Assembly (NCBI GenBank): GCA_027577595.1
Contig: JANBRJ010000004.1
Coordinates: forward strand, 1 to 64,000
Source of the DNA: Coemansia sp. RSA 487
Taxonomy: Eukaryota > Kickxellomycota > Kickxellomycetes > Kickxellales > Kickxellaceae
Direction: 5' to 3'
DNA length: 64,000 bases
In this document: in pieces, positions 1 through 64,000 of the stretch
How positions within the stretch are numbered: position 1 is the stretch's first letter
How the letters are laid out: each line of letters starts with the position of its first letter
Translations under genes and position numbers: made by a program
Notes under the pieces: generated by a model
Database searches by the model: none
What the model saw: only the letters and a program-made list of their open reading frames with translations
Told to the model about the DNA's origin: nothing

Positions 1-1
1 G

Positions 2-594
2 ATTCATCGCAAGCTTCGGCAATCCGCCCACATCAAGCAGCAACAAGCCGATGAGCAGCTAGCAAAGAGCATTCGGGTGACATGCGACGCTGAAAAACTC
101 ACTGTGATCTTAGGCAACTGGAGTGCGCCAATGGCTCGCTACCATGAGCCTATCCGGGGGTCGGATTTCGGCGAATGCTGAGGAAGAAAGGGTGCCGAGT
201 CTATCTTATCGACGAATTCAGAACATCAAAGGCTTGCCCGAACTGCCTCATCGGTACTCTTGAGAAGTTCCTGAAAGTGCCCAACCCCCGCCCCTACCAA
301 CGAAAGAAGATGAAAGAAGCCCTCTGCCACGGTCTCCTTAAGTGCACCAACGAACTATGTATGGGGCCCGTGGAAGTGGATGGTGTTTTAACTCCTCGTT
401 CACGCATGTACAACCGAGATCTCGCCGCCGTTCTCAGCTTTAGGCATATTTTCCATGACTTTCGCGATCACGGCGAGACTCCAGAGCGCTTCTGTCGCAG
501 TCAGCCTTATGCCGTTGCTACCACCGATGAACAGCAGCCCAAGAAGAAAAGGAAGACGACTGCAGCAAAGAAGACGGCGAGGACAAGCACATAA
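2..594 (+). CDS. Fanzor (eukaryotic TnpB-like RNA-guided nuclease), C-terminal part
   Basis: The protein enters from the left edge, so its N-terminus and first RuvC Asp are outside the window. Seen: reading frame 2 gives a helical stretch and then LTVILGNWSAPM. From about position 151 the homology continues in frame 1 with PGVGFRRMLRKK and VYLIDEFRTSKACPNC. Next come CTNELC, which completes a CxxC...CxxxxC zinc ribbon, and YNRDLAAVLSF, the RuvC-III Asp motif. This order (GxWS, GVGxRRxL, DExRTS, zinc ribbon, NRD) is characteristic of Fanzor/TnpB C-termini. The tail carries PKKKRK followed by a second basic cluster, an apparent nuclear localisation signal. The change of frame lies at a CCGGGGG run (154-160), where one base seems to be missing; it may be real decay or an assembly error. 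Fanzors cleave DNA guided by an RNA from their own 3' region. Family call is firm; activity is unknown. Confidence 0.85.
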
Positions 595-630
595 CCACCA
601 CGAAATTCAGCCAAGGTTATAGCTGCGGCA

Positions 631-660
631 AATCCTAGTTCTAGGAATCCTAGTTCTAGG
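631..660. repeat. Two perfect 15-bp tandem copies, each palindromic, just 3' of the Fanzor ORF
   Basis: The unit AATCCTAGTTCTAGG occurs twice head to tail (631-645 and 646-660), starting 37 bp after the Fanzor stop. Each unit holds an inverted repeat, CCTAG-TT-CTAGG, so a transcript could form one hairpin per unit or a longer stem between units. In the TnpB/Fanzor family the guide RNA is encoded at the 3' end of the element and runs to its right end. This site is placed as expected for that, but the link is inference. I see nothing else in 595-1017. Confidence 0.8.
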
Positions 661-1017
661 ACAGAATGCTGTCCCTTTTGCAGGTAAGTGCTCGGATGAG
701 AGCCGAGGAGATAAACATATCTGGCTGCTTCTAGGCAACAGTACTAATAATTTCTGTTTTCTCTTGTGTTTTCCTGCTTTGCACTGACCCATATGCTATG
801 CTACGCCAACCAACGCAAACGACTTTTTCTTGAAATGCAAAATGCATTATCACCACTGCAAACATTTGACCATTCGACGCGTATAAATCCATCCTTCTTA
901 TTCGACGCAACTAGTTTTGCAAAACACAGCACAAAGTGTAGCTTACGAAAAGCAAAAGCAAAAGCAGGTGTGATCTCCTTTATCACAGCAATAATCGATA
1001 GATACGGGGCACATGGG

Positions 1018-1935
1018 CTAGATAACCGGGCATTGTGCTTCGTCTGGGTGGAAAATCCACTTGAGCTGTTCGTGGTCGTTGCCAGGATCGAGCTTGCGCT
1101 CGCGCCTTTGAATTTTGCCAATCATGCGCATCTCGTCAGAGGACAGAGTCACCGTTTTCAGGTTCTGCTTGAGGCGGATTGGGTTGTTCGACTTTGGAAT
1201 GACAGCAATTCCACGAGCAAGCGACCAGGAGAGTGCGACCTGTGCAGGCGTGCATATGTGGGCCTCTGCAATGTGCTTGATCAGCTCGTCGTCCATGACG
1301 TTTATCCTGGTTCCGCCCAGAGGACAGTAGCCTGTGACGTGAATTCCATTGCTCTTGCAGAACTCGACAAGCTCCGGCTCCTGACAGTACGGGTGAACCT
1401 CGGTTTGGCTGACGGCCGGAATGATGCGACACTGAGGAAGCATCTTTTCCAGAATAGACTTGTTAAAGTTGGAAACGCCGATCGCACGGACCTTGCCCTT
1501 GTCAACCAGAGCCTCCATTTCCTTCCATGTATCCATGATAGGCACATTCTCAATGTCCTCGGACTTGAAGCTGCTATAGCCGGTTTCGGGCCTTGTTGCA
1601 TAAGGCCAGTGCATCAGAAGCAAGTCGAGGTAGTCAAGCTGCAGCTCGTCCAGGATGTCATCCGCCGCTGCTTCCACAAGCTCTGGTCTGTGGCTGTTCT
1701 CGAAGATCTTGGAAACAATAAAGAGATCCTTGCGAGGAACCTGCACATTCTTCAGTGCCTTTCCAATTTCGCGCTGGTTGCAATAGCATTTTGCACAGTC
1801 GATGTGTCTGTATCCCAGTTCAATGGCAGTCTTGACTGTTTTCTCCAGCTCGCCAGTCTTGTTTCCTTTCCACGTGCCCAGCCCGATTTCGGGCATGAGA
1901 ACACCATTGTTCAGTTTGAAGCTCTTGACATGCAT
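1018..1935 (-). CDS. Aldo/keto reductase
   Basis: This is a 305-residue protein, the normal size for a single-domain NADPH-dependent aldo/keto reductase (TIM barrel). The catalytic tetrad is visible: Asp46 and Tyr51 in HIDCAKCY, Lys76 in IVSKIF, and His109 in LMHWP. Downstream motifs are also typical: GKVRAIGVSNF, the substrate/cofactor loop QTEVHPYCQ, and the NADPH-binding AVIPKSNNP near the C-terminus. The family reduces aldehydes and ketones to alcohols, usually in the cytosol; the substrate cannot be read from the sequence. An unusual point is three cysteines (47, 50, 52) around the catalytic Tyr. The start is an ATG and no targeting signal is seen. Confidence 0.93.
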   Translation of the reverse strand: MHVKSFKLNNGVLMPEIGLGTWKGNKTGELEKTVKTAIELGYRHIDCAKCYCNQREIGKALKNVQVPRKDLFIVSKIFENSHRPELVEAAADDILDELQLDYLDLLLMHWPYATRPETGYSSFKSEDIENVPIMDTWKEMEALVDKGKVRAIGVSNFNKSILEKMLPQCRIIPAVSQTEVHPYCQEPELVEFCKSNGIHVTGYCPLGGTRINVMDDELIKHIAEAHICTPAQVALSWSLARGIAVIPKSNNPIRLKQNLKTVTLSSDEMRMIGKIQRRERKLDPGNDHEQLKWIFHPDEAQCPVI

Positions 1936-2611
1936 TTTCCGAGCAGTGTTAGTAAAATAGGGAATCGGATTGATGCTACACTAAAGGTCGATAAAAAAAT
2001 AAAGCTTTTGGATATATGAAGAGATGAAGAGATCTATTTGCTTGCAGATTTTGGATTGCTTTTAAAGACCATGCTACGTTCTTGCATATTGCTTGTTTGC
2101 GTTTTTATCTTCCCCTAGTCCAGTAATTAACAGGTTTGATTGGAGATAAACATGGGAGCTGGGTAGTGCGCAAGCAGTACTGTGGAAGAATTGCCAGCAA
2201 TAGCAGAATCTCTCGTCTGCTTGCAATTATGTCAAGTTGTTTGTTAGTATCCAATAGCACGGATTTTCCAGACATCATTGTGGCTGCTTATCGGGATTTT
2301 CTGTATGATTTGTGGCGATTTTTTTACCATATGGTGGTCTCAATTTATTCCCAGGCGTGGAATTTAAAAACACCCGAATTTAGGCAATGTGGCGATATGT
2401 GATCCAACAGTTGGATCATCATATCTTTTGCGTTTACTGCTTGTTTGGCTGGATCTTTCCATAATCTCAAGATGGAGGAAAGCAAACATCTGATTTTGCT
2501 CTCAGATCTTTTTCCTCGCTTTTTTTTCTCATAAGGAATTCGATTTTTCTCCGCACTTTTCTTTCCTTTGTTTTCCATACCTTTTTTAGCTAGTAAAGTG
2601 CTGAATTTGAA
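1936..2611. other. Gene-free divergent promoter region
   Basis: This stretch separates the minus-strand reductase from the plus-strand biotin ligase and must hold both promoters. It is A+T-rich with a T-rich run before 2612. I see no RNA gene, repeat or credible ORF. Confidence 0.6.
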
Positions 2612-4774
2612 ATGGTGGCGCTAAATGTCCTGGTTTACTGTGGACCGGGAATCGGCCTCAACGCATACGCCTATTTGATACGGACGCTGCGGCAGTTCCT
2701 GGGACATCGGTACGCAATTATCCCAGTCGACCCAGAGACTCTGCGCAAGGAGCCATGGGAGTCAAAGGCTGCCATGCTTGTTGTTCCGGGCGGTCGAGAC
2801 ATGCCTTATGTGGCGGCAATGAACGGAGAGATCAACAAGCGGATCAGAGAATGGGTCTACCGCGGCGGCAGATACTTGGGGTTTTGCGCAGGTGGATATT
2901 ATGGAAGCGGGCACTGCGAGTTTGAGCCGGGAACGCCTCTTGAAGTCGTTGGCGATCGTGAGCTTGCCCTTTTCAAGGGTACGTGTCTAGGCTGTGCATA
3001 TCCCGGCTACAACTACAAGTCAGAGGACGGAGCGCGCGCGGCAGAGGCGGCTGTAGATAAAGACGCATTCCAACTTCCTTCATCTTTCTGGAAGCAAGAC
3101 CCAACAAACGTGCGCATATACTACAACGGCGGCGGCTACTTTTTGACTGACGAGTTTCTGGGAAAGCACCCTGCGAACGACAACGCCTCGATCCTCGTGC
3201 GCTACGCTTCGGACGTCTCGGATCCTAGGAACCGAGCCAAGCTGGTTACTGGCGCGCCTGCAGTTATTAGCTGCAGTGTTGGTAGGGGGATTACTGTGTT
3301 GTCTGGGCTGCACCCTGAGTATGCGTGGGACTTTTTGGCGCCATCCAGCTACACTCAGCCCCACAACAAGCACCTGGTGTCTCTTCTTCGTAGCCACGAT
3401 GCTTATCGCAGACGACTGGTGGGCGCAATTCTGGCACATATGAATATGGATGTTGACAAGGAGGCCCTTGTTGACAACGTTAGCTTCGACCACTCGAACC
3501 GCGTTCCAGCAAAGACACCCACGTTTATCGTGCCTGCCCGCGTCTCTGGCGTTGCAGCTGCCGCGACCACAATGTATGCGCTGAAAAACGCGGCATCTGC
3601 ACGCGGCCGGCACGACACGGATGGTATTATTGACACTGTTCTTCACGATAATGCCGATGATATCCACATCATAAGCGCTGTTTCGGAAAACAACCAGCGC
3701 AGAGTCCCCCGCGCCTATCAGGACGCTGTGCTTTTGCCGTCAGCAATTGATCCGGCCTCGAAGCACAGCCTAATCGGACTGGAGGGTGCCGGGCTTCAGC
3801 AAGATGCGAACAAAGACCAGTCGATGCTTGTTCTCTGCACACAGGACTCTCTGCCTGGCAGCAAAGAGACCCCGAGATTCGACATGAAGCTTGCAATAAA
3901 GTACATGCAGGAGGAGAAGGCGCATACAGCTGGCGCTTGGCTGATGTACTCTGACACAACGAACTCTACACAAACATTTATAGAGAAAAACACAAGGCTG
4001 CAGGCGCTGTTGCCTAACGGAACAGTCAACGTAGCGACCATCCAGCTTGCAGCGCGCGGGCGCGGACGCAACGCCTGGGTGTCCCCCGTCGGCTGTATGC
4101 AGTTCACCATGCTTCTGAGACATCCCACCCTGAAGCAGGCACCTGTGGTAATGATGCAGTATCTCATGTCCGTTGCAATAGTCGAAGCAGTAAAGTCACA
4201 GCCTGGATACGATGGCATTCCGCTGCGCCTAAAGTGGCCGAATGATGTGTATGCTTTGCACACCCCAGTGGGCGACAGCTCCGACAGCTCCGAAAACACA
4301 GATCCTAGCTACGCAAAGGTCGGCGGGATCCTAGTCAGCTCCTCGTTCAAGGCTGGCGAATTCACTCTGCTTTTTGGCTGTGGCATCAATGTGGCCAACC
4401 CACTGCCCACAACATCCATCAACAAATTAATTCACGAGTACAATCTCAGCCACGGAACCAGTCTTGCAGAAATGTCGATGGAAAAGATGGTAGCCCTGGT
4501 CACTGCAAAGTTCGAAGAGCTGTACCGCAAGTTCCTTGTCAGCGGCTTTGAGCCTCTCCTGCCGCTGTACTATAAAAGCTGGCTGCACTCGGGCCAGCAC
4601 GTCACACTTGCTGACCAGGGTTACGAGAGGGCAAAGGTCATTGGGCTGTGTCCGGTATCTGGGCTCTTGAGAGTCAACAGCCTTGTCAACCCAGGCACGG
4701 TCTATGAGCTCCAGCCAGACGGCAATTCCTTTGACATGCTACAAGGACTAATAAGCCGTAAAGCAGGCGTTTGA
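2612..4774 (+). CDS. BPL1: Biotin-protein ligase (holocarboxylase synthetase)
   Basis: The enzyme activates biotin as biotinyl-AMP and attaches it to lysines of carboxylases such as acetyl-CoA and pyruvate carboxylase. The 720-residue length and two-part layout match fungal Bpl1. Residues about 1-260 form a class I glutamine-amidotransferase-like domain, with VVPGGRDMPY and the nucleophile-elbow motif FCAGGYYGS. The ligase domain occupies about residues 430-720. It shows the biotinyl-AMP loop GRGRNAWVSP (about 480-490), KWPNDVY (about 540) and KVGGILVSS, followed by a C-terminal SH3-like domain. The middle (about 300-420) is poorly conserved. The start ATG at 2612 follows a T-rich leader and no targeting peptide is evident, so the cytosol is likely. 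Probably intact. Confidence 0.95.
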   Translation: MVALNVLVYCGPGIGLNAYAYLIRTLRQFLGHRYAIIPVDPETLRKEPWESKAAMLVVPGGRDMPYVAAMNGEINKRIREWVYRGGRYLGFCAGGYYGSGHCEFEPGTPLEVVGDRELALFKGTCLGCAYPGYNYKSEDGARAAEAAVDKDAFQLPSSFWKQDPTNVRIYYNGGGYFLTDEFLGKHPANDNASILVRYASDVSDPRNRAKLVTGAPAVISCSVGRGITVLSGLHPEYAWDFLAPSSYTQPHNKHLVSLLRSHDAYRRRLVGAILAHMNMDVDKEALVDNVSFDHSNRVPAKTPTFIVPARVSGVAAAATTMYALKNAASARGRHDTDGIIDTVLHDNADDIHIISAVSENNQRRVPRAYQDAVLLPSAIDPASKHSLIGLEGAGLQQDANKDQSMLVLCTQDSLPGSKETPRFDMKLAIKYMQEEKAHTAGAWLMYSDTTNSTQTFIEKNTRLQALLPNGTVNVATIQLAARGRGRNAWVSPVGCMQFTMLLRHPTLKQAPVVMMQYLMSVAIVEAVKSQPGYDGIPLRLKWPNDVYALHTPVGDSSDSSENTDPSYAKVGGILVSSSFKAGEFTLLFGCGINVANPLPTTSINKLIHEYNLSHGTSLAEMSMEKMVALVTAKFEELYRKFLVSGFEPLLPLYYKSWLHSGQHVTLADQGYERAKVIGLCPVSGLLRVNSLVNPGTVYELQPDGNSFDMLQGLISRKAGV

Positions 4775-5006
4775 TCAAAAAAAAAAAACTGCTTTGAGTA
4801 AAAAGCTGGCTTTACTGCCGATAAAATTGCAGAGTTTCTTCAAGAACCGAGAACTGCTACTTTTCTACCTTTGAGGGCGTATCTTTTACCCCTTTGTTTT
4901 GAATTTTATTGCATTTTCTTGGACTGTTTCTTTTGAAATTGGCATTAGCTTTTATAGTGTGGACGACGTCGTTCTATAAGCCAAGCATTCAGAGTTTGAA
5001 GTGGAA

Positions 5007-6944
5007 ATGGTTGGTCTTTTAAGCAAAGCACTGTCCGTCATGGCGTTAGCCTTGTTCGCATACTACGTGCTGCGCATGGTCTTGGTTGGTTTGTATCTAT
5101 TCTATCCAACGACGCACATACCGCTTCTGAGGCCCATGAAAGCCATATCGCCCAACATGGTAACGCACGGGCTCGCCTGGCAGGAGCCATTCGAATACGA
5201 AGCAAGTATGTATGTGACTACTACACGCAGATTGGACTTTGGTCCAGATCTCTTCAACACATCGGAGCTTGTCTGGAAAGCAGGACCGCAGAGCATATCG
5301 CAGCGGCGCATACGGATAGAAAAGCATCTGGACATTACGATCCCCACTAATATGCTCACTGATAACGGAACCAACCTTTATGCCGTGCTGTTTGTCCAGA
5401 AAGCAGGGCAATCCATGCCCCATCCAAACATCAATGATCCGTATCTGGCGATTGCGCACACCCAGCTCACCAAGATCCGCCCGCGTGTAGTAGACAAAAA
5501 GCATGCCTTGCTTACCGACAAGAACACCAATAATGTGGGTGCTACCAGCGAGCATCTCTCAACTAATGAGTCGGGAGACAAAGCCATCGAAGAGGGCGTT
5601 TGGGTTCCGCATGCAAAGAGCCGGATTCACTGGGAGATTGTGCTTGACGACATAAAGTTCCCCGAGTGGGCCATACCGCGGGACATTTTACCCTATTTGA
5701 AGGTTACCAAAGATAGCGTCCGCAGGAAACAGCCCTACATTCCGATACTCTGGGAAAACCCACTGGCCGCACGCAAGGATGGTTGGAAGCCGCTCACAAG
5801 CAAAGATACTATATCCAAAGATGTTCCATTGGAAACAAAGTCGATCTCGATCGATGCCAGCCTAGGCAGCGTTTCTCTCGGGTGGTTTCGCCTGTGCAAC
5901 TATGCATATCAGGGGCTCAGCGAGCTAACCTCTCCGCGTGCCTTGATCCAGTACAGCGAGTCCGATGTCGATAATTTGAAGGAAATGGTGTATGAGGTGA
6001 ACCCAACCATGCTTACAATCACAATGGTCGCAATGGCGCTCCACTTGCTGTTTGAGTTTTTGGCGTACAAGGAAGACGTGTCGTTTTGGTCCAGCAAAAG
6101 CGATTCAAACCTGCAAGGCATTTCGCGGTCATCGGTGCTGATGGGCTTGGCAAGCTCGTGTATCAGCTGCTTTTATTTGTGGGACCGCAGGCACGAAACT
6201 AACATTGTGGTTCTCTTGGGCGCAACAGCGGGCGCCTTTGTCGAAGTGTGGAAAGCTACCAAGGTCATACATGTTGCCGATCTGCTGCCATTTGGGCGCA
6301 AACAGCGGCTGAAGAGCAGTACGGACAAGAGAACAGCGCAGATCCAGACCACAGAGACGAGCTTGAGAGAAAAAGTGCAGCGCGAAGTTGACAAGCAGAC
6401 AGCGTGGTACATGGTGAACCTGTGCCTTCCTGCGATGGTTGTGTACGCAGCGTTTTCACTTGTGTACCAACGACACGAGTCATACATAAGCTGGTTCCTC
6501 AACATCAGCCTGGTCACCGTATATACGCTTGAATTCATTCAGATGTGGCCTCAACTCCTCATCAACCACAAGCTCAAAACCGTCGACATGCTTCCGCTCA
6601 CTGCTTTCCTTTACCGATTCCTAACCACGTTTATCGACGATCTGTATGCGCTTGTGGTTCCCATGCCACTTCTCGAGCGCATTGGCACGCTGCGGGACGA
6701 TCTGGTCTTTTTTGTCCTTTGCTACCAATGGTACAGGTTCCCTCGGCGCAAGGAGGCAGACAGCGGCACAAATATTACTGCTGCTGTTTCTGCTGATACT
6801 GGTGGATCTACAGAAAAAGCAGCCACTAGCAAGACCGAGACCAAGATCAAATCCAACCTCAGAGCCAGAACCAAGAGAAGAAGCGAAAGTGCGGTCCACC
6901 AGACCCCCCTAAGCAAAGAATCAGCAGCGAAGGCTGGAAATTAG
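5007..6944 (+). CDS. CLPTM1-family multi-pass membrane protein
   Basis: The open frame begins at a GTG (5001), but the first ATG is at 5007, giving 645 residues. There is one N-terminal membrane segment (about residues 8-32) and a large lumenal region (about 35-325). A group of membrane segments follows (about 330-575), then a basic, Ser/Thr-rich tail. The family signature is clear near the end: PQLLINHKLKTVDMLP, FIDDLYALVVPMP, RDDLVFF and YQWYRFPRRK. Human CLPTM1L is reported as an ER lipid scramblase acting on GPI precursors, and CLPTM1 affects receptor trafficking. Whether this fungal protein does either is inference. No break is seen. Confidence 0.92.
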   Translation: MVGLLSKALSVMALALFAYYVLRMVLVGLYLFYPTTHIPLLRPMKAISPNMVTHGLAWQEPFEYEASMYVTTTRRLDFGPDLFNTSELVWKAGPQSISQRRIRIEKHLDITIPTNMLTDNGTNLYAVLFVQKAGQSMPHPNINDPYLAIAHTQLTKIRPRVVDKKHALLTDKNTNNVGATSEHLSTNESGDKAIEEGVWVPHAKSRIHWEIVLDDIKFPEWAIPRDILPYLKVTKDSVRRKQPYIPILWENPLAARKDGWKPLTSKDTISKDVPLETKSISIDASLGSVSLGWFRLCNYAYQGLSELTSPRALIQYSESDVDNLKEMVYEVNPTMLTITMVAMALHLLFEFLAYKEDVSFWSSKSDSNLQGISRSSVLMGLASSCISCFYLWDRRHETNIVVLLGATAGAFVEVWKATKVIHVADLLPFGRKQRLKSSTDKRTAQIQTTETSLREKVQREVDKQTAWYMVNLCLPAMVVYAAFSLVYQRHESYISWFLNISLVTVYTLEFIQMWPQLLINHKLKTVDMLPLTAFLYRFLTTFIDDLYALVVPMPLLERIGTLRDDLVFFVLCYQWYRFPRRKEADSGTNITAAVSADTGGSTEKAATSKTETKIKSNLRARTKRRSESAVHQTPLSKESAAKAGN

Positions 6945-7276
6945 TGTTTTGTGATCTGATCGCCCCCACCTATTGGATCGACACCACTCTACGCGATGTT
7001 TTGGTGTTTTTGAAAATGCACGTTTTCAGACGCGAAAAATCCTCCCTCTTTTGGCTCTTTTTAAGCCCAGGAACAAAGTTTTTGAGGAGAACAGAGACCG
7101 TTTTTCTCTTTTCTTTCCTTTACTTTCTTCATTCTTTACGTGGCTGTGGTGCACATTCTTTCGTAAACAAATAAACATAACTTGTAGTCTTTACATTTTT
7201 ATTCTGTTTTGTAGTCTTTTCGTATCTGTAGTTCTGTTACAAAGTATCCCTTCTTCTTCTTCTTCTTCTTCACATC
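6945..7276. other. Intergenic region with (TTC)7 leader
   Basis: Between CLPTM1 and the Cdc6-like gene, mostly T-rich. Seven TTC units (7251-7271) end 5 bp before the Cdc6 ATG, so this pyrimidine microsatellite is in the 5' leader or core promoter. Nothing else is seen. Confidence 0.65.
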
Positions 7277-8752
7277 ATGCCTGCTGCTCGCTCTACTCAC
7301 GCGCCCATCAAAAGAAAGGCACTTTCAGAGGCGCCCATCAACCGGCAACAGGCACCAACCAGCCCCTTGAAGCCGCTATCGCCAACAAAAGCAGCAACAC
7401 TAAAGTCGGCATTCTCTGTCACCAAGAACAGCAGCCAGGCGGATGTACCCAAAAAGGGCGTAAAGGGAAACAAGGTGCCTTCGCCGTTTGCAGCTACAAA
7501 AAGCGTGCTGCACCGGTCCACAGCGGCACCGCAGATTGTTGGACGCGAGGCCGAACAAGACACCATCCGCAAGTTCCTTCGCTCTACTGTTGAAAAGGGC
7601 AGCGGGGGCAGCATGTACATCTCAGGGAACCCCGGCACAGGGAAAACCGCGTGCCTGCAAGCCATTATAAAGCAGTCGTCTGCAAAGTTCGCGTCAGTTT
7701 TAGTCAACTGCGTGCCACTGACGCGTCCTGGGCAAGTGTACGCTGCTGTTCTTGAGGCCCTTGACAAGCCTGCTGCAAACGCGGATAGCTCCCTGGATGA
7801 TCTGGAGAATCTGGTTTTCAGCAGCAAGAGCGCGGTCCTTGTCATTCTGGACGAGGTTGACAGCCTGCTAGGGAGTCGGCAGGAGGTGCTGTATCGGCTT
7901 TTTGAGCTTGCCACGCACCCGGACTCGCGTCTTGCGCTGGTGGGCATTGCAAACGCGCTTGACCTCACGGACCGCTTCCTGCCCCGTCTGCAGGCACGCA
8001 ACTGCGAGCCAACGCTGCTGAACTTTAACCCCTACCAGGTCAAGGACATCGTGGCGATCCTTCAAAGCCGTCTCGACTCTGTTGCAACGAAGGGCGCGGA
8101 CCCTGTTATCCAGAAAGCGGCACTGGAGCTGTGCGCGCGCAAGGTAGCCGCGACCTCGGGCGACTTGCGCAAGGCACTTGATGTATGCCGCCAGGCCATG
8201 GAGTCTGCAGAGACCGAGTCGAAGCGCAAGGCCAAGAGCGTGGACAAGGAGAACGCCGCCTCAGATGCTGTGCAGGCGCAAGGCGTGGCACCGCTCAAGG
8301 TCTCCATCATGCACATCGCCAAGGTTCTGACAAGCATCAACGGGTCGCCCATTGCGCAAAAGCTCGAAGCGCTCAACTTCCAGCAGAAACTTGTGCTCTG
8401 CGCATACGCGTCGCTGGCAAGAGCAGACACACCTGTGACGTCCAAAAGACCAGCGGCAGCCGGCAACGTTATTGCCGTTGCCAGCCTTTACTCGGAGTAC
8501 GTGTCCATCTGCAGCCGGCTGAGCATGCTTGCGCCTGTTACACGCACCGAGTTCCTCGATCTTGTGGCGATGATGGAGACACAGGGCGTGGTGACTATTG
8601 AGGCATCCAAGGCTGGCCGTCGGTGCGGTGTACGCCGCCGCATCGTCGCAACTGCTGGTGCTGCCGACGATCGGGCTGTGCGTCTGGCTGTTGATGATGC
8701 CGATATCCGGCGCACTCTGGAGAAGACGCCTGCTCTAATACCACTTCTCTGA
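7277..8752 (+). CDS. CDC6: Cdc6/Cdc18-like replication-licensing AAA+ ATPase
   Basis: Cdc6 joins the origin recognition complex in the nucleus and helps load the MCM helicase. The 491-residue protein has a basic, disordered N-terminus with S/T-P sites (TSPLKPLSPTK), the kind of CDK site that controls Cdc6 stability. The AAA+ module starts at QIVGREAEQ. It has Walker A GNPGTGKT (about residues 117-124), Walker B VILDEVDSL (about 189-197), sensor 1 LVGIANALDLTDR, and the ORC/Cdc6-type FNPYQVKDIVAILQSRL. The C-terminal third fits a winged helix (residues about 375-470). Orc1 is less likely, as there is no BAH domain and the protein is short. Archaeal-type Orc1/Cdc6 shares the motifs, but the context is eukaryotic. 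Confidence 0.9.
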   Translation: MPAARSTHAPIKRKALSEAPINRQQAPTSPLKPLSPTKAATLKSAFSVTKNSSQADVPKKGVKGNKVPSPFAATKSVLHRSTAAPQIVGREAEQDTIRKFLRSTVEKGSGGSMYISGNPGTGKTACLQAIIKQSSAKFASVLVNCVPLTRPGQVYAAVLEALDKPAANADSSLDDLENLVFSSKSAVLVILDEVDSLLGSRQEVLYRLFELATHPDSRLALVGIANALDLTDRFLPRLQARNCEPTLLNFNPYQVKDIVAILQSRLDSVATKGADPVIQKAALELCARKVAATSGDLRKALDVCRQAMESAETESKRKAKSVDKENAASDAVQAQGVAPLKVSIMHIAKVLTSINGSPIAQKLEALNFQQKLVLCAYASLARADTPVTSKRPAAAGNVIAVASLYSEYVSICSRLSMLAPVTRTEFLDLVAMMETQGVVTIEASKAGRRCGVRRRIVATAGAADDRAVRLAVDDADIRRTLEKTPALIPLL

Positions 8753-8908
8753 CATTCCCTCGTTTTAACATGTAAATATGGAGTGGAAAGCAAATGCCTT
8801 GCTTTATGACATTCATTTTTTTAGCTGTCCTTTCACCGTTACCATATGCTTTCTCTCCCTCTTGGTAAAGCAGGCTTGACAAAAAATAATAAAAATAAAA
8901 CAATACTA

Positions 8909-9424
8909 TTACTTGAAGCCATCAAAGAACTGCATCTGTTGGTGCTTGGGAGTCACGTATCCAGAGTCGTCAAAGGAAAGTCCCTCCTTCTCGAGCTTTG
9001 CCTTCTTCCAGAAGATCTTGCTCTTCTTGTCGCCACTGAATCCCCCGATGTAGCAGTCAGAGGTCAGCACACGGTGGCATGGAATCGGCAGGGGCGCAAA
9101 AGGATTCATCGCAAGGGCGTTGCCCACTGCGCGCGGACCCGAGCTTAGGTGGTCAGCGATAGCCTTGTAGGTGGAGAAGTGTCCGGCTGGGATCTGCCGG
9201 CAAGCGTCGTAGACGCGGTACTGGAACTCAGTGACTGGGCGCCCAGTCTTGGTCGAGAGATGCGTCTTTCTGGCACCCTCGATCTCTGGATACTCGATGA
9301 CTGTCTCGACATCATCGTCGATTACATCTGGCACCACAGCTGCGGCAAATAGCTTGGTGTGCGCGGCACTGCGTGCCTTGGATACAAAGTGCTTGTTTGT
9401 AGAGGTTGCGACTGCGGATGACAT
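8909..9424 (-). CDS. MGT1: O6-alkylguanine-DNA alkyltransferase
   Basis: This suicide repair enzyme moves alkyl groups from O6-guanine to its own cysteine. The open frame begins at a TTG (9475); the first ATG (9424) gives 171 residues. The C-terminal Ada/MGMT domain is complete: EFQYRVYDACRQIPAGH, the helix-turn-helix STYKAIADHLSSGPRAVG with its arginine finger, the active site PCHRV with Cys116, and YIGGFSGDKKSK. The acceptor Cys is kept, so this is not an alkyltransferase-like (ATL) protein, in which it is replaced. The short N-terminal part resembles small fungal forms. Nuclear action is expected from the family. Confidence 0.94.
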   Translation of the reverse strand: MSSAVATSTNKHFVSKARSAAHTKLFAAAVVPDVIDDDVETVIEYPEIEGARKTHLSTKTGRPVTEFQYRVYDACRQIPAGHFSTYKAIADHLSSGPRAVGNALAMNPFAPLPIPCHRVLTSDCYIGGFSGDKKSKIFWKKAKLEKEGLSFDDSGYVTPKHQQMQFFDGFK

Positions 9425-10266
9425 TTTCCAGATAAAGGGAGAAAATAATGTCTTTAATAATAAAGCTGAAGACAAAAGAGAATAAACGGGCGGTGGGTTT
9501 TATCCACCTGAAGAGAGAAAATGCGCAGCACTTGTGCTGCACAGACAAAAAATGAGGCAAGGGCTGTTTTCTGTTGATTAGACACGTATCCTGCGCGCTC
9601 TTGTGTATTAAATCAAGCCACTGCGCGTTCTATCACATGACCAAAGCACAGGCTCTGAGGGGAAAAGGGGGACAACACCTTTGTGCAGGCACGACAAAAC
9701 AACTTCAAAACCGCAAAACGAGAAAACATTGGAAATTTTGCATTGCATTCGCTTTTTCGTGTGTGCTCTTCTGATGTCTGGAGCTATGTCGCGTAAAAAC
9801 TATCACTGTCTTTCTAGCCTCAAGTTTACCACAATTACCACGCCTGCATCGGTTCTTTTCTACTCGGTTCCCACCTGTGAGAAACTTGTGCTCCATTTGA
9901 TATCAGATATTCGTACCGAAAAAAGCAACCACGCCTTTTTTCTTTCATATTTTTTGCTTTCATAACCTTTTCGAATTGTGCTCTTTTATTTCCTTTCTGG
10001 ATTTGTCCACTATTTCCATACTCTTTTTTCACGTCCTTTTTTGCAAGGCCTTCCTTTTGGGCATTTGCGCAGCACAGTATTACAAATCCTTGCATAGAAC
10101 GCGTTGGCTGTTCTTTTCTACTTTTTTTATTTGCAGGCTTGCTACTTTTGACGAGCTCTTACAAACGTACCATTACGCTGCGTTTCATCCAAGCAGAGAC
10201 AGCAGAAGAAAAGGGGGTGTGCACTGCAATAAAAGGGGACGACCTGTCGCACATTAACAGCTGACT
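9425..10266. other. Gene-free divergent promoter region
   Basis: It separates the minus-strand alkyltransferase from plus-strand HPC2. The sequence is T-rich, especially at 9935-10135. I see only unconvincing short ORFs and no RNA gene. Confidence 0.55.
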
Positions 10267-13008
10267 ATGGATCTTCCCGGCCGGCCACAAGCGGAAGTAA
10301 GCGAGCGAACGTGGCAGGCGTCGGCTACTCTGCATCCCGGATCGTGCACAATCGTTGACTGGCTTACTACAGCAGAGGCCGATGACACAGGGAGCGCAGA
10401 AAATGAACACGCGGAGCATTCCTCGGACGGGGGCTCAGATAGCGAGGGCTCGTCTGACGAAGGTGGAGGTGGCTATGTCAGCAACTCTAATGCTGTGCCG
10501 CCAGCAATAGCCAACGATCCCTTTTTTGCCCGGCTTTTGAAAAACGCCGAGCTCTACGACTCGAATACGAAAAAGCCGAACGCCAAAAAACGCGCAATCA
10601 GGCGCCGTGCCAAGGATGCCACAGAAGATGACTATGACTTGGAAGACCCATTTATTGACGACAGCGAGATTACATTTATGGACAACCACAGCCTAACCAA
10701 GAAGCAGCGTAAAAAACGGCGGAAGAAAAACGACGGGAACAACACGGAGACCGAGGGCCAAGCCGCCACAGAAACAGCGGCGGCTGATACTGAGGATCCA
10801 AACGGAAAGGCAGATTCAGCTACTGGCGGCACTAGCACCAATAATGCCAAGCCCGCTTTGGAGGGTGTTGCTTCGGCAAATGGCAAGAACGAGCCTGGCG
10901 CAACATTGCTTGATGATTTGGACAAGTACGAAGAGGATGACTTTTTTGTCTATTACGGACCACTCAACGAACTCCAAAGCGAAAACGAAGACGAGCAGTT
11001 TGAAAAGACCGACAAAAAGAAACGCTCTCGTAAGCGCCCCGAAAAGAAGCAGCCGTCAAAAGAGTCTGCACCTGCCAAACGAAAGTCCAACGGAACCGCG
11101 CAACCCAAAGGAACCGATGTCGCAGAGGCCTTGGCGGCAAAGAAAAAAGCTGATGGCAAGTCGCAGCACCGGCGGAGTAGCAGCGAGTCTGGCACATCAG
11201 CAAACATCGCGCAGATCCCAACAAATGGTCGAAAGTCAGGTGCTCGCACAAGCCGCAAGCTGGAATCTAGCAAGGCTACAAGCATGATCGAGCAGCCCGC
11301 CATTTCTGGTACTGCTGGTTCTGGTACAGAGGATGATGCTGGGCAGAGACGTCCGCCCGTACCAAATCACGACAGACCAGCAGCGGCATCATCCGCAAAA
11401 AATGCAAATGGAAATAAGGAAGGATATCCAGACCCGACTTTATCTGAACAAGACAGCCCTACCAGAAAGCATCACTTTAAACGGAGCGGAACGCCTTCAA
11501 CCTCAGGAATCACAACGTCGTCAACAGCCATCACCCCCGAAGACGCACTGGCAATCAGCGAAGCGAGGGAGTCGACACCAGAGATCGAAGCTGCTTTGGA
11601 GGAGCTGATTCAGGCGACAAAGAGCGAGGCGTTTGAAAACCGCCAGCGGTTCCCGTCGACGCTAAAGCCGCCTCTTCGCCAGGTATGCGAGCTTTCCATG
11701 GCCCGTGCATTAGATTACGACCGGTCAGTCCTGTCGCTACGGACGCCAGAGCACAAAATATTTGCGTGGTCCACACCGATGGACATTGTTGGATTCACCG
11801 CCGGAATATACCACCGCCTGGCTGGAGTTCTGCCATACAACCGCGCTACCGTGCGCAAGATTGTGAGCAAGCTTCTTGGCCATGATCTGCTGACGTGGAA
11901 GGAGCGGCAGCTGAAGCAGATAGAGGACGGGTTGAAAGCGCGTATCGATGAGCAGATCGAGCGCGGCATGGGATGGATACCCGTAGGTGCCCGCACCGGT
12001 ACAAAGGAAAGCGAGGACGGTACAGCGGGCGGAGCACAGGTACGGTGGCACTGGACGACGATCAGCAAACACATACTGTACCAATACATTGTCCTAACGC
12101 TCAGCATGAACGAGCTACGCAACCATCTGGGCCAGGGAGTGGGCAAGGACGGCGCGTACCGCGAGCAGCAGGCGCGAAAGGATGCGTATGCACACTTAGT
12201 CAACTTGTGGCCAGGATCGACCATGGTTACCTACGAAATCAGCCGTGCGTACAGCAGCCGCAAGTCGCTTGTGGAGAGGCAGAACAAGAAAACTGACGGC
12301 ACAACTGGGCCAACAAAGAGCGAGGTGTCGCCAACGGCAGGCCAACGCGCGCGGTCGCAGTCGACGCTGGAAACCACGCCTGTACCGCAAGCACAGCCAG
12401 AGTTTGTTGCCGATTCTGGGGGAAATGCACAAATATTGAAGACACCCGAGGTTTCAGCAGCAGGCGCGCCAGGGCAATCTATCCACAGCACGCCTGTGAT
12501 TTCTCGGTACGACAATGGGTTTGCGCCATCAAACCACAATATGTCTCCGTATCTACAGAACCCGGTACACTCGCCTCAGCAGCAACAGCAGCAGCAGATG
12601 GCATCTACGACTGGAGCTGAATACACCCATTCGTCACAGCGATACGATAGCCTTAATCAGCTTCCAGAACCGCCTATGCAAGTGTATGACGGTGGTGCGA
12701 ATGGGATGCCAGTGCACCAGCATTCGCCGCACCGCAACCCTTCAGCTTTTGATCGCCAGCCAGATCCATTTGCGCATGCTGGAGGCTATACACACACGGG
12801 TAGTGCACACATATCTCCGTATTATGGCGGCGGCAGCGAGCCTATAGCACAGCATGAGGGCCGCCAGCTCCAATTCCAGCCACAGCCACATCAGGACCAG
12901 CAAGATATGGGCAACGGCGGCAACGAAAACGCCAGCAACGAGGATGGCTACAAGAGCCCGGGATCCAGCAGATACAGCATGAGCGTGCACAACTTGACAT
13001 CACCATAA
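10267..13008 (+). CDS. HPC2: Hpc2/ubinuclein-like subunit of the HIR histone chaperone complex
   Basis: Hpc2/ubinuclein is the subunit through which the HIR complex contacts histone H3 for replication-independent nucleosome assembly and histone gene control. The Hpc2-related domain is split in this 913-residue protein. One part is YDLEDPFIDDSEI (about residues 123-135) and the other is YEEDDFFVYYGPLNEL (about 220-235), with a basic and acidic low-complexity linker between. Residues about 440-670 are more ordered, with conserved-looking helices such as NRATVRKIVSKLLGHDLLTW, probably the ubinuclein middle domain. The C-terminus is disordered, rich in Q, P and H, with a short polyQ run near residue 773. 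The N-terminus carries a Ser/Asp/Glu-rich stretch. One exon, no break. Confidence 0.85.
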   Translation: MDLPGRPQAEVSERTWQASATLHPGSCTIVDWLTTAEADDTGSAENEHAEHSSDGGSDSEGSSDEGGGGYVSNSNAVPPAIANDPFFARLLKNAELYDSNTKKPNAKKRAIRRRAKDATEDDYDLEDPFIDDSEITFMDNHSLTKKQRKKRRKKNDGNNTETEGQAATETAAADTEDPNGKADSATGGTSTNNAKPALEGVASANGKNEPGATLLDDLDKYEEDDFFVYYGPLNELQSENEDEQFEKTDKKKRSRKRPEKKQPSKESAPAKRKSNGTAQPKGTDVAEALAAKKKADGKSQHRRSSSESGTSANIAQIPTNGRKSGARTSRKLESSKATSMIEQPAISGTAGSGTEDDAGQRRPPVPNHDRPAAASSAKNANGNKEGYPDPTLSEQDSPTRKHHFKRSGTPSTSGITTSSTAITPEDALAISEARESTPEIEAALEELIQATKSEAFENRQRFPSTLKPPLRQVCELSMARALDYDRSVLSLRTPEHKIFAWSTPMDIVGFTAGIYHRLAGVLPYNRATVRKIVSKLLGHDLLTWKERQLKQIEDGLKARIDEQIERGMGWIPVGARTGTKESEDGTAGGAQVRWHWTTISKHILYQYIVLTLSMNELRNHLGQGVGKDGAYREQQARKDAYAHLVNLWPGSTMVTYEISRAYSSRKSLVERQNKKTDGTTGPTKSEVSPTAGQRARSQSTLETTPVPQAQPEFVADSGGNAQILKTPEVSAAGAPGQSIHSTPVISRYDNGFAPSNHNMSPYLQNPVHSPQQQQQQQMASTTGAEYTHSSQRYDSLNQLPEPPMQVYDGGANGMPVHQHSPHRNPSAFDRQPDPFAHAGGYTHTGSAHISPYYGGGSEPIAQHEGRQLQFQPQPHQDQQDMGNGGNENASNEDGYKSPGSSRYSMSVHNLTSP

Positions 13009-13127
13009 ATTATGTCTTTGTATCTTTTTACGTTCAATAACACATTCGCCAGCGGGGTCGACTATTATAAATTCCATTTCATAGTCATACAAGTGCAACT
13101 ATCAGTTACTCAATCTAAAGGTATATT

Positions 13128-13700
13128 TTAAGGGTTTCCGATAGAACCTCGCCCAAGATAGTTGTAGTTGTACGCGGAGCCGGGCTTGCTCACCAGCGGC
13201 AGTAGACCAAAGGCACGGGCGCGCTTGATGGCCTTTGCAACACGGTTCTGCGATTTTGCTGAGAGCAAGGACTTTTTCCTAGGCCTGATCTTGCCCATAT
13301 CGGTGATGAAATGCGCCAACATAGCCGTGTTCTTGTAGTGTCTAAGCGGATCGATGCCCAGCGACTTGAAGGGGTCATTGAGGACCGGCCGCTCGTCCAA
13401 TGTCTTTGGGAACACTTTTGTTTCGTTGCCGTCGTTAAGTTCGGACGGGTGATAGATGGTCTTTGGGTGGAATCTCTTTTTGTACCGCGAGCTCTCGTAC
13501 ACCACGGCCGGAGTTTCTGCTATGGGCTCCACTATGTGGTCCACCTTCTTCCTTAATTTTGCGCGCAGGGCGGAAGAGGATCCATCCGCTTGCTGTTGTC
13601 CTTTTCCGAACGATTTCCCTCCACCAGTTGTGGCTACCCCGCGTGCTAGCGGAGCGGCGACGCAAGAATTCTTGGCAAGACGCGCGGCAAGCGAGAACAT
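13128..13700 (-). CDS. Mitochondrial small-subunit ribosomal protein bS18m
   Basis: The first ATG is at 13700 (the frame opens at a TTG six bases earlier), giving 190 residues. The N-terminus MFSLAARLAKNS and the following Ala/Arg-rich stretch look like a mitochondrial presequence. The bS18 fold is at residues about 120-180: LAHFITDMGKIRPRKKSLLS, then QNRVAKAIKRARAFGLLPLV, which matches the rRNA-binding helix of S18. The spacer (about 35-115) is longer than in bacteria, as is usual for mitochondrial forms. Its stop lies 120 bp from the stop of the convergent HPC2 gene. The 5' leader contains GAAAA repeats (plus strand 13711-13730). Confidence 0.9.
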   Translation of the reverse strand: MFSLAARLAKNSCVAAPLARGVATTGGGKSFGKGQQQADGSSSALRAKLRKKVDHIVEPIAETPAVVYESSRYKKRFHPKTIYHPSELNDGNETKVFPKTLDERPVLNDPFKSLGIDPLRHYKNTAMLAHFITDMGKIRPRKKSLLSAKSQNRVAKAIKRARAFGLLPLVSKPGSAYNYNYLGRGSIGNP

Positions 13701-14139
13701 TGGCAAGTACGAAAAGAAAAGAAAAGAAAAGAGAGACCTTTAATCGAATCGAATCCAAAGAAAAGCAATTGTAAAATTAGAAGTGAAGTAAAGCTATAAA
13801 AGATAAAACATGAAAGAGGGAATGAACCAAAAAAAAGCAGATTGGGCGATTGTGATTAATACGATGTGCCAATTTAATCAAGGCAACTGATACGTTTTTA
13901 AAACGCTTGGATCAAGTTTATGTTAACAAGAACAGCGCCAAGTTGTTTAGCCTAGATACTATTACTTTAAACTAGAATAATAAGAAGTGAAAAGGAGGAG
14001 AAGGGAAAGGAAGAAAGTAGGTAAATGTGTACTCAACGGACGGGCCATGGAATAAGATAGCAAGTAATAGAAAAACGATAAGGGTTAGCCTGAGCGAGTA
14101 CCATTCCGGTATATTAAAAAGAAGAAAAGAACAAGAGAT
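13701..14139. other. Intergenic region with purine repeat
   Basis: Upstream of bS18m and downstream of ARF6, both on the minus strand. It holds four GAAAA units at 13711-13730 and is otherwise A-rich with no feature I can support. Confidence 0.55.
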
Positions 14140-15824
<1,685 letters not shown>

Positions 15825-16988
15825 TTAGTACTGGTTGCGCAAGGCGCTGCTTGACGTGTGGACGGTCTCCAGGAATACACGCAGGTGCTCTGGATCGTGC
15901 GTAGGCATCATTCCATGCCCGAGGTTGGCGATATGCAGTGAAGGCCCAAACGCCTTACACATCTCGTCGGTGCGCTCGCGGATGATCTGCGGGTCGCCAA
16001 AAAGCAGCGTCGGATCCAAATTGCCCTGGAGAACAACAGGATGGCGGCGTTGCACACCCTTGGCAGCAACAGCTGCATCTACACGGGCACGCGCAGTACT
16101 TGGGTCAATCGTCCAATCCAACGAAACCACGTCGTACTCGGTATCTGTGGCCAGCGATTCGAGTGCATAGTGCGCGCCCTTGGCAAACACGGTGAGCGGA
16201 ACGTCTGGGTGCTTGCTCTTGACACGCGCGGCAATGCGGGCCAAGTATGGGAGTGAGAACTCTGCAAAGTCGCGGGGACCAAGCTCACTAGCCCAGGACT
16301 CAAAGACCTGTGCGGCCTGGGCGCCAGCATCGATCTGGCCGACCAGGAACTCGGCAGCGACGTCAGCGATGCGGCCAAGCAGCTCGTGTGCAGCAGTTCT
16401 GTGACGGAACAGCCACTCCTTTGCGCGCGCAAAGGTCTTTGACCCACCACCCTCGATCATGTACGCCATCAGTGTCCATGGCGCACCGATAAACCCAAGC
16501 AGCGGAACTTGGCCGCCGAGCGCGTGGCGCGTGTTTGTGATGGCCCTGTACACGTAGCTTAGCTCCTGGGTCACAGAGAACCCTTTGGCTCTATCGACCA
16601 GCCGACCCATGTCTTCCGGCCCTGTCAGCGGCTTGGGGAAGTGCGGGCCCTTCCCAGGTATCATTTGTACCTCCAACCCCATCGCTTGCGGGATCACCAA
16701 GATATCGGAAAAGATAATCGCCGCGTCAAGGAGCCCAGCGTACCGCCGGAGCGGCTGGATCGTCACATCCGTTGCCAGCGCCGGTGTCTGGCACACGTTA
16801 AAGAACTCGTTCTCGACTCGAACCGCGCGGAATTCGGGCAGGTACCGCCCTGCCTGCCTCATGCACCATACCGGTGCACGTTCGGTCTTCTCGCCCCGTG
16901 CAGCGCGCAGGTAAAGGTCGTTCTTCAGCGGCGGGAAGCTTGTTGTGTCGAAATTGACCTCAGGGACGACGTTCTTTGTCTCTGGCAT
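15825..16988 (-). CDS. HEM12: Uroporphyrinogen decarboxylase
   Basis: It removes four carboxyl groups from uroporphyrinogen III to give coproporphyrinogen III in the cytosolic part of haem synthesis. The first ATG (16988) gives 387 residues; the frame opens seven codons earlier at a TTG. Signature 1 is present as APVWCMRQAGRYLPEF (near residue 45), with the Arg residues that bind substrate carboxylates. The catalytic Asp is in IIFSDILVIPQAMG. Signature 2 appears as LLGFIGAPWTLMAYMIEGG, and HGMMPTHDPEHL near the C-terminus is the expected closing motif. Length and motifs indicate an intact enzyme. Confidence 0.96.
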   Translation of the reverse strand: MPETKNVVPEVNFDTTSFPPLKNDLYLRAARGEKTERAPVWCMRQAGRYLPEFRAVRVENEFFNVCQTPALATDVTIQPLRRYAGLLDAAIIFSDILVIPQAMGLEVQMIPGKGPHFPKPLTGPEDMGRLVDRAKGFSVTQELSYVYRAITNTRHALGGQVPLLGFIGAPWTLMAYMIEGGGSKTFARAKEWLFRHRTAAHELLGRIADVAAEFLVGQIDAGAQAAQVFESWASELGPRDFAEFSLPYLARIAARVKSKHPDVPLTVFAKGAHYALESLATDTEYDVVSLDWTIDPSTARARVDAAVAAKGVQRRHPVVLQGNLDPTLLFGDPQIIRERTDEMCKAFGPSLHIANLGHGMMPTHDPEHLRVFLETVHTSSSALRNQY

Positions 16989-17378
16989 AGCTATGCTTCT
17001 TAATTTCAAGTGTTTTCGGATTTGCCAAGGCTTAATTAGCTGCTTTACAAATAAAACACTAGCTGGACAAAAACAACAGACAGAATATAGAAAAGTATAT
17101 AGAGTAGAGTATAAAACGTGTCTGCGAGTTCAATATTTGAAAAACTTTCAAATTGTGATCAGTGGTTTTTTTCCACTCTTTTCGCCCTATTTCGTCAAAT
17201 CCAATCTTCATCTACAGCAAAGCAGCTGGCCCGTGTTGCAGTGAACAAGATAACAGTTATGAAAACAAGACATGTATGTATATAGACGATATGAAAACAA
17301 GCCAAAAAAGAAAGTATTATTGGTCTTCCGCCCTTCCCCTCTTGAGCGAAGGAATTGGAAAAAGTAAACCAAACTCCT
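16989..17378. other. Intergenic region between HEM12 and TIM9
   Basis: A+T-rich, with the upstream region of HEM12 and the 3' region of TIM9, both minus strand. Nothing else seen. Confidence 0.5.
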
Positions 17379-17660
17379 TTAGAACCCGGCGGCCTTCGAC
17401 TGCTCCTCCATAAGCTTGGCATTCTCCTCAGCAAACCGTTGGCCAATACGCTCATTGAGCTTCATGTTCTTCAGCGTGCAGCGAGTGGTGCACGTAAGCT
17501 CCTTGTCGCTGAGCTTATTTGATGTAAAGTCGGAGACGCAGTCATCGAAGCACCGCCCGACGAGATTCGAGTACATGCGCATAAAGTCCTTGAGCTGCTT
17601 CTGCTCCATCACCTGCTGCAGGCGCTGCTCCTGGTACGACTGTCCGTATCCGCTGTACAT
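17379..17660 (-). CDS. TIM9: Mitochondrial small Tim chaperone Tim9
   Basis: Small Tim proteins form a hexameric chaperone that carries hydrophobic precursors across the intermembrane space to TIM22. This 93-residue protein has the twin CX3C motif: Cys37-x3-Cys41 and Cys57-x3-Cys61, which form two disulfides after Mia40 import. The sequence MEQKQLKDFMRMYSNLV, the DFTSNKLSDKE segment between the pairs and IGQRFAEEN after them match Tim9 better than Tim10, Tim8 or Tim13. It has a single exon and a clear ATG. Confidence 0.94.
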   Translation of the reverse strand: MYSGYGQSYQEQRLQQVMEQKQLKDFMRMYSNLVGRCFDDCVSDFTSNKLSDKELTCTTRCTLKNMKLNERIGQRFAEENAKLMEEQSKAAGF

Positions 17661-18181
17661 TTCGTTCTGATTTTAAAAGCGCACCAAAAAGGGGGAAGAT
17701 AGAGGAGCCAAAAATGATGTGATCAATGAAAGAAAAAAGATACAACTGCAACTCCTTTCAAAGTGCAAAATCTGGATCTTTTCTTTCAGTGATAGCTGCA
17801 CTGATTAGCCAGATCAACCACAACAAGCTTTTCAGCTATCTTCTGATCAAGCTTGCCTTTATAAAATCGCAAAAAAAAAAGTGCTAAAACTATAACTGCG
17901 GTTTGCAAAGATTTTCTGTTCTTTCTCCTTTCCAACATTTTTCTCTTGTAATAGATTTTTATTATTGCTTTTACATTTCTGCAACTACACCACAGAGCTG
18001 GAGAGGAATATACGGTTTTTTGTTTGCTGCGGCACGTACAATAACTACAGAGAGAGACCACAGGGAGCATAAATAGATAGCCGCAGGGTACATCCAAGCA
18101 CTTTATACATAGCTAAAGTATATATTTCTTCCTTTTATTTTGATAGCTATCGGTATATTTTATTAAGCCAAAAGCCAAATA
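17661..18181. other. Divergent promoter region TIM9/LSG1
   Basis: Holds the upstream regions of minus-strand TIM9 and plus-strand LSG1. A+T-rich; no repeat, RNA gene or ORF I would defend. Confidence 0.5.
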
Positions 18182-20215
18182 ATGCCACGCAGATCCAAAG
18201 TCAACTCATCGCTGGGAAAATCGATTATTCGCAGCCGGTTCGAGGGCAAGCGGCGGCCGACAGAACGGGACACGGAGCTGCACACAACCGACCTCAACGA
18301 CGGGCCATCATGGACCAAGCTGCAGTCCATTACTGAACAACGGGACCTAGACGAGTTCCTGCATACGGCGGAACTGGCCGGTACCGAGTTCACAGCCGAG
18401 CGCATGAACGTCAAGATTATTTCGGCCGACCAAACCACTAACCCGTTCCTCCTGTCCGCCGATGAGGAAAAGGAGACGCTGAAAAGGCACTCTGAGCACC
18501 GAAACAAGTTGCGGGTGCCGCGCAGACCTGAGTGGGATTCCACCACCACTCCTGCCCAGCTGCACCGCGCCGAGCGCAACGCCTTCATGGACTGGCGCCG
18601 CGATCTGGCGCACTTGCAAGAGGACAAGGGCTTGCTGCTCACGCCGTTTGAGCGCAACCTGGAGGTGTGGCGCCAGCTTTGGCGTGTACTCGAGAGATCA
18701 CATTTGGTTGTGCAAATTGTCGATGCGCGTAACCCGCTGCTGTTCAGAAGCGAGGACCTTGTCGAGTACGTACGCGAGATCGATGCACGCAAAAAGTGCA
18801 TCCTTTTGATCAACAAGGCCGATATGCTGACAGAGTTCCAGCGCACCGCATGGGCCGAGTACTTTGAGCAAGAGGGGATCAGCTATCTGTTCTTCTCAGC
18901 CAAGGTGAGCAACGAGGAGATCCAGAAAGAGCGCGAGCGCGAAGAGGAAGCCAAGCTTTCGGAGGAGCTGAAGCAGAGCATGACTATGTCTGATGGATAT
19001 AGCATAGACGACAAAGCAGCACCGATACAACAAGAGGAGAGCATGGAACCACCAAAGGAGCTTACCAAGGAACAGGCTGCCAATGTCGCTATGGAGGAGT
19101 TCGAGGCCCAGATCAGGGCGGTTGATCTTGCCGACTCGGAGCTGCGCACACGCGTGCTGACGCCAACCGAGCTGGTGTCGATCCTGATTCGCTCGTGCCC
19201 AAAGATCGCCGACGAGTACTCGCACAACCGGCTGATGATCGGGCTTGTCGGGTACCCGAACGTCGGCAAGTCGTCGACCATCAACGCGCTGGTGGGATCC
19301 AAGAAAGTTAATGTCGGGTCGATGCCTGGAAAGACCAAGCACTTCCAGACCATCCACCTGACCAAGGATGTCGTGCTGTGTGATTGCCCGGGTCTGGTGT
19401 TCCCGACATTTGCCACCACGCAGGCAGACATGGTGTGCAACGGCGTGCTGCCCATCGACCAGTTGCGCGAGTTCACCGGCCCCAGCGGCCTGATCGCCCG
19501 CAGGATTCCCAAGTGGGTCATCGAGGCCATGTACGGTATCGAGGTCCGCATCCGCCCTGAGGAGGAGGGCGGCGATGGCATCCCCACCGCAGAGGAGCTG
19601 CTGACGTCCTATGCTGCCGCCCGCGGCATGTTCAAGGGCGGCGAAGGTAACCCCGACGAGTCGCGCGCCGCCCGCGTGCTGCTCAAGGACTACGTCAACG
19701 GCAAGCTGGTCTTCTGCCGCCCGCCACCGAGCTGGACTGCTGGCTCTGCCTCCGATTTCAACAAGGAGCATTATGACCCGGCCAACGTGGCCAGACGCAC
19801 AAAGCATCTCGTCGAAAGCTCTGACGCTATCGACGACGATACCAACGCCACCGACACCCAAGGGTACACAATAAAGCATGCCGCTAGCGACCGCAGAACC
19901 GTCAGAAATGTAATTGCCGCCAACACGACAGGTTCAGCGAAGGTCGACGCGCTGGACAGCAGCTTCTTTGACGCACGCACCGCGCTGCTCCATGCCCAGC
20001 GTCGTGGCAAGTCGCACCAGGTCAAGCAGGGCAATGGCTATGCGCAGATGCAGGTTGCTGCTGCTGCGCGCCCGCGGGTCAACGACCGCGGCGAGACCAT
20101 TGGAGCTGGCTCCGACCAGGCATCGATGGGCACATTGAACAAAGCCGACAAGCGCCACAAGAAAAAGAAGGCAGGTAAAAACCGAGGTGATGGTACGCTT
20201 GGCGAATACATCTAG
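18182..20215 (+). CDS. LSG1: Cytoplasmic 60S-maturation GTPase Lsg1
   Basis: Lsg1 releases the export adaptor Nmd3 from pre-60S subunits in the cytoplasm. The protein (677 residues) is a circularly permuted GTPase, as expected for this family. G4 (INKADML, about residue 210) comes before G1 (GYPNVGKSS, about 355-363), and G3 (DCPG, about 400) follows. Before G4 lies HLVVQIVDARNPLLFRSEDL, the usual YlqF-type lead-in. The N-terminus with SIIRSRFEGKRRPTERDTE is typical of Lsg1. An acidic/charged insert sits between G4 and G1 (about 245-315). The C-terminus ends in a lysine-rich tail (KRHKKKKAGKNRG). It lacks an intron. Confidence 0.95.
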   Translation: MPRRSKVNSSLGKSIIRSRFEGKRRPTERDTELHTTDLNDGPSWTKLQSITEQRDLDEFLHTAELAGTEFTAERMNVKIISADQTTNPFLLSADEEKETLKRHSEHRNKLRVPRRPEWDSTTTPAQLHRAERNAFMDWRRDLAHLQEDKGLLLTPFERNLEVWRQLWRVLERSHLVVQIVDARNPLLFRSEDLVEYVREIDARKKCILLINKADMLTEFQRTAWAEYFEQEGISYLFFSAKVSNEEIQKEREREEEAKLSEELKQSMTMSDGYSIDDKAAPIQQEESMEPPKELTKEQAANVAMEEFEAQIRAVDLADSELRTRVLTPTELVSILIRSCPKIADEYSHNRLMIGLVGYPNVGKSSTINALVGSKKVNVGSMPGKTKHFQTIHLTKDVVLCDCPGLVFPTFATTQADMVCNGVLPIDQLREFTGPSGLIARRIPKWVIEAMYGIEVRIRPEEEGGDGIPTAEELLTSYAAARGMFKGGEGNPDESRAARVLLKDYVNGKLVFCRPPPSWTAGSASDFNKEHYDPANVARRTKHLVESSDAIDDDTNATDTQGYTIKHAASDRRTVRNVIAANTTGSAKVDALDSSFFDARTALLHAQRRGKSHQVKQGNGYAQMQVAAAARPRVNDRGETIGAGSDQASMGTLNKADKRHKKKKAGKNRGDGTLGEYI

Positions 20216-21264
20216 ACTGAGTGCTGTGATTGGCTGGCGCGTTTTAATCCAATTTCTCGATTTTGCAATATAGTTTTGTGTGGGAAATCGATGCTGATTG
20301 GCTGAGCATCCCTGATTATTTGATTTTTTTTGGGGAGGCGGGATTGATGAATCGCGAGGTTTTGCATTTTGTCAGCAGGAAATTGCTGAACAGGTTCAAA
20401 AAATAAAAAAAGCAGTGCCTGTGCGAAAAAAAGATGGCTTGCAACTTTTCCATTCTTTGAGCATTTCAAATCCCCCAAATTTTCATGCCAGAATTTTTTC
20501 TTCCTGTCTTCATCCTTCACACCCCGTCTAGGTGATCTTAATCTCTTTTTATTTCCTTCCTGTTGAATAATTATACTTTTATTAACACCTATGTTCAAAG
20601 CTGGTAAGTTTTTTAAATAAAGCGCCTCTCCTTCTCCACTTTCTTTCTGTTTGTGCCATGGTCCCACTAGAGCCCCTGTTGTCTTGATGTGCTTGTATCA
20701 CAGGACGAAATTGGGTCTCTTTTCTCCCAGAGCACAAAACGCGTGCTTGTCAAGTTTTGCTTGACCATGTCAATACACTATTTTATAGTTTGGGTCTGCT
20801 GCTTTTGGAAAAGAACGGACGGTCATCATTGTTGCGATTTGAATCTACATCGCAGCAGTCGTTTGGCCCACGACGCGGGGTGCTGTCTTTGCGTGTTCTC
20901 TAGAAGCAAGTAGCAGAATCATCTTCTTCCACCACTACTCACTCTCTCCTTGTAAAATCACTCTTGTCAAAAAGGGGAAAAAGACCCTTGAAAAACAGTG
21001 GCTGTGTGCATAAGACAAGCGTCAGGTATTGGATACTGACAAAATAAAAGCATCATAGGTGATTGAGTGATCCTCTCGACCTTGCATTGATTAGTTTCCT
21101 GTCTTTCATGCTCAAAGCGCCTCTTCCTCTATAAACGAGCCCTGGGTAGCAGCATATAAGATGCTCTTTTTTTCTTTGGTTAAGCGCTTGCTGGAAATAT
21201 TACCCACTAATTTTCTCATCCACTCACTAACATCTACTGTCATCTTGTTGATGCCGGTTTAGAC
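20216..21264. other. 1 kb gene-free region between LSG1 and the trihelix gene
   Basis: Two ATTGGCT (inverted CCAAT-type) elements occur at about 20228 and 20296. The remainder is A+T-rich with pyrimidine tracts before 21265. No ORF or RNA gene stands out. Confidence 0.45.
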
Positions 21265-22869
21265 ATGGACGCTGAGATGACTGACGTAAAGGACACCACC
21301 ACCCATCATCACGCTGCTCATGAGGTTGAGGAGCATCATAACAAGCAGCACCAGGACGACCAAGATATGGCCGACGACGAGGAGGCTGTTGCTCCTGCTA
21401 CCTCGGCAGCCGAACATGACGCTGCAGCGGAGGCGACTTCTGGCGCGCAAGATCCACAGCAATACGATCAGCAGTACGACGAGAGCTATGACCAGCAGTA
21501 CGAGGCTGGCGAGGAAGGTGTGGAAGGAGATGTTGGCATTTACGAGGAGCAAGCCGCCGGCGAGGGCGAGTACGAGCAGGACCCGAACGGCGTCGCGTAT
21601 GAGAACGACGAGGCCGTCGATGCAGCTGCCGCCGTTGCTTCAGCTGTAGCCGCTGCCGCTGTGGCGCCTGGCGACCAGGAGTACTCGGAGCAACAGCAGG
21701 GCGAGGCTGGCGATGAGTATGCCGAGCAGCAGCACGAGGGCGAGTACGTCGACGATCCCAATGCTCAGCAGTACGCCGAGCATGAGGGCATTGATGAGCA
21801 GCACGAGGAGATGGACAACCAGCAGGGCGACATGGTTGACGATCAGACGCTGGCCTCACATCCCGCCACATCCCGCGAGATGGAGGTCGCCGAGTCAATG
21901 GTTGTTGACAGCGAGCACAACCCGCATGGTCTTGGCTCGGAGATCTCGCAGGCCATTGACCGCTACGAGTACTCGGCCAACAACCCCGATGGCCTACAGA
22001 CACTGGCTGCCACCAGCTCTGCCGTCACCCAGCACAGCAACTCTATGGAGACCCCGTCGAAGGGAGGCTCTCACCACCATCACCATCACGATCCGCTGGC
22101 CAGCCCCCTGCAACTGTATTCTAACCAAAAGCCCATCATGCCAAAGTTCAACCGCGCACGCAACTGGTCGACCGAGGAGACCAAGATCCTGCTGGCCGAG
22201 CTTGAGCGCATCGCCACCAGCCACCCCGACGAGCGCCGCGAGTCCGTCCTGCGCGCCCACACAACATTCGAGGAAATTGCAGAGGTTCTGCGCGACAAAG
22301 GGTATGCCAACCGCGACGGCCAGGGCTGCATGATCCGCTGGCGCAACCTCCTGCGCGTCTACAAGCAGATCCGTGCGTCGACCAACGATGGGAACCCGCC
22401 GTCCAGCCACCCCAACATGCAGTATGCGCCTGCAATCGAGGCCATATACCACTTCCCGCCCGATAGCGCGCAATACCAGATGATCGGCCAGATGTCGCCT
22501 GGCGTGGACGCGACCCCATCTGGACACACGCGCACCTGGACACAGGCAAACGGCTCCTACGAGACGCCTGCGCGAAAGCGGGCCCGCGAGATCAACATAA
22601 TGGCTGAGAACATTGATAACATTGACCAGAAGCTTGAGCAGGCAATGGAGTACATAACGCAGCAGAATGATATGTTGCGCTCTCTCGAAGAGCGGCTGGG
22701 GCGCACGGAGGATGCGTTGAGGCAGAGCGAGGCCACCATTTCCGAGCTCAACAAGACATTTGGCGAGAAGGACGCCAAGCGTGAAAAGCTTGAGCATCAG
22801 CTCTTGGCCACCGTCCAAGCGCTGTCTCAGGTCATCACGAAAAAGAAGGCCGAGGAGGGAGAGTCGTAA
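21265..22869 (+). CDS. Trihelix Myb/SANT-like DNA-binding protein
   Basis: The 534-residue protein has three parts. Residues 1-290 are very acidic and rich in His, Gln, Tyr and Ala. They include repeated QQYDQQYDESYDQQYE-type units and a natural six-His run near residue 271. Residues about 293-375 form a Myb/SANT-like trihelix domain: RARNWSTEETKILLAELERI, a middle helix TTFEEIAEVLRDKGY, and CMIRWRNLLRVYKQIR. Residues about 440-525 have heptad-like spacing and should be a coiled coil for dimerisation. This is the layout of a sequence-specific transcription regulator with an acidic activation-type region. Target genes cannot be read from sequence, and I do not recognise a named orthologue. Confidence 0.8.
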   Translation: MDAEMTDVKDTTTHHHAAHEVEEHHNKQHQDDQDMADDEEAVAPATSAAEHDAAAEATSGAQDPQQYDQQYDESYDQQYEAGEEGVEGDVGIYEEQAAGEGEYEQDPNGVAYENDEAVDAAAAVASAVAAAAVAPGDQEYSEQQQGEAGDEYAEQQHEGEYVDDPNAQQYAEHEGIDEQHEEMDNQQGDMVDDQTLASHPATSREMEVAESMVVDSEHNPHGLGSEISQAIDRYEYSANNPDGLQTLAATSSAVTQHSNSMETPSKGGSHHHHHHDPLASPLQLYSNQKPIMPKFNRARNWSTEETKILLAELERIATSHPDERRESVLRAHTTFEEIAEVLRDKGYANRDGQGCMIRWRNLLRVYKQIRASTNDGNPPSSHPNMQYAPAIEAIYHFPPDSAQYQMIGQMSPGVDATPSGHTRTWTQANGSYETPARKRAREINIMAENIDNIDQKLEQAMEYITQQNDMLRSLEERLGRTEDALRQSEATISELNKTFGEKDAKREKLEHQLLATVQALSQVITKKKAEEGES

Positions 22870-24128
22870 TTACACTCCATCTCAGTTTTGTGTATCTTTC
22901 CAAGAATGGCTGCCTCATCCTTTTCTTTACTTTTATATTTTATATTTACCAAATCTGTCTTGAATCAATCTTTCGATTTTCGTTTAATGTGTGGGCAACC
23001 TTAAAAGAAAAAACTGACACCAGAGGCATCCTTCTACCGAACATTCATTATCCGTCCACAATGGACACAGCACTTGATCCATTGCTTTGGTTATAGCTTC
23101 AGCTATCTTTTTTTTCCAATTTTTCTGGCACTTTAATGTATTCACCACTTTGTGCATAAAATAAAGCAAATAATATATGGCGTGTTAAGCGTGTCAAAGC
23201 AACATGTTTTACAAATTGGCCAAAGGAGGAAATTATGCAATTGAAAGAGGCGTGCAGACACACATGCGCTGTGATGAGTGGGGAGGCAAATGGAGAGAGG
23301 GGCGATAGCTGTCCTAATCGCAAGTCCATATGCCTGCGGTTCAAGAGTGTTTTTTAGTTTGCCTTTTTGGTTTGAAAATATGTGCATATATTATGTGAAT
23401 ATATAGACAAATGCCACGAAAAAACTGCCACAACACGCGTAGTTTAGCGTAAATGACATGCACGAGGCAGTATATGACAAACGCAATATGTTTTTATTGT
23501 GGATACATATTTCTCTGGTCTTGCGTTTAAGTAAATAGGAGAGAAGCGCATTTTCCACATATAAATAGACGCGATGTTGCTATGCGATATGTTTGCAAAT
23601 CACATTTTTCAATAGAGTATTGTTGGTGTCTATTGTCTTCACCTAGCTAGTTTCTAAACAGTATGCGAAAGCATAGTTAAAAATAGAGATTTTGCGATTG
23701 CTTATACGCGTTTTTGCTGCAATATAAGCCGTCTTAATGGGGGTAATCCAAACAACGAGAGTAGATCGTGCTTGTAAAATTAACACAGGCATGGGATATG
23801 TGTGGGTCTGTGCATATAGGGGATACATTGTGCTTTTCGGCTGCACAGCTCACAAATCAAAACATGGAAAACACTGATATTCAAAGCCAGACCCAATCAC
23901 GTGGAAACACCCACACATTATACATGGAGCTGCATGCTGGTATGAACCGCTTTTGTATTAGTGAAACACTACCATCTTCTTGCGTGCTGTTGTTCATATT
24001 TGAACTTTGTTTATTATCGCACCATCGTCTTCTCTTTCCTTGTTTCACCTATTTATAAACTTATACACAAGAGAGCGAGCTATTGAAATTTATTTTCCTG
24101 TTATCAATAGCAACACAACAAAGTAGAA
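22870..24128. other. 1.26 kb gene-free region before ARP5
   Basis: A+T-rich throughout, with only short unconvincing ORFs. A GGTTCAAG near 23340 recalls a tRNA B box but no tRNA fold surrounds it. Confidence 0.45.
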
Positions 24129-26417
24129 ATGGTTGCTGATGGGAAAGATGTCTATGAAATACCCGATGGACCGCCAGATGCAGAGCTAGTGACACCATAT
24201 TTTGACTATGCAGCAATGAGCCAGGGAGGCACGCCGCTTGTTATCGATAATGGCTCAGGGAAATGCAGGGTAGGCTGGGCGACAGAGGAAGATCCGCGCC
24301 TAGAGTTTGACAGTATTGTGGCCAAATATCGCAACCGCAAAATAAGCCCCGACCTGATCCTTCTTGTAGGGACAGATGTGCAGTCGGACCCTATGGCAAA
24401 ATCCAGCGTGCGCAGTGGGTTTGACAACGGCGTTTTGACGAATTTTGATGCCATGGAGAGTATCATGGACTATGTATTCACAATGCTTGGATGCGAAGAC
24501 GTCAGCGTTAATCAGCCCATTGTGATGACCGAAACTGTCTGCACTCCATACACATCACGCAAGCACACGTCCGAGCTCCTATTTGAGTGTTACAATGTTC
24601 CGTCGGTAGCCTACGGTATCGACTCTGTGTGGAGCTACTACAAAAACATGGGCTCTTTTTCTACCGATGGCTTGGTGTTTGGCTCGGGCAACATCAACTC
24701 GCATGTAATTCCAATATACGACTCTCGCGCGCACACCGAACACTGCAAGCGTCTGAATATGGGCGCCTTATCCATGGAAGATTACTTGCTTAAGCTCCTG
24801 CAGCTCAAATATCCGAGCTTTCCGATGAAGATCACCGAATGGCAGTCAGAGCAGCTTATAAAAAATTATGCATATGTTGCTGAGGATTTTGACAAGGAGC
24901 TAAGCTGCTACTTGGCAGCCGAAAACCTTGCGGATAAGGATGTCGCGGTTCAGTTTCCATTCCCGATGCCTAATGTTGACGAGCGCACTGAAGATGATAT
25001 TCAACGAGCCACTGACCGACGCCGAGAGCAGGCAAAGAAAATGCAAGAGATGGCTGCAAAGAAACGGCAGGAAAAGCTCGAGAAACGCACCGAGGAACTT
25101 GAGGAACTGGTGGAGTTGCAGAGTAACAAGGATAGCATGGACGAAAACGACTTTGCTGCGCGCCTTGATCATTTTGGACTGATGGACGAGCAAGAACTAA
25201 ACGATGCAATAACAAAGTCACAGAACATCATAAGCCGTGCACAGAACAAGGAGCTTGGCATTGAGCCCGAAGAGAAGGAGGAACCGGTGTTCCCGCTTGT
25301 GGATATTCCAAACGAAGAACTGACAGAGGAGCAGAAGCGCGAAAAGCGCAAGCAAGTGTTCCTCAAGGCCAGTCACGATGCAAGGGAGCGCGCACGCGTT
25401 GAAAAGGAAAAAGAAAAAGTCAAACAGGAAGAGCTTGCCAAGCAGGACGAAGAGCGGCGGATAAACCACTTTGACGATTGGCTTGCTGATCTGCAGTCTC
25501 GGCGGAACGGTATCATGTCGCGGATGGAAGAGCGTCGTTTGCGTCGGAAAGAGCTGAACGACCGCCGGAGCCATGCGTCACAGATGCGAATGCGCAATAT
25601 TGCGGATCTGGCAGCAAATGAGGGCAAACCAGCTGGCAACAAGCGCCGTCGGCGCGGTGATCAGGACGACAACTTTGGTGCGGAAGACGAGGACTGGGAC
25701 GTCTATCGCGATATAAGCAAAGAGGAAGAGGCAGAAGAGGATGAAGACGACGAGGCAGAGCTGATGAAATACAACAAGCTCCTTGAAAAGCATGCTCCAG
25801 ATTACCTCGAAAGCCTTGACCGTAAGGCGCGGGCAAAGATCGAAAGCACGACAATGTACCGCTTCACCGAGGGCTGCCAACCCGCCATCCTTGAAAAGCC
25901 AGCAGCTACGCAGAAGCTAGACAATGCGACGATTATCGCTCGGGCAGCGCGTGAGTATCAGCTCCATCTGAACATCGAGCGTATCCGTGTGCCAGAGATC
26001 ATTTTCCGACCAGGTCTGATTGGCATTGACCAGGCAGGGCTTGTGGAGACATTTGAGGGTGTGTTCCGGCAAGTGAAGCGGCATTCGCTAGCAAACAATG
26101 TCTTTGTCACAGGTGGTGGCTTCTCTCAGGTTGCTGGTATGGTGAGCCGGCTGCAAAAGGATATCCAAAGCATCACGCCAGCACACACGCCAATCAAGGT
26201 CACTCGAGCTGTCGATCCGTTGCTGGATGCCTGGCGCGGGGCAGCGCAATGGAGCATCAAGGAGCCAGAGGCATTTACTGCAGCCAGCATCACTCGTCAG
26301 GATTATTTGGAGTATGGCGGCGAGTATCTTCGCGAACATGCCGCAAGCAACAGATTCGCTTCAGTTTCTGCGACATCCAGCCCTACAGTAGCGAGCCGAT
26401 GCTTTTCCCCTTTTTAA
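24129..26417 (+). CDS. ARP5: Actin-related protein 5, INO80 complex subunit
   Basis: Arp5, with Ies6, forms the module that grips the nucleosome in the INO80 remodeller. The 762-residue length is close to budding yeast Arp5. The N-terminal actin lobe starts at PLVIDNGSGKCRVGWA (about residues 37-52), followed by NRKISPDLILLVGTDVQSDP and ESIMDYVFTMLGCE. A long charged, coiled-coil insert (about 285-600) with RRREQAKKMQEMAAKKRQEK is diagnostic for Arp5 among the Arps. The C-terminal actin part resumes at RVPEIIFRPGLIGIDQAGL and includes NNVFVTGGGFSQVAGM. It has no intron and no break. Confidence 0.94.
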   Translation: MVADGKDVYEIPDGPPDAELVTPYFDYAAMSQGGTPLVIDNGSGKCRVGWATEEDPRLEFDSIVAKYRNRKISPDLILLVGTDVQSDPMAKSSVRSGFDNGVLTNFDAMESIMDYVFTMLGCEDVSVNQPIVMTETVCTPYTSRKHTSELLFECYNVPSVAYGIDSVWSYYKNMGSFSTDGLVFGSGNINSHVIPIYDSRAHTEHCKRLNMGALSMEDYLLKLLQLKYPSFPMKITEWQSEQLIKNYAYVAEDFDKELSCYLAAENLADKDVAVQFPFPMPNVDERTEDDIQRATDRRREQAKKMQEMAAKKRQEKLEKRTEELEELVELQSNKDSMDENDFAARLDHFGLMDEQELNDAITKSQNIISRAQNKELGIEPEEKEEPVFPLVDIPNEELTEEQKREKRKQVFLKASHDARERARVEKEKEKVKQEELAKQDEERRINHFDDWLADLQSRRNGIMSRMEERRLRRKELNDRRSHASQMRMRNIADLAANEGKPAGNKRRRRGDQDDNFGAEDEDWDVYRDISKEEEAEEDEDDEAELMKYNKLLEKHAPDYLESLDRKARAKIESTTMYRFTEGCQPAILEKPAATQKLDNATIIARAAREYQLHLNIERIRVPEIIFRPGLIGIDQAGLVETFEGVFRQVKRHSLANNVFVTGGGFSQVAGMVSRLQKDIQSITPAHTPIKVTRAVDPLLDAWRGAAQWSIKEPEAFTAASITRQDYLEYGGEYLREHAASNRFASVSATSSPTVASRCFSPF

Positions 26418-26539
26418 ACAATGTGGAGCAAATGTTTTTTCTGTGTAGCCTTGATTAATATTTTCTTTGGAATTCTTCCAAAACGACTTTTGCAACTTTC
26501 TTTCCTTATTGTTTGTCTAGGTTCTTGTGCACTATATAA

Positions 26540-27174
26540 AGCACGGCTTATCCATTATAAATTAGAACAAGCTATCAAGACAAGGGGTCAAGGTCACCCT
26601 TCCCATATAGTATCTGGACATCTAGGCTTGCTTGTGCGAACCGTGCGAGCCTTGATCAAACATTTCGATGAATGTGAGATAATAGTGCCTAAAACAAAGA
26701 GCGACAGGAAGCCCAAGATCAAACAAATAAATTGTAATAGCTTTAGACCTCGATATTTCTCACCAGTATGTCGGAATGATTCTGAAAGATGAAGGCATCG
26801 TTTCTAGGGTAATAAGAAAGAGGTCATTTATTCCTGATGAACAGACAAAGGATGTTATATTCACTGGCAAAAACACATTCCGGCTCAACCTTGGTCAGCC
26901 AAGCATCCTTGTAAGGCGATCCAAAACAGTGAGCTTGATAGACGTAATGCGGTTGGTACCTTCAAACCAGGTAGGCATTTTCTTAACGTGTTGGGTGGTG
27001 CCTTTTATAACAGACACCGATTTTGTTGTTTTCAGAGAAAAGTTGGTGACTAGCGAGGTATCAAAAGAAGCAGCCTCGTTCAGCGACATCGCAGCAGCAG
27101 TCTTAACATCAAACCTATTTTTTCCTGGTGCTATAACACTCCAACTGCTCGAAACTGTTTTGGGCGGAAATTAA
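26540..27174 (+). mobile_element. Decayed Tc1/mariner-like transposase fragment
   Basis: Two overlapping frames carry pieces of one transposase. Frame 3 (to about 26790) has a first helix-turn-helix: RGQGHPSHIVSGHLGLLVRTV, then IVPKTKSDRKPKI. Frame 1 (from about 26731) has a second: ALDLDISHQYVGMILKDEGI with VSRVIRKR. It is followed by DVIFTGKNTFRLN, which matches the VIFTDExxFxLN block around the first catalytic Asp. Here D and E read G and K, so the active site is lost. The change of frame is between the two helix-turn-helix domains. I could not find terminal inverted repeats, and no second or third DDE/D motif is clear. The surrounding 26418-26539 and 27175-27422 hold nothing else. Confidence 0.5.
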
Positions 27175-27422
27175 TGCCAGATACAGGGCTTCCAGTTGTC
27201 ACACGTTAGTGGCAATCAAAGGTCATTGGCAAAAACTCAGTTCCTCAAAAAAACTGGTTGTTTCTTTGCATGCCACTACATCTTTATGATGCTGGAAATG
27301 TCCTTTATTTCCTTTTTCTCTTCATTTTCCAGCTACATTTAGTGTTTTTTCTTACTGAATTCTGCATTGTTTAAATTGCATTTACTGTTTTATTTTCAAT
27401 TCGCACAACACTCACTCATTCA

Positions 27423-28841
27423 ATGGTTGTACGTGTTGTTCTGTCTGCCATTTCTCTTGTAGCAGCAACAGCGCCACTTGCCTTGGCAGCAGCTTCTGAC
27501 GCTAGTATTTCTTCACGGCAACACATTGGCGAAAGCTCTTCTGGGCCTTGGTCCTTTGACGACCCCTCCTACAGCTACTGTGATCCCGGATACCCATCAG
27601 AGCAAGATTACAATGCTGTGCCCGATGCACAGCTCGAGTTTGTTCAGATAGTAGTCCGCCACGGCGACCGCTCCCCAGTCCACCTTATCGCCCATGATGA
27701 TTCCGAGTGGAACTGCAAGGATGTCCTTGAAGAGATATATCTGCATGGAGCTGACCAGGACCAGAAGAACACAACTGGCTCATTCCAGCAGCAAATTGAA
27801 ATACCCAATTGGAACCAAAGATATGGATTCGAAAACCTGGTATGGAAAGGCACTTGTGATGTTGGCGAGCTGACCGACAAAGGAAAGTCTCAGCATCGTT
27901 TGCTTGGCAATCGGCTGCGCAGCGTCTACATTGACAAGCTGGGATACTTGCCAAAAGAACCAAACAACGCAGGTGAAGTTTACGCAAGGACGACGTATAT
28001 TTGGCGCACAAAAAACTCTGCAGAGAGTCTTCTGGGCGCATTGTGGCCTGCACGAGGGATAGCACCTGCTGCGGCAATTCCGTTGCATACGTTCCCCAAG
28101 GAAATTGAGACTATGTACGGCAACAGCGATGCCTGCCCGCGGATTAATACGCTTTTGGCGAATGTTTCCAGCTCAGACCACTACCAAGACTTCCTCAAGG
28201 AGCAAGGACCGTTGATGTCGAGGCTGGCAGCAATCATGGGCGTCAAGGGCTCGAGTTGGGACAGTGGATGGGACGGCTATTTCGATGTGCTCAACGCGCG
28301 CAAATGCCACGGGAAAGCACCCATTTGCACCCGGCCGCTGACTACTGGTTCAGATAGCAAGGGTGAGAAGAGCTGTATTACAGATAAAGATGTGGCTCAG
28401 GTTTCGCGTAACGCCAACTACGAATGGTCATTCAAGTACCGCGACAATCCGCTGGCCAAGGATCTTACAAGTTTGGTTATTGGTTCTTTTGTTGGCACAC
28501 TACGTGACCATATGGAAAGCCATATCGCCGGGAAAACGGGTGCCCTTAAGCTCGCATTGTACTCAGGACATGATTCGACGATCTGGCCCCTTCTTGCCGT
28601 GCTAGGTGCTTCCAACAGAGATGCTCTGTGGCCGCCATACGCATCGAATCTAATCTTTGAACTTTGGAAGAAGGAGAGCAGTGGAGACCGAGTTGTAAGA
28701 GTGATTTTCAATGGAAAAGCGCTTGAGCTACGCAAAGAAGACCAGTGGTGCGATATGAACTCGTGCCCGTTGGACCAATTCTACAAGCGTCTTGAGCAGT
28801 ATATCCCCACCAACATTGTTGCCCAATGCGCAAATAACTAG
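27423..28841 (+). CDS. Secreted histidine acid phosphatase, copy 1
   Basis: The first 23 or so residues (MVVRVVLSAISLVAATAPLA) form a signal peptide, so the 472-residue protein should be secreted or vacuolar. The branch-2 histidine phosphatase motifs are in place: VVRHGDRSP (phosphohistidine site, residues 77-85) and SGHDSTI (proton donor His-Asp, near 381). VYARTTYIWRTKNSAESLLG supplies the third conserved region, and paired cysteines suggest disulfides. The sequence resembles the group that includes 2-phosphoxylose phosphatase/acid phosphatase-like proteins rather than phytases, but the substrate is unknown. It lies 605 bp before a paralogue with the same architecture. Confidence 0.93.
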   Translation: MVVRVVLSAISLVAATAPLALAAASDASISSRQHIGESSSGPWSFDDPSYSYCDPGYPSEQDYNAVPDAQLEFVQIVVRHGDRSPVHLIAHDDSEWNCKDVLEEIYLHGADQDQKNTTGSFQQQIEIPNWNQRYGFENLVWKGTCDVGELTDKGKSQHRLLGNRLRSVYIDKLGYLPKEPNNAGEVYARTTYIWRTKNSAESLLGALWPARGIAPAAAIPLHTFPKEIETMYGNSDACPRINTLLANVSSSDHYQDFLKEQGPLMSRLAAIMGVKGSSWDSGWDGYFDVLNARKCHGKAPICTRPLTTGSDSKGEKSCITDKDVAQVSRNANYEWSFKYRDNPLAKDLTSLVIGSFVGTLRDHMESHIAGKTGALKLALYSGHDSTIWPLLAVLGASNRDALWPPYASNLIFELWKKESSGDRVVRVIFNGKALELRKEDQWCDMNSCPLDQFYKRLEQYIPTNIVAQCANN

Positions 28842-29446
28842 ATAAATATTAGAAACAGTATCCGTACGTTTTTATTATCCTTTTTGGACTGTTGGATAAC
28901 ATGTACCTTTGTTGGATCTTCTTTAGAATGCTTGCTCATAATATGCCAACTATGTCTGCCTTGCTGCAAAATCTGAACATCACTAAAGCATATTTGGTTT
29001 TGCAAATCATAAAGATTATCCAGATCTTCCCTATTCAATATTTGTATATTTCCGCCCCTTCCAATATTTATTCAATTTGAATGCGTGTATACTGTTCTGA
29101 GTAGTGTCGTTCCGCTGTTGAATAAATCGACATTGCTTCTATTGACCTTTCTAACTGAAAATCCCGAGCTTCTACCAAAGCAACAACCTGTTTACAAAGA
29201 CTCGTGATTAGCTCTTTTGTGCTGATTCGCATGATCCAACGATGTGGGAACAAATTAGAAAAATACTTGAAACTACTGAAAGACTAGGTTTTTCTTCTCT
29301 GTGAGTATAAAAGGCAGACCAGCACTTGGCGATTCCTTTCACAAGGAAAAGATCTTAAATGCCCCCACTCCAACCCTGATATACCCAAGCCAAAATCCCT
29401 AATAATCGCAGGTAGTTAGAGCCAAACTGCTTTTTTTGTATCTCGA
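28842..29446. other. Spacer between the two acid phosphatase genes
   Basis: A+T-rich with no credible ORF. It contains the promoter of the second phosphatase, with a TATA box listed separately. Confidence 0.5.
29306..29312 (+). promoter_or_regulatory. Probable TATA box of acid phosphatase copy 2
   Basis: TATAAAA lies 134 bp upstream of the ATG at 29447, in GTGAGTATAAAAGGCAG, which is a good TATA context. No mapped transcription start is available. Confidence 0.4.
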
Positions 29447-30835
29447 ATGCAGCTCACCTTCTCGCCCATCTTTGCAGTTGCTACTGCTGTCATGTCTGTA
29501 GTAGTGGTTGCGCAAACCGTTTCTTCGCAAGAAAATAGCACCGTCAGCACCACTTACAACACCGGTGTTGCTGACTATGACTTTGACGATGCCGGCTACA
29601 CCTACTGCAACGCCGAATATCCTGACAAGTCGACCTACACTGCCGTCAAAGATGCAACACTCGAGTTCCTCCAGCTGGTTGTTCGCCATGGCGACCGTGC
29701 TCCGTCATACTTCTCATCAGATCTGAACACAACCTGGACCTGCAGTGGCAGTGAGTCGATCTACCTGAACGGAATCAACGCCAACAATCAAAGAGCCACC
29801 GGATCGTACCAGCAACTGATCGAGATTCCCAAGTGGAACGGCAAGTATGGCTATGCAAACAAGGCTTGGGCCGGCTCGTGCGACGAAGGTCAGCTAACGG
29901 ACAAGGGCATTCGCCAGCACTTGGATCTTGGGGCACGCTTGCGCAACGTCTACGTTGAGAAGCTAGGCTTCTTGCCCTACTGGCTCAGCGATGTCAACCA
30001 AGTGTATGCAAGAACGACCTCGGTTTGGCGCACAAAGAACTCTGCCGAGAGCCTGTTGAATGGGTTGTGGCCTTACCGTAACATCGACCCTAGCATGCTT
30101 ATTCCATTGCACACGTACCCAGAGTCGATCGAGACAATGTATGACAACCCGGAGGCATGTCCAGCACTTAGCACCCTCGCTTCGCAGATTACACACTCAA
30201 GCGAGTTTGGGGCATTCTACCAGAGCCAGGCAGCCCTGATGGCCAAGATGGACAAGGCACTGAGGCTAGATGCCAGCAGCTCTCTGTCAAGCACTGGATG
30301 GAGTGGATATGTCGATGTGCTCCTCGCTCGCCAATGCCACAATGTTGAGCTTCCGTGCAGTGCTGATGGTGTCTGTGCCACTGAAGATGATATCAAGCAG
30401 GTCATGCGGAACGGTCATTTTGAGCTGGCATTCCTTGCCCGCGACCACCCGCTATCACCACAGTATGCCCGCCTTTACATCGGCTCTCTTCTCGGTTCCA
30501 TGCGTGACCAGATGCAGTATTTCATTGCTGGGAAGGCTGGCAGCCTAAAGTTTGCTCTGTACTCGGGACACGATAACACCATTATCCCCATTCTTGGCGC
30601 GCTCAAGGCATCAAACAGAGACGCCCTCTGGCCTGCATATGCGGCCAACCTTGCCTTTGAGCTGTGGAAGAAGAAGGACGGCAGTCGCGTCATTCGTGTG
30701 ATGCTGAATGGCCAGGTACTCAAACTACAGAAAGGGTTCCAGTGGTGTGACATGAATGCCTGTCCGATTGACAAGTTCGTGGAATATCTGAACAACTATA
30801 TTCCTAGCGACATTACAACCCAATGTGCCGCCTAA
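29447..30835 (+). CDS. Secreted histidine acid phosphatase, copy 2
   Basis: This 462-residue protein is a tandem paralogue of the upstream gene. It begins with a signal peptide (MQLTFSPIFAVATAVMSVVV). It has VVRHGDRAP (about residues 77-85), SGHDNTI (about 371-377) and the same ARTTSVWRTKNSAESLLNG block. Both end with QWCDMNxCPxD followed by a YIP...QCA motif. Blocks of strong identity spread over the whole length with few gaps show a whole-gene duplication. N-x-S/T sites are visible after the signal peptide (ENSTVST, DLNTTW). Likely product: an extracellular phosphomonoesterase. Both catalytic motifs are intact in both copies. Confidence 0.94.
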   Translation: MQLTFSPIFAVATAVMSVVVVAQTVSSQENSTVSTTYNTGVADYDFDDAGYTYCNAEYPDKSTYTAVKDATLEFLQLVVRHGDRAPSYFSSDLNTTWTCSGSESIYLNGINANNQRATGSYQQLIEIPKWNGKYGYANKAWAGSCDEGQLTDKGIRQHLDLGARLRNVYVEKLGFLPYWLSDVNQVYARTTSVWRTKNSAESLLNGLWPYRNIDPSMLIPLHTYPESIETMYDNPEACPALSTLASQITHSSEFGAFYQSQAALMAKMDKALRLDASSSLSSTGWSGYVDVLLARQCHNVELPCSADGVCATEDDIKQVMRNGHFELAFLARDHPLSPQYARLYIGSLLGSMRDQMQYFIAGKAGSLKFALYSGHDNTIIPILGALKASNRDALWPAYAANLAFELWKKKDGSRVIRVMLNGQVLKLQKGFQWCDMNACPIDKFVEYLNNYIPSDITTQCAA

Positions 30836-30994
30836 ACCGTAGTTTAATTTTTTGTTGTTGCTGTTGTTACTAAAACTATGCTAAATAGTATGGATAACTG
30901 AAATAGACTCCAATGCTTTGGTTACCAAAGAGATGCTGACATTTATAAATATAATTTGAGCAGTGTATATATCGCTCCTACCGGCTAATGGTGG

Positions 30995-32757
30995 CTATGA
31001 AAATATTTCCTGCTCAGATACAAGTGTCTCAACATCTTTGGCCGAGTCGCTGAGGTCCAAAGGTGCTAGCAACAGCAGAAACGCAGTTTTGCATTTGGAT
31101 TCTGCAATCTGGATGTCAACACAAAAGTCTTCCAAAAAGCTGCCGATCGCGCTTTCGACCTCATTTTCGGCATCTTCAGCGACATCAGGACAGAAAAACT
31201 CTGCAAAGTCCTTGAAAAGAGCCTTGCAAAGCTCTAGCCCAAGCGCATATGCCAGAGGCAGCGGTATGGCGTTGCCAATCTGAAGATACATATCCCTAGT
31301 GGCCTCCTATTTGTAGCTGTAAATTCTAAACATGTCCGGGAATCCCTGTGCACGGGCACATTTGTGCACACTAAGAACCGCCACTGATCTCGTCTGGATG
31401 AACGACCGAGCATTTGCCACGGAATGTAGAGGTGTCGGCTTCGCGAATCAACGGTGTCCAGAACAAGTGCCGCGCGTCGTCGTACTCTTTTTCTGCACTG
31501 CCTGGGCGTAAGTTTGGTGGAATAACGCGCATGCTTCTGAGGATCTGGACATCCGCATGGAGACTCTTCGTAGTGCCCTGCCTTTTATTAATAAAGGCCT
31601 TCTTGCTGGAAAAACTCACAATGTAGCCGATATCAAACGGCTGATCTTGGTGGCGCGATGGAATGTACAGCAATATCATTTAGATGGTACTTTATTCCGT
31701 TGACAGCTGCTGTTTCCAGGAACACCAGTGATCTCTTTGAAATAGAAAGGTCGCTATCATCCTTGTCCATTGTGCTCATAACGCACCGCTTGACACCACC
31801 AAACGCACGGCCAAGCCTTATATCCGGTGTCTTCTCGTTGTGGTTGCACGATATGCACCACGGCTGGACATACCGATCTTTGCCTTACATATGCATGTTG
31901 ACATCCTCAAACAAACCAGAAAATCTAACATACTAGAATCTGCAAAAGAGCTTACTCTCTGCGATCCATGCATCCACATCCAAGTCCACTCTTGTTGCAA
32001 TGAAGGGCACGCTGATCTTGCCGCAAAAATGCTGCTTAAATGAGTATGTCTGGTACTCATCCACAAGGCACCACTCATTTGTCAAGGAAATTTCTTGCAA
32101 AATCGTGTCCCTTTCTGGAAGCAACAGGCATCCGTGGAGCTTCCACTCGTTGCCAGTAATTCCCCTCGAGATGCTGACAACTTGCATCGCCCGAGCAAAG
32201 GGCCCCGACACAGATTTGTCCATATCATCGTCTGACGCTGATGCGTCGTTGGATCTAGAGTTCCAAAACGATAGCAGCGAGCTTCTCCCAGTTAGAGGCG
32301 TTGGAGCAGCAATGAGAACAGTCTCGCCAATCTTGACAGGTATCACATCCTCTAGCACTTCACCGTCATATACAGAGGATCTATGCGTAATGCTGACGCT
32401 GCTATAGTAGCGCTTGCTTTCGTTGGTGCCTGGAATTCTGGCATCAGCAGTGCAGCTGATGTGGTTCGCTTGAACGTACTGCACAGGAGAACAGCGTTGG
32501 AAATCGGGTACTGGAATTATTCCTTTGATTTTCTCAGGCGATCCGAGCTTTGCTTTGACAGAGGCTTCGGCATAGCGCTTGCGCCATACGTCTGCAGATG
32601 TTTCCTTGTCATGTGTATCTTTGATCGTGCCTGTTTACGCAGGCTTGTGTGTCAACTCGTAGCTGCTAGCATCCAGCAGCTCCCAGGCGTAAAGTCCCTT
32701 TAATGCAAGTCGGCTCTGCGGGTTGTAATAGTATAGAATAGAAATAGAATCCTTCGG
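30995..32757 (-). pseudogene. DNMT1-like cytosine-5 DNA methyltransferase relic, catalytic core missing
   Basis: Read on the minus strand. From about 32757 an open stretch contains GLYAWELLDASSYEL and ends at an in-frame TAA (32635-32637). Next, 32634-31955 carries a first BAH domain: WKLHGCLLLPERDTILQEI, TNEWCLVDEYQTYSF and GKISVPF. A plausible 72-nt intron follows (GT at 31955-31954, AG at 31885-31884). Splicing it joins WIAES to KDRYVQPWCISC in frame. The second BAH domain follows: FDIGYIVSF, YDDARHLFWT and FRGKCSVVHPDEI, then TAG at 31371-31373. After only 79 nt comes methyltransferase motif X (MYLQIGNAIPLPLAYALG, 31291 downward) in another frame. Motifs I-IX, some hundreds of residues including the PC catalytic loop, have no room. 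RFTS is also absent. It is therefore non-catalytic; the host's own gene seems to have decayed. Confidence 0.75.
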
Positions 32758-34291
32758 TTATAGAGTTGAAACAGGAAAAGCACTAGAAACGGATCAGAGA
32801 AGAAAACCTATGCGATCTAATTGCTTCTCCCTCTCTCACATATTCAGTACCAGCAATCAAATTGGGCAAACACCCATTATATTATGTTATGCTTTTGATT
32901 GTGGCGGGCCAGCCCTTTCCAAAATCGCACACAATTTGGCCACACGCGACGCGTCGAGAGTGCAAAAAGGAACCACGCGTGTTTTTTCTTGATATTTCGA
33001 TCGCGCCATGCTTACCTTGGTGTTGATTTGATACAAAAACTGTGAATGGCTATAATTTGGAAGTCTAGCTTTTCGTTCACCAACACTGTGTGGCTAATGA
33101 AGGTGGACATTCAGATGCGGTAGTTTACCCACGCCTAGCCGCACGTTTGGGCTGCACTGCCCGCGGTTTTAAGTTTGTCTCACAGACATATAAGCCAGAA
33201 TGCGGGTGGAGACGCTTGTCATGTCCCTCCCAACTCCACACACCAATGCCTGCGTGGGCTTGGAATTGCTTGCTTCTTTTTTTCCATTTAATATAGTAGA
33301 AAGGCTACAAGCCGCTTTTTGCCACGATAAATGACATGTATGGAATAATACCATTATTAAAAAGCCTCTATCGCGCTTTCTTAATATCTAAATGTTCGGC
33401 ACCAGAAAGTGGATAATTTATGTGCATCTCAATAACCCGCAGAACAAAAAAGTGGAAGTTTGTTCATTGCTGATTATGTCAGGGAATTCCAGAGACTATA
33501 CCAATGGCCTGCTTTCCTCTCTACTGAGGCTGATATCATTGGGGATAAGCCGATGCTATATGTATTTTGGCAAAATTACTTCTCCGCAAGGATGCACGCT
33601 TGTATTAGATATACCAATACATGATGAAAAAGCCATGCATTATATGCCGTTCCAAATACTAGAAACATAGACTTAAAGTATGTGTGCTTTCGATAGGGGA
33701 GGTGATGCTCTGTGGAGAGGCAATTTGGCAAGGTTGGTAAACATTGGTAAAATTACATATTGCTCTTGCTTGTTTATTTCGTTTATATTTCCCCAGAGAA
33801 TCGTTTAGCTTGTAGTTTTTTTAACGATAAGCTTTAGATTTATCATTGCCACTCTTTTCTGCCTCACGTTGGCCTTTTTATTCATAAGCCCAAGCTACAG
33901 GCGTGCCTGATTCATATCTTCTCCAGTGTGTTTTCTTTTTCTTGCTATTGTTTCAAACCTGGATCCATTCCGATTCAAAAGGTATAGTCTTTGTGGTAGA
34001 GATTCGATATATTGGAAAGCGATCGAGGTCATATACAGAAGGCTAGCAATGTTTCAACTATCTTATTGTATATAGTTTGGAACTAAATTGAAGCGCACTC
34101 TCGCAAATTCATTTTGTACCATCGCTGTTTCAATTGTATATTAGAGTATATGCCGCATCAGCACAAGCCAGTGTTAACTTTTGTGCCATCTATACATTGC
34201 TTGTATTGTTTATATCTAACAAACAAACCATCCTTTGAATCTGTCGTATAATTGTTGTAGACATTATATATTCCGTGTTTCTTGAATCAAT
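32758..34291. other. 1.5 kb gene-free region before the aspartic protease
   Basis: A+T-rich. A 92-codon ORF at 33392-33670 has no recognisable domain and I do not call it. No RNA gene or repeat noticed. Confidence 0.45.
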
Positions 34292-36403
34292 ATGTGGAAG
34301 TACTTGACAATAACAGCGCTAGCCATAGATGCGATGTTGATATCTGCTGCCACACTCCCGCAGCAGTACCCACAAGACAACTAGTAAGTATTTTATTAGC
34401 TATTTATCTGCGCATCTAGAAGTTTTCAGTGTAAAAGTAGTACTAATATTACAGCTTTCCTTTTGCACAAAGTAGCCTACCATCATCGGAGAAACAACAA
34501 CTTCCCGTATTAGATGGACTCCCAGTCACAGGAATGCAGCTTGTTGCTGTTGACAGCGACAGCGACGAAAACAAGCCCCCACAGCCAAACTCAGAGCAAT
34601 CTGTATTTGACAACGATACCGGAGCGCAACAGCCAAGCAATGGTAGTGGGAACGGTTCGATTAAAATTCCAATTTCGGTACACAAATCAGCAACCAGCAG
34701 GGCATCGACAATGGCGGCCAGGATCAAAACACTGAAAAAGCACATGCTCAATGTTCCAGGCAAGTGGCTGCAGGCAGTAGAGAAGCTTCCGGTCAAAGAA
34801 TACGGCAATGGGATTGAGGTAAGTCAAGATATATTGTAACATATTCCAAACAAGATGAATGCATCCGTGGTAATTGCACCTGTTACGACGCATAATTATC
34901 GTGCTTCAAAAAGAAACCACTGCAGGCTTTGATATAGCCAAATGAGAGAGACACGTTCACACACTGCTTACCACGACGATGTATTACTCTATCGAGTGTG
35001 TTATTGATCTTTCAATTAATGTAGTACTATGGCGAAGTCGGGGTGGGCACCCCGCCTCAAAAATTTAAACTGGACCTGGATACTGGGTCCGGGGACGTTT
35101 GGCTTGCTGGAGAGCAGTGTGACGTGTGCAGCCGCCATAAAAAGTTTAGTCCGAAAAAGTCGTCATCATACAAGCTAGAAGGAAGGAAATGGGGTATTTC
35201 ATACGGCGATGGCTCGTTTGCTGCTGGATACACGGCTAGAGTAAGTAGAACAATTGCGATCGTTCCCCTAGAAACAAACTGTAGTAATGTATTTTTTAAA
35301 AAAGAAAACCTCAAGCGTAAATTCTAACGACCTATTATTTTGACAAACCACCAATTCTCTCTGGGGCTATTTTTACATATTTGATTTTACTATTAGGACA
35401 CCGTCACCATTGGAAATCTCACGGTGCCAAACCAGGTCATTGGATTGGCAGTAAACGAATCCAAAGCGTATCAAGTCGATACCGTGGATGGGCTGCTGGG
35501 GCTTTCATATAGTGGAGTATCATTCATTCAAGGTAAGTAGTCTTAAACATTGGCAGCGTCTTTTAATTTTTTAAAGTTTTAAATGCAGTGAAAGTGCTAA
35601 TGATCTTTCGTATAAAAATCTTCAACGTATTAGGAGTCACAACATTCCTGGACAACATTTACGAAAACAACTATTTGAAAGATCCGCTATTTTCTGTGTA
35701 CATTAAGGAGAAAGACAAGGACGACTATGCGGGTGAGTACCTGTTTGGCGACATCGACAGAGACCGGTACAGCGGGGAGCTGACCTGGGTCCCACTGTAC
35801 CAGCCCAAGTTCTGGCAAATAATGCTTGACAGTATGTCGCTTAGCGTCGACGGTGTTGGAAAGGAAAGCATGGAGATCAACGGACCAGCGATCTTGGACA
35901 CAGGAACCACGCTTATTGTGATGAGTGACGAGCAAGCAACCGAATTCCACAGGGCAATTCCTTCCGCAGAAAACAGCGACATCTACGGCTGGATCATGCC
36001 GTGCAATACAGAGCAGCTTGTACCAGGCAATGTCAGCTTCACCATTGCTGGCGTGGATTTTTCTGTGCCCGTTAAAAACATTGTGCGCGAGCCAGTCAAA
36101 GGCCTGGATGGTTGGTGCTTCTCGGCAGTCACAAACGGCGCATCCAACGTAAGTAGTTTGTTTGCATGCCACTCTTTTATCCCCTATACTTTTTCTCATC
36201 TCATCCCCCTCCTTAAACAGGACATCGTTTGTTCAAAAGAAAAAGCAACTAGGTACTAATTTTCTGTTAAACACTGCTTGTTCATGTCTGCTAATTGCTT
36301 ATATCTGTAGTTTATTATTCTTGGAGACGTTTTCTTGCGCTCAAACTACGTTGTGTTTGACCGCGGCAACACGCGTGTTGGTATTGCGCCCTCTAAGCAT
36401 TGA
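34292..36403 (+). CDS. Secreted pepsin-like aspartic protease, six exons
   Basis: The proposed exons are 34292-34383, 34455-34818, 35025-35240, 35397-35532, 35634-36148 and 36311-36403. Five GT-AG introns of 71, 206, 156, 101 and 162 nt separate them, all with GTAAGT donors. Phases agree at every junction and the product is 471 residues. It starts with a signal peptide (MWKYLTITALAIDAML) and a Ser/Gln-rich propeptide to about residue 150. The catalytic domain follows, with YYGEVGVGTPPQKF and the first active-site motif DTGS (Asp171). The flap is GISYGDGSFAAGY and the second active-site motif is ILDTGTTL (Asp358). The end is ILGDVFLRSNYVVFDR. The enzyme should cleave proteins outside the cell or in the vacuole. 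The last intron might hide a small exon near 36221-36252, but the direct join reads better. Confidence 0.85.
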
Positions 36404-36642
36404 ATGAAAAATACATTTTCTTTTTACAAAATACTTTCCTTTAAACAGATATTATATTATATGGTGTTATTCGCTAGCTCTTGCACAACAAGAAGAGAGA
36501 GGGGACAATTGAAGGCAATACAAAACGATATCGATTATATAATGGGAAAATAATAGGCAGTTTGACAAGAGCTTTTACTATTGTTTCGCAAACACTGAAA
36601 TACACACGCTTATACTAATACTGCATGACACAATATACAAGG

Positions 36643-37731
36643 TTACAGGCGGGCAACAGTAGCAACGCCCTTCATCGAAACGCCACCCTCGTTGTTTGCA
36701 ACCCACAGCTCACAGCGACTTGTTTCGCCAGTAGAGTCAGGACCGATCCAACGGCCATTCAGAGACAACGACTGGGCGCAGTAAAGAGGAGAGATGGCAC
36801 GGTAGTCAAAGCTCTTTAGGGCCATCCCAGCAGGCATATGCGACTGGAGTAGCTGGAGCAAAAGCGTGCAGGTGAGTGGACCGTGGACAAGAAGACCCGG
36901 GTGGTTTTCGACGCCGCATGCATAAGGAGCGTCGTAGTGGATGCGGTGGGAATTCCACGACAGCGCAGAGTAGCGGAACAGAAGGATCTCGGAGGGCGTA
37001 ATAGTGTGGGAAAAGTCAGGCTGCTTGTTGTAGCTGACGATTTTGCGCTGAAGGTTTGTCGGCACCATGTAAGCCAGATCGCGATATTCCGTGACACACA
37101 GCCCCGTGTCGTTGCACATATCGAGACAGAGCTTGACAAACACCAATGGGTCGGCACCAGATCTCTCCTTAATGTCCACGGTCTTTATTGTCTTTGTTTG
37201 CGTTGTCAGGTGGCCAACCCGGAGCGGGTTTGCAGGGGCAAACTCGATCAGGCCGCCTGCCCACACTCTTTGCACGAAGGGGTGTGGTGGAGCCTCGTCG
37301 GCATGGTATCCGTCGGGCGCCAGCTCGGGCTCGGTTGTGTGGGATGGAAAGTATACGAGATGTGCGGCTGGAGGCAGGATAGCGCCTGCGGCTACATCGC
37401 CAACCTCTGCGTCGCGTGGATAGTTGGGATAGTTTGCCGGAAGATATGGGCGTATCGACTGGTCCAGCAGGGTTATCTGACGGCCGTCCATGCGGTCCCT
37501 GAGGACGGACTTGCTTCCTACAGTAGACTCTTTCCATGCGAAAACTGTGTCGAGGTGGCTGGAGGCGGGGCTATCAGACGACATCAAGCGAACAGCAGTT
37601 ACGGGCACAAGCATTTTATGTCTAGGCGTGTAAGATAAGACAGGACGCAGTAACGCAGCAGTGCAGTGGTCCAAACGAGAGAAGAGCTGAAACAAGCCGG
37701 GCGCGCAAAAGCGTCTTTGCAAACCCGACAT
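36643..37731 (-). CDS. HTD2: HTD2-like mitochondrial 3-hydroxyacyl-thioester dehydratase
   Basis: Htd2 carries out the dehydration step of mitochondrial type II fatty acid synthesis, the route that supplies octanoyl for lipoic acid. The frame opens at a GTG (37788); the first ATG, at 37731, gives 362 residues. The N-terminus (MSGLQRRFCAPGLFQLF) is basic and amphipathic, fitting a mitochondrial presequence. Residues about 45-200 look like a first, degenerate hot-dog unit. The second holds the hydratase motif FRYSALSWNSHRIHYD and then HPGLLVHGPLT, the catalytic region of the fungal Htd2/mesaconyl-C4-CoA hydratase group. An alternative is another FAS1-type dehydratase of the same group. Confidence 0.8.
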   Translation of the reverse strand: MSGLQRRFCAPGLFQLFSRLDHCTAALLRPVLSYTPRHKMLVPVTAVRLMSSDSPASSHLDTVFAWKESTVGSKSVLRDRMDGRQITLLDQSIRPYLPANYPNYPRDAEVGDVAAGAILPPAAHLVYFPSHTTEPELAPDGYHADEAPPHPFVQRVWAGGLIEFAPANPLRVGHLTTQTKTIKTVDIKERSGADPLVFVKLCLDMCNDTGLCVTEYRDLAYMVPTNLQRKIVSYNKQPDFSHTITPSEILLFRYSALSWNSHRIHYDAPYACGVENHPGLLVHGPLTCTLLLQLLQSHMPAGMALKSFDYRAISPLYCAQSLSLNGRWIGPDSTGETSRCELWVANNEGGVSMKGVATVARL

Positions 37732-39264
37732 TTTATAGACCGATAAAGTAATGTGATCCTTTATTGATAACGGAAGAACACAAGCCACTGTTTATGTAGA
37801 GGTAGAAACAAGCCTCCCTTGACTTCAAATCGCGAGCTGCAAGCAATAGGTAAATCAATAGCAGAAATTAAGCACCAGCACAAATGTAGAACGGAAAAAA
37901 TGAAAGGAAAAGCAAGGTTTGATGTGAGATAGTTTATCTTAACCAGGTTCTCCACATTTCATGGACCCCTCATCCCGAAAACTGGCGCGCTCAAGAAACA
38001 GCAACAGCGATTTGCACAAATGGTAAGTTCTGGGAGCCAGAATATGTACAAAACAAATCACATGACGGATGAAAGATCTGTGGAGCAACCACACATGGGG
38101 CTTACAGTAGAAACAGGAACAACAGCAGCACATGGGGCTTCTTCATCTACACACAGCGATCAAAGGCAAGTGAAAAGAGTCCGAATCCATCGATTGCAGA
38201 GGCAGCATCGGACCGGGCAGTCACGCAAGACAAACAAGCTCTACCAAATAAAGAAAGCGAGGCTGGAAATGAAGCGTGGCAAGTGAAAACAAGCAATTCC
38301 ACAGCTGGGCAGTAGAAGTAAGAACTGGTGCACCGCCTCCCTTCTTTCCTTATTTGGCGGCAAAACAGAGTTGTTAGTTGAAAAAGACGGTAACATATAC
38401 CAAAACAAAGCAGCATCAGCATCAGCAGAACCACATATGGAATATATAATATGAACGGTTTAAAGCCGCTTTCCTCGATTGGCGCGAGAATGTTTGGATT
38501 TGATATTGCACAACATTTGGTGCCTTTGTTTGCTGTCTTTGGGGGGTGTTGGAGGCGTGCAAAATACAAGTAAATAGCGCTACGGAAATATTGTTATTAT
38601 TATTAGTTCGTTTGCAAGCTGAAGCGACAAACACGGCAAAAGCGAGGTATTTTGCAAAGACAGACAAACAATAGAGTAAAGTCAATTGTGTGAAGAAAAA
38701 GGCTCTAGGCAAAGGATGTTTTCCAACTTTAAAAACCCAACTTTGAACAACAATAGTTGCTCTATTTGGGTGGGCTTTGTCTATGTCCAAAATATGACAT
38801 CCGCACACACGCCCCTAGCTCCCTCCGTTCCCTCGTTCTATCCAGCGCAATGAAGACAACAAGAAAGCACTATATTGACTGGATATTGCTGCTGACTCTG
38901 CTACAACGGTGCCTTATTCCCCAGCTGCTCTAGAAAAAGCTCAAGGGAGAAGGGATTCGGGGGACATCCAGCAACACCTCGACTTTTACCTTCTTTTGTT
39001 TCTGCGTCTCCCTACGAGTATATACTGCATTTTACAACATCCATATTCTAACGCTACAAGTACGCGTGCTAGCATCAACTGCCTTCTCTTTGGCGTACTT
39101 GCAGGCCTTTTTTGGAACAAGGGATTCTGTCTTTCTGTCTGTTGCTTTTCTCCTTTGGATCCCTATTCTCCAGCCTCTTCGTCTCTTCTTTTCTCTGTTT
39201 TCTCTTCTCCAACAGCATAATATCTATATCATAGCCAACATCCATAACCATTCTATTTCATTGA
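37732..39264. other. 1.5 kb divergent promoter region
   Basis: Between minus-strand HTD2-like and the plus-strand arrestin-like gene. A long pyrimidine-rich tract (about 39090-39220) precedes the arrestin ATG. I see no gene or RNA element. Confidence 0.45.
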
Positions 39265-41664
39265 ATGCTTTCGCCGGCCAAGAAAAGAGCATCGTCTGCG
39301 ATGTCAAGCACTGCACCAGGCATACCCAGTCCAAGAAAGCAGAATCAGTCGCTGCTGTCAACCGTCGATACACAAAACAGCAGCAACCAGGATCCACGCA
39401 TTAAATCCTTTGATTTAGTATTTCCGCTAAAGAAGCCAGCAAATGGACTCAAGCCGCTGCGCACCTACCATGGTGAAATAAACATTGAGGTGACAGAGCC
39501 GGTGGCTGTAAATCAGCTGAACCTGACATTCGAGGGCTGGGAGCGGGTGGACTTCGGAACCAAGGTCGGTGCATCACGCAGACCCATCTGCCGATCGACC
39601 GAGGATCTGCTGCAGACAAGCAGCTCTGTGGTCGACACCATCGTCGACCGCTCAGTCTTTAGCTTCACCTTTTCAACACCCAATGTCAACTTTCCAACAT
39701 CCATGGAGTCTGCTATCTGCGAGATCTCGTATTCTATAACAGCAACGCTCGTCGGCGCCTCTGATGCAGCCTCGCACGAAGCCGCTAGCAGAGCCACCGC
39801 GTGTGCAAACAACATCGGCACACTCGCCACATCGACGCTGCCCGTGCAGATGGCTCCAAGGGTGCTTCCGTCGGGTGTCGGATGGCTCAAGCCTCTCATA
39901 ATGCGTGATGGCGTCATGCTTGCTGAGCCAATCAAGCGCAGGTTCCGCAGGCAAACGATCCAGAAAGCCATGAACATTTGCGTGCAGGTGCGTAACCATT
40001 GTTGCACGCTTGGCGAGGCCATTTCTGTCGACGTCGATGCTACCATGCTGCAAAGCGATAGGGTGCTGACCTTTGTGCGCGCTGCAGTCATCGAGCAGGT
40101 GGCGCTAAAGACTAGCGTGCAGGACGAGGAGGCGCTGGCGGCCATCCGGGGCTTCCTCAGTGGCCAGGGCACGGCAAACAGCCCAACCGTGATCCTGGCC
40201 GAGCGCACGCTCAACCGAAAGGTGTCAGAGATAGACCCCAGCATGCTGACAACGCCGTCGGCCAGCGACTGGGGCACATCGACTCCCTCGGTAAACGTGC
40301 AGAAGCGTCGCCAGAAAAACGCGCCGCCGCTGGTCGGGCTCAACGGCATCCAGAACCTCCTCATCCGCGTGCCTCGCAAAGACGTGTGCACCGCCGACGG
40401 GTTCATCCTGAACTTCTCGCATGTCCTGCGGCTGACATTCGGACTCACGTCCAGGCCGTCCAGCAGCGGGAACTTTGACACAAAGTACACAACGAAGGAT
40501 ATCCCGCTGCGCCTGGTCACGTCCAAGTTTGGTGACGTCGGGCGAGCCTCGCAGGTCGAAATCAACAAGAGGTTGTCGGCGCTGACTATGGAGAGCGACG
40601 GAAGTGCAGCCTCTGAGGCATACGGATACTTGCTAAGCGAGAACTCAAGAGCCCTTCGACCAGAGTCACTTGAGTCCTTTGGCAGCTACAAAAATGTTCC
40701 TGCGCCAATACTCCTGGCCGTCCCTGATGCAATGAAAGGACGGTACACGCCGGTACCTCGGCCTGGCTCGAGCAGCGGGACGACTGCAATGTCAAAGACA
40801 ATGTCTGTTGCTGCATCGAGGGTATATTCGCTGAACAGTGCTATAGACCCGGACTCTGAGCTTGTTTCGGTATCACCAACGCCAGCCGATGAGCGCGGCT
40901 TCCAGTATGGTCCGCTGCCGCCGATTCCGCAGGCACTTCCGACGCCACAAATACAAAAGAGCAGCAGCACCACCGATATCCAGGGCTCTGTCCAGATCAC
41001 TGAAGGCGCTGCAGAACCGGAGAACGTGGATGCCGATCAAAGGAGCGTCGGCGGCGACAACGACAACGACAACGAGTCATCGGCATTGTATATGACTGGG
41101 CACAACAGCAGCAGCAACAACAACATGAGCTGGTCTGGCGACGAGGATAGGTTCCAGACATGCCGACAACAGCAGCGTGACACTTTGGTGGAGGTGGATC
41201 TCGCCACGGCAAGCTCACAGCAGCAGAACAGCTCGCTACAGAGCTTCCACTCGTTTGGCAGTTTAGGAAGCTTCAAAAGCAACGCATCGGCACATGCCAG
41301 CAAGCACACCAATGAGCCAAGCATTGTGTCGAATCCACAGGACAGCCAAGGCTCTGACACGCTGTCTGCGCAGAACTCGGCAAACTCCTTGGGCAGCTGC
41401 AAGCGGTTAAACGATGAAAACAAGGACGACCGGGCGGTCCGTATGAACGACAAGCGCGGATCAGCACAAAGCCAGAGCGATACGATTGTCTGCTCGCCAC
41501 CCATCGAGCAACATGACGTGTTTGGGAAGGAGGCCGTGTCAGCAAGCAGTGTGCCTGAGCTAAAGCTGATTCCATCGATACCGGCGATCAAGTCGCTGGA
41601 CGAAATGACAAGAGACTTTTTTGGTAACAGCAGCAGCATGGCTGGCGGCGAATATTTCAGATGA
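39265..41664 (+). CDS. Arrestin-like protein
   Basis: Fungal arrestin-related proteins usually connect membrane cargo to ubiquitin ligases. The 799-residue protein has an N-terminal arrestin-like fold: IKSFDLVFPLKKPANGLKPL, GEINIEVTEPVAVNQLNLTF, and FSFTFSTPNVNFPTSMES followed by ISYSITATLVG (to about residue 175). A second beta-rich unit with QKAMNICVQVRNHCCTLGEA (about 231-250) extends to about 435. The rest (about 450-799) is disordered, rich in Ser, Asn and Gln. It contains no PPxY motif, so binding to an Rsp5-type ligase is not obvious and may need a partner. I cannot assign it to a named ART, though LDB19-like N-domains look similar. Confidence 0.7.
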   Translation: MLSPAKKRASSAMSSTAPGIPSPRKQNQSLLSTVDTQNSSNQDPRIKSFDLVFPLKKPANGLKPLRTYHGEINIEVTEPVAVNQLNLTFEGWERVDFGTKVGASRRPICRSTEDLLQTSSSVVDTIVDRSVFSFTFSTPNVNFPTSMESAICEISYSITATLVGASDAASHEAASRATACANNIGTLATSTLPVQMAPRVLPSGVGWLKPLIMRDGVMLAEPIKRRFRRQTIQKAMNICVQVRNHCCTLGEAISVDVDATMLQSDRVLTFVRAAVIEQVALKTSVQDEEALAAIRGFLSGQGTANSPTVILAERTLNRKVSEIDPSMLTTPSASDWGTSTPSVNVQKRRQKNAPPLVGLNGIQNLLIRVPRKDVCTADGFILNFSHVLRLTFGLTSRPSSSGNFDTKYTTKDIPLRLVTSKFGDVGRASQVEINKRLSALTMESDGSAASEAYGYLLSENSRALRPESLESFGSYKNVPAPILLAVPDAMKGRYTPVPRPGSSSGTTAMSKTMSVAASRVYSLNSAIDPDSELVSVSPTPADERGFQYGPLPPIPQALPTPQIQKSSSTTDIQGSVQITEGAAEPENVDADQRSVGGDNDNDNESSALYMTGHNSSSNNNMSWSGDEDRFQTCRQQQRDTLVEVDLATASSQQQNSSLQSFHSFGSLGSFKSNASAHASKHTNEPSIVSNPQDSQGSDTLSAQNSANSLGSCKRLNDENKDDRAVRMNDKRGSAQSQSDTIVCSPPIEQHDVFGKEAVSASSVPELKLIPSIPAIKSLDEMTRDFFGNSSSMAGGEYFR

Positions 41665-41920
41665 TTTTTGTGGTTATCGTTGCTGGCTCAGGCTAAAGCA
41701 TGTTGCGAAAACAGTGGGAACCGGATCCCGATATGAGCTTATTTGATCCATTTTGCCTTCGTGGCTATCTTTACGAACTTTTGTGTGTACGGCAAACATT
41801 TGTCTTTTTCTTAGTGCTTTCTATTTCATTCATCCACATTCCTTCAAATGTACCATTCCCTTGTGTTGCACATTAAGCTTCTTTACTTTATATAGCACCA
41901 CGGTTGATAAAACTTGTGTG

Positions 41921-41943
41921 AGAGCTAGAGCTAGAGCTAGAGC
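41921..41943. repeat. (AGAGCT)n microsatellite
   Basis: Nearly four units of AGAGCT run from 41921 to 41943, ending a few bases before the stop codon of the minus-strand RidA gene, so in its 3' UTR. Confidence 0.9.
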
Positions 41944-41946
41944 ATC

Positions 41947-42429
41947 TTAATTGAGCGTGGCAATAGCCTCAATCTCGACCTTTGCGTTCTTCGGCAGCTT
42001 TCCGACCTCAAAGGCAGAGCGGGCGGGCGGTGCAGTGTGGAACACCTTTCCGTAGACCTCATTCATCGCCGGCCACTCGTTGATATCGTCAAGAAAGCAC
42101 GTAGTCTTGACAACATTGGCGATGCTGCTACCCGAAGCGACAAGAACGGCCTCGAGGTTCTTGAGTACCTGGTCCGTCTGGCCCGAGATGTCCTTGGCTT
42201 CGATCTCACCCGACGCAGGGTTGATTGGAATCTGCCCGGAAACGAACACCATGCCGTTGGAAACGATGGCTTGCGAGTAGGGCCCGAGCGCAGCGGGTGC
42301 ATTGGTGGTGGAAACAACTTGGCGGGACGACATTGCGTGGATCGTGCTGACTGTGAATAGGCGCCGTGGAGCAGAAGAAACAAAAAGCGAAGATAGTCTA
42401 GGCGTGGCCCGAGTAATAGTTGCAAACAT
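41947..42429 (-). CDS. MMF1: RidA/YjgF family enamine/imine deaminase, mitochondrial
   Basis: RidA proteins hydrolyse reactive 2-aminoacrylate and other enamines released by PLP enzymes. The 160-residue protein starts with a mitochondrial-type presequence (MFATITRATPRLSSLFVSS, Arg/Ser-rich). The RidA core begins at about residue 40: NAPAALGPYSQAIVSNGMVF, VSGQIPINPASGEI and a closing PPARSAFEVGKLPKNAKVEI, which carries the conserved catalytic Arg. A second Met at residue 33 (MSSRQVV) could give a cytosolic form, as in fungi with separate Hmf1 and Mmf1 products; that is inference. Confidence 0.93.
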   Translation of the reverse strand: MFATITRATPRLSSLFVSSAPRRLFTVSTIHAMSSRQVVSTTNAPAALGPYSQAIVSNGMVFVSGQIPINPASGEIEAKDISGQTDQVLKNLEAVLVASGSSIANVVKTTCFLDDINEWPAMNEVYGKVFHTAPPARSAFEVGKLPKNAKVEIEAIATLN

Positions 42430-42773
42430 TGGAAAAAGCGGAAGAAAAAAGAGATTTGATTGCTTTTTTATTCTGGATTCCTGTCGTGTAAACGCAATCG
42501 GATAACGAAAAAAGCTGGAGGAGGGGATGATGCCACAAAAGAGCTGGATCCAAAATTTTTTTTAGTAATGTCAACAAAAAGAAAGAAAAGCAAAGGCTCA
42601 AGCTGGGGATTCGTTCTGTTTTATATACTTAGTATCCAAAGCTCACACGCTATTCTCACAAGGAGCAGCCTCTCAAAAATTAGCGCTGGTGGACGGGAAA
42701 AATAGAGGTGCGGCAGATATACAAGCATCTCCTACTTTTCGCTTCCATCCGCAAACAATCCTTTGGTTGGGGT
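42430..42773. other. Intergenic region RidA/RPC31
   Basis: Upstream of RidA and downstream of RPC31 (both minus). A+T-rich with no feature I can support. Confidence 0.5.
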
Positions 42774-43427
42774 TCAGTAGTACGCGCCGCCACCGTCATC
42801 GTCATCAGCATCGCCCATATCGTCCTCCTCGCCATTGTCAAAGTACGAGTCCATGTAGTCGTTCTCCTCTTCCTCCTCCTCCTCGATCTCGCCGTCGATG
42901 CCATCATCGTCAGACTCGCCGTCTTTCTTTTCCTTGTCTTTATCTCCGTCCTCAGCATCGTCGTCGTCATCATCCTTTGTCTTCTTCAGCGCTTCAAGTA
43001 TATCGTCCCCGCCATCAACCTGGGCTCTCGTGCGCTTGACCCGCTTCTTTAGTATCACTGTGTGCAGCTCCTCGGGGAACAGATCAACGTTGGTCCGCAG
43101 CCCCTTCAGCGGGTGCTGCACATAACCAGACCCCTGGCTCTTAAAATACCGGTCCGAGTATCTCTCCACGTCACGCGGCGGTGGTGGCAAATGCAGATAA
43201 AACATGGATGATTTGACCTCCTCGCGGAACTCGTGTGCCAGCTCAGCGATATGCTGCTCTTCCTTGGTACTCGCCCGCCCAGAAGTGACATCGTATTCGG
43301 GAAAGTCTCCACTTGCTTCATCGCTTTTATTGAACAGCGACGTACCGAGCAGCTCCGTCTGTAGGGCGCTCATTTCTCGTCGCGTTCCATTTCCCCACCC
43401 GCGTCCTCGTCCTCGTCCCTGCGACAT
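42774..43427 (-). CDS. RPC31: RNA polymerase III subunit C31 (RPC7/POLR3G-like)
   Basis: C31 belongs to the C31-C82-C34 subcomplex needed for Pol III initiation on tRNA and 5S genes. The 217-residue protein has the expected three-part design: an RG-rich N-terminus (MSQGRGRGRGWGNGT), a central conserved block with HLPPPPRDVERYSDRYF, and a very acidic C-terminal tail of Asp/Glu runs ending in GGGAYY. A KRVKRTRAQ segment precedes the acidic tail. Length is close to the yeast and animal subunits. It has an ATG start and a single exon. Confidence 0.87.
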   Translation of the reverse strand: MSQGRGRGRGWGNGTRREMSALQTELLGTSLFNKSDEASGDFPEYDVTSGRASTKEEQHIAELAHEFREEVKSSMFYLHLPPPPRDVERYSDRYFKSQGSGYVQHPLKGLRTNVDLFPEELHTVILKKRVKRTRAQVDGGDDILEALKKTKDDDDDDAEDGDKDKEKKDGESDDDGIDGEIEEEEEEENDYMDSYFDNGEEDDMGDADDDDGGGAYY

Positions 43428-43712
43428 TGTACTATTCTTTTCACTGTACTGACGTCTTTAGTAAATATATAATGCAGAAACATGCAACAGTGCAAATCGG
43501 CCTAACAGCACAGTAAATAAAGACAAGGAAACGACGCAATACAAAAAGAAATGAGAGAGAGAAAAGCCTGCAAAAGGTCTCCATGAATACTTTGAAATTT
43601 GCAAATATGCCCCTTTTCATGATCAAATCCTAGCAGATCTTAACACGGAAATTGTAGTGTTCAAATTAAACCTTAAAACTATGCAAAATAGAACCACATT
43701 TTCTGTTAAAAT

Positions 43713-46700
43713 TTATTGGATACGGCTCTTGAACAAGGAAAAGCGCTCAATGTTGTCAAGCGTCCATTTGGGTCGCTGCTTCTCCCACTCCATCTCGCTC
43801 TCATCTTTATTGACCAGCTTGCCGACTTCGGCAAATGCATCGCGATCGAGCTTCCTTGTATCATCGTCGAACTGCTTAAGGCTGCTTGTGCCGTTAGATT
43901 CACTTGTCCGCTTCTCAAACTCTCGGTACTGGCCCCACGCAAAGTCCATCAGTCGGCTGCCAAAACCAAGCTTGATCCACACTACAATCGCATAAGCAAC
44001 AACTCCAATCACCATCCACCCGACTACATCGAGGAACACTACCGACAGTACACTCACCACTGCTTTCTGCGGATGCATTATTGCGTACGCTGCTGCTGAG
44101 ATTCCCTTCAAAACGACCCTTTCGATTGTCCATCCGCAAGCTCTGGCAACTATTCCACCCAATGTGCCAAAGATAGGTACACCTGCAATCTGCTCAGCAA
44201 TCCACAAGCTGATTCCAGGTGTGGTCTGCACAACGCTGCTGCTATCGCTGGCCGCTGCTACGCCTGCACCCAACGCCGATGTGCTAACGTGGTGTGTTCT
44301 TGGCGGCCACACAAGAATGTGCACCACCTGCATCAGCACCAGAATTATCAGACATGCCAGCGGCATTGGCGACAGCCCAAGACGCCGGGAAACTCTAGTG
44401 GACTGCTCGACAAATAGCTGCGGCTTTGTAACCGAATGTGTCCTCTGGTGGCCTCTCCTGCGGTTGCAACTTTTGTTTATGTGGTTCTCAGAGTCCTCAT
44501 TAGGTTTCTGGTCTTCCGCCTCGTCATCTCCCCGCATCCATTCTAGCACTCTTAGTGCAGCGTGCGTGAGAACAGAAGACGACCGAGATCGTGGTGCACT
44601 GGCTGAGAACCTGCGCTTAGTGTCCATAGACGATGTGTGCAAGTCAGAGCTGCTTCGCGCAATCTTCTCGTCGGCATCGGATCCTGGTGCAAATGACACG
44701 TTCTGCTCAACGTCACCCAGCTCTGGCGGTAGCTTGATGCTCACCCTGGACCCAGTCTTCGGACAAGCTAGGTCACGCGAAAGTATGCCAATATAGTGCG
44801 AGTATATCTCGGGTCGGATCCAATTCAGCTTGGTAATAAAAGAGTGCTTAATCCAGTCAATCAGTATCTCAGAACCAAGCACCATGAGAATCGGCGTTAA
44901 GATGCGGTTGACTACGGGCATTGATACCCACGACGGGATCAACGGACCAAACGCAGATGGAGTAGCCTTGTCAAAAGACACTGGCAACTGTGCAGGTGGT
45001 AGCAAGTTCGCAGCTCCTCCTGAAGCCGCAGTCGATGCCGAAGTCGTACTGTCGAAAAGAGAAGAGGATCCAGATCCAGACAACTCGGCAAGGTTGCGGA
45101 GGATAATGAGGAACAAAAATACTATTTCCTGGAATCGCTCGACAATATCCGCGCACGAAATCTGGAACAGCATCTCCTTTTCCCACTTTTTGAAAACGTT
45201 GCTCTTGATCTCCACAAACTGGTTCGATATGAGTAATGCCAAGAGCTGGTCGCTGTACGAGTTCACTGCGACGTGTAGTGTAATCATTTGGTAGAAGAGC
45301 ACAAGCGTGTGCATCAGCATGTACGCCTGTGCCAGCACAAAGTATGTTGGCCCAGTCTTCCATCTCTGGTTCCACGCATCGGTGACTGTTGATTGAAGCG
45401 CATCCAGAGCGTCATGCCCAAATGAGGACAGCAGCCTGTCGAAGATATCCAGCGTGCTGAATATAAAGTAAAGCTTGAGCGACCCCTGGGCGCGGATTCC
45501 ATGGTACATCTGTGCAGCGTCGATACGACATAAGATAACGCAGGTTATAATAAATAGTAGTCCGCGGTAAAAATCAAACAGCTGCATAGGCGATAGCCAG
45601 CGTCCCATGTGTCCGCTGGCTGTTATACCGTTGTTGCTGTTGCCGTCTTTGGGTACTCCCGTATTTCGACCGCTGACACGCACTAGCCAGCGATGTGCAT
45701 ACAGCCCCACTCGTGTTAATCGCCGACTCCATGAGATTGGCATCAAACGAAGCGTCGTTTGCAAGAGCGAAGACAAAAATATATTCTCCAGCAGCACGGG
45801 CATGTCATAAACAACCGAAACACCGAGCTTTACCGCAGCACACGCAAACTTTGCTGGAAGAATAGAGAACACATAGAGCAGTGCATCGATACAGATGGCA
45901 ACTCCAAACCAGAGGAGCTTTTCAACATTCCATGGGACACGCAGGAACTGCGACATCCGCTGGCGCTTCAAATGAATATTTGGGTCAAAGTCGCTTGCCT
46001 GAAGTTCAGCCACATACTGATCCCACAGCGACGCAGTACTGTCTAGGTATATTGCTGGAATCGCAACATTATCACCGCCTGCTGATAAACTGCTGTCGCA
46101 GCTCTTCTTTGGCCCAGAAGCGTACTGTGCATCATCTGCACTTTGGTCGTCCCCGCTTTGCTGAGCTGTATCTGTGCTTTCGCGCTTGTGCGGACCCTTG
46201 AGTGTTATGGTCATCGTTTCGCCGCCGGTTTCGCTGCCTGGCTGCTCAGAAGACGAAAAGGTGGATAAAAGCTGATGAGAGGTAGCAGAAAGAGCATTGA
46301 TATCACTGTGTCGTTCTACCGACTCAAGGTTGCGCAACGCCTCGGCAATTGCTGCAGAAGAGTAGCTATAGCGCTTATGGGGAGGCTCGGCTGAGATAGT
46401 GCTCCATCTTGCACTGCTTGACGTACTACCTTCCCCTCTTGTGGCTGAATCTGCGTTCTCCAGCAATAATACCTCCTCCTTTTGCTCCCTTTCATCGTCT
46501 AGATATTCTTCTTCCTCCTCCTCTTCTAAAATTGAAATGTCGGGTGTCCCAATGTCGCGATGTCTAGCTGAAATCCTGCGACGCAAGCCCTCGCTGCCTA
46601 TCGATCTGTCCTGGCTCTGCTCAGCTAGGATTGTTGGCGCATTGGCGTTGCTTAGAGCAGCAAAATCGGTTGCTGTAGTAGAGCTGTAGCTAATTTGCTG

Positions 46701-47600
46701 ATCCTCAGTTGCTTGCCAAGATAGTGCATTGTCGCTGTCGTTTTCAATATCACTGCAATTACTGCAAATGTTTTCGTATGTGTCGTCGCCTTCCATAGAA
46801 GTAGTAACATCTTGATTCAGGATTCTAGCCGCCGCTGCCTCCGCCATATCTGAATATGGCTTTTTATGATCTCTACTGGTCGATAATGTGGGGATAGGCC
46901 CTGAGCACACAGGGTCTGGTGACTTTGACGATGTAGCTAGTTGCTGCTGGCTATGGAATCTTGTCTTGGTTGTTGGCGAAAGTGGTTCGTGTCTCAAAGA
47001 TCTGTGTGGCACACGGCCACTGGCATTGATGCTGGACACGCTGATGGACCGCATAATGCGCGTGATGTTGAGAGTTGGGCAGGACACGCCGCGGATGTGG
47101 CTTGACGAGAACCGCCTTGCCCGCCTTAGCTGCTCATCGCTCCACATAGGAGCAGCCGTGGGCTCACCACCCATGTGTTCCATGCAGGATTCAGCCACGC
47201 TGTTCCGAAGGCTGCTACCAATGCTGTTTGATCTGCTTTCGGCTGGGCTGCCGCCGTAGCTGCTGCTGATCGCCGTGCGCTGGCTGTCAAGGCTTAGTCT
47301 CGGGGGAAAGCTATCGTGCATTGAGCTCGAGACGCCGACGGCTCCGCCGGGGTATCCTCGGGTCCTTAGCAGCTGGTGCGTGGTGCTTCTGGGGCGAGGC
47401 GGTGGACTGGAAGGGCAGCGTGGCTGAACGTTGTTCTGTTGAAGTGACTGTCTCCAGGCATCGCGCCCTCGGTGCTTCGGCATACGCAACGATGTGTATC
47501 GTGTGGGAGACAGGGCTGGCGTGTGCTCGCCCGAGTGCCTGCTTGCAGAGATACAAAGCCCGTGTTCTGAGTTGCTCTGAGGCAAGTCGTTGACAGGCAT
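43713..47600 (-). CDS. EMP65: TAPT1/EMP65-family ER membrane protein
   Basis: TAPT1/Emp65 proteins are multi-pass ER membrane proteins; yeast Emp65 works with Slp1 in folding soluble ER proteins. The frame opens at a TTG; the first ATG (47600) gives 1295 residues. Residues 1 to about 530 are disordered, Ser- and acid-rich, and of unknown role. The conserved part begins with RMSQFLRVPWNVEKLLWFG and IDALLYVFSILPAK. It continues with MQLFDFYRGLLFIIT and the signature YHGIRAQGSLKLYFIFSTLD plus IFDRLLSSFGHDALDAL. Several further membrane segments follow, for example ACLIILVLMQVVHILVWPP. The C-terminus (KRPKWTLDNIERFSLFKSRI) matches the family end. Confidence 0.9.
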   Translation of the reverse strand: MPVNDLPQSNSEHGLCISASRHSGEHTPALSPTRYTSLRMPKHRGRDAWRQSLQQNNVQPRCPSSPPPRPRSTTHQLLRTRGYPGGAVGVSSSMHDSFPPRLSLDSQRTAISSSYGGSPAESRSNSIGSSLRNSVAESCMEHMGGEPTAAPMWSDEQLRRARRFSSSHIRGVSCPTLNITRIMRSISVSSINASGRVPHRSLRHEPLSPTTKTRFHSQQQLATSSKSPDPVCSGPIPTLSTSRDHKKPYSDMAEAAAARILNQDVTTSMEGDDTYENICSNCSDIENDSDNALSWQATEDQQISYSSTTATDFAALSNANAPTILAEQSQDRSIGSEGLRRRISARHRDIGTPDISILEEEEEEEYLDDEREQKEEVLLLENADSATRGEGSTSSSARWSTISAEPPHKRYSYSSAAIAEALRNLESVERHSDINALSATSHQLLSTFSSSEQPGSETGGETMTITLKGPHKRESTDTAQQSGDDQSADDAQYASGPKKSCDSSLSAGGDNVAIPAIYLDSTASLWDQYVAELQASDFDPNIHLKRQRMSQFLRVPWNVEKLLWFGVAICIDALLYVFSILPAKFACAAVKLGVSVVYDMPVLLENIFLSSLLQTTLRLMPISWSRRLTRVGLYAHRWLVRVSGRNTGVPKDGNSNNGITASGHMGRWLSPMQLFDFYRGLLFIITCVILCRIDAAQMYHGIRAQGSLKLYFIFSTLDIFDRLLSSFGHDALDALQSTVTDAWNQRWKTGPTYFVLAQAYMLMHTLVLFYQMITLHVAVNSYSDQLLALLISNQFVEIKSNVFKKWEKEMLFQISCADIVERFQEIVFLFLIILRNLAELSGSGSSSLFDSTTSASTAASGGAANLLPPAQLPVSFDKATPSAFGPLIPSWVSMPVVNRILTPILMVLGSEILIDWIKHSFITKLNWIRPEIYSHYIGILSRDLACPKTGSRVSIKLPPELGDVEQNVSFAPGSDADEKIARSSSDLHTSSMDTKRRFSASAPRSRSSSVLTHAALRVLEWMRGDDEAEDQKPNEDSENHINKSCNRRRGHQRTHSVTKPQLFVEQSTRVSRRLGLSPMPLACLIILVLMQVVHILVWPPRTHHVSTSALGAGVAAASDSSSVVQTTPGISLWIAEQIAGVPIFGTLGGIVARACGWTIERVVLKGISAAAYAIMHPQKAVVSVLSVVFLDVVGWMVIGVVAYAIVVWIKLGFGSRLMDFAWGQYREFEKRTSESNGTSSLKQFDDDTRKLDRDAFAEVGKLVNKDESEMEWEKQRPKWTLDNIERFSLFKSRIQ

Positions 47601-48160
47601 TCTAGCAGCGCACAGGACGGCACGGTCAGAGATAGCTAACAAGCAACAGCTACGCGAGTTGGAAGGTTGCTGCTGGCTTGTATTCTTTTTGCGTTATATG
47701 GCAAACACCAAATAAGTTGCAGAAATGGACAGGTATTAGCGATAGAGTGTATCAAGAGAGGTGTTTAGAAATGTATGCCAGGAATGAGGGGGGAAATAAA
47801 CTGTTGCGTTGTTCTAGTTATAGTACAAAAATTATTATATGCCAAGTGCGTAAAGAACTCAGATAGAAGGAAAGGATGGGGGCAAAGGGGGAGCCAGTCT
47901 TCAAAAGAGAAGGCAAAAAAAGGCAAACTTTCCGCCTTTAACGGCCCAGGCCAAAAAAGGCAGCCCCTCCACCCATACCACACTCATTGTTGTGCTTACA
48001 GCGAACAATACCGCCTTTGATACCGCGCGTCGCAAGAAGAACGGGAGGACGATGAGGGGGCGTTCTTTCATTATTTTTGTTGTTCTAGTGGTCTTCTACA
48101 TACTCCCTCTAATTTCCATGCGTGGTAGCAAGAACATAACAGATACAGAAGCAAGCGACC
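47601..48160. other. Divergent promoter region TAPT1/AlkB
   Basis: A+T-rich with a purine-rich stretch near 47870-47930. Nothing else noticed. Confidence 0.5.
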
Positions 48161-49297
48161 ATGGACACAACTGAGCAAACAAATGAGCTGCCACCCAAGC
48201 AGACCGCGTTCCGCAGATCTGAAAAAATGTACAAATCATGGAGCACCAGGTTGGTTGATTTCACAAACATTGTTGACCTGTTGGTACAAAACAGTGGCCT
48301 AGACGATAACAACAATACTGTGCGCAGAGTACAGCTGACTCGTGACCTTGAAACACCTACCGGGCTTCATTTCCAGGCATTCAGACACAAACGACCGCCT
48401 GCCTACGTGCTTGGCTCGCATCCTGATCTGATAGTCATCCCCGATGTGTTGACGGACGAAGCACAACGCTGGCTAGCTCGGAAATGCCTCTGCGACTGTG
48501 CGCATCCTCCAAACAGGACCAACCTGGATCCATTTTTTGAGCTCCCCGCCGAATCCCTATTTTCCATATCTGCCTATCGCCCTAGAGACCGCAATAGCAT
48601 GTTGTTAAGAGACCAGACAGAGCTGATTCAATGCCGTGCACAACACAACAATATAGACACTGGCGTCACTGTGCCAAAAGATAAATTCTATTTGCAACCA
48701 GCGTCTGCCGAGGACCTGTTAGAGCGCCTGCGATGGTGCACCCTGGGCAAGCAGTACAACTGGACCACAAAAGAGTATGATTTGGGAGCAAGCCCCTTTG
48801 ATGTAGAGATCGACGGTCTCATGAAATCTATAGCAATAGCAACCACGCAGCCCGAGAACAATAGCAACGACGACAGGCTTCCATGTGCGAACAATTACGA
48901 AGGCAGCAATTACGTGAGCCAGGCAGGCATCATCAACTACTACGACGAGCGTTCGACTATGGCCGGACATGTCGATAAAACCGAGGAAAATATGGACGCC
49001 CCCCTTATTTCGTTGAGCATCGGGCTGTCATGTGTGTATCTGATAGGTGGCAATACCAGAGATATCGAGCCTACGGGGCTGCTCCTTCGCAGTGGTGATG
49101 TGCTGGTAATGTGTGGTGAATCACGCCTTGCATTCCACGGAGTGCCACGGATCATTGCTGGATCTTCACCCAAGTACTTGATCGACCCGTCCGCTGGCAG
49201 CTGTGATACGGTGAATCCTAACTACCCAGAATGGAGCCATTTTGCACGGTATCTAGCTACACATCGAGTAAATTGCAACGCACGAAAGTGCTCCTGA
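48161..49297 (+). CDS. AlkB-type Fe(II)/2-oxoglutarate dioxygenase (ALKBH1-like)
   Basis: AlkB enzymes oxidatively remove methyl groups from nucleic acids; the ALKBH1 group acts on tRNA and DNA in nucleus and mitochondria. In this 378-residue protein the iron ligands are visible: HVD (His270, Asp272) in AGHVDKTEENMDAPLISLSI and the distal His326 in LAFHGVPRI. The 2-oxoglutarate-binding pattern Rx5R appears near the C-terminus as RVNCNAR. The substrate lid region has RLRWCTLGKQYNW, typical of ALKBH1. Residues 1-95 are a less conserved extension with HPDLIVIPDVLTDEAQRWLA at the start of the fold. The motifs are complete. Confidence 0.88.
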   Translation: MDTTEQTNELPPKQTAFRRSEKMYKSWSTRLVDFTNIVDLLVQNSGLDDNNNTVRRVQLTRDLETPTGLHFQAFRHKRPPAYVLGSHPDLIVIPDVLTDEAQRWLARKCLCDCAHPPNRTNLDPFFELPAESLFSISAYRPRDRNSMLLRDQTELIQCRAQHNNIDTGVTVPKDKFYLQPASAEDLLERLRWCTLGKQYNWTTKEYDLGASPFDVEIDGLMKSIAIATTQPENNSNDDRLPCANNYEGSNYVSQAGIINYYDERSTMAGHVDKTEENMDAPLISLSIGLSCVYLIGGNTRDIEPTGLLLRSGDVLVMCGESRLAFHGVPRIIAGSSPKYLIDPSAGSCDTVNPNYPEWSHFARYLATHRVNCNARKCS

Positions 49298-49837
49298 GTT
49301 TTTTTCAGCTTTATAATTCATTGACATTTGCAAAATTCTAAATTACACGCCATTCTAGTATATGAGAAAGGAGACACAGTAGTACCCTTCGTTTTCGTAC
49401 TCAGACAAGCAACTAAGAGATGAATGGTACCTTAAAAGCCATTATTCTTCTCCCCCACTTTGTCTACTTTTTCCTATTGTTCCTTGTTTCTCGGTAAATG
49501 AATACATTTCAAGAGCGTTTGTTTAGCAGAAAAGGCAGAGTGCTATGCTAATAATTTGTTTCCTATCGAACTGTAGTTCTGATGCCTTGTCTCTTTCAAT
49601 GGTCCAAATGCGTACAAGCTATGCATGGTCCCTTTCGTAATTAATTTGCTAATTGTTGGTGCCGAAGGATCGAGCGTAATATGCAAAATTGAATATAAAA
49701 TGGTGAACACCAAGAAATAAACAGAAATAAAAGGACAAGCAAAAACTATGAAAAACAATGCCAAAGGATTTGTCGTTTGGTATACCATATATCATTCAAA
49801 GCATAAAGGAAACGTGGTACATGCGAATAGACGAAGT
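49298..49837. other. Convergent 3' region
   Basis: Lies between the 3' ends of the AlkB-like gene (+) and the unrecognised gene at 49838-50422 (-). A+T-rich, no feature seen. Confidence 0.5.
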
Positions 49838-50422
49838 TCAGTCCAGGCCGAGAGCAGCTCTCCAATAATTCAGGTTGTTATCAAGCGCGCAAGGACGAAT
49901 CTGCTCAAGTGCCTCTTCCAGCTCGTCACTGTCGACATAATAGGCGTCGCCCCTGAGATCGCCCTCGACCTGGTTTGTCAGCTCGTCAAGGATATACGAC
50001 ACGGTACCACCGCACTGTATATAGTCACTTGTGAACTGCAGCTGGTCCTCCTCCTTTTCGCATATTTCCCGAATTGCCTGAGGATCAGGCACACCACCGT
50101 CCTGCAAAATAATGTAGATAACCAAAAGGATGTTGTGCGCGCCAATAAGAGCCTCCCTGTGCAGCTCGCCCACATCCGGTGGAATCCAGTTGTACGGATA
50201 GGTGCACCGCAAGTCGACATCATCAATGACGGTGTTGGGGTCGAGGCGCTCGGCTTCGTACCGAAGATCCTGCATTGCTTGCAAAACGCCAAACATAATG
50301 CGCGTCGTTGTTCGTTTTGAGATCTGGGTTTCAGGACATTCGCTACACGTGCAATAGTGCTCGGCATCGTTTTCCAAATCCATCATAATTGGCGATGGCA
50401 TGGTGTATAGTGACATGGGCAT
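49838..50422 (-). CDS. Unrecognised acidic protein with CxCxxC motif
   Basis: I do not recognise this 194-residue protein. It is acidic and has no signal peptide or membrane segment beyond one hydrophobic helix (IGAHNILLVIYIIL, about residues 91-104). Near the N-terminus HYCTCSECPE offers a Cys24-Cys26-Cys29 cluster that could bind metal. The middle has CTYPYNWIPPDVGELHREAL and the C-terminus is rich in Asp/Glu (YYVDSDELEEALEQI). Codon use and composition look like its neighbours and the frame is clean. An in-frame stop lies about 20 codons before the ATG, with a TATA-like box between, so the start is well supported. A lineage-specific protein is the simplest view. Confidence 0.65.
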   Translation of the reverse strand: MPMSLYTMPSPIMMDLENDAEHYCTCSECPETQISKRTTTRIMFGVLQAMQDLRYEAERLDPNTVIDDVDLRCTYPYNWIPPDVGELHREALIGAHNILLVIYIILQDGGVPDPQAIREICEKEEDQLQFTSDYIQCGGTVSYILDELTNQVEGDLRGDAYYVDSDELEEALEQIRPCALDNNLNYWRAALGLD

Positions 50423-52552
50423 CTCGACTGTGTTGTCGCCCTTCTTAATGGATGCTTTGAAATCTGTCCTTTTTATATAGTTTTATCTGATGCCTTGTGC
50501 AGGTTGGCTCGTTCGATTGGCAAAAGAATCTTATGATATAGTACAACGTAATAAGTAAGCGTAAATGCTGAATGAGTGTTCAAGGTGATGAAATGGACAT
50601 CAGATGCCTTTCTTTCTTCGGAAAAGAAAAAAGATGACGGCTAAGGCTAAAAATAAAGATACTGGATAAAGAACAAACCCTGTGATTGCTTTGGTTATCC
50701 ACAACAACGCAGAGTATGTGGTTTTATAGTCTAGTATGTAGGAATGGGAGTTTGCACTGCTGTCGTCGACTTCATTAATGTATTTATAATGCGTAAATGA
50801 TATCGGGGCAATGAGTGCAGTAAACTTTGAAAGGGAAAACGAAAGGGAACGGAGAGTTTTTTGAGAAGGATATGGAGAAAGAGAACAACAAACACCTCCA
50901 CGGAAAGGTTGGTTCCGTTGTTTTGTATATAGGATATAAGGCGAACAAAACTTTGTTGAGCAACTGGTATAGCTGGCACACAAACAATTATATATTTGCA
51001 ACAAGAAGCAAATGAGGAAAAGAAAAAGAACGAACGCAAAACTGACAATGCCGAAACTATTATATGCAGAGAAAAAAGACGATGTGGAATGAAATGCAGT
51101 GGTAGGGACAAAATATGGCTTTTATTTTGGCAATGCCATTGACTGAGGAAATGTTTGTGCGTTCCCACTTGTGCTTTTTTGCCACCTTGTATAGTTTTTC
51201 ACATATATACGATCTCCCCACATACATTTCATTTGTGCAGCGTCCACACAAAGACTTTTTTTACATGTCGTCAAATGCAAATCCCACAGCCCATGTCCCC
51301 ACTCCCATTTGTTGGTGAGTAAAAGAAAACTGTTGCCCAAGAAAATACAATGTCTGTTGGGCTTTTTTGGATGTGCAACTTCTCAAACTGTTAATAAATG
51401 CAATTTTTCTAAAGCAACTGTGAACACGCGAGAGTGATTCACGTTTATGAGCCACTTTAAATAATCGATCATCTCGCAAACAAAAAGCGGCAACAAAAGA
51501 TGTACATTATTATACAATACCGACCTCGTGCACTTGCACAAAAGACAGCTAATCAAAATGCAATCTGCAGGAGCTTTTGCAACTGCAATCGCCCCTTTGC
51601 AAAGATTTCACATCATGAATTATTTACCGCGTTCACGAAACACCACTATAAAAAAGAATACATTTCACAACTTCCCTCCCCACTAAATCTCCACTATGCG
51701 TGTTGACACAGCTATGCAACAACAAACAGTTCAAAAAACAGATATTTTCAACATTCACATTTGGTGCACTTACTGCAAGGCGACCCGAACAATCTATATG
51801 TGCTTTTAAAAACACTGTTCGCTTTGTTGGCATTTGGAGGAAGTTCCTTTGTTTGTTTGGGGGAGGTTTACTGGTTCTGAAATGTGGGGTTTCATTCAGA
51901 GATTGCCAAATTCAAACATCTTAATCATTCATGAAGCGCCATCTGCATCCAAAACCTTATTGTTTTCCTTTCTTTATCGACAATACAGAAATAGATCTTT
52001 AACGGAAATACGCAGGTTTTGCTTCTCACATATACTCGCTATTTAAACCAACAGGTTCCAAAATCCGGGTTTGAGCTGCAAATTTACCCAAAGTGTCAAT
52101 TCTGAGTTGTCTGCAAAACCACTCCTAGCAGAAAGGTAATGCAAATAAAAAACAAGCCCATTCGCATTATAGCTGTGACATCAAGGCACTGTAACAATAC
52201 CCAATAGTATCGTTATCGAATAGTTGGAATGGTTTATTGATTGATGCACATGAGGATAATTCTCAATCAGGTGTGCAAAAGACAGGTGTCGATCAGATGC
52301 AACCAGGAAAAGGTGACTAATTGTACAATTGCACACAATAAGATGCATTTCAACAGACATTTTAAATGTCAGTTTTTTTTTGGTAAAATACTGTTTTTCA
52401 GCCCTATCACAAGCATATTCATTGCTCACATATCTTTACATAATCACTAAATTTGCCAACAAAGAATACTGACAAGAGGAGCTGATTCAATCATGAACTG
52501 GGTCAAAAAATAATCCGACCAAATATATAACCACACATACGATGACTGGACG
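50423..52552. other. 2.1 kb gene-free region
   Basis: The longest empty stretch of the window. It is A+T-rich on both strands, contains only ORFs of low quality (Cys/Phe-rich translations typical of noncoding DNA), and shows no tRNA, rRNA or clear repeat. Confidence 0.45.
50472..50479 (-). promoter_or_regulatory. TATA-like box of the unrecognised gene
   Basis: On the minus strand TATATAAA lies about 50 bp before the ATG at 50422. The position and sequence fit a core promoter, with no other evidence. Confidence 0.35.
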
Positions 52553-53323
52553 CTACGCGATTATCGTCATGTTGGCTTCGAATCCGTGCTCCAATTGGTT
52601 CACTAGCTGGTCTATCTTGTCAACCACGATATGTGCAATGTTTTCAAACTGTGTATTGTGTTCATATCTCAGCAGTGCTGATACACTTCCAGCCCGCAAT
52701 CCACACAATAAGTCGTCGCCGTGATCGCCGACCATCAGGAGCTGTTCCGGAGGAATTCCCCACTTCTCGCTAATATATAACATTGCGTCTGGCGCCGGCT
52801 TGGCTGGCTTAAAGCTCCGATCAATTGCAGGATCAAAGGCAAAAAGCCTCTGTTCTTCCTTTGGCAATTTTCCAACAACGGTTTTCAAGAAATAGTCAAC
52901 CGCCATGCTGTTGTTTCTTGTAATAATTGCGATTGGAATACTGTGCTCGTGCAAGAACCGCAACAATGGCACAAGCCCCTCGGATATCTGCATACTCTCC
53001 AGTGCCTCTGTTTCGATCTCAATAAGCTTCTTGTGTGCCCACTCTCGCTCTTCGCCTTGGAGACAAGTATCGACGTATTCCAAAGTGCGATGTCCTGGAG
53101 GAACCTTTATAACCACGCGCATTTTGTGCAGATGCTTGTCGATCGGCGAGGACAGCGTACCATCCATGTCGAAAACCACGCCTCTAATTCGTAACGCCTT
53201 CGGATAAGCCGCAACAGCGTCCTTTGTTGATGGATAGTAGCGGACCATGTCGAATGTCATGCTTGGTGGTGGGTTGGGTCGGATAGTTCCTGCTATCTTT
53301 GGTAAATTAGGGCGCAGGTACAT
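52553..53323 (-). CDS. HAD-superfamily hydrolase (phosphatase-like)
   Basis: The 256-residue protein has all four HAD motifs. Motif I is FDMDGT with the nucleophile Asp and acid/base Asp (about residues 51-56). Motif II is IITRNN, motif III has the Lys in KPAPD, and motif IV is GDHGDD. A helical cap lies between motifs I and II (about 60-120), including WAHKKLIEIETEALESM, which indicates a C1-cap, subfamily I enzyme such as small-metabolite phosphatases. The substrate is not readable. An internal Met at residue 22 (MTFDMVRYY) is a possible alternative start, since the first 20 residues are Pro-rich. Confidence 0.88.
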   Translation of the reverse strand: MYLRPNLPKIAGTIRPNPPPSMTFDMVRYYPSTKDAVAAYPKALRIRGVVFDMDGTLSSPIDKHLHKMRVVIKVPPGHRTLEYVDTCLQGEEREWAHKKLIEIETEALESMQISEGLVPLLRFLHEHSIPIAIITRNNSMAVDYFLKTVVGKLPKEEQRLFAFDPAIDRSFKPAKPAPDAMLYISEKWGIPPEQLLMVGDHGDDLLCGLRAGSVSALLRYEHNTQFENIAHIVVDKIDQLVNQLEHGFEANMTIIA

Positions 53324-54046
53324 GCAGACTGCAGAGCGGCGTGTAGGTAGAAAAAACGGGTTTGTGGAATAATAAGGGAATTGATAGGTTTACTACTATA
53401 GTTGGCCAAGTGAAGAGAAAAGAGGGAGGATTTACTTGCTCTACGAGCGCTTCCAGGTCTCCTTAAATAAGAGCGAAACGGACAGGACAGCAGCTGTCCT
53501 GAGTAGAAATGGCAATGCCTTTGAAAGTGATGCAGCAGTACCACCTGGTTTTGCACCTCCTGTCTTCTTGCATGCAGGGTTTACTTGTTCTGTTGCTTCT
53601 CTACACATTGACAAGGCACTGAACCTGGTCACGGAGCTGTCAAAGAAACAAAGTATAATGTTGGTGGTCTCTCCAAAACAATTAGCATCGACTGTTATCT
53701 TTTTTAGTAGACAGCTACAGTATGTTTTCTTGCAAGCTTTCGCCAAAAGTCGAATGAAAACTTTGTGGGCTGTCATGGAGATGTTTCACATTCTCCATTT
53801 ATGAGCCTTTGATTGGGTGCATCCGTGGCTTTAAAAATAAAATAAACAATAGACAGCAGCAACGAGCCTTTCCCGTCGTCTTTTTTCTTTCACTTTTATT
53901 GCCGAATTTGCATTTTTTTTAAATAATAAACGCTTTAATTTACATCCTTTTCGCAGCTATTTTCAACTTTTACTTTTACTCCAAGATTGTTAGAGGTTAT
54001 AAAACCCGTGCCAACATCGTAGTGCCGGAAGCGAAAACACAAAAAC
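53324..54046. other. Divergent promoter region
   Basis: Between the HAD gene (-) and the Rap1-like gene (+). A 122-codon ORF at 53436-53804 has no recognisable domain and is not called. Otherwise A+T-rich. Confidence 0.45.
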
Positions 54047-56905
54047 ATGTCTCTCAGCCAGGAAACGCAAGCCCTTAGCGAGTCTCTTGGTAAGAGCAGT
54101 AGTCCGGCATTAAGCATTGGCAGAATGTCTCAAGTGGATAAAGAGAACGAGCAAGAACGCGGCACATCCATTAATACAAGCGGTACTGATGCAGTCGACG
54201 ACCTGCTGATGGACCCTGATGACAGCCTGATGGACAGTTTTTTATCATCGCATTCTCGCGAGTTTTCTGACTTTATATCTCATGACATTGTGGACAGCCC
54301 TGGTGGTCACAGTAGCGTCAGCCAGGCAATCAGCGACAGCGACTTTCGCGTCAAAAAGACCCTGGACGCTACTGCGGCAGATATCCGCCTCCTGGCGGGC
54401 ATGAGCAAAACGCCAGATCCGGCTAGACAAAGTAAGCACGGGGGGTCGGCGCAAGAGGGGCCACTGAGCGCGCCAATGGCTCGACGCGCGCCCGAGTACA
54501 TGTCGCCAAGGCAACGGGCCAAGCTCATCGAAAGCCCGCTTGCCAACAATAGCGGTGTACAGAGCAGCCCCCTGCGCGCGCACAGTGTCCAGAAACAGGC
54601 ACCAAGGAAGGCCCAGCTGATCTCAAGTGCCTCAAGCTCCTTTATTGCCGCGCGCAGCATATTCGAATCTCAGCCACAGTCGCAAAGCACGAAAGAAGCA
54701 AGGCCAAAGTCCCCGGTCGTCCCGCATAGCCCAGAGCTTGGTGTGCAGTACTCTGTCGGCCCGATGACGGAGGACTTTGAATTCATCCAAGCTAAATACG
54801 ACTCTGACAACTCACAGGAGATGTACGGAACGTCGCCACAGAGATCGAAAGCGCAGCTGAAAAGAAAGCAAAGCCTCAGCCTGTCATATTCCTCGTCAGA
54901 AAGCGATTACCCAAATGCTGATGATTTCCTGGCCGCCAGGTCAACTCCTTCGACCAGCAAACCCCTGAACCTGCCAGATAAAGGCAGAAAGCTCGAGAAT
55001 CAGAACCAGAACGACAAAGGGACTAGTAGCGAACCCAGTAGTAATGTAGATGCGGCCAAAGGCAACGACAATATCGATAACGGTCCAGAAAACGAGTCCT
55101 CCATTTTGAAACAGCAAGTAGAAATGCAGAGGCCAGGAAAGCGTAGACGCACACATGATTCTGATTCAGGCTATGGAAATGAAGCAGTTCCGGTGCTGCC
55201 ATCGGACAACAGCAACGAGGATACCGAGTCGTTGGCCAAAAGCGAGAATATTTCATTTGCATACGGTTTGTCCTCAAATGGTTGGACTTCCGGTGTGCCC
55301 ATGGCTAAAACGTCAGCGTCAAGGAGACACAGGTTGAAGGTCATCCCGTGGTCTTCGCCAAAGAGAATCAAGCTAAGCTCAGAACCGGCGTATCTGCGTA
55401 GAAGCCTAGACAAGGGCCATGCATCTCTAGGATCATTGACGTCTGGTTCACCCGGGAAGCAGAATGGCCACCAGACTCTTGTCGCTCGCAGGATATTAAA
55501 AACGCAGTCTTTGCTAACTAATTCAACTATCCATGCGCAGGTCGAGCCACTAGCAGGGGATGCGGACCATGATCAGATAACACCGACAGCAGTGGTATCC
55601 TTCGATAATCCCCGTTCCAACGCTGAGGCTGGAGCCGATGCCGATGCTGGTGTTGATATTGATGGAACAAGCAGTGGTCAGGGCGAGGATTTGGACCACG
55701 CTAATGGTGGTTTTGCGAGCCGGTCATCGGATGATACTTTACCAGGCACGGGCGATAGCAGCAGAAAAGAGATTAACGACCAGAAAAGCCCGCATGTGGC
55801 ATCAAAGACCGGGGCTCCTGGACGGGCCAAGGTGGTTAACAGCAAGTTTGCAGCTGATGATTCCGACTCCAGCGAACCAGAGTCTGTAGAGCTAGAGCCC
55901 GAAGATATAACGCCCAAGAGTAGCAAAACGGTGGATTCTAAAGTATATAGCCCGAGAGTCGCTTCTCGTGGCCTATCAAACGAACAGCCGAACGAGAAGC
56001 CTAGCGAAGGTGACGAGTCAGACAAGGAGACAGACAAAGTTCCATCAGACGAGTCCGATACAGAAGACAAGGGCGAAGAGGTTATTGCCAACGACAGCAA
56101 CTCTGACATCGAAAGCTGGCATCCAGCGGAGAGAGCGCTTGGCGACAGCGATGAGTGGCGGCCAGAAAGCAGCGAGATTCCAAACGTTCCACAGCCCAAG
56201 AAAGCCGCAACGCCATCGCCACTGAAACCGGTGGAGCTGCCACTGGCGCCGGCCACTGCTACAAAGATAAAATTGCCTGTGTCGATGCTTGCCAGCACAG
56301 TGAAACGGAACACCAAAAAGATCACTGTGCCCAAGACACAGCCAGTACCGAACCGTCAGCGCCGATTGTCTTCAAGTCGGCCTGTATCGATATGCCAGCG
56401 GTTGATCCAGCTGCACGAACTCACCAAGGATAATAGCGATATGGATAACGTGCAGTCTGGGCTGTTGAGCCTACTGGATAGCAGCCATCCCTCCAAGCAC
56501 CCATCAACCAAACAGTCAGTGCCGCCGTCGCCTGTACGGAGCACGACGTTTAGCGGGACGATGCGGGTGTTTGGCGAGGGGGCGCCGGAGCTCAGCGATT
56601 CGGACCGGTTGAACTACATGCGCAAAGTGAAGGGGCTGATCGACGGAACAGCCATGACTGCAAAGGAGGCGCTGAGGGTCCTGTACTTTTTCACTGGCGA
56701 CTGGGTAGGCGCGCGCAAGTACATCATCGCTGGATGCGTGCAGCCAGCCGCCAGCAGCTCGTGTATGTGGACTGCCAAGGATGATGAAGTGCTCTTGCAG
56801 GGAATGAGCTCAAGCACGGTGGAAAGTCTGCGGCAGAGCAAGGGCAATATGGAGGTGTACCGGCGGCTACAGTTCCTAAACACGTTCCACGGGGCCAAAA
56901 ACTAA
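54047..56905 (+). CDS. Large disordered protein with Rap1 C-terminal (RCT)-like domain
   Basis: Most of the 952 residues are disordered and rich in Ser, Asp and Glu, with many S/T-P sites and a bipartite-like basic patch (GKRRRTHD). The only folded-looking part is the end, about residues 860-950. It has MTAKEALRVLYFFTGDWVGA, KYIIAG, then MWTAKDDEVLLQGM, followed by an SLRQSKGNMEVYRRLQFLN pattern. This helix order, with W-x-x-x-DD-x-x-L and a final fG-x-x-x-x-x-R-x-x-F-L helix, resembles the RCT domain of Rap1/TERF2IP telomere proteins, which binds partners such as Taz1/TRF2. No BRCT or Myb domain is visible upstream. The Rap1 link is a tentative family call; a fungal telomere adaptor is possible. 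Confidence 0.5.
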   Translation: MSLSQETQALSESLGKSSSPALSIGRMSQVDKENEQERGTSINTSGTDAVDDLLMDPDDSLMDSFLSSHSREFSDFISHDIVDSPGGHSSVSQAISDSDFRVKKTLDATAADIRLLAGMSKTPDPARQSKHGGSAQEGPLSAPMARRAPEYMSPRQRAKLIESPLANNSGVQSSPLRAHSVQKQAPRKAQLISSASSSFIAARSIFESQPQSQSTKEARPKSPVVPHSPELGVQYSVGPMTEDFEFIQAKYDSDNSQEMYGTSPQRSKAQLKRKQSLSLSYSSSESDYPNADDFLAARSTPSTSKPLNLPDKGRKLENQNQNDKGTSSEPSSNVDAAKGNDNIDNGPENESSILKQQVEMQRPGKRRRTHDSDSGYGNEAVPVLPSDNSNEDTESLAKSENISFAYGLSSNGWTSGVPMAKTSASRRHRLKVIPWSSPKRIKLSSEPAYLRRSLDKGHASLGSLTSGSPGKQNGHQTLVARRILKTQSLLTNSTIHAQVEPLAGDADHDQITPTAVVSFDNPRSNAEAGADADAGVDIDGTSSGQGEDLDHANGGFASRSSDDTLPGTGDSSRKEINDQKSPHVASKTGAPGRAKVVNSKFAADDSDSSEPESVELEPEDITPKSSKTVDSKVYSPRVASRGLSNEQPNEKPSEGDESDKETDKVPSDESDTEDKGEEVIANDSNSDIESWHPAERALGDSDEWRPESSEIPNVPQPKKAATPSPLKPVELPLAPATATKIKLPVSMLASTVKRNTKKITVPKTQPVPNRQRRLSSSRPVSICQRLIQLHELTKDNSDMDNVQSGLLSLLDSSHPSKHPSTKQSVPPSPVRSTTFSGTMRVFGEGAPELSDSDRLNYMRKVKGLIDGTAMTAKEALRVLYFFTGDWVGARKYIIAGCVQPAASSSCMWTAKDDEVLLQGMSSSTVESLRQSKGNMEVYRRLQFLNTFHGAKN

Positions 56906-57403
56906 TGTGTTTTGTTTATTTTGGGAGCAGCAAGAGTAAAACCATACGATTAGACTAGCACATTGCCGAACCCACCATCATTACCAGAATACTTTGCATA
57001 GCTTTAACGGCCATAAAAGCCAATGTTTTGTTAGAATAAAACGAGGAACTTTAGTTCCGTCTCCTCATTGTTTTATGTTGAAAACTATTAGAATCGTTGT
57101 GATAGCCAGTGCTTGTTTGATTGACCAAACAACACGACTATATGAGCAAAGCCATGTAAACATCCCTTACAAACCCTATAAGCCCGTCCACCTTTTACAA
57201 CATCGCTCTGTTGGCTTGGTTTCTAAGAATATATAAGCAAAACACCGCGCCATAGATGAGATCAAAAGTGCTAAATAAATACATAGCGCTATACGTTGAG
57301 TGTTCAAAAATTAATTTTTATTCATAAAAGCATGCCATTTGGATTCCGAACGACATGGAGCCTTGCTAGAACGAATAGCTCGAGAAATAAAGAGGAAAAA
57401 AAA
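56906..57403. other. Convergent 3' region
   Basis: Between the 3' ends of the Rap1-like gene and the GMPPA-like gene. A+T-rich and without features I can support. Confidence 0.5.
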
Positions 57404-58678
57404 CTACATTATGATTTCGTTGTGTTTGTTGCTGGCAAGATCCTTATGCGGCAGCACAATGGAGTTGCGGATGAAGACCTCGTCTTTGACATGGATGTCC
57501 TCGCCCAGAATGCAAATACTGTTGACCTTGACACCCGACTGCGTGACCTCGTCTATGTCGTCAGAGCTGGTGACGGCAGAGCCCTCGACACGACCCCATT
57601 TGCCGATGCGGGAGTCCCAGCCGACGATGGCATGTAGCACGGCGGCATTGTCCTTGATATGGACATTGTCGAGAACAATGCTGTCGTTGATGCGCACGCC
57701 AGGGCCGACAACGGCACGCGCGTGGATGGAGACGTTGGGGCCGATGCGCGCGGACGGGTGCACTTGCGCGGACGGGTGGATGTAGACAGCACCAGTGATC
57801 TCGGGGCCGGGGCCGGTGTTTTTGGCCAGGAACGAGTTGCTCTCCTCGAGCGCGCCCTGCAAGTACAGCGCGTTTGCAGGCACGGCCGACGCTGCCGACT
57901 TGATCTGGCGCCAGAAGCCTTTGCACAGGAAGGCGCTGAGCTTCTTCTCGCCAGCCATGGCACGCAGCACGTCCTGCTCCAGCCTGAGGCAGTTGACATC
58001 GTGGGTGTCAGAGGCATTGTCGTCGTAGCGGCCGTATGCGCTCTCCTTTGCGCGCTCGGCCTCAAGCTGGTCGGCGCGGTTTTCCATGGCGCGTGCCATG
58101 AAGGCAAATATGTCGTGGTCAAAGACAAACACACCCGTGGATGCCATGTCGCTGACGTAGGTCTCTGGCTTCTCGACATAGTGCTCGGCAAGCCTTGTCT
58201 CGGGGTCTACAACGACACAGCCGTAGAGATGGGCGGATGAGCGAGCAACACGCGTCACCATGATGGTTCCCAGGCGTCCGTGGCGCTCGTGCTGCGCCAG
58301 CAGGTCGTTGAGCGGGAACGAGCAGCAGATGTCAGTGTACAGCATGAAAATGTTCTTTGGGCTGCCGCGTAGGATCTGGTCGCGGAAGTGGAAGAACCCG
58401 CCGGCCGTGCCCAGCTGCGAGTACTCGCGCAGGTACTTGAACCCGATCTCGGGGAAGTCCTCTTGGCACTTGTTCAGGAACGGGCGGAAGATAAAGTCCT
58501 CAAAGAACCCAATGAGGATGATCTCTTTCAGATCCTTGACTACCGACAGCGCCTTGATCTGGTGCCAGATGATGGGCTTGCCGCCGACCGGGAACAGCGG
58601 CTGTGGCAGGTGCATGCTGAGTGGGCGGAAGCGCGTGGCTCTTGACGGCCCACCGACCAGAATAACGGCTTTATTCAT
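57404..58678 (-). CDS. GDP-mannose pyrophosphorylase alpha-like protein (GMPPA)
   Basis: The frame opens far upstream, but the ATG at 58678 (MNKAVILVGGPSRATRFRPL) matches the known family start and gives 424 residues. The N-terminal nucleotidyltransferase domain has YLREYSQLGTAGGFFHFRDQ and EHYVEKPETYVSDM. The C-terminal left-handed beta helix has hexapeptides such as VYIHPSAQVHPSARIGPNVS and VGWDSRIGKWGRVEG. The end ILNSIVLPHK-like motif appears as IRNSIVLPHKDL. It matches human GMPPA throughout. GMPPA is thought to regulate the catalytic GMPPB. Here the signature PKPL is PQPL and GTRFRP is ATRFRP, which supports a regulatory role over catalysis. Confidence 0.92.
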   Translation of the reverse strand: MNKAVILVGGPSRATRFRPLSMHLPQPLFPVGGKPIIWHQIKALSVVKDLKEIILIGFFEDFIFRPFLNKCQEDFPEIGFKYLREYSQLGTAGGFFHFRDQILRGSPKNIFMLYTDICCSFPLNDLLAQHERHGRLGTIMVTRVARSSAHLYGCVVVDPETRLAEHYVEKPETYVSDMASTGVFVFDHDIFAFMARAMENRADQLEAERAKESAYGRYDDNASDTHDVNCLRLEQDVLRAMAGEKKLSAFLCKGFWRQIKSAASAVPANALYLQGALEESNSFLAKNTGPGPEITGAVYIHPSAQVHPSARIGPNVSIHARAVVGPGVRINDSIVLDNVHIKDNAAVLHAIVGWDSRIGKWGRVEGSAVTSSDDIDEVTQSGVKVNSICILGEDIHVKDEVFIRNSIVLPHKDLASNKHNEIIM

Positions 58679-59137
58679 TGTGAAATGAGAAAGAAATATA
58701 AAAAAGAGGTTTGTGGAAGAATTACAGCTGTTCAGATGAGCTGGAGAGCGAAAGAAAAAAAAGAAACACTGGATTCGTAAACACACCTCTTTTCAAAGAA
58801 GAGCCAGAATCCATGTAGCACTTTTCCTGCTTTTGGACGCAGCGGCCAGCACAGATCGTCATCAGTCCACATGGCCTCAGTGGTTCGCATGGATCGTGTT
58901 GCCGGCTCGCAGGCCTAAAATTTTTTCCAGCTAGCTCCAGTCAGACTTGACTGCTCCTATGCTGACTCATTTTGCCTGAGCCATCAGACTTCGCTGTTTT
59001 TTTTTTGCCTGAGCCAGCAGGCTTTACTGTTTCTTTTTCTTTGCATGAAACACAGTTCATGTTGTTTCTCTTTCTTACAAGATTTTTTATTTTACTTTTA
59101 TATACTTTTGGAACTTGCCTTTTTCTAAACCTCCAAA
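58679..59137. other. Divergent promoter region GMPPA/KRS1 with imperfect direct repeat
   Basis: GCCTGAGCCA starts at 58974 and again at 59007, each followed by a similar CAGxCTTxxCTGTTT and a T run, so an imperfect repeat of about 33 bp. T-rich sequence continues to the KRS1 ATG. No gene. Confidence 0.6.
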
Positions 59138-60922
59138 ATGGCTGACAGTAACGCTACACCGAACGAGAAGAAGTATCTCGACGAGATCACCGGCGAGGAA
59201 GTCTCAAAGACCGAGCTCAAGCGCCGCATAAAGCTGCGCGAAAAGGAGGCGAAAAAGGCAGCTAAGGCTGCTGCTGCGCCCGCTGCCGCTACTGCTGCCA
59301 AGGCAGAGAAGAGTGCCGAGGATGCCGAGGACGAGCTCAACCCCAATCAGTACTTTGAGATCCGTAGCAGGGCTGTCGACAAGATGCGCGAGGAGGGTCC
59401 GTACCCATATCCGCACAAGTTTCACGTCAGCATCTCGGTGCCCGAGTTTATTGAAAAGTACGGCAGCCTGAAGCCGGGTGAGTCCAAGCCCGACGTCGAG
59501 GTGTTCCTGTCGGGACGCATCCACAACAAGCGCGCATCGAGCGCCAAGCTGCGCTTCTACGACCTCCACGCCGAGGGAGAGAAGGTGCAAATCATGGCGT
59601 CTGCGCAGGACTCGGAGCGCGACTTTGCAGCGGTCCACGACGTTCTGAGGCGCGGAGACATTGTCGGTGTGCGCGGGTTCCCGGGCGTCTCGAAGCGTGG
59701 CGAGCTGTCGGTGTTCCCGCGCGACATCACGCTTCTGGCGCCGTGCCTGCGCACGCTGCCCAAGGAGCACTACGGGCTGCGCGACCAAGAGACACGCTAC
59801 CGCCAGCGCTATCTGGACCTGATCATGAACCCGTCGGTACGCAGCAAGTTCATCACGCGGTCCAAGATCGTCAACTATGTGCGCCGGTTCCTGGACAACC
59901 TGGGGTTCCTCGAGGTCGAAACGCCGATGATGAACATGATTGCCGGCGGCGCCACCGCCAAGCCGTTCATCACGCACCACAACGACCTGAAGCTCGACAT
60001 GTTCATGCGCGTTGCGCCTGAGCTGTACCTCAAGATGCTTGTTGTTGGCGGGCTCGACCGCGTCTACGAGATCGGGCGCCAGTTCCGCAATGAGGGCATC
60101 GATCTGACGCACAACCCCGAGTTCACCACATGCGAGTTCTACATGGCCTACGCCGACATCAACGACCTGCTCGAGATCACCGAGAACATGGTTGCCGGCA
60201 TGGTCAAGTACCTGTTTGGCTCGTACAAGGTTGAATATCACAAGGACGGCCCGCAGAACCCGCCGCTTGTCATCGACTTTTCGCCGCCGTTCCGTCGCGT
60301 CGACATGATTGGCGGCCTCGAGGAAGCGCTGAACGTCAAGTTCCCGTCCGCCGTCGACCTGCACAGCGACGCCACCAACAAGTTCCTCAGCGACCTGTGC
60401 GCCAAACACAACGTCGACTGCTCTGCACCGCGCACCAATGCACGTCTCCTCGACAAGCTTGTTGGTGATTTCCTTGAGGTGCAGGCCACAGACCGGCCCC
60501 TGTTCATTGTAAATCACCCGCAAATGATGTCGCCGCTGGCAAAGTACCACCGCTCGATCCCCGGTCTGTGCGAGCGCTTCGAGCTGTTTGTCGCCACCAA
60601 GGAGGTGTGCAATGCTTACACCGAGCTCAACGACCCCAAGGTGCAGCGCGAGCGCTTTGCGCAGCAGGCTGACGACAAGGCAGCCGGCGATGACGAGGCC
60701 CAGCTCATCGATGAGAACTTTTGTACGTCGCTCGAGTACGGGCTACCGCCCACTGGCGGCTGGGGCATGGGTATCGAGCGCCTATGCATGTTCCTCACAG
60801 ACTCGCAGAACATCAAGGAGGTCATTCTCTTCCCGGCTATGAAGCCTGAGGAAGGCGGCCAGCCCGACGCTGCCACTGCAACCGAAGAAACTGTCTCTGC
60901 TGCCGTTGTCAGCGAAAACTAG
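59138..60922 (+). CDS. KRS1: Lysyl-tRNA synthetase, class II
   Basis: It charges tRNA-Lys with lysine in the cytoplasm. The 594-residue protein has a eukaryotic Lys/Ala-rich N-terminal helix ([20 protein letters not shown]) that binds tRNA. The anticodon-binding OB fold spans about residues 105-225 ([20 protein letters not shown]). The catalytic core follows: motif 1 around [15 protein letters not shown], motif 2 at [20 protein letters not shown] (about 306-325) and motif 3 at [15 protein letters not shown] (about 541-555). The length and conservation fit a full-length functional enzyme. The first exon starts at a clear ATG after a T-rich leader, and no mitochondrial presequence is visible. 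Confidence 0.97.
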
Positions 60923-61309
60923 CACTGCTGCTACAGGGATTCAGAATCCATTTTTCTAGTTTGGCTTTCTACAGGATGACTTTATTCAACAGGTTTGTTA
61001 GCTTTTCGATCTTTTTCGTGGAGCCGATTCAGTACCCCAGCAGCACCTATTGCCAAGATCGCAAATGTGCATTTGTTTTGGTCATTGTAAAGCGAACCGC
61101 AAAAAGAGCCGAGCCGCCCGAAAACGGCTCGTGAAAAATTTTCACCAGAAAATGGTGTGTAAGGGGGCGAATGAAAAATGCAAAAGCAAAGCTTTTTTTC
61201 TGTCAAAAGATTGCAAGTGCTGGCAACTCAAGAAAACGGTTCTTCCTCTCCAATTTTTGTCTAATTCAGCACCTCGATTTCTTGTCGATTGAAAAGTACA
61301 TTTTTGAAA
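60923..61309. other. Intergenic region KRS1/RPL26
   Basis: 3' region of KRS1 and promoter of RPL26. A+T-rich; nothing else recognised. Confidence 0.5.
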
Positions 61310-62328
61310 ATGAAGTTCTCTGGTACGTATTTTCTGCTCTGTTGATGTTGTTCGCTGGCTGTGCTGTGCTTTGCTTTGCGTTCTTATTTCATGATATAGA
61401 AAACTTTGGGCAATTCGACTTTAAGTTGTATGTGCCCCGGCGCTCTACTTCCAAACGTGCAAGAAGGAAGGCAATGGATGGATGACTTTTTCTTGGAGTT
61501 TTCTTTCTTTTGTCGTGCTTGCTACGGGAGCGTCGTCATTGCACCTTCCCATTCTCGCTTGATGCAGCTTAGAAGCAGGACATTATGTTCTACTGAAAGC
61601 AGCATTACTTCGTCGAAAGAGAGTGGGAAAGTGTCAGCCATTTTTGTGCTGAACGACTACTATAACCAAACTTCGAGACTTAATTCCGCGACTGCGTAAG
61701 TTTTCTTTCTGTGTTCTTTTTTCTCTGTATATCTTTGTTGAAACTCGGAATGTGGGGATTGCGGGATGTTATTTTTGCTCTTTCGTCTATATTGTTTTCT
61801 CTTGCACAACCTTGTTTTATTTGCAATGGAACGGAACTGCCTGTAATCAATCCAACATTCCACTATTTTCTATCCTGGATATGGAATGGTATTGGCGAAA
61901 AAAAAAACGTCTATTGTCCAATTTAAACTTGCGTTTGTGAGATAACAATAGCTGACGTTTCCTCTTCCTCCCGCAAGTCGCGCAAGGCCCACTTCCAGGC
62001 GCCATCGCACATCCGCCGCAGAATGATGTCGGCTGGTCTGTCGAAGGATCTCCGCAAGAAGTACAATGCGCGCTCGATCCCCGTTGTTAAGGGTGACGAG
62101 GTCGTCATTGTGCGTGGCCAGCACAAGGGCCGCGAGGGTAAGGTCAGCGCCGTCTACCGCAAGAAGTGGGTCATCCACATCGAGCGTGTTGACCGCGAGA
62201 AGGTCAACGGCGCCACCGTTCCGGTCCCCGTCCACCCCTCCAACGTCGCTATCACCTCGCTCAAGCTCACCAAGGACCGCGAGGCCATTCTGAGCCGCAA
62301 GGCTGAGGGCCGCAAGGCCAGCGCCTAA
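61310..62328 (+). CDS. RPL26: Large-subunit ribosomal protein uL24 (RPL26), two exons
   Basis: The protein binds 25S/5.8S rRNA near the exit tunnel. Exon 1 is only 13 nt (61310-61322), coding MKFS plus one base. A 629-nt intron (61323-61951, GTACGT...ATAG) follows, and exon 2 (61952-62328) gives a total of 129 residues. The join reads [20 protein letters not shown], the usual RPL26 N-terminus. The KOW motif is [20 protein letters not shown], followed by [20 protein letters not shown]. The ATG at 62023 that opens the longest frame is internal ([13 protein letters not shown]) and would drop the first 28 residues. The tiny first exon after the start codon resembles other eukaryotic ribosomal protein genes. 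Confidence 0.93.
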
Positions 62329-62470
62329 AGCGTTCTCCAAAAATAGTTTTTCTTGCACAACAGACAGAACTTTATGTGTTCGCTTTTGAGATAAAATCCC
62401 ATGTGCTTTTTAAACTTAACATTTGGATCTTTTTAACATGGTTTTGCAAAGAATGTGATCTGGGGCGCGG

Positions 62471-63403
62471 CTATTCCATTGCTTGCAGCGAAAGTGCTTT
62501 GATAACTTCGGCAGCAAGCAGCGCCTGCGCCCGCTTGGCCAAATGTGCGCCATCCAAAAACAGCTGCGAGTGTGGGTTCAGCATACGGACGCCGCAGCCA
62601 TCGGCACCACTTGAAGCAGGAGCAGTGGTCTGCAGGACTCTGTTCTTGTCAAAGCACGGCATCCTGACGTCCAGGTCAATGCCAAAGATAGCAGGATCGG
62701 CAATGATCCGCTTTTGGAAGCCATACGTGTCAAAGACAGTGATACTGAACTCAGCTCCGAGCGTGGTCTGGAGACCAGCCATCTCCCTGGTAATAGCATC
62801 GTTCAACTCGCATGTGGATCTGCGTACAAGCTCGACCTTCTGCGGATCATCCAGTGCAATGATGCACGGGTAATCCTCGCGCGACCGCACATTCAGAACA
62901 ACAACATTGCGTGCACCCGCCTCGGTGCACAGAGTGTTGACCGCAAAACGAAGGCGTTGGGCAAGCAGCGCTGGCGTGAACGCGCGCTTGACTACATACG
63001 TTGGTTCGTCAGCTACCAGCGAATTGAGGTCATTTGACCCGACCTGCACAAACACAAGGTCAGTCGGTGTCAAGTGGCCAACCATGTCCTTGAGCTGTGC
63101 CACTTGGTCGATTACATCGGGAACCTCTGAGCGCCCATGCCGGCTGCTACCTGGCGGCATTGGCACAGTTCCGGACACTATGTCGTTGTCGATTGTAGCG
63201 CACCCGTACGCAAGATTTATTGGTCTGCAGCATCCTGAGAGCTCTTCCAGATGGTCCACCCACATCTTTCCGTTGCTATACCGGCCGTTCACGTAGACGT
63301 CGCTTGGTTCCGGGTGTGTGCCTTGCGTCATGCGCAGTACGTTTCCATTGTCTGCATTCGAGTCACCGATGAAAATAAGCTTTGTGTATTTATCGAGGAA
63401 CAT
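62471..63403 (-). CDS. SGNH/GDSL-type hydrolase
   Basis: The 310-residue protein has the SGNH blocks in order. FIGDSNADNGN holds the nucleophile Ser15, YSNGKMWVDHLEELSG resembles the region after block I in fungal GDSL esterases, VQVGSNDL carries the block III Asn, and DGAHLAKRA supplies Asp284 and His287. There is no signal peptide, because the GDS motif begins at residue 13, so an intracellular esterase or lipase is likely. The Gly of block II is probably in the NLAYGCATIDND segment. The substrate is not defined by sequence. It is convergent with RPL26 across about 140 bp. Confidence 0.88.
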   Translation of the reverse strand: MFLDKYTKLIFIGDSNADNGNVLRMTQGTHPEPSDVYVNGRYSNGKMWVDHLEELSGCCRPINLAYGCATIDNDIVSGTVPMPPGSSRHGRSEVPDVIDQVAQLKDMVGHLTPTDLVFVQVGSNDLNSLVADEPTYVVKRAFTPALLAQRLRFAVNTLCTEAGARNVVVLNVRSREDYPCIIALDDPQKVELVRRSTCELNDAITREMAGLQTTLGAEFSITVFDTYGFQKRIIADPAIFGIDLDVRMPCFDKNRVLQTTAPASSGADGCGVRMLNPHSQLFLDGAHLAKRAQALLAAEVIKALSLQAME

Positions 63404-64000
63404 TGTGCAAGCTCGAGCAAATAAAGCGTATAGTTGTCCGCTCGTGGGAGGCTATATGAGGAGAATACGGAAGAGGATTCAGTCAAAAAAATGTATATAT
63501 TATGGCAGAAAAGGCAGTCGCTGAATAAACTGAATTCAGCAGGCTTTACTGGATGTAGATGGGCGTGGAGTGCTTCAATTTACGACGGTTTGTGTTGTGG
63601 ACATAGACTATTGAATTTTGCAAAGAGATAAAGCAAAGAAGAATGATATACTATCTCACTTGGTGACAGTCCTGAAATGGCCGGCACATGCACCATCATC
63701 AAACATTCAAACTGAACATGGTGGTTGGATTGGTGTTTGATAAGACAGCCTTTCCAACATGTTCCTAAAATGCACTGAGAGCTAATGTCACCGAGTTCAG
63801 CTTTCTGCATTTGAACACGCAATCCTGATCAATGAATGAGCTTACCAGCTAAGCACATCTCAAAATACAATGAAGTATGACGTCGTCTGGGTATCCTATT
63901 GTACACAAGCGCTCCCATGCCTCCATTTATCTTTTTTGCCTGTTCACCAGTTTGAAAACGAACAAGGCATGTAAGCTAGCTAGTGTGAGTGATATTGCCA
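63404..64000. other. Gene-free right edge
   Basis: Upstream region of the SGNH hydrolase. A+T-rich, with only weak ORFs; nothing I can support up to the window end. Confidence 0.45.

What the first reader, a model, noticed from the sequence alone, without database searches (positions are those of the whole stretch)
2..594. Fanzor with a C-terminal PKKKRK nuclear signal in a fungal genome
Seen: GNWS, GVGFRRML, DEFRTS, CxxC...CxxxxC zinc ribbon and NRD motif in the order of Fanzor/TnpB C-termini, then PKKKRK. Known: Fanzors are eukaryotic RNA-guided DNA nucleases carried by transposable elements. The basic tail would let the protein reach nuclear DNA. It sits next to ordinary housekeeping genes, so its insertion and spread in this lineage are of interest.
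Basis: partly seen in the sequence, partly recalled or inferred. Interest (0 to 1): 0.75.

Follow-up and report, generated by a model that had tools for sequence, protein, structure and literature searches.

The report
Broken Fanzor transposon end in Coemansia
The window starts inside a broken copy of a fungal jumping gene that carries Fanzor, a eukaryotic cousin of CRISPR nucleases; about a hundred related loci lie in this genome, and the DNA at their ends hints that the guide RNA may be assembled in an unusual way.

Summary
Window 2-594 is the 3' part of a Fanzor1 gene: RuvC-II Glu, C4 zinc ribbon, RuvC-III Asp, PKKKRK tail. The window is also base 1 of contig C4, so no left flank exists. 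Contig lengths identify Coemansia sp. RSA 487.

Paralogues about 90% identical carry RuvC-I Asp and match Parasitella Fanzor1 (E 1.6e-99). They sit in a Tc1/mariner-type transposon: inverted repeats of about 120 bp, TA-like flanks, DDE_3 transposase, often an antisense Ty3 gag-RT fragment, then Fanzor. This copy's right end is at 929, not 594. The listed matches merge into 131 loci: 100 close, 31 divergent. Many of the close ones look like one internal-deletion form ("ghosts").

All of that has published precedent. The oddity is the guide-RNA region. Three copies of a divergent family in this genome have a folded RNA touching their right end. The close family's right end is unfolded; its structured block lies about 250 nt upstream, beside splice-like signals and a third repeat-like arm. 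A spliced omega-RNA is possible but unproven; one control speaks against it.

The parts
1..929 (+). 3' part of a Tc1/mariner-type transposon carrying Fanzor1; cut on the left by the start of contig C4
   Evidence: similarity to L009 and other copies ends at about 931; terminal motif ends at 929
2..594 (+). 3' part of the Fanzor1 ORF, in frame 2 up to about 157 and in frame 1 from there to the stop at 592-594
   Evidence: translations; 85-90% identity to 14 paralogues
156..160 (+). G run, one base shorter than in the open paralogue L009: frameshift
   Evidence: aligned copies
214..216 (+). Glu codon of IDEF (RuvC-II)
   Evidence: aligned with DEYKTS of SpuFz1 through L009
235..360 (+). zinc ribbon: Cys codons 235-237, 244-246, 343-345, 358-360
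418..420 (+). Asp codon of NRD (RuvC-III)
538..555 (+). PKKKRK tail
   Evidence: in nine other ORFs printed
631..683 (+). structured block after the stop codon, candidate guide-RNA scaffold
   Evidence: window copy block z -3.6; mean over 28 copies -1.27, uneven
667..683 (+). internal arm resembling a third, inverted copy of the terminal repeat
   Evidence: pairwise score 44, best of 1000 shuffles 40; pairs with left and right repeats alike
684..914 (+). hypothetical intron: donor GTAAGT 684-689, branch-like TACTAAT 742-748, acceptor CTAG 911-914
   Evidence: signals present; no transcripts available
805..929 (+). right terminal inverted repeat
   Evidence: inverted match to the left end of L029 and of other copies
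930..931 (+). flanking CA (expected TA for Tc1/mariner)
   Evidence: CA in 22 of 35 right ends
932..951 (+). flank: predicted guide region, if the guide is the right flank
   Evidence: inference from published Fanzors (PMC10432273 section 7); not tested; length nominal

Best explanation
The window begins in a dead, 5'-cut copy of a Tc1/mariner-type DNA transposon of Coemansia sp. RSA 487 that carries a Fanzor1 gene. SHOWN by sequence: inverted repeats of about 120 bp, TA-like flanks, a DDE_3 transposase upstream of Fanzor in several copies, open Fanzor1 ORFs with the full RuvC triad in other copies, an antisense Ty3 gag-protease-RT fragment in dozens of places, and a set of internal-deletion derivatives that keep the Fanzor 3' end and both ends (ghosts). 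INFERRED: the transposase moves the element at TA; Fanzor, with an omega-RNA whose guide is the right flank, cuts the emptied site next to an ATN-type motif, and repair from another copy restores the element; broken and ghost copies ride in trans. This copy makes no full Fanzor protein; whether it still makes a guide RNA is open.
For: Matches to Parasitella Fanzor1 (1.6e-99), SpuFz1 and Guillardia Fanzor1 with D, E and D aligned; inverted ends and measured element sizes; DDE_3 in seven element loci that I hold, with 80.7 and 41.8 bits against a cut-off of 28.6 in the two ORFs scored; 100 close and 31 divergent loci among the listed matches; dN/dS 0.22-0.39 in 21 pairs of 7 open ORFs; ATN left of 14 of 20 elements, the TAM measured for PpFz1.
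Against: No RNA, no cleavage data and no empty site (32 hits, all of them the loci themselves). The right flank is CA more often than TA, so the TA duplication is not proven. The right end of this family lacks the folded RNA expected of an ordinary omega-RNA. The seven ORFs were chosen for being open, and three are incomplete at one end.
Confidence: 0.87

Rival explanations
1. Split, spliced omega-RNA: the scaffold lies just after the stop codon, and an intron (684-914 here) that holds most of the right inverted repeat is removed, so that block 631-683 plus TTTTGCAAAACACAG-CA is joined to the guide. The product would have two stem-loops and about 55 nt of scaffold.
For: Perfect GTARGT donor in 26 of 35 copies, branch-like motif and a 156-nt AG-free consensus up to CTAG, shuffle p 0.0016; mean z -2.32 after joining against -1.27 for the block alone and about +0.6 to +0.95 at the right end (28 of 30 copies); 420 of 455 pair cells kept against 412.3 +/- 2.1 shuffled, p 0.0018, and GCAG only with CACTG ends, 4 of 4; about 55 nt plus guide is close to the 75-nt omega-RNA of PpFz1; conserved C of the flank pairs with G.
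Against: The internal arm pairs with the left repeat as well as with the right one (191 against 187 of 208). The tool's own count without a gap is weaker: 19 of 500 shuffles as high for cells paired, 131 of 500 for pairs changed on both sides. The AG-poor stretch is shared by the left repeat. Donor GT is lost in 3 and acceptor AG in 5 of 35 copies. The branch-to-acceptor distance is long for a fungus (recalled). The signals were noticed after the fact.
Confidence: 0.2
2. Unspliced omega-RNA: the block after the stop codon and the last 17 bases pair over a distance, with the repeat looped out, or the right end folds only when bound to protein.
For: The same pairs and the same covariation; published omega-RNAs end at the right boundary (PMC10432273 section 7).
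Against: No stable fold in the last 60-140 nt; a loop of about 230 nt would be unusual (recalled).
Confidence: 0.4
3. No guide function is left: the 3' module is the remnant of an old inverted-repeat insertion, the pairing is its by-product, and the family moved by its transposase alone.
For: Third repeat-like arm; equal pairing with the left repeat; long tips and a star-like tree.
Against: dN/dS 0.22-0.39 between open ORFs; the ATN bias left of the elements, although a TA target preference may explain part of it.
Confidence: 0.35
4. A lone host gene or bacterial contamination rather than a transposon.
For: It sits next to ordinary genes.
Against: About 100 related loci with shared inverted termini; the named homologues in the listing are fungal.
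Confidence: 0.01

Closest known systems
Parasitella parasitica Fanzor1 (PpFz1, PDB 9cf0)
   Same: Closest solved relative by sequence (E 1.6e-99); TAM 5'-ATN (PMC11423790, passages) resembles the left flanks here; 75-nt omega-RNA with two stem-loops (section 5).
   Different: Its scaffold adjoins the guide; here the structured block lies about 250 nt before the right end.
SpuFz1 elements and ghost loci of Spizellomyces punctatus
   Same: Many Fanzor loci, more deletion derivatives, embedded Ty3 sequence, conserved CA at a boundary (PMC10432273 section 7).
   Different: 30-nt repeats, omega-RNA across the right repeat, CA at the left end, no transposase found between the ends (passage); here repeats of about 120 bp, a DDE_3 transposase, CA at the right end.
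Fanzor1 in Tc1/mariner elements (PGv-1, PUl-1, PUl-4)
   Same: Mariner-like transposase, Fanzor1, TA target (PMC3627910, passages).
   Different: Not reported there for Coemansia (0 occurrences); the antisense Ty3 piece and the third repeat-like arm are not described in the passages that I saw.
Introners and stwintrons of fungi
   Same: Inverted-repeat DNA that is removed as an intron (listing and abstract starts only).
   Different: Those interrupt protein genes as far as the abstracts say; here the interrupted unit would be a guide RNA at a transposon boundary, and splicing is not shown.

Membership tests
Fanzor1 protein | RuvC-I Asp, RuvC-II Glu, RuvC-III Asp | tested here: met
   met in L009 by alignment to SpuFz1 and PpFz1; the window copy itself holds only the Glu and the last Asp
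Fanzor1 protein | C4 zinc ribbon before the final RD | tested here: met
   Cys codons at 235, 244, 343, 358; Pfam TNB below its cut-off
Fanzor1 protein | sequence similarity to proven Fanzor1 | tested here: met
   E 1.6e-99, 1.7e-42, 2.6e-5
Fanzor1 protein | RNA-guided cleavage of DNA | not testable with these tools
   needs expression and a cleavage assay
Fanzor omega-RNA system | structured scaffold adjoining the right end | tested here: not met
   family 1 right end mean z +0.5 to +0.95; three copies of the divergent family serve as a positive control, last 90 nt z -5.8, -4.4, -2.9
Fanzor omega-RNA system | TAM-like motif left of the element | tested here: inconclusive
   ATN in 14 of 20, but the TA target preference of the transposase may explain it
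Tc1/mariner transposon | DDE transposase of the DDE_3 type inside the element | tested here: met
   seven held element loci
Tc1/mariner transposon | terminal inverted repeats | tested here: met
Tc1/mariner transposon | TA duplication on both sides | tested here: inconclusive
   left TA 14 of 20; right CA 22 and TA 9 of 35; no empty site
Ghost (deletion) loci | both ends and the Fanzor 3' end kept, ORF body lost | tested here: met
   nine elements of 952-1,043 bp; junction seen to be shared in L025 and L026
Intron / introner | splicing at sites near the repeat ends | not testable with these tools
   no transcripts held; only sequence signals

The most novel reading that the evidence does not exclude
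A transposon-encoded guide RNA that is completed by the spliceosome: the scaffold is split by an intron that hides the long right inverted repeat, the exon junction forms the loop of the guide-proximal hairpin, and the flanking CA closes the scaffold. This would let a Fanzor live in a transposon whose ends are too long for an ordinary omega-RNA.
Probability: 0.2. Interest if true: 0.88.

Novelty: new variant of a known kind. Interest (0 to 1): 0.5.

Why it matters
Most of the picture (Fanzor1 in a mariner-type element, ghosts, Ty3 pieces) extends known biology to Coemansia; a search of the held library for Coemansia together with Fanzor gave no paper. What would matter is the guide-RNA question: two Fanzor families in one small genome differ sharply in where the RNA structure lies, so small-RNA sequencing of one fungus would show how a Fanzor copes with a transposon that has long inverted repeats, and whether a guide RNA can be spliced.

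Tried and rejected
Tried without result or dropped: (1) Empty-site search with 16 joined flank pairs found only the loci themselves, 32 of 32 hits. (2) PF03184 (DDE_1) found nothing here and rang in none of the 14 control genomes, so it is uninformative. (3) One search used the wrong strand coordinates of L018 and is discarded. (4) Host intron consensus from the window: 23 candidates, none convincing, not used. (5) My early reading that the element lacks a transposase was dropped. (6) An LTR retrotransposon carrying Fanzor: dropped, because the ends are inverted, not direct, repeats. (7) AG scarcity as proof of splicing: weakened, because the left repeat is similarly AG-poor. (8) Pairing as proof of RNA structure: weakened by the left-repeat control. 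(9) Structure prediction was not run; the sequence match to solved Fanzor1 was enough.

Full report
WHAT IS IN THE WINDOW. The window is bases 1-64000 of contig C4 of a 17.79-Mb, 184-contig assembly. C17 is 243,789 and C22 is 194,583 bases long, exactly the contig lengths given for three single-member, single-contig protein records of Coemansia sp. RSA 487 (EV179_001941, EV179_002360, EV179_002369), so I take the genome to be that strain. Bases 2-594 are the 3' part of a Fanzor1 gene. In the open paralogue L009 the G run at 156-160 is one base longer. Of 23 other loci aligned there, L018, L023 and L024 have the same shortened length and L022 is shorter still; the sister of the window copy in the tree of 3' ends is L016, not one of these. 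The copy is therefore both cut by the contig start and frameshifted. No other match was listed in the window; the other matches listed on C4 are beyond base 180,000.

IDENTITY. The L009 ORF matches Parasitella parasitica Fanzor1 (E 1.6e-99), SpuFz1 (1.7e-42) and Guillardia Fanzor1 (2.6e-5) in the PDB sequence set. DPG, IDEF and NRD align with SpuFz1 motifs that I take to be D383/N385, E541 and D606 of Saito et al. (PMC10432273, passages; the assignment is my reading of the alignment). 140 homologues were found and 120 listed; the named ones are fungal: 76-100% identical proteins in Coemansia RSA 1813, 986, 1843, 1646 and 487, and 29-47% relatives in other Coemansia, Martensiomyces, Dichotomocladium, Rhizopus, Pilaira and Helicostylum. 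Nine ORFs printed end in the PKKKRK tail (the print was partly selected by that motif). Of eight more distant proteins that I read, four (P0044, P0045, P0048, P0063) have basic tails. That such a tail is a nuclear signal is recalled, not tested.

THE ELEMENT. Fanzor sits between inverted repeats of about 120 bp. Sizes measured within single loci: 2.8-3.0 kb (L010, L020, L022), 3.9-4.0 kb (L012, L016), 1.4 kb (L024, L058), and 0.95-1.04 kb in nine ghosts: L025, L034, L036, L037, L038, L039, L043, L051, L056 (the right end of L037 is a weak match). A longer form of about 6.5 kb is my estimate from the coordinates of two loci, L029 and L009. DDE_3 matches number 51 in the genome; seven fall in element loci that I hold (L012, L016, L019, L022, L029, L030, L031). 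In L012 and L016 they lie between the left repeat and Fanzor, on the Fanzor strand; L029 holds only the left part, with the same order. The L029 ORF scores 80.7 bits and the L016 ORF 41.8 (cut-off 28.6). Between transposase and Fanzor a Ty3-like gag-protease-RT piece with frameshifts lies on the reverse strand; a query from it gave 84 matches in the genome (40 of 98 candidates scored). It ends near the start of RNase H (RVT_1 E 5.5e-15 in L029 and 1.4e-17 in L018). I noticed no integrase in the frames printed for L029-L031, but did not search for one. The element is thus a Tc1/mariner-type transposon carrying Fanzor1, a combination described in 2013 (PMC3627910, passages).

CENSUS AND AGE. The protein search gave 154 matches, 150 listed. 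Merging pieces on one strand within 600 bp gives 131 loci: 100 with a piece at 55% identity or more (family 1) and 31 below that. These are lower bounds: 150 of 187 candidates were scored. Of the 100, 26 reach the start of the query, 11 begin at residues 17-35, 43 at 36-48 and 20 later. L025 and L026 share an internal junction there (L009 position 4069), so the 43 are probably mostly one founder deletion, but I did not fetch most of them. Thirteen family-1 loci start within 100 bases of a contig start, all on the + strand, which I read as assembly breaks in repeats. Of the 20 family-1 loci L009-L028, 7 have ORFs of at least 600 aa with the RuvC-I motif. Pairwise dN/dS among them is 0.22-0.39 in 21 pairs over 580 codons. 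They were picked for being open, and three are incomplete at one end, so this shows past selection, not present function. The Ty3 piece is less conserved between copies than the Fanzor part (L009 and L011: 85.4% against 90.3%). Four of five differences between the open ORFs, summed over pairs, are transitions (2,849 of 3,529).

TARGET SITE. Just left of the element the sequence is ATN in 14 of 20 copies, against 7.3% AT dinucleotides nearby. The TAM measured for PpFz1 is 5'-ATN (PMC11423790, passages). The outward dinucleotide is TA in 14 of 20 left ends, but CA in 22 and TA in 9 of 35 right ends; C against T by side, Fisher p 0.011. Sixteen joined flank pairs found no empty site, so the target duplication remains unproven.

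THE PUZZLE AT THE RIGHT END. In the divergent family, three copies (L062-L064) stay alike until about 126 nt after the stop codon and then differ; I read that boundary by eye as their right end. The RNA before it is strongly folded: last 90 nt z -5.8, -4.4 and -2.9, although L064 is weak over the last 60 nt (z -0.9). In family 1 the last 60-140 nt have no stable fold: mean z +0.5 to +0.8 in 8 copies, +0.95 for the last 112 nt in 28 of 30 copies (L010 and L014 were skipped by my pattern). The folded part is a block just after the stop codon (mean z -1.27 in the same 28, uneven between copies). Next to it stand a donor-like GTARGT (perfect in 26 of 35 copies), TACTAA and a T-rich stretch, then a consensus of 156 nt without AG up to CTAG, 15 bases before the end. 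Joining the block to the last 15 bases plus CA gives a 6+7-bp hairpin and a mean z of -2.32. With a one-base gap allowed in three copies, 420 of 455 pair cells in 35 copies are kept, against 412.3 +/- 2.1 when partners are shuffled (p 0.0018); the GCAG variant occurs only with CACTG ends (4 of 4), while 5 of the other 31 also have CACTG (Fisher p 0.0024). The tool's own count on 34 copies, without that gap, is weaker: 89.6% of cells paired, 19 of 500 shuffles as high; 131 of 500 for pairs changed on both sides.

RESULTS AGAINST THE SPLICING READING. The internal arm pairs with the left repeat as well as with the right one (191 and 187 of 208 cells in 16 copies that have both); only one pair favours the right end clearly (14 against 8 of 16), and another favours the left (10 against 15). 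The region from the arm onward resembles a terminal repeat (score 44, best of 1000 shuffles 40; p 0.011 without the last 19 bases). So the arm may be an old third repeat and the pairing its by-product. The AG-free stretch is mostly repeat sequence that is AG-poor at the left end too (means 1.25 left, 0.74 right; p 0.20). The acceptor AG is lost in 5 of 35 copies and the donor GT in 3 of 35, which is no sign of constraint after insertion. The branch-to-acceptor distance is long for a fungus (recalled). I therefore give the spliced guide RNA about one chance in five. The displaced structure itself is a measured difference between the two families.

COMPARISON. Ghost loci and Ty3 sequence inside Fanzor elements are known from S. 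punctatus (42 Fanzor loci, 134 ghosts, 11 loci with embedded genes; PMC10432273 section 7). There the repeats are 30 nt, the omega-RNA spans the right repeat, and no transposase was found between the ends (passage). In ascovirus Fanzor1 the target duplication is part of the scaffold (PMC10711439, passages), which parallels the CA here. Searches of the held library for Coemansia with Fanzor (none), for Fanzor with intron and splicing (19 papers, 12 listed; titles and abstract starts seen) and for TnpB, guide RNA, splicing, intron and transposon end (at least 4 of the 5 terms: 38 papers, 12 listed) showed me no report of a spliced omega-RNA. One listed paper reports circular omega-RNAs in archaea (PMC12558985, listing only).

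VERDICT. The finding is real: a dead fragment of a Fanzor1-bearing mariner-type transposon, one of about a hundred related loci. Identity, element type and ghosts are new members of known kinds; the guide-RNA arrangement is a likely variant that can be tested with one RNA-sequencing experiment.

Noticed in passing
window 1018-6944: The neighbours are an aldo/keto reductase (-, 1018-1935), a biotin-protein ligase (+, 2612-4774) and a CLPTM1 family protein (+, 5001-6944) by Pfam; the element ends 89 bases from the end of the reductase ORF.
   Followed up: partly
L062, L063, L064 and the 31 loci below 55% identity: A divergent Fanzor family in the same genome, with several listed open frames of 750 aa or more and a folded RNA touching its right end.
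   Followed up: partly
L009 1-1566, L018, L019, L029-L031: Reverse-strand Ty3-like gag-protease-RT fragment carried between transposase and Fanzor; one query from it gave 84 matches in the genome.
   Followed up: partly
right ends of family-1 copies (window 930-931): The right flank is CA (22 of 35) while the left is TA (14 of 20); not explained by a plain TA duplication.
   Followed up: partly
L025/L032 and L060, left flanks: Two element copies (C103 and C40) share nearly the same left flanking sequence, a sign of a duplicated segment or a repeated target.
   Followed up: no
C60:58923-59494 of G000: Two repeat ends in opposite orientation about 570 bases apart with no Fanzor match listed there: a possible small derivative of the same transposon; not fetched.
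   Followed up: no
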